Of a stretch of 14,413 nucleotides of DNA, positions 1 to 14,413 are shown piece after piece. The position numbers and the translations under genes are program-made. The notes beneath the pieces are model-generated. The model was given only the letters and a program-made list of their open reading frames with translations, was not told the origin of the DNA and did no database searches. The DNA lies in assembly GCA_001828445.1 (NCBI GenBank), contig MHYJ01000101.1, positions 1 to 14,413 of the forward strand, in the 5' to 3' direction. Source of the stretch: Planctomycetes bacterium RBG_16_43_13 (lineage in GTDB: Bacteria > Planctomycetota > MHYJ01). How positions within the stretch are numbered: position 1 is the stretch's first letter; every line of letters begins with the position of its first letter.

Positions 1-249
1 ATAGAGTTTGGAGTTGCGAGTTAAGAGTTGAGAGTTTAATCCCTCTTCAGCTATTATTTCATAATGTGGAAATACCCTTTTTATATGCCTGACTATAAAC
101 TCCTCCGACGCCCTGTCCATATCCGTTACTAAATTGCTTTTATTCCCTTTGAAATATATGGAGCGGTTGATGCGAAAATTCTTGAGTAGCAACCTCCCCG
201 CCTTTACTGCGACCATCTGTGCCAATATCAATTCCTTTTTGTAATTCAT
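1..249 (-). CDS. Inositol monophosphatase family protein, N-terminal part (runs off left edge)
   Basis: Reading the minus strand from the ATG at 249-247 gives 83 codons with no stop before the window edge. The translation begins MNYKKELILAQMVAV and carries the family signature NLVTDMDRASEE (residues 39-50), then FPHYEIIAEEG (60-70). The EE pair at 68-69 matches the metal-binding glutamates of the IMPase/SuhB fold, which hydrolyses inositol-1-phosphate or related sugar phosphates using Mg2+. Family members are about 260-270 aa, so roughly two thirds of the gene lies outside; the DPLDGT metal motif should follow there. Directly after the EEG motif the protein runs into an Asn/Leu/Ser-rich stretch encoded by a heptamer repeat, in the loop that normally precedes the WxxDPLDG strand. 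The gene is divergent from pyrK, with 29 bp between start codons. No clear Shine-Dalgarno is seen. Family assignment is solid; the exact substrate (inositol phosphate, fructose-1,6-bisphosphate, PAP) is not decidable. Confidence 0.85.
   Translation of the reverse strand, partial: MNYKKELILAQMVAVKAGRLLLKNFRINRSIYFKGNKSNLVTDMDRASEEFIVRHIKRVFPHYEIIAEEGLNSQLLTRNSKLY
2..36 (-). repeat. Heptamer tandem repeat (AACTCNN)5 inside the IMPase-family gene
   Basis: On the plus strand the units TAGAGTT, TGGAGTT, GCGAGTT, AAGAGTT and GAGAGTT follow each other with strict 7-nt periodicity; on the coding strand this is AACTCNN repeated five times. The array reaches the window edge and may be longer. It is read through as coding sequence without a stop as far as the edge. 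Confidence 0.8.
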
Positions 250-266
250 AGAATTTAATATATAAT
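239..266 (+). promoter_or_regulatory. Possible sigma70-type promoter for pyrK-hxlB
   Basis: TTGTAA (239-244) and a perfect TATAAT (261-266) are separated by 16 bp. Transcription would start near 272-273, only about six bases before the ATG at 279, giving a nearly leaderless mRNA, or a leader of about 48 nt if the ATG at 321 is used. The whole divergent intergenic space is only 29 bp, so the -35 box lies inside the IMPase-family gene. AT-richness makes chance matches common. Confidence 0.4.
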
Positions 267-278
267 ATCGCCCTTAGT

Positions 279-1130
279 ATGGCTACTAAAAATATACGTG
301 CCGAACCGAGACAGCAATCTATGATTAACTGTAACTCCTACGTCGTCAAAAATGTTTCCTATGCGGATAACTGCCGCCTGATAACCCTCGCCGTTCCATA
401 TTACGATAAAATTTACGCAGGGCAGTTCGTCCACCTAAAAGTTGACGTCTCCGTTGACCCTATTCTCAGACGTCCCTTCAGTATATATGATGTGCGATAT
501 AACTCTGACGCCCTCACTAATATTGACTTGGGCTTCACAATCGTCGGCAGAGGAACTGATATATTGTCGAAGAAAACCCCTCTCGACAAAGTCGGCTTCC
601 TCGGTCCGCTTGGCAACAGATTCACCATAAACAAAACCGCAGATGTCGCCGTCTTCGTCGCAGGCGGCATAGGCATAACTCCATTCTACTTTCTCACCAA
701 ACAATATAAGGAGGCGAAGACACAAACAAAGTTAGCCCTCCTCTTCGGTGCGAGAAATAAGGAAGAACTATATTATTTAGAGGAGTTCGAGGGGCTCGGC
801 ATAAATATCGAGGTGTCCACAGACGACGGTAGCTTTGGTAAAAAAGGATTCGTAACCCTGCTACTCGAAGATTACCTACGTAAGAACAAGAAAAAAAATA
901 TACAGATATACAGTTGCGGTCCTACGCCTATGATGAGGCACGTTGCAGAGATAGCGAAAAAAGAGGACGTCCCCTGCGAACTATCGCTCGAGAAACTAAT
1001 GGGCTGTGCCCTCGGTGCCTGCGGCGCCTGCGTTACGAAAGTTGTAGGAAATAACGGCGATTTCAGATATTCTCGCATCTGTATAGAGGGACCGGTTTAT
1101 AATGTAAATGTATTGACAAGTGATTTTTGA
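279..1130 (+). CDS. pyrK: Dihydroorotate dehydrogenase electron-transfer subunit (PyrK-type)
   Basis: This is an iron-sulfur flavoprotein of the ferredoxin-NADP reductase fold that would pass electrons between NAD and a partner oxidoreductase, classically class 1B dihydroorotate dehydrogenase (PyrD). Visible motifs, in order: RRPFSIYDV (64-72) for FAD binding, GPLGN (109-113), the NAD-binding loop VAGGIGITP (127-135), YSCGPTPMM (211-219), and a C-terminal 2Fe-2S cluster site with Cys243, Cys248, Cys251 and Cys268 (C-x4-C-x2-C-x16-C), as in PyrK. The length of 283 aa is slightly above the usual 250-270. The ATG at 321 (Met15) fits the family start better, but neither start has a convincing Shine-Dalgarno. 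No pyrD lies next to it; hxlB follows after 6 bp. The electron acceptor is therefore inferred from family only and could be another oxidoreductase. Confidence 0.85.
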   Translation: MATKNIRAEPRQQSMINCNSYVVKNVSYADNCRLITLAVPYYDKIYAGQFVHLKVDVSVDPILRRPFSIYDVRYNSDALTNIDLGFTIVGRGTDILSKKTPLDKVGFLGPLGNRFTINKTADVAVFVAGGIGITPFYFLTKQYKEAKTQTKLALLFGARNKEELYYLEEFEGLGINIEVSTDDGSFGKKGFVTLLLEDYLRKNKKKNIQIYSCGPTPMMRHVAEIAKKEDVPCELSLEKLMGCALGACGACVTKVVGNNGDFRYSRICIEGPVYNVNVLTSDF

Positions 1131-1136
1131 GGAAAG

Positions 1137-1703
1137 ATGTCAAAATTTACCACCATCATCCTAAACGAGATGTCCGCAGTCCTCTCGCAGATTGACGAGA
1201 GAAACACGAGTAAGTTCGTTACAGAGATACGGAAGGCAAAACGTATCTACATAACAGGCGTCGGGCGGAGCGGGCTTGTAGTAAAAGCGTTCGGACAACG
1301 GCTGATGCATCTCGGCTTCGACGTCCATTTAGCAGACGAAATCACCGCCCCTGCCATTGCAAGAGGCGACATCCTCATCGCCTGTTCAGGCACGGGGACG
1401 ACGATGCTCCCCCTCGAGATGGCGCGAAAGGCGGCAATCGCAAAGGCGCGGGTAGTATCACTCACTGCAACCCCGCACTCACCACTTGCAAAATACTCCA
1501 AACTCGTAATCACAATTCCCGCCCCGTTAGAGGGAGCAAAGGGCAAAGGGCAAAGGGCAAAGGGATTACAGAACCGCCAGCCCGCCCGCTCCCTCTTCGA
1601 GCAGGCACTATTTATCTACCTCGACTCCATCACACTCCAACTGATAGACGCCCTCCACATACGGCAGAGCAAGATAGAGAAGAGGCATACGAATCTGGAG
1701 TAA
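1137..1703 (+). CDS. hxlB: 6-phospho-3-hexuloisomerase (SIS domain)
   Basis: The 188-aa protein is a single SIS (sugar isomerase) domain of the usual length for 6-phospho-3-hexuloisomerase, which interconverts 3-hexulose-6-phosphate and fructose-6-phosphate in the ribulose monophosphate pathway. Diagnostic features are GVGRSGLVVKAF (41-52), MHLGFDVHLADE (57-68), the phosphate-binding SGTGTT (84-89), SLFEQALFIYLD (152-163) and the C-terminal RHTNLE, which closely matches the RHxNLE tail of archaeal and bacterial PHI proteins. The conserved Glu155 and His184 are present. The loop before SLFEQ (about 132-146) is Gly/Lys-rich and encoded by GGGCAAA heptamers, unlike the family. A GAGGAAAG stretch overlaps the pyrK stop and ends at the ATG; it may serve as a poorly spaced Shine-Dalgarno. 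The partner hxlA is not in the window. Beside pyrK, a role in making ribose-5-phosphate for nucleotide synthesis is as likely as formaldehyde fixation. Confidence 0.82.
   Translation: MSKFTTIILNEMSAVLSQIDERNTSKFVTEIRKAKRIYITGVGRSGLVVKAFGQRLMHLGFDVHLADEITAPAIARGDILIACSGTGTTMLPLEMARKAAIAKARVVSLTATPHSPLAKYSKLVITIPAPLEGAKGKGQRAKGLQNRQPARSLFEQALFIYLDSITLQLIDALHIRQSKIEKRHTNLE
1533..1564 (+). repeat. Heptamer tandem repeat (GGGCAAA)3 plus degenerate flanks, inside hxlB
   Basis: Three perfect GGGCAAA units occupy 1541-1561, with a degenerate unit (GAGCAAA) before and a partial GGG after. The unit is 7 nt, so three copies make 21 nt, or seven codons, and the hxlB frame is kept: the family-conserved SLFEQ segment follows in frame. 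Confidence 0.85.
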
Positions 1704-1719
1704 CTTTTTCCTCTAAGAT

Positions 1720-1956
1720 ATGATAGTTACTGCAGATATTGCATATATAATAAAAAGAATGCTTAATAATGAAATAAGCAATGATGAAGTAGCAAATTGG
1801 GTATTAGATGTACTAGATGAAGTTCTCCTTAGTGATAATCTATTGACAGAAGCAAAAGAGATAGTAAAAGAGATTGGAATGTGTAATATGCCACAATTTG
1901 AGCTCACAGACGAGGAACTCAAAAAATTCCTAATACGATTAGGATACCCTGTATAA
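1720..1956 (+). CDS. Small AT-rich hypothetical protein (78 aa)
   Basis: I do not recognise this protein. It is acidic, predicted mostly helical, with one Trp and one Cys, and no signal peptide or membrane segment. The pattern of hydrophobic and charged residues (for example EVANWVLDVLDEVLLSD and TDEELKKFLIRLGYPV) looks like a real compact soluble domain rather than a chance ORF. Codons are strongly A/T-ending (ATA, GTA, GAT, AAT, TTA), unlike the neighbouring genes, which suggests recent acquisition. It follows hxlB by 16 bp without a clear Shine-Dalgarno and converges on accC with 7 bp between stop codons. No terminator hairpin is visible in that gap. The size resembles many small immunity or antitoxin proteins, but nothing specific supports that. 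Confidence 0.5.
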   Translation: MIVTADIAYIIKRMLNNEISNDEVANWVLDVLDEVLLSDNLLTEAKEIVKEIGMCNMPQFELTDEELKKFLIRLGYPV

Positions 1957-1963
1957 AATATGA

Positions 1964-3307
1964 TTACTTACTAAAATAGCTCTCGATGAATGTCGTATCC
2001 ACCTGCCCTTTTATATATTGCGTGTGGTCGAAGATGGCGAGGTGGAGCGGTATTGTGGTTGGAACGCCCTCGATGACGAATTCGGAGAGAGCCCTCTTCA
2101 TAGCGGCGAGTGCCTCCCCACGCGTCTTTCTATGGACTATCAGTTTCCCTATCAGTGAATCGTAGAACGATGGTATCTCGTAGCCCGCGTAAATATGTGA
2201 ATCGACCCTTATGCCTGGCCCGCCGGGTATGTAGCAACTCGTAATTTTGCCAGGGCAGGGCTTGAAGCCATCAGTCGGGTCCTCTGCATTTATCCTGCAC
2301 TCTATGGCGGTGCCGTTTATATTTATATCCCTCTGCGAATATCTGAGCCGCTCGCCAGCCGCTATCCTTATCTGCTCCTTTACGAGGTCAACTCCTGTAA
2401 CCATCTCCGTAACGGGATGCTCGACCTGTATGCGGGCGTTCATCTCGATGAAATAGAATTTCCCGCGCTCGTCCACGAGAAACTCCACCGTGCCTGCGTT
2501 GTCGTATTTCGCCGCTTTGGCGAATGATATTGCGGCGTTTCCCATATCTTTTCGCAGGGACGAGTTCATAATCGGCGAGGGCGACTCCTCTATCAATTTC
2601 TGATACCTTCTCTGTATGGTGCAGTCCCTCTCGCCCAAGTGGATTATATTTCCGTAGCGGTCAGCCAAAATCTGTATCTCTATGTGGCGAGCCTTATTTA
2701 TATATTTCTCGAGATAGATTGCGGAATTCTTGAATGCCGCCCCTGCCTCTGATTGTGCAGAGAGGAAATTATTGACCAAACTAATATCGTTGTGTGCGAT
2801 GCGCATCCCCCTGCCGCCGCCGCCTCCCGCTGCCTTCAGCATAACTGGATAGCCGAGACGACGAGCCACATCCAGCGCCTCCTTCTCATCCTTCAACACC
2901 GTGTCGCTACCCGGTATGAGTGGGATTTTCACCTTCTTGGCGAGTTCGCGGGCGTTGACCTTATCCCCCACCGCCTTCTGTGCCTCAGGATTCGGACCTA
3001 TGAAGACAATATTACAACTGCGGCAGACCTCTGCGAAGTGTGAATTCTCCGATAGGAAGCCGTAGCCGGGGTGAATCGCATCAACATCCGTTATCTCCGC
3101 CGCACTTATTATGCGCGATATGTCGAGGTAACTCTTCGCCGCCTGTGCAGGACCTATGCACACACTGTAGTCGGCAAGTTTGAGATACATAGCGTTCTTA
3201 TCCGCCTCTGAATATACTACGACGGTCTCGATGCCGAGCTCTTTACAAGCACGGATTACACGGAGGGCGATTTCGCCCCTATTTGCTATTAAAACACGAG
3301 AGAACAT
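1964..3307 (-). CDS. accC: Acetyl-CoA carboxylase, biotin carboxylase subunit
   Basis: This is a full-length 447-aa biotin carboxylase, which carboxylates the biotin on BCCP using ATP and bicarbonate, the first half-reaction of malonyl-CoA synthesis. Seen in order: the N-terminal fold [30 protein letters not shown] (79-88), the ATP-grasp glycine loop [13 protein letters not shown] (158-170), [17 protein letters not shown], and the active-site run [17 protein letters not shown] with its Glu, Asn and Arg. It ends SYFSK-stop. The gene follows accB by 25 bp, with a GAAAGG element about 12 nt before the ATG. No accA or accD is present in the window. A carboxylase subunit for another acyl-CoA carboxylase complex is possible, but the accB-accC pairing favours acetyl-CoA carboxylase. 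Confidence 0.96.
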
Positions 3308-3332
3308 TTTATCTTTCTACCTTTCAAAGAAC

Positions 3333-3773
3333 CTACTTTTTCTCTATAAGAAACAGCGTCTCACCGAACTCTACCGCCTGACCGTTCTTGACGAGTATCT
3401 CTTTGACTATCCCTTTCATCTCTGCCTTTATCTCGTTCATAACCTTCATCGCCTCTACGATACATAGGACTTTTTCCGGCTTCACCTCGTCTCCGACATT
3501 CACAAACGGGTCGGCATCCGGCTTAGGCGACCTGTAGAATGTGCCTACGAGGGGTGCCTTAAACTCTACTATATTCTCGTCTTTCTTCTTCACCTCCCCT
3601 TCTGCCGGTGTCGGCGATACTGCGGTCGGCATAGGTATCATAACGGGCGCTCTTTCTACCACTTTCTCTTGCTTACGCAGTTTGAACCTCTTGCCATTCG
3701 CCTCATACTCCATCTCTACGAGGTCGTTCTCCTCCATAAACGCAAGTAGTTTCTTTACCTCTTCTAAATCCAT
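3333..3773 (-). CDS. accB: Biotin carboxyl carrier protein of acetyl-CoA carboxylase
   Basis: The 146-aa protein has a short N-terminal helical region (1-40), a Pro/Val/Lys-rich linker (41-67) and a C-terminal biotinyl domain. The biotinylation site is Lys110 in EAMKVMNEI. The segment PLVGTFYRSPKPDADPF carries the extra thumb typical of AccB carriers. The protein shuttles carboxybiotin between AccC and the carboxyltransferase. A good Shine-Dalgarno, AAGGAG, lies 5 nt before the ATG. Upstream on the same strand is a 100-bp gap filled with heptamer repeats, which separates accBC from the DUF4340-like gene; whether accBC is co-transcribed with the ABC cassette is unclear. Confidence 0.96.
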   Translation of the reverse strand: MDLEEVKKLLAFMEENDLVEMEYEANGKRFKLRKQEKVVERAPVMIPMPTAVSPTPAEGEVKKKDENIVEFKAPLVGTFYRSPKPDADPFVNVGDEVKPEKVLCIVEAMKVMNEIKAEMKGIVKEILVKNGQAVEFGETLFLIEKK

Positions 3774-3790
3774 ATAATCTCCTTAATTCA

Positions 3791-3843
3791 AAATTACAAA
3801 GTCCAAATGTCAAATCAATGACAAAGAACAAATGTCAAACAAA
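3791..3843. repeat. Degenerate heptamer repeat AAANNNC in the accB upstream gap
   Basis: Units AAATTAC, AAAGTCC, AAATGTC, an irregular 11-mer (AAATCAATGAC), AAAGAAC and AAATGTC lie head to tail from 3791 to 3836, followed by AAACAAA. The spacing is 7 nt apart from the one irregular unit. The array fills most of the 100-bp intergenic region between the DUF4340-like gene and accB and shows no promoter-like or terminator-like structure. Confidence 0.75.
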
Positions 3844-3873
3844 CCATATCTTTTGTCCAATATACAATACTAA

Positions 3874-5823
3874 TTAGTGGTTATGCCCTTCCTCCTCTAT
3901 TTCTTTCTCCTCCTTATATATACCCGCACCTATCGCCGCAGGGAGGAAGGGTGATATTTTGAAGACAATGTTATCATTCTGCCGTTTCGCATAGTAGCTT
4001 TTTTCACTTATCTGTCTGATGAGGAGCGTATCCTCTACACGTTTCTTCGCCCCGCCTGCATCGACCTCTATCTCTGTGGTAATCTTTATATGCGGTTTGT
4101 TGAGTTTATACCTATTTACGAGTTCAGGGGTGCGACCTATAAATGATGTAACCCTCACTAACGAAAGCTCGGAGACAATTCTGTTAATTTTTTCTTCGTC
4201 TATCTCTTTATTCTTATTGCCCACTGCAGTCCATTTCCCTGTAGCATCATCAAGTTTGCAACTGTAGCTATCCTCTGCCTCCTTTCCACTCACCGTTTCA
4301 TATACCAGTTCGACTGAGATTCTCTTTATGCTCGTAGGCGGGATTGACATTATGACGTCATCTGCGAAGTTCAGCTCGCTGAGGAGGAGTACGTCGTAGT
4401 GGCGACGTTGTATCTGATATACCTGGCTCTCCCAGTCCTTTTTCATATATGCATCACCCAAGTCAGCCAATATGCTGAAGAGATATGATTTCGTAAATGT
4501 GCCGCCCTTGCCATCTTTCAACGTAACCGTAACTGTTGCCTTCGGCTCTTTTAAGCCATAAGTTGCCAGGTCCTGCGGCTCCTTCTCCAGAAATGCCGAG
4601 ACACGAATATCGAGCAACTTTGTTACAAACTGCTCTACCTTGTTCTCGCTTATCTTTATTCCTTCGGGCTTTTTGAGTGTCCATTTCTGCTCTTTGACCT
4701 TCTGCTTCTCTTTCTTACCATCTTTTTCGACCTCTTTCTCTACCTCGACTTCTATTCTCTCTATGATTGTCTCTCCAACAGATGTCTTTACTGCTATGAT
4801 TTGGATATCGTCGCGCTTGATGTCAAATACTATTGTAGAGCGGAGGTCGTCTCTCCCTTTTTTAAGTGCATTGAACTTATTGGCATCTACGACTGCAACC
4901 TCACTCATTGTCGGATTGAATGCATACGTCTTATCACTATTAGCAGGGGCGGTGCCGAATTGTATCTCGTATGGCTTGTCGTTATCTTTCTCGAAGATTT
5001 GAATCTTATTCTTTGGGATGTCTAATCCGAACTCTTTGAGGTCATCCTTTTTTGCTACGAAATCCTCAGCAGTCAAATCCTTCACGCCTGATATGAGGGC
5101 ATTGACTTGGCTATCCTCCAAACGTTCTGTATAAGGTTTTTCTAAATACCAGCCGTCGTCTCGGCGGGCGACCTCCGACTCCTCCTGCACATATTGCAAC
5201 TTACCACCCACCTCTTTAGAGAAACGTTCCCACATCCTTATCTTTGTAATCTTATACGGCTCATATTCGATTATATGCTTATTGCGGAGGGCGTTTATGT
5301 CCTTATTAAATTTGCCGAATGCATCCTTCGAGACAACGTATATATTCTCATCACCCTCGAGTTGGAGGTAGCATGTCTCTTTTTCTATACCTGACTCCTT
5401 CCCAAACTTTATTTTGTATTCCTTGCCATCTGAATATATTGAGACGGTGCATTTCGGCTTATCCAGTCCGTAGTCGGCTAAATTCAGCGTCTTCGCCGCT
5501 TCTTTTTTGACTACATTAAGTTTGTCCAGATTTTTAGCAGTGGATACTATGTCTATCATAACATACTCCTCTGCCCTTGCCTGTATCGGCTTTGTTATGA
5601 ACCATACGTCCTTACCCTTTTCATCTCTCTTTTCGAGGGTGATTTCACTGTCGTTGCGTCTCAACTCCATCTTGCTGATATTCTTTATACTATCAGGGTT
5701 GATGACTTTACGTTGCCATTTCTCCGTATCATCCGTAGGTCTCAACTTCGGTTCAACGAATAGGAAAAACCCGCCGAGCAGTAATCCTATAACCGCAAGT
5801 ATTATAGTGGTTTTGTAACTCAT
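3874..5823 (-). CDS. DUF4340-type membrane-anchored protein with four repeats
   Basis: The 649-aa protein has one N-terminal membrane anchor (about residues 5-23, ending FLFVEPK) and a large extracytoplasmic part. That part contains at least four copies of a motif of the form YGL-x-x-P-K followed by a beta-rich stretch: LADYGLDKPKCTV, LKEFGLDIPKNKI, LATYGLKEPKATV, and a degenerate VNRYKLNKPHIKI. This is the hallmark of the DUF4340 family, whose biochemical role is unknown. A Lys/Glu-rich stretch lies around residues 355-375, and the tail ends in a Glu-rich segment with HNH. A Shine-Dalgarno AAGGAGG lies 10 nt before the ATG, overlapping the end of the GldG-like gene. Location after the GldA/F/G-like genes is the common arrangement for this family, so it is probably an accessory subunit of that ABC system. 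Confidence 0.8.
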   Translation of the reverse strand: MSYKTTIILAVIGLLLGGFFLFVEPKLRPTDDTEKWQRKVINPDSIKNISKMELRRNDSEITLEKRDEKGKDVWFITKPIQARAEEYVMIDIVSTAKNLDKLNVVKKEAAKTLNLADYGLDKPKCTVSIYSDGKEYKIKFGKESGIEKETCYLQLEGDENIYVVSKDAFGKFNKDINALRNKHIIEYEPYKITKIRMWERFSKEVGGKLQYVQEESEVARRDDGWYLEKPYTERLEDSQVNALISGVKDLTAEDFVAKKDDLKEFGLDIPKNKIQIFEKDNDKPYEIQFGTAPANSDKTYAFNPTMSEVAVVDANKFNALKKGRDDLRSTIVFDIKRDDIQIIAVKTSVGETIIERIEVEVEKEVEKDGKKEKQKVKEQKWTLKKPEGIKISENKVEQFVTKLLDIRVSAFLEKEPQDLATYGLKEPKATVTVTLKDGKGGTFTKSYLFSILADLGDAYMKKDWESQVYQIQRRHYDVLLLSELNFADDVIMSIPPTSIKRISVELVYETVSGKEAEDSYSCKLDDATGKWTAVGNKNKEIDEEKINRIVSELSLVRVTSFIGRTPELVNRYKLNKPHIKITTEIEVDAGGAKKRVEDTLLIRQISEKSYYAKRQNDNIVFKISPFLPAAIGAGIYKEEKEIEEEGHNH

Positions 5824-5844
5824 AGATATGCTACCTCCTTATGA

Positions 5845-7296
5845 TTACTTTCTTCTCATAATCCAGGCAACGATACCGAGGACTATACCTATGGACGGAA
5901 ACACAACTATACTGAGCCAGAATATTTTATCCAATTGTGTTTTGTCGAGGACGAGCGGCGTCGCCTTAAACTCTTTAGGCGGAATGGCTATCTCGTTCTC
6001 CCTCTCTAAAAGCCACTTGAGGCAATTGCTAACATAATTAATATCAATAATGGAGCCCAAAACAACGAGCCGTGCCGCGCCTTTTTTACCTTTATCCTTT
6101 TCGTCGCTGACATCTATCTGAACAGCTACACCTAAAGAGATTGGACCTTTTCTATCTATACCAGGGTCAAACTGCGGTCTCTTTTTCGTATCATACAAGA
6201 AACTTATGTCACTTTCAGCATAGCCATTGTCCAGCCACATCAGAGATGCCGCTCTGACCTTCTCATCCCCTTTTATAGTAGAGGATGGTTCAACCTCACA
6301 GCAAAGTGGTAGGACAAGGTCTCTATCGCCAAGCTTAGAATTTATAGGATGTGCTTCATTATACCTTTCCGGTATTATGTAACCGGGCATCTGCACAAAG
6401 GATTTCTCTGCTAACACTACATTATTCTCATAGTGGACGCCCCACACCTCGAGAAAATCCTCCATCCCACACTTCCTATCAGGGAAGAGCGTAACGAAGA
6501 ATCGCCCGCCTCTTTTCAAATACTCATCCAAGGCGCGTTTCTCATCCTGAGTAACCTCTGCACCCGGCGCCACCATTATGAGTGCCGCACAGTCATCCGG
6601 CACCTTTTTCGTCTGTGTCAACTTTATACTTTCTACCTGATACCCATCACGGGCGAGAAGGTGCGTATATTGGGATATAACATTCTCCTGCTCATTATGC
6701 CCTACTGCTATATATATCTTAACCTCCTCAAACGCTACCTGTTTTATCGTAGAGGTGAATGCACTCTCGGCACTGAATGTCTTTATGGCACCTGTCCTAT
6801 CGGCAATATATACGCTCTCAATATTTACCGTCTTCCACTTCTCACCGCATACGAATATTATATCATTCGCATTAACCGATATATTTTTAAGCCGCCGCAG
6901 GACCTCTTTATTGGATTCTGTTAGCTCCTCTATGTTTAGACGGCTATTATAGACCTTATACTCATCCAGTAAATCCCTCGCCTTCTGCCACGCATTAACC
7001 ATATCCTCACGAGTAAATTGCGGGATTAGAAATGGATAAACATATACCGTTACATCCTTATTCAGCCGACCCAATACATTCTTCGTCTCATCAGACACTG
7101 CATACAGTTTCTCTGAGGTAATGTCCTTCCTTATATAATATTTTGCGGCAACATTATTGACGCCTACTATTATGGCAAGAAGTATAGCAGTCATAATAAT
7201 AGTATTCGTCCATGCGAGGAGACGTTTCCCGCTACTCCAGGACTTGCCTGTCTCCTTTGAAGCGATTGCCTCGTCTATCCTTGTCTTCTCATCCAT
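5845..7296 (-). CDS. GldG-like ABC-transporter auxiliary protein
   Basis: This is a 483-aa protein of the GldG / ABC_transp_aux type: a cytoplasmic N-terminal tail, one membrane helix (about 30-48), a large extracytoplasmic domain beginning RKDITSEKLYAVSDETKNVL, and a C-terminal membrane helix followed by the basic end MRRK. The extracytoplasmic domain resembles a Rossmann-like fold without obvious catalytic residues; its role in the family is structural or regulatory and not well defined. I place the start at the ATG at 7296, not the in-frame GTG at 7311, because GGAGG stands 8 nt before the ATG, while AGGAGG lies almost against the GTG. With this start the gene follows the permease by 5 bp instead of overlapping it. 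It acts with the permease and ATPase encoded just upstream. Confidence 0.82.
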   Translation of the reverse strand: MDEKTRIDEAIASKETGKSWSSGKRLLAWTNTIIMTAILLAIIVGVNNVAAKYYIRKDITSEKLYAVSDETKNVLGRLNKDVTVYVYPFLIPQFTREDMVNAWQKARDLLDEYKVYNSRLNIEELTESNKEVLRRLKNISVNANDIIFVCGEKWKTVNIESVYIADRTGAIKTFSAESAFTSTIKQVAFEEVKIYIAVGHNEQENVISQYTHLLARDGYQVESIKLTQTKKVPDDCAALIMVAPGAEVTQDEKRALDEYLKRGGRFFVTLFPDRKCGMEDFLEVWGVHYENNVVLAEKSFVQMPGYIIPERYNEAHPINSKLGDRDLVLPLCCEVEPSSTIKGDEKVRAASLMWLDNGYAESDISFLYDTKKRPQFDPGIDRKGPISLGVAVQIDVSDEKDKGKKGAARLVVLGSIIDINYVSNCLKWLLERENEIAIPPKEFKATPLVLDKTQLDKIFWLSIVVFPSIGIVLGIVAWIMRRK

Positions 7297-7301
7297 AAAA
7301 A

Positions 7302-8033
7302 CTACCTCCACCTCCTGCTTTCAACCACCCTCACCGTCAGGAATAGAAACAACACAACGAGCGAGAGCAGATATACGATATCATAGCTATAGACCACACC
7401 CTTCACTAATGCCGACATATGCCTTTCAATATTCACATAGCCCAATAGTTTTCTCCAGATGGACTCCTTATCCTGTATGCTGTTGGCAAGTATATCTGTA
7501 ATAAGTAAAAATATAGAAATTATCAGGGTTATTATTCCTGCGGATATCTGGTTACTGCACATACTCGAGATGAATAGCCCAAGCGAGAAGAGCGTCATAG
7601 CAAGCAGTATTAGTGCCAAATATCCCCCTACAACCTCACCGTTGTCCAATGTCGCATAACTTGAGAGCGTTACGAGATATAGAAGGGACGGGATGAGTAA
7701 CAAGATATAGAATGAGACCGCCGCAAGGAACTTCGCAAATACTATCTGGAAGTCCGTTATAGGTGCTGTCATAAGTGTCTCAAACGTTCCCCTATTTTTC
7801 TCCTCCGCTAAAAGCCGCATAGTTATGAGAGGCATCATAAAAATGGTCAAGGACAACATTGCACTTGTCGCACTCTGATACGAGGCGGGGAGACCATTTG
7901 CTATAGCACCATATACACCCGCATAGAAGAAATAGCCAGTGAAGAGCATATACACCGTTATTATGATATATGCCATCGGCGAGATGAAATATACGCCGAC
8001 TTCCCTTTTTACGAGCGTAAGTAAAGTTGCCAT
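7302..8033 (-). CDS. ABC-2 type transporter permease (GldF-like)
   Basis: The 243-aa integral membrane protein has about six hydrophobic segments. It starts with the family-typical LVKREVGVYFISPMAYII and contains MMPLITMRLLAEEKNRGTFE, the conserved ABC-2 segment that couples to the ATPase, then TLMTAPITDFQIVFAKFLAA. It ends in RVVESRRWR, a tail common in this permease group. Together with the ATPase it forms the transporter core; the substrate is unknown. In Bacteroidetes the related GldAFG proteins are linked to gliding, but homologous cassettes are widespread in non-gliding bacteria, so motility should not be inferred. The gene starts 8 bp after the ATPase stop and has only a weak AAAGAT element upstream. 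Confidence 0.88.
   Translation of the reverse strand: MATLLTLVKREVGVYFISPMAYIIITVYMLFTGYFFYAGVYGAIANGLPASYQSATSAMLSLTIFMMPLITMRLLAEEKNRGTFETLMTAPITDFQIVFAKFLAAVSFYILLLIPSLLYLVTLSSYATLDNGEVVGGYLALILLAMTLFSLGLFISSMCSNQISAGIITLIISIFLLITDILANSIQDKESIWRKLLGYVNIERHMSALVKGVVYSYDIVYLLSLVVLFLFLTVRVVESRRWR
7305..7309 (-). promoter_or_regulatory. Ribosome binding site that decides the GldG-like start
   Basis: GGAGG on the minus strand, overlapping the last codons of the permease gene, sits 8 nt before the ATG at 7296. This favours that ATG over the GTG at 7311. Confidence 0.7.
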
Positions 8034-8041
8034 TTTAATCT

Positions 8042-8989
8042 TTAATCTTTCCCCACTCCTGTCAACTCCACAAATGCATCCTCAAGGGACGCTTTCTCAA
8101 ATGCGAGCTCCCTCACTGCCCAATTATTCTTAACTGCGAGGTCATATATCCCCTCCCGCACGTCCACGCCGTCTTTCGTCTCTATCCTCAACCGTGTAAA
8201 GCCATCACCAGAATCGCCACCATATAAACTTACACGTTCTACACTTTCCAATCCTCCTATCTTATCCTTTGCAGTATCGCCATCACACTTCACCTCCAGA
8301 CGAACACGCCCTACGCCCTTTGTAACCTGTCTCACTATCTCGTTCTGCGTCCCGGATGCCACAATGCCTCCCTTATTTATAATCATTACCCTGTTACACA
8401 TAATCTCCACTTCTGAGAGGATGTGAGTAGAGAGTATGACGGTGTGTTTCTTGCCGAGTTCTTTTATGAGCCCTCGCACCTGCCTTATTTGATTAGGGTC
8501 GAGACCGATAGTCGGTTCATCTAATATCACTATCTCGGGATTATGAACTATGGCATCCGCAAGCCCAACCCGTTGACGATAGCCCTTAGAGAGATGACCT
8601 ATGATGCGGCTTCGCACATCAGTTAGACCACATCTTTCTAAAGCATCACCTACCCTTTTCTTTCGCTCGGATGATGGCACTTGCTTTATCTTCGCCCTAA
8701 AGTTTATATATTCGCCTACCCGCATCTCGGTGTAGAGCGGATTATTTTCGGGCAGGTAGCCAACCCGTCTCCTCACCTCCAGCGACTGCCTCACTACATC
8801 AAAACCCGCCACCCGCGCCATTCCAGAGGTTGGGGGGACAAAGCAGGTGAGCATCCGCATCGTCGTCGTCTTCCCCGCACCATTCGGACCGAGGAAGCCG
8901 ACTATCTCGCCCCGCTCGACCGTGAAGCTGACATCATCCACAGCCACTACGCCGGGATACGTTTTCGTTAAGTTCTTAACTTCTATCAT
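8042..8989 (-). CDS. ABC transporter ATP-binding protein (GldA-like)
   Basis: The 315-aa ATPase has all motifs: Walker A GPNGAGKT (34-41), the Q-loop region VGYLPENNPLY, in which Glu replaces the usual Gln as is common in the GldA-type subgroup, signature LSKGYRQRV (133-141), Walker B IVILDEP (153-159), D-loop GLDP and the switch histidine in STHILSEVE (His189). About 100 residues follow the nucleotide-binding domain, forming the C-terminal domain seen in ABC-2 exporters and GldA. It powers the neighbouring permease. It is the first gene of its unit: a strong sigma70-like promoter lies about 66 bp upstream. The start has no clear Shine-Dalgarno, but the protein begins exactly where the family does. 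Confidence 0.93.
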   Translation of the reverse strand: MIEVKNLTKTYPGVVAVDDVSFTVERGEIVGFLGPNGAGKTTTMRMLTCFVPPTSGMARVAGFDVVRQSLEVRRRVGYLPENNPLYTEMRVGEYINFRAKIKQVPSSERKKRVGDALERCGLTDVRSRIIGHLSKGYRQRVGLADAIVHNPEIVILDEPTIGLDPNQIRQVRGLIKELGKKHTVILSTHILSEVEIMCNRVMIINKGGIVASGTQNEIVRQVTKGVGRVRLEVKCDGDTAKDKIGGLESVERVSLYGGDSGDGFTRLRIETKDGVDVREGIYDLAVKNNWAVRELAFEKASLEDAFVELTGVGKD

Positions 8990-9054
8990 AGCATTTTACA
9001 CGTTTATTATAAGACGTTGGTTTGAACTATTATCTGTTATGTATTAAGGCGAAA

Positions 9055-9083
9055 AGTATACCGATTTGGTGGGGTGAAGTCAA
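9055..9083 (-). promoter_or_regulatory. Sigma70-like promoter for the ABC-DUF4340(-accBC) unit
   Basis: On the minus strand, TTGACT (9083-9078) and TATACT (9060-9055) are separated by exactly 17 bp, close to the consensus. Transcription would begin near 9048, giving a leader of about 60 nt before the ATPase ATG at 8989. It lies in the 157-bp gap after the alpha-2-macroglobulin gene and shows that the ABC genes can be expressed independently of the ECF sigma operon. Confidence 0.7.
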
Positions 9084-9115
9084 GAAGATGCATAAGTTAC
9101 CACCATCCACTTCTT
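9082..9115 (-). other. Imperfect stem-loop downstream of the alpha-2-macroglobulin gene
   Basis: On the minus strand AAGAAG, a 3-nt bulge (TGG) and ATG can pair with CATCTTCTT across a 13-nt loop, giving nine base pairs. There is no U-tract after it, so a classical intrinsic terminator is not supported. Its base abuts the -35 box of the ABC promoter, so it could be a weak transcript end, an operator, or chance. Confidence 0.3.
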
Positions 9116-9146
9116 ACACAAATACCAGTGCCCCACCACCTACCCA

Positions 9147-12100
9147 TCACTCTACCTGGAATTCTATCGGCTTGGTAGAGGCAGATTTATCCGGACTGTA
9201 GTATTCGTAGACAGTAGAAGAAGGGGCTTTTGCCTTAATGGGATATCGCGCCTTTAGACGATAATCCATTTTTACATCCTTCCCCCGCTCCAAAGCACCA
9301 ATATAGAGGGTGATTTGCCTCCCTGTAATAGCATATTTATCAATTATGTGGTCCGATACCAACCGCTCCAAATCCGCCGCCTCGACGCTAAAGCCGGGAG
9401 GAATGCCAAGGTCAGCAATCACCATAAACGTCGGCATCGCCTCGTTATAGCGAATCCTAACAGATGCTGTAACCGTATCATCCGTCCTAAGTTTCGTCTT
9501 ATTGTAGCTAACATCTATCGTCAGTGGTGGCGACTTCTCCGACAGCTCCGATAACTCACTCCACGGAATGTAATAACGTCCAACGATTTGATATGCGACA
9601 TTAACCTCGCCCTCCATCTCTAAACGCACCTCATTCTCGCCCTCCCGCAGGTAGGCACTAATGTTAATCTGTTGCATTGCATCGCTATTTTTCTCTGTAA
9701 ACTCCTCAAAGCCGCTCTCGACCTTGATGCCGTTTATGTAGGACGTTACGATTCCCTTATTCTTAGCACTTGAGAAACTCTTTGCCGCCTCTAAAAGTGT
9801 CTTGATGCACAGAAGCGTTGCCTGTGTCGAATGCCAGCCACCATAACTATCTTTAGCACGTGTAATATAGTGTAGCGACTTCTCTACCAACGACGGCTCG
9901 TATCTTGCCTTAATGAATGCGTAGGTTGCAAGTGCTGTCGCCTCCAAGTCAGCACTCTCCCCACTCGAATAGGTTACACCTTGAATAGTTGTATCCCAAT
10001 AGGATACCTTTTCCTTCTCGCTAATTCGGATGCCACCTTTGAGTTTAGCCAAGATATCACTACAAGCAGGGGAATTACCACCATAATAAGCAATCAGGGC
10101 GTTGGCACAGAGGGCTTGGACATAGGGGTCCTTCGCTTCAGAGAGATGTCTCTTTATATAATTTATAGCTCCACCGACTGCAGAGTCCCTGTAGCCCGCT
10201 TCAGCTAATGCCCACGTTACATAAGCGGTTACGGGAAGCCGTCCATTCGAGGAGAGCTGGCGCCACGTGTGCATATCTCTGTCCAATGACCACGAGCCAT
10301 CACTATTTTGCTTAGAACGCAGAAATCCATACGCACGGTCTATAACCCCGCTGTCTATCTCATATACCTTTTTCATATCGCTGAGGAGTAAGATACCATA
10401 AGCAGAGAGGATAACCTTGGCAGGTGGCTGACCATACCAATCGAAACCACCCGTCCCACTAACCTCAAACGTTAGGAGCCGCTGATAACTTACGTTAATC
10501 TTCTGCTCTATCTCCATCTGTTTTTCAGGGGTCAACTGACCCGTCTCCTTCAGATAGCCCATCACGAGCACATTCGGATAGGCAATCGAGGATGTCTGCT
10601 CAAATCAGCCATAAGGGAGGCGGACCAAACCCTCTAACCCTTGAACGACCTCACTAAAGCGACCGGGATAGAGACGGACAAGTAGCACGGATGCATTGTC
10701 AATGGCATTTTTAGGTATGCTAACTCTGTGGATGCATTCCTTATCCAGACGGTCGCTGATGTTGATTTCGTATTCCCTGCCATTGGGCAGGACCTGAATC
10801 TGCCTTCGGATGGCATCTTTCAAACCCTCCGACCCCGCCGCATAGACAGTAAGGGTATGTAGCCCTACTTCTTTTACGCGGATACGGAAGTAGCGAACGC
10901 CGATGTCGGAAGCACCTAAGGTAAGCTCCTTTGTATCGCTTGCCTCAAGTAGTTCAAACCAATTCCCCCTCTCAAACTGGAGTGCTATTGTCTGGTTTTT
11001 TTTGAGGTAGTTGTATATAGCAATCGGGATAGAAACCTCATCCTGTTGCATAAGAGTTACCGGCAGGTCGAGGTCGATGAAGAAATCCTGAAATACATTG
11101 ATACCGCGCTCGTGTGAGCCGAGCCGACCATCACGCGAGACCGCTTGGCTGACCATACGCCACGTGGTAATCGAGTCCGCCGGCTTATCTATTATTAGGG
11201 ACGCCCGACCCCACTTGTCTGTAATCAACTCCGGTTGCCAGAGCAGTGCCTCAGGAAAATATTGACGCAGGCGGAAGGACGTCTTATCCTGAAGGGCTGA
11301 ACGGGGGGATGAATCATCAGAAGAACTTTTTTTCGAACGAACATCACTGGTCGAGGCAAAATCAGAGGGGGCCTCTGCTGAAGGGAAAAACGTACTACTA
11401 TCACCCCCGATGTTGGACAGCTTCTCACGCCGACCACTCGCAATAGCAGTTGGGCTTGTTAGCATTATTTTTTCGTAGCTTATTCTGGACCGAGAAATAC
11501 CAGGCATAAGAAACATGAACATGCAAATAAGCACTAGCACGGAGATTACTCCCAAACGAGACAGATAATAGAGGCGACGGCTTCGGCTTCGGAGCCAGGT
11601 AATCCCCCAGAAAAATAGAACCATTATCCCACCCCCCGCTCCAATCGTAGCAAGGAGTGCTAATGAGGGCCATATATCGTCCCGAAAGCTCAAGTCCATA
11701 TCATAGATGAAATGGAGAATTAGATATATCTCTAAAATTGCAACGGGTGGAAATAATGACCATATCGTTATGCGAATCCAGTCCCTCTTGAAGGCACGGA
11801 AGCAGAGTTTATAGAGCCAGATACAGAAAACCACCAATGCAATAACAATAGGAATAGCTACAAAAATGAGAGCCGCTATAGGGACGATAGAAATGGCAAT
11901 TTCTATAATGGTATCATTAAACTCTTTTATCTCCTGCCTGAGTTTTCTCTCCGCATCCGCAGAATTAACCCGTCCGAGTGGATTTACTGTCTCCGATTTC
12001 GCTGCTACAGCTACGAGCACCTCCGGTGATATTGTCTGGGGAGGCGGTGTGATTAGGACTTCCGGTGTGGGGCATCCTTTGATTTGGTAACGTGGCTTGA

Positions 12101-14099
12101 GGAGGTCTTCTTCCAGTGCGAAGTAGACCTTCTCCAATCCTGCCCGATTTTCCTGAAGGGCATAGACCGCCTCATCTACTGCAGTTATGCCCAGCGCCGA
12201 CTGGGTAGGCCGCCCCCGCTCATCAACCACTTCAAAGTTGATTTTAATCTGCTCACCCGGCTTATATTGTTTCTTATCGAGCGTTGGGCGAATTGTAAGA
12301 TTTTGCGGTAGGTCAACAAATATGATGCGTGAGTCGCGTGCTATATTCCCATCCGAGCGAATTTTATAGGCATTGAGTTGAAATATCCCAAACAAGTCAA
12401 CGGGGACGTCGAACAAAAGTTCACCCCTCCCATCCTTGATAGGGAGTGTCTTGGTCAGGATGGTCTGCCCACTCTTTACGATGTCGAGATATACTGTGCC
12501 AGACGGATAGCCGGAAACGACTACTATGGACATCGTTTCACCCCCTTTATATGAGACCTTATCAGTACGTAGGACGAAGTCGTTGGCAGAAATAACAAAG
12601 TTTAATTTACCGGAAGCACGATTCCCCATCTTGTCTCTGACTGTATAATTTAGCAGTTTATTATCGACCTTCAGTTTTATACGCGCTATGCCGTTTTCAC
12701 CTGTTTGTAGTTTTGCACCGTTACTGAGGGTAATTTCCGTTTGAGCCGGTGAGCCGTCAGGATATGCGGTAACGAAATAGATTACATTTTCTATATTATA
12801 GACCACCGCACCGCCCTCCGGAATGGCACTGAGTTTAAGTATATCCTGCGAGACCGTAACACTATGGACCTTTTTCTCCCTATGCTCTGCGTTATCTGCT
12901 ACCTCAACGGTCAGTGATAGTATAGCGTCGCCCTTCGCAAGTTCTGTCCCGAAGAATTTCTTGGGAAGCACCGTCTCGAAAGTTGCTACGCCGTTCTCAT
13001 CCAACGTCTCTTTCAGTTTTTCTACAGGTGTCCATTTATCGACTAAATAAGCCGCAAGGGTAATTTCTACTCCTCCTTTACTTACGGGCTTGCCAAAGAA
13101 ATACTCCGCCTTTATGCTCCCTTTAATCCTTTCACCCGGCTGATAGAACGTTTTGTCGGTAGTAACATCAAGGCGGAACTTTGGCAGGACGTAACGTTTT
13201 ACATCTACTACCTTTTCTGACTTTATGCCCTCAATCGTTGCCGTGAGGCGATAATACCCCAAGTTTATTTCATCTGCGAGCTGGAAGTCGCAGGAGGCAA
13301 TTCCAAACTCAGATGTCTCGACCTCCTTCTTATAGACCTTATTTCCTTTAGGGTCTTCGACCTCGAAAAGCGCCGTTCTTTTCTGCAGGGGCGTGAGGTT
13401 GAAGTTAGTCAGTGAGAGTAGCCGCATATGAATTACCTGATTGGGCTGGTAGATTGGCTTATCAGTGGTGAGCAAAATCTTGAAGTCACGTTTGACAGTT
13501 ACAGCATTGTTAATTGTATATGAGCCGACAGAGGTAACGAGACGATACTCGCCCGGCAGAAGGTCTGGCAATGTAAAATTGCAGTTGACCACGCCATCTG
13601 TGTCTGCATCAAACTTTCCCAACGGATACGTCTCACCTTCTTTAGAACGTATCTCAAGTGAAGTCCTCTTAATAGGAACTCCCTTCCCAGTCGGGTCTTT
13701 CACTAATAGACGTACTGACGAATTCCCTTTGCTTTGAAAGGTAGTTTGTCCATATAGGATGATGTCATACTTGGCAACGCTTTGTGAATTGATGTATATG
13801 ACTACACCTACGAAAATAAGCAAGAGGGCGGCGGATAACAAACCTGCATACTTTAATACCTTTCGCAAGGACGGCTTGCGTTGGACAGGAAGTAACGCAA
13901 TCACTCTTTGAACGAGGTCTGAAGAGGGTTTAGAGAGTTGTAACGTCCGACGCACCAATTCATCGTTCTTCTGCCATAAAGTTAGTCGCTTCGCACAAGA
14001 GGCACAGGTATGAAGATGGGTTTCCACCTCCAGACGCTCTTCTTTTGAGAGCTCGTTGTCGAGGTAATAGGATAATGTGGTAATATCTTCGCACTTCAT
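9147..14099 (-). CDS. Anti-sigma/alpha-2-macroglobulin fusion with in-frame UGA at the thioester residue (candidate selenoprotein)
   Basis: One reading frame of 1650 codons, interrupted only by the UGA at codon 1165. Residues 1-70 form a zf-HC2 anti-sigma domain (Cys3, His28, Cys32, Cys35); 84-103 are a membrane helix. Macroglobulin-type beta domains follow, with the hallmark TDKPIYQPNQ at 212-221. About 729-866 holds four membrane helices; about 870-940 is a Ser/Lys/Arg-rich stretch likely to be the protease bait. Then come RQYFPEALLWQPELITD and ADSITTWRM, typical of bacterial homologues, and the thioester domain with PYG-UGA-FEQTSS. His1277 in DMHTWRQL aligns with the catalytic His of complement C3. 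The C-terminus is a receptor-binding-type beta domain. The family traps proteases after bait cleavage and links to them through a Cys-Gln thioester. Here Gln1168 is present and the Cys codon is UGA. AAGGAGG lies 7 nt before the ATG, which overlaps the ECF sigma stop as ATGA. The alternative is a recent pseudogene. Confidence 0.85.
10566..10601 (-). promoter_or_regulatory. Candidate bacterial SECIS hairpin directly after the in-frame UGA
   Basis: Beginning 4 nt after the UGA, the RNA can fold as GAGCA/UGCUC (5 bp), CAU/AUG (3 bp), UCG/CGA (3 bp) and AU/AU (2 bp), capped by a UGCCU loop, with small bulges (GA and CC on the 5' side, C on the 3' side). The apical loop lies 21-25 nt after the UGA and has G as its second base. 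Position and loop G match what is known of SelB-binding SECIS elements, which sit inside the coding sequence just behind the UGA. The bulges make it imperfect and there is no clear bulged U as in E. coli fdhF. Confidence 0.42.
10605..10607 (-). other. In-frame UGA codon, probable selenocysteine (residue 1165)
   Basis: The codon lies between the codons for LVRLPYG and FEQTSSIAYPN. In thioester-containing alpha-2-macroglobulins this slot is always the thioester Cys (PYG-C-x-E-Q). Frame and homology are unbroken on both sides. UGA is a normal stop elsewhere in the window (1128-1130, 9147-9149, 14096-14098), so a general code change is excluded. Selenocysteine insertion is the favoured reading; TGC or TGT to TGA mutation is the alternative. 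Confidence 0.65.
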
Positions 14100-14413
14100 A
14101 GTACATCCTCCTTCTGCAATTTTACTTTTTCTTCTAAATTACGTCGTATACGACAAAGTTTTTCGCCGGTTGCAGTTACTGTCATATTCAGGGTATCTGC
14201 AATCTCTTTATAAGATAACTCCTCGATATAACGTAGGACTATAATCTCCCGCTCATCAGGTCTTAACTCTTGTAGTGCTTTCTGGACATACTCTTGCCTC
14301 TCCTGCTCTTCTACATTATCCTGTCCTACTGTGGACATACTTGGCATTTCAGCGAAAGGAGAGACATTACTTTGCGGTTGTTCTTTTTTCTTCCGACACC
14401 AATCGATAGCTGT
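14096..14413 (-). CDS. ECF-type RNA polymerase sigma factor, C-terminal part (runs off right edge)
   Basis: The frame is open from the window edge to the stop at 14096 and encodes 105 residues. It begins TAIDWCRKKKEQ, which matches the end of sigma region 2 (region 2.4, usually xAIDWLRRRxR). A linker of about 35 residues follows, then region 4: LQELRPDEREIIVLRYIEELSYKEIADTL, a helix-turn-helix that reads the -35 element, then RIRRNLEEKV. The internal ATG at 14347 is not the true start because region 2 sequence continues upstream of it. The stop overlaps the next gene's ATG by four bases (ATGA), the usual translational coupling of an ECF sigma factor and its cognate anti-sigma factor. The downstream partner carries an anti-sigma zinc finger, so this sigma factor is very likely held by that membrane protein and released on a signal. 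Confidence 0.9.
   Translation of the reverse strand, partial: TAIDWCRKKKEQPQSNVSPFAEMPSMSTVGQDNVEEQERQEYVQKALQELRPDEREIIVLRYIEELSYKEIADTLNMTVTATGEKLCRIRRNLEEKVKLQKEDVL

What the first reader, a model, noticed from the sequence alone, without database searches (positions are those of the whole stretch)
10605..10607. UGA exactly at the thioester cysteine of an alpha-2-macroglobulin: a possible selenoester protease trap
Seen: a 1650-codon alpha-2-macroglobulin frame has a single internal UGA, precisely at the Cys of PYG-C-x-E-Q, with the partner Gln three residues later and 485 codons of good homology after it. Known: Cys/UGA replacement at a reactive Cys with intact flanks is the classic signature of selenoproteins; the family normally forms a Cys-Gln thioester. 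Inferred: a Sec-Gln selenoester, more reactive than a thioester. I know of no described selenoprotein of this family. A random nonsense mutation would have to strike this one functional codon.
Basis: partly seen in the sequence, partly recalled or inferred. Interest (0 to 1): 0.95.

Follow-up and report, generated by a model that had tools for sequence, protein, structure and literature searches.

The report
Selenocysteine-armed bacterial alpha-2-macroglobulin
Bacteria of at least four phyla carry alpha-2-macroglobulin genes with a UGA codon exactly where the reactive cysteine codon should be, most likely read as selenocysteine, which would give this presumed protease trap a selenium bond more reactive than the usual sulfur one.

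Summary
The window gene (9147-14099, minus strand, Planctomycetota-like) has one in-frame UGA, at the thioester Cys codon. It is not a lone accident. 83 of 120 listed half-length homologues end exactly one residue before this slot. A genome scan gave 46 pattern matches, 45 of them real A2M frames with UGA at the slot. In 71 A2M stretches from 199 Planctomycetota genomes, all 24 in-frame stops are UGA at this codon. All 44 genomes checked have selA and/or selB over cut-off. The RNA after the UGA folds better than synonymous shuffles in UGA genes, little so in Cys homologues. UGA and Cys forms interchange repeatedly on the tree. The partner Gln is kept in 55 of 55 UGA forms and no partner Cys is conserved, so a Sec-Gln selenoester is likelier than redox use. 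No such family was found in the literature searched, including a 2026 catalogue of 119 selenoprotein families. Selenium insertion, the selenoester and protease trapping remain untested; the window's own genome is not held.

The parts
9147..14099 (-). Sec-type alpha-2-macroglobulin gene, 1650 residues read through the internal UGA, terminal TGA at 9147-9149
10605..10607 (-). in-frame UGA at the thioester Cys slot (codon 1165), predicted Sec codon
   Evidence: slot shown by homologues
10596..10598 (-). codon of the partner Gln 1168 (FEQ), predicted acyl partner of the Sec
   Evidence: Gln in 55 of 55 UGA forms and 57 of 57 Cys forms
10557..10583 (-). predicted SECIS-like hairpin, class B: stem positions 25-34 with 41-51 counted from the U of UGA, 6-nt apical loop, bulged U at position 44, loop 31 nt after the UGA
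   Evidence: synonymous-shuffle z of the window -1.58
13992..14075 (-). zf-HC2 zinc-finger (anti-sigma type) domain, residues 9-36
   Evidence: 34.1 bits, cut-off 22.2
13767..13859 (-). predicted transmembrane segment, residues 81-111
   Evidence: hydropathy
13230..13478 (-). MG2 domain, residues 208-290
12156..12572 (-). A2M_BRD domain, residues 510-648
11478..11915 (-). four predicted transmembrane segments, residues 729-874, between BRD and A2M domain
   Evidence: hydropathy; four also in P0123, P0129 and P0003, three in P0124 and P0130
10977..11246 (-). A2M domain, residues 952-1041
9795..10601 (-). thioester domain (TED_complement) downstream of the UGA
   Evidence: fold and PDB comparison
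9174..9425 (-). receptor-binding domain (A2M_recep)
14096..14413 (-). ECF-type sigma factor (end of gene, cut by the window), overlapping the A2M start by 4 bp
   Evidence: a similar sigma gene matches in L013, L020, L031, L032

Best explanation
This is an alpha-2-macroglobulin gene whose UGA at the thioester Cys codon is most likely read as selenocysteine, giving a protein predicted to form a Sec-Gln selenoester. Shown by sequence: UGA at this one codon in many independent A2M genes of several phyla, kept reading frame and purifying selection after it, Sec genes in the relatives' genomes, and RNA structure specific to the UGA genes right after the UGA. Inferred: SelB delivers Sec through that hairpin; the Sec selenolate takes the acyl group of Gln three residues on, as Cys does in the ordinary family; the TED holds the selenoester shielded until a protease cleaves the protein, when it acylates the attacker. 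Selenium makes the acyl bond a better leaving group, so capture should be faster. Further inference: this copy is membrane-anchored and fused to an anti-sigma zinc finger beside an ECF sigma gene, so trapping may also signal.
For: UGA slot conserved: 83 of 120 listed N-half homologues end exactly there (their stop codon was not seen) and the other 37 have Cys; 45 of 46 genome loci found with a UGA pattern are true A2M frames with no other stop up to their end; 24 of 24 stops in 71 unanchored A2M stretches are UGA at the slot. Translation continues: dN below dS on both sides in 10 of 10 close pairs; FEQTSSxxYPN is conserved before the first possible start codon. Machinery: selB over cut-off 32 of 38, strong tRNA-Sec (67 bits or more) 29 of 38, selA 41 of 44 (1 of 14 control genomes), selA and/or selB 44 of 44. 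RNA: synonymous-shuffle z -1.71 in 54 UGA genes against -0.36 in 55 Cys genes, p 6e-8; no excess in the next stretch. Class A hairpin with a G-first loop: 16 of 54 UGA, 0 of 57 Cys; L026 and L114 have it, their tree neighbours with Cys do not. Not one clade: p-AU 2e-8. Gln 55 of 55, no conserved second Cys. The model matches native A2M, A2ML1, CD109 and C3.
Against: No protein or selenium data. The window's own genome is not held, so its sel genes are not shown. selB is common anyway: 134 of 199 genomes of the phylum of G012 (Planctomycetota), 99 of 201 of that of G024 and 157 of 201 of that of G010 (Chloroflexota), so co-occurrence is weak evidence; Cys forms also live in selB genomes (24 of the 30 Planctomycetota genomes that matched without a UGA copy). 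9 of 38 genomes lack a strong tRNA-Sec. The window's hairpin lacks the G in the first two loop positions of the published bacterial SECIS rule. Class A meets the rule's loop, stem and spacing but its 17-nt piece averages -6.9 kcal/mol, short of the rule's -7.5. 16 of 54 UGA genes fit none of my three classes, which were drawn from the UGA set. The window's plain RNA fold is unremarkable in 3 of 4 pieces tried. That the selenoester forms, or that the protein traps proteases, rests on family analogy.
Confidence: 0.87

Rival explanations
1. Nonsense mutation, decaying gene or sequencing error: the UGA is a chance stop and the gene is dead.
For: One window alone, with no read data, could not exclude it.
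Against: The same codon is UGA in 45 genome loci and in 24 of 24 stop-bearing stretches found without anchoring on the slot; no other internal stops; purifying selection on both sides in relatives.
Confidence: 0.01
2. The UGA is a working stop: a truncated A2M, or two chains made from one message, perhaps switched by selenium supply.
For: A GTG lies 12 codons after the UGA and predicted proteins in the database end at the slot.
Against: The 11 residues between the UGA and that GTG are among the most conserved of the family and cannot be made by re-initiation; Gln and the Gly before the slot are invariant; extra RNA structure follows the UGA; Cys sisters are single chains.
Confidence: 0.04
3. 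UGA is read by a sense tRNA as another residue (reassigned code, or Cys) with no selenium.
For: Cys is what homologues have at the slot.
Against: UGA also ends this gene and the DHODB and sigma genes in the window, and 7 of 46 UGA A2M frames, window included (9 of the 46 run off their locus); no other internal UGA in the 11 window genes checked; selA and/or selB in 44 of 44 genomes; the extra RNA structure would be unexplained.
Confidence: 0.02
4. Sec is inserted but works as a redox or metal-binding residue, not as a selenoester.
For: Many catalogued selenoproteins are redox proteins or carry redox-type motifs (PMC13188914, section 7).
Against: Glu and Gln of the thioester motif are kept in 55 of 55 UGA forms, and no second Cys is conserved in the TED (no column above 15% Cys except the slot). 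The motif is UxEQ, not UxxC or CxxU.
Confidence: 0.06

Closest known systems
Alpha-2-macroglobulin / CD109 / thioester-containing proteins (A2M family, PF00207, PF07678, PF07677)
   Same: Domain order, GCFEQ-type motif with Gln three residues on, native-form fold: the model matches human A2ML1, A2M, CD109 and C3 at TM 0.74-0.82 of the query.
   Different: UGA in place of the reactive Cys codon; N-terminal anti-sigma zinc finger and a four-TM insertion before the A2M domain.
E. coli / Salmonella bacterial A2M (ECAM, SaA2M; PMC4498604, passages read)
   Same: Proposed periplasmic, membrane-anchored protease trap with a shielded Cys-Gln thioester.
   Different: Those use Cys (CLEQ). In the sequence search of solved structures the window's C-terminal half matched animal A2M, CD109, TEP1 and complement, and no bacterial A2M was listed.
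Bacterial selenoproteins (119 families/subfamilies in the 2026 catalogue, PMC13188914 Table 1)
   Same: In-frame UGA at a reactive Cys, Cys homologues, structure right after the UGA, Sec machinery in the genomes.
   Different: No A2M or thioester protein is listed; Sec would do acyl transfer rather than redox or metal chemistry.
Chemical selenoester ligation (PMC9314092, start of abstract seen in the listing)
   Same: Acyl-Se bond with fast ligation kinetics.
   Different: Man-made reagent, not a gene-encoded internal bond.

Membership tests
Bacterial selenoprotein | In-frame UGA aligned with a Cys conserved in homologues | tested here: met
Bacterial selenoprotein | UGA homologues in other species | tested here: met
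   45 of 46 loci in 38 genomes of several phyla
Bacterial selenoprotein | Coding continues after the UGA under selection | tested here: met
   Pfam domains after the UGA
Bacterial selenoprotein | Sec machinery in genomes with the UGA gene | tested here: met
   selA and/or selB over cut-off in 44 of 44; strong tRNA-Sec 29 of 38; selD not searched
Bacterial selenoprotein | Sec machinery in the window's own genome | not testable with these tools
   no genome held; no tRNA or Rfam hit in the window
Bacterial selenoprotein | SECIS hairpin right after the UGA | tested here: inconclusive
   Set level: clear excess structure in UGA genes. Class A fits loop, stem and spacing of the published rule, its energy falls just short. 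Window: class B hairpin within the spacing rule but without G in the first two loop positions; 16 of 54 fit no class
Bacterial selenoprotein | Selenium in the protein | not testable with these tools
   needs mass spectrometry or 75Se labelling
Alpha-2-macroglobulin | MG2, MG3, BRD, A2M, TED and RBD domains | tested here: met
Alpha-2-macroglobulin | Thioester motif C-x-E-Q | tested here: not met
   E and Q present, Cys codon is UGA; it would be U-x-E-Q
Alpha-2-macroglobulin | TED/CUB/RBD fold in native arrangement | tested here: met
   model of residues 1065-1651, pLDDT 88.5; TM 0.79-0.82 to native A2M, A2ML1 and CD109 entries, 0.46 to activated 6tav
Alpha-2-macroglobulin | Bait cleavage and covalent protease capture | not testable with these tools
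   needs biochemistry

The most novel reading that the evidence does not exclude
These proteins hold the first natural internal selenoester: a Sec-Gln acyl bond used as a covalent warhead, gained or lost many times across A2M lineages together with a hairpin that lets SelB read the codon. They would be the first selenoproteins whose selenium does acyl transfer rather than redox or metal chemistry, and in this copy the trap is wired through an anti-sigma domain to an ECF sigma factor.
Probability: 0.7. Interest if true: 0.97.

Novelty: new variant of a known kind. Interest (0 to 1): 0.93.

Why it matters
Most known selenoproteins are thought to serve redox functions (PMC13188914, section 7). 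A Sec at the acyl site of a thioester protein would extend natural selenium chemistry to covalent capture and make the question 'what does Se add over S in an acyl warhead' directly testable, since matched Sec and Cys A2Ms exist in nature. It also suggests that gene prediction has cut a widespread gene family in two: 83 of 120 listed N-half homologues end at the slot.

Tried and rejected
Rfam and ARAGORN on the window: no hit. A plain shuffle test of the window's RNA fold was weak; the set-level synonymous-shuffle test against Cys homologues was the informative one. A scan with the published bacterial SECIS rule failed part-way (script error) and was not rerun; class structures drawn from the UGA set replaced it (thresholds: all pairs for A, 85% for B, 80% for G), which favours that set. 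The class-free test does not share this flaw. selB co-occurrence as the main proof was dropped because the background is 49-78%. Among the closest Planctomycetota matches (320 bits or more, slot covered) the 4 Cys-only genomes G066, G107, G153 and G196 have no selB over cut-off, while 12 of all 15 UGA genomes of that call do; but over all 30 Cys-only genomes of that one search have selB, so I give it little weight. Plasmid collection: no match. Two papers by Haft and co-workers were not held; Deng et al. 2026 was seen only as a reference and not looked up. L027 was dropped as a chance pattern match; L016, L027 and L030 were left out of the tree, as were rows with under 200 residues after the slot. 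tRNA-Sec hits of 47-54 bits were not counted as strong because control genomes ring at this level.

Full report
OBSERVATION. The minus-strand frame 14099..9147 is open for 1650 residues except for one TGA at 10607..10605. Before it lie zf-HC2, MG2, MG3, A2M_BRD and A2M domains, after it TED_complement and A2M_recep. The slot is that of the thioester Cys: 120 of 120 listed full-length homologues have Cys there. The best named hit of the window's AccC is a Planctomycetota protein at 82% (P0250); most named hits are Planctomycetota, one is Gemmatimonadales at 75%. No whole genome is held, and the window itself has no tRNA and no Rfam match.

IT RECURS. A search with the N-half alone, limited by length to fragments (856 proteins found, 120 listed), gave 83 proteins that end exactly at the Gly before the slot and 37 with Cys at the slot (84 end in P-x-G, of which P0100 spans the slot and ends elsewhere). 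Their stop codons cannot be seen, as these are proteins only. 81 of the 83 were clustered: 24 clusters at 70% identity over the last 200 residues. The nearest, P0123 (75% identity) and P0124 (62%), both end there. A scan of genome contigs for a UGA-containing motif gave 46 stretches; 45 are A2M frames with window homology and no other internal stop up to their end or the end of the locus; the other (L027, Desulfosporosinus) is chance. They lie in 38 genomes, by record title Planctomycetota, Chloroflexota, Deltaproteobacteria (Myxococcota), Abditibacteriales (Abditibacteriota) and two with no group in the title.

UNANCHORED CHECK. That scan was anchored on the slot, so I searched whole genomes with the protein instead. 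In 199 genomes of the phylum of G012 (Planctomycetota by record title) 71 stretches in 45 genomes matched at E <= 1e-40, with at most six candidates scored per genome. 24 stretches in 15 genomes hold one in-frame stop each, always TGA, never TAA or TAG; nine of these genomes were known from the scan, six were new. All 24 were read: each TGA is at the slot, even in A2Ms only 26-31% identical. In 201 genomes of the phylum of G010 (Chloroflexota) 7 stretches matched, one with TGA, at the slot, six with Cys. In 201 genomes of the phylum of G024 (an Abditibacteriales genome; taken as Armatimonadota, which no call names) 64 stretches matched in 62 genomes at E <= 1e-80. 62 stretches have no stop, one (G024) has TGA at the slot, and one (L110) has Cys at the slot and a TGA 456 codons on, near its end. 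There the slot was read in 31 of 64: 30 Cys (L084-L113) and G024.

CODING AFTER THE UGA. In 10 of 10 close pairs dN is below dS on both sides of the UGA. The 11 residues between the UGA and the first possible start (GTG) are among the most conserved, so re-initiation cannot explain them. UGA is an ordinary stop elsewhere: it ends this gene, DHODB and the sigma gene.

SEC MACHINERY. selB over cut-off in 32 of 38 genomes (2 of 14 controls). tRNA-Sec at 67 bits or more in 29 of 38; the looser count of 35 of 38 includes hits at the level of control genomes, of which 5 of 14 ring. selA over cut-off in 41 of 44 UGA genomes (1 of 14 controls). The three without selA have selB, and the seven without selB over cut-off have selA, so all 44 have at least one. 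selD was not searched. The necessary condition is met; it is not strong proof, since selB is common in these phyla: 134 of 199, 99 of 201 and 157 of 201.

RNA STRUCTURE. Against synonymous shuffles that keep the protein and hold G+C within two bases, the 57 nt after the slot fold with mean z -1.70 in 54 UGA genes and -0.36 in 55 Cys genes (of 57; the script scored 55); the next 54 nt show -0.01 (53) and -0.23 (55). With one codon table for both: -1.71 against -0.36, Mann-Whitney p 6e-8; window z -1.58. The rows are related, so the p is only a guide. Three hairpin designs appear. Class A (Chloroflexota, Abditibacteriales L026, Planctomycetota L114): 6-bp stem, 3-nt loop beginning with G, 17 nt after the UGA, in 16 of 54 UGA and 0 of 57 Cys genes; mean energy of the piece -6.9 kcal/mol against -0.4 in Cys genes, a little short of the -7.5 of the published rule. 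L026 and L114 have it while two Cys tree neighbours of each have 1-4 of 6 pairs, and L114 keeps it with another stem sequence. Class B, that of the window: 11 of 54 against 2 of 57, with changes on both sides at three pairs among ten rows; its loop lacks the early G of the rule. Class G: 11 of 54 against 2 of 57. 16 of 54 fit none.

HISTORY. On a tree of 112 TEDs (55 UGA, 57 Cys) the label needs at least 9 changes, 5 forced by well-supported branches; one clade of UGA forms is rejected, p-AU 2e-8 (quick tree, LG+G4; the slot letter is the same in all rows). The window sits in a clade of 12 UGA rows (support 99). This is the Sec/Cys exchange expected of selenoproteins.

MECHANISM. Glu and Gln of the motif are kept in 55 of 55 UGA forms and no other column of the TED alignment has Cys in more than 15% of them. 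Rows L001-L046 were found with a pattern that asks for Glu and Gln, but those from the protein searches keep them too. So the site looks like a thioester site with Se for S, not like UxxC redox sites. The model of the last 587 residues (pLDDT 88.5) matches native human A2ML1, oocyte A2M, CD109 and C3 with TM 0.74-0.82 and activated A2M 6tav with 0.46. Bait cleavage, exposure and capture are inferred from the family (PMC4498604, passages read). That selenoesters ligate fast is taken from the start of the abstract of PMC9314092. Not shown: Se in the protein, the selenoester, or protease capture.

KNOWN OR NEW. Full-text searches for macroglobulin with selenocysteine or selenoprotein gave only papers that look unrelated by title and abstract start; others on selenoprotein families and selenoesters are. 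The 2026 catalogue of 119 prokaryotic selenoprotein families (PMC13188914: sections 5 and 7 parts 1-2 of 3, and word searches of the main text) names no macroglobulin or thioester protein. deep-Sep (PMC12013277, word search and passages) names none. No NCBIfam model of this kind is among the hits of P0002 or P0123. Two Haft papers were not held and Deng 2026 was not looked up. I file it as a new variant: a predicted selenoprotein of the A2M family with a new use for Sec.

Noticed in passing
13992-14413, minus strand: The A2M starts with an anti-sigma-type zinc finger and a TM segment, and an ECF sigma gene lies directly upstream with a 4-bp overlap; a similar sigma gene matches in L013, L020, L031 and L032. 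A protease trap may double as a sigma-factor sensor.
   Followed up: partly
11478-11915, minus strand: Four predicted TM segments are inserted between the bait-region domain and the A2M domain, also in P0123, P0129 and P0003, three in P0124 and P0130.
   Followed up: partly
3874-8989, minus strand: Downstream genes: ABC ATPase, ABC-2 permease, a GldG-like ABC_transp_aux protein and a DUF4340 protein; no match to them in the 45 UGA loci held, which are at most 8 kb long.
   Followed up: partly
L114-L117 (genomes G152, G148, G219, G192): Distant A2Ms (26-28% identity) with UGA at the slot and motifs FEQCSS or [MF]EQTSAxVC, where a Cys follows in the motif or replaces the Tyr.
   Followed up: no
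G004 and G140: Single genomes that hold both a UGA copy and a Cys copy of the A2M.
   Followed up: no
G010 (L011, L077): A 5.4-Mb Anaerolineales genome, record titled chromosome, with UGA A2M, selA and tRNA-Sec but no selB over cut-off; possibly a divergent or broken selB.
   Followed up: no
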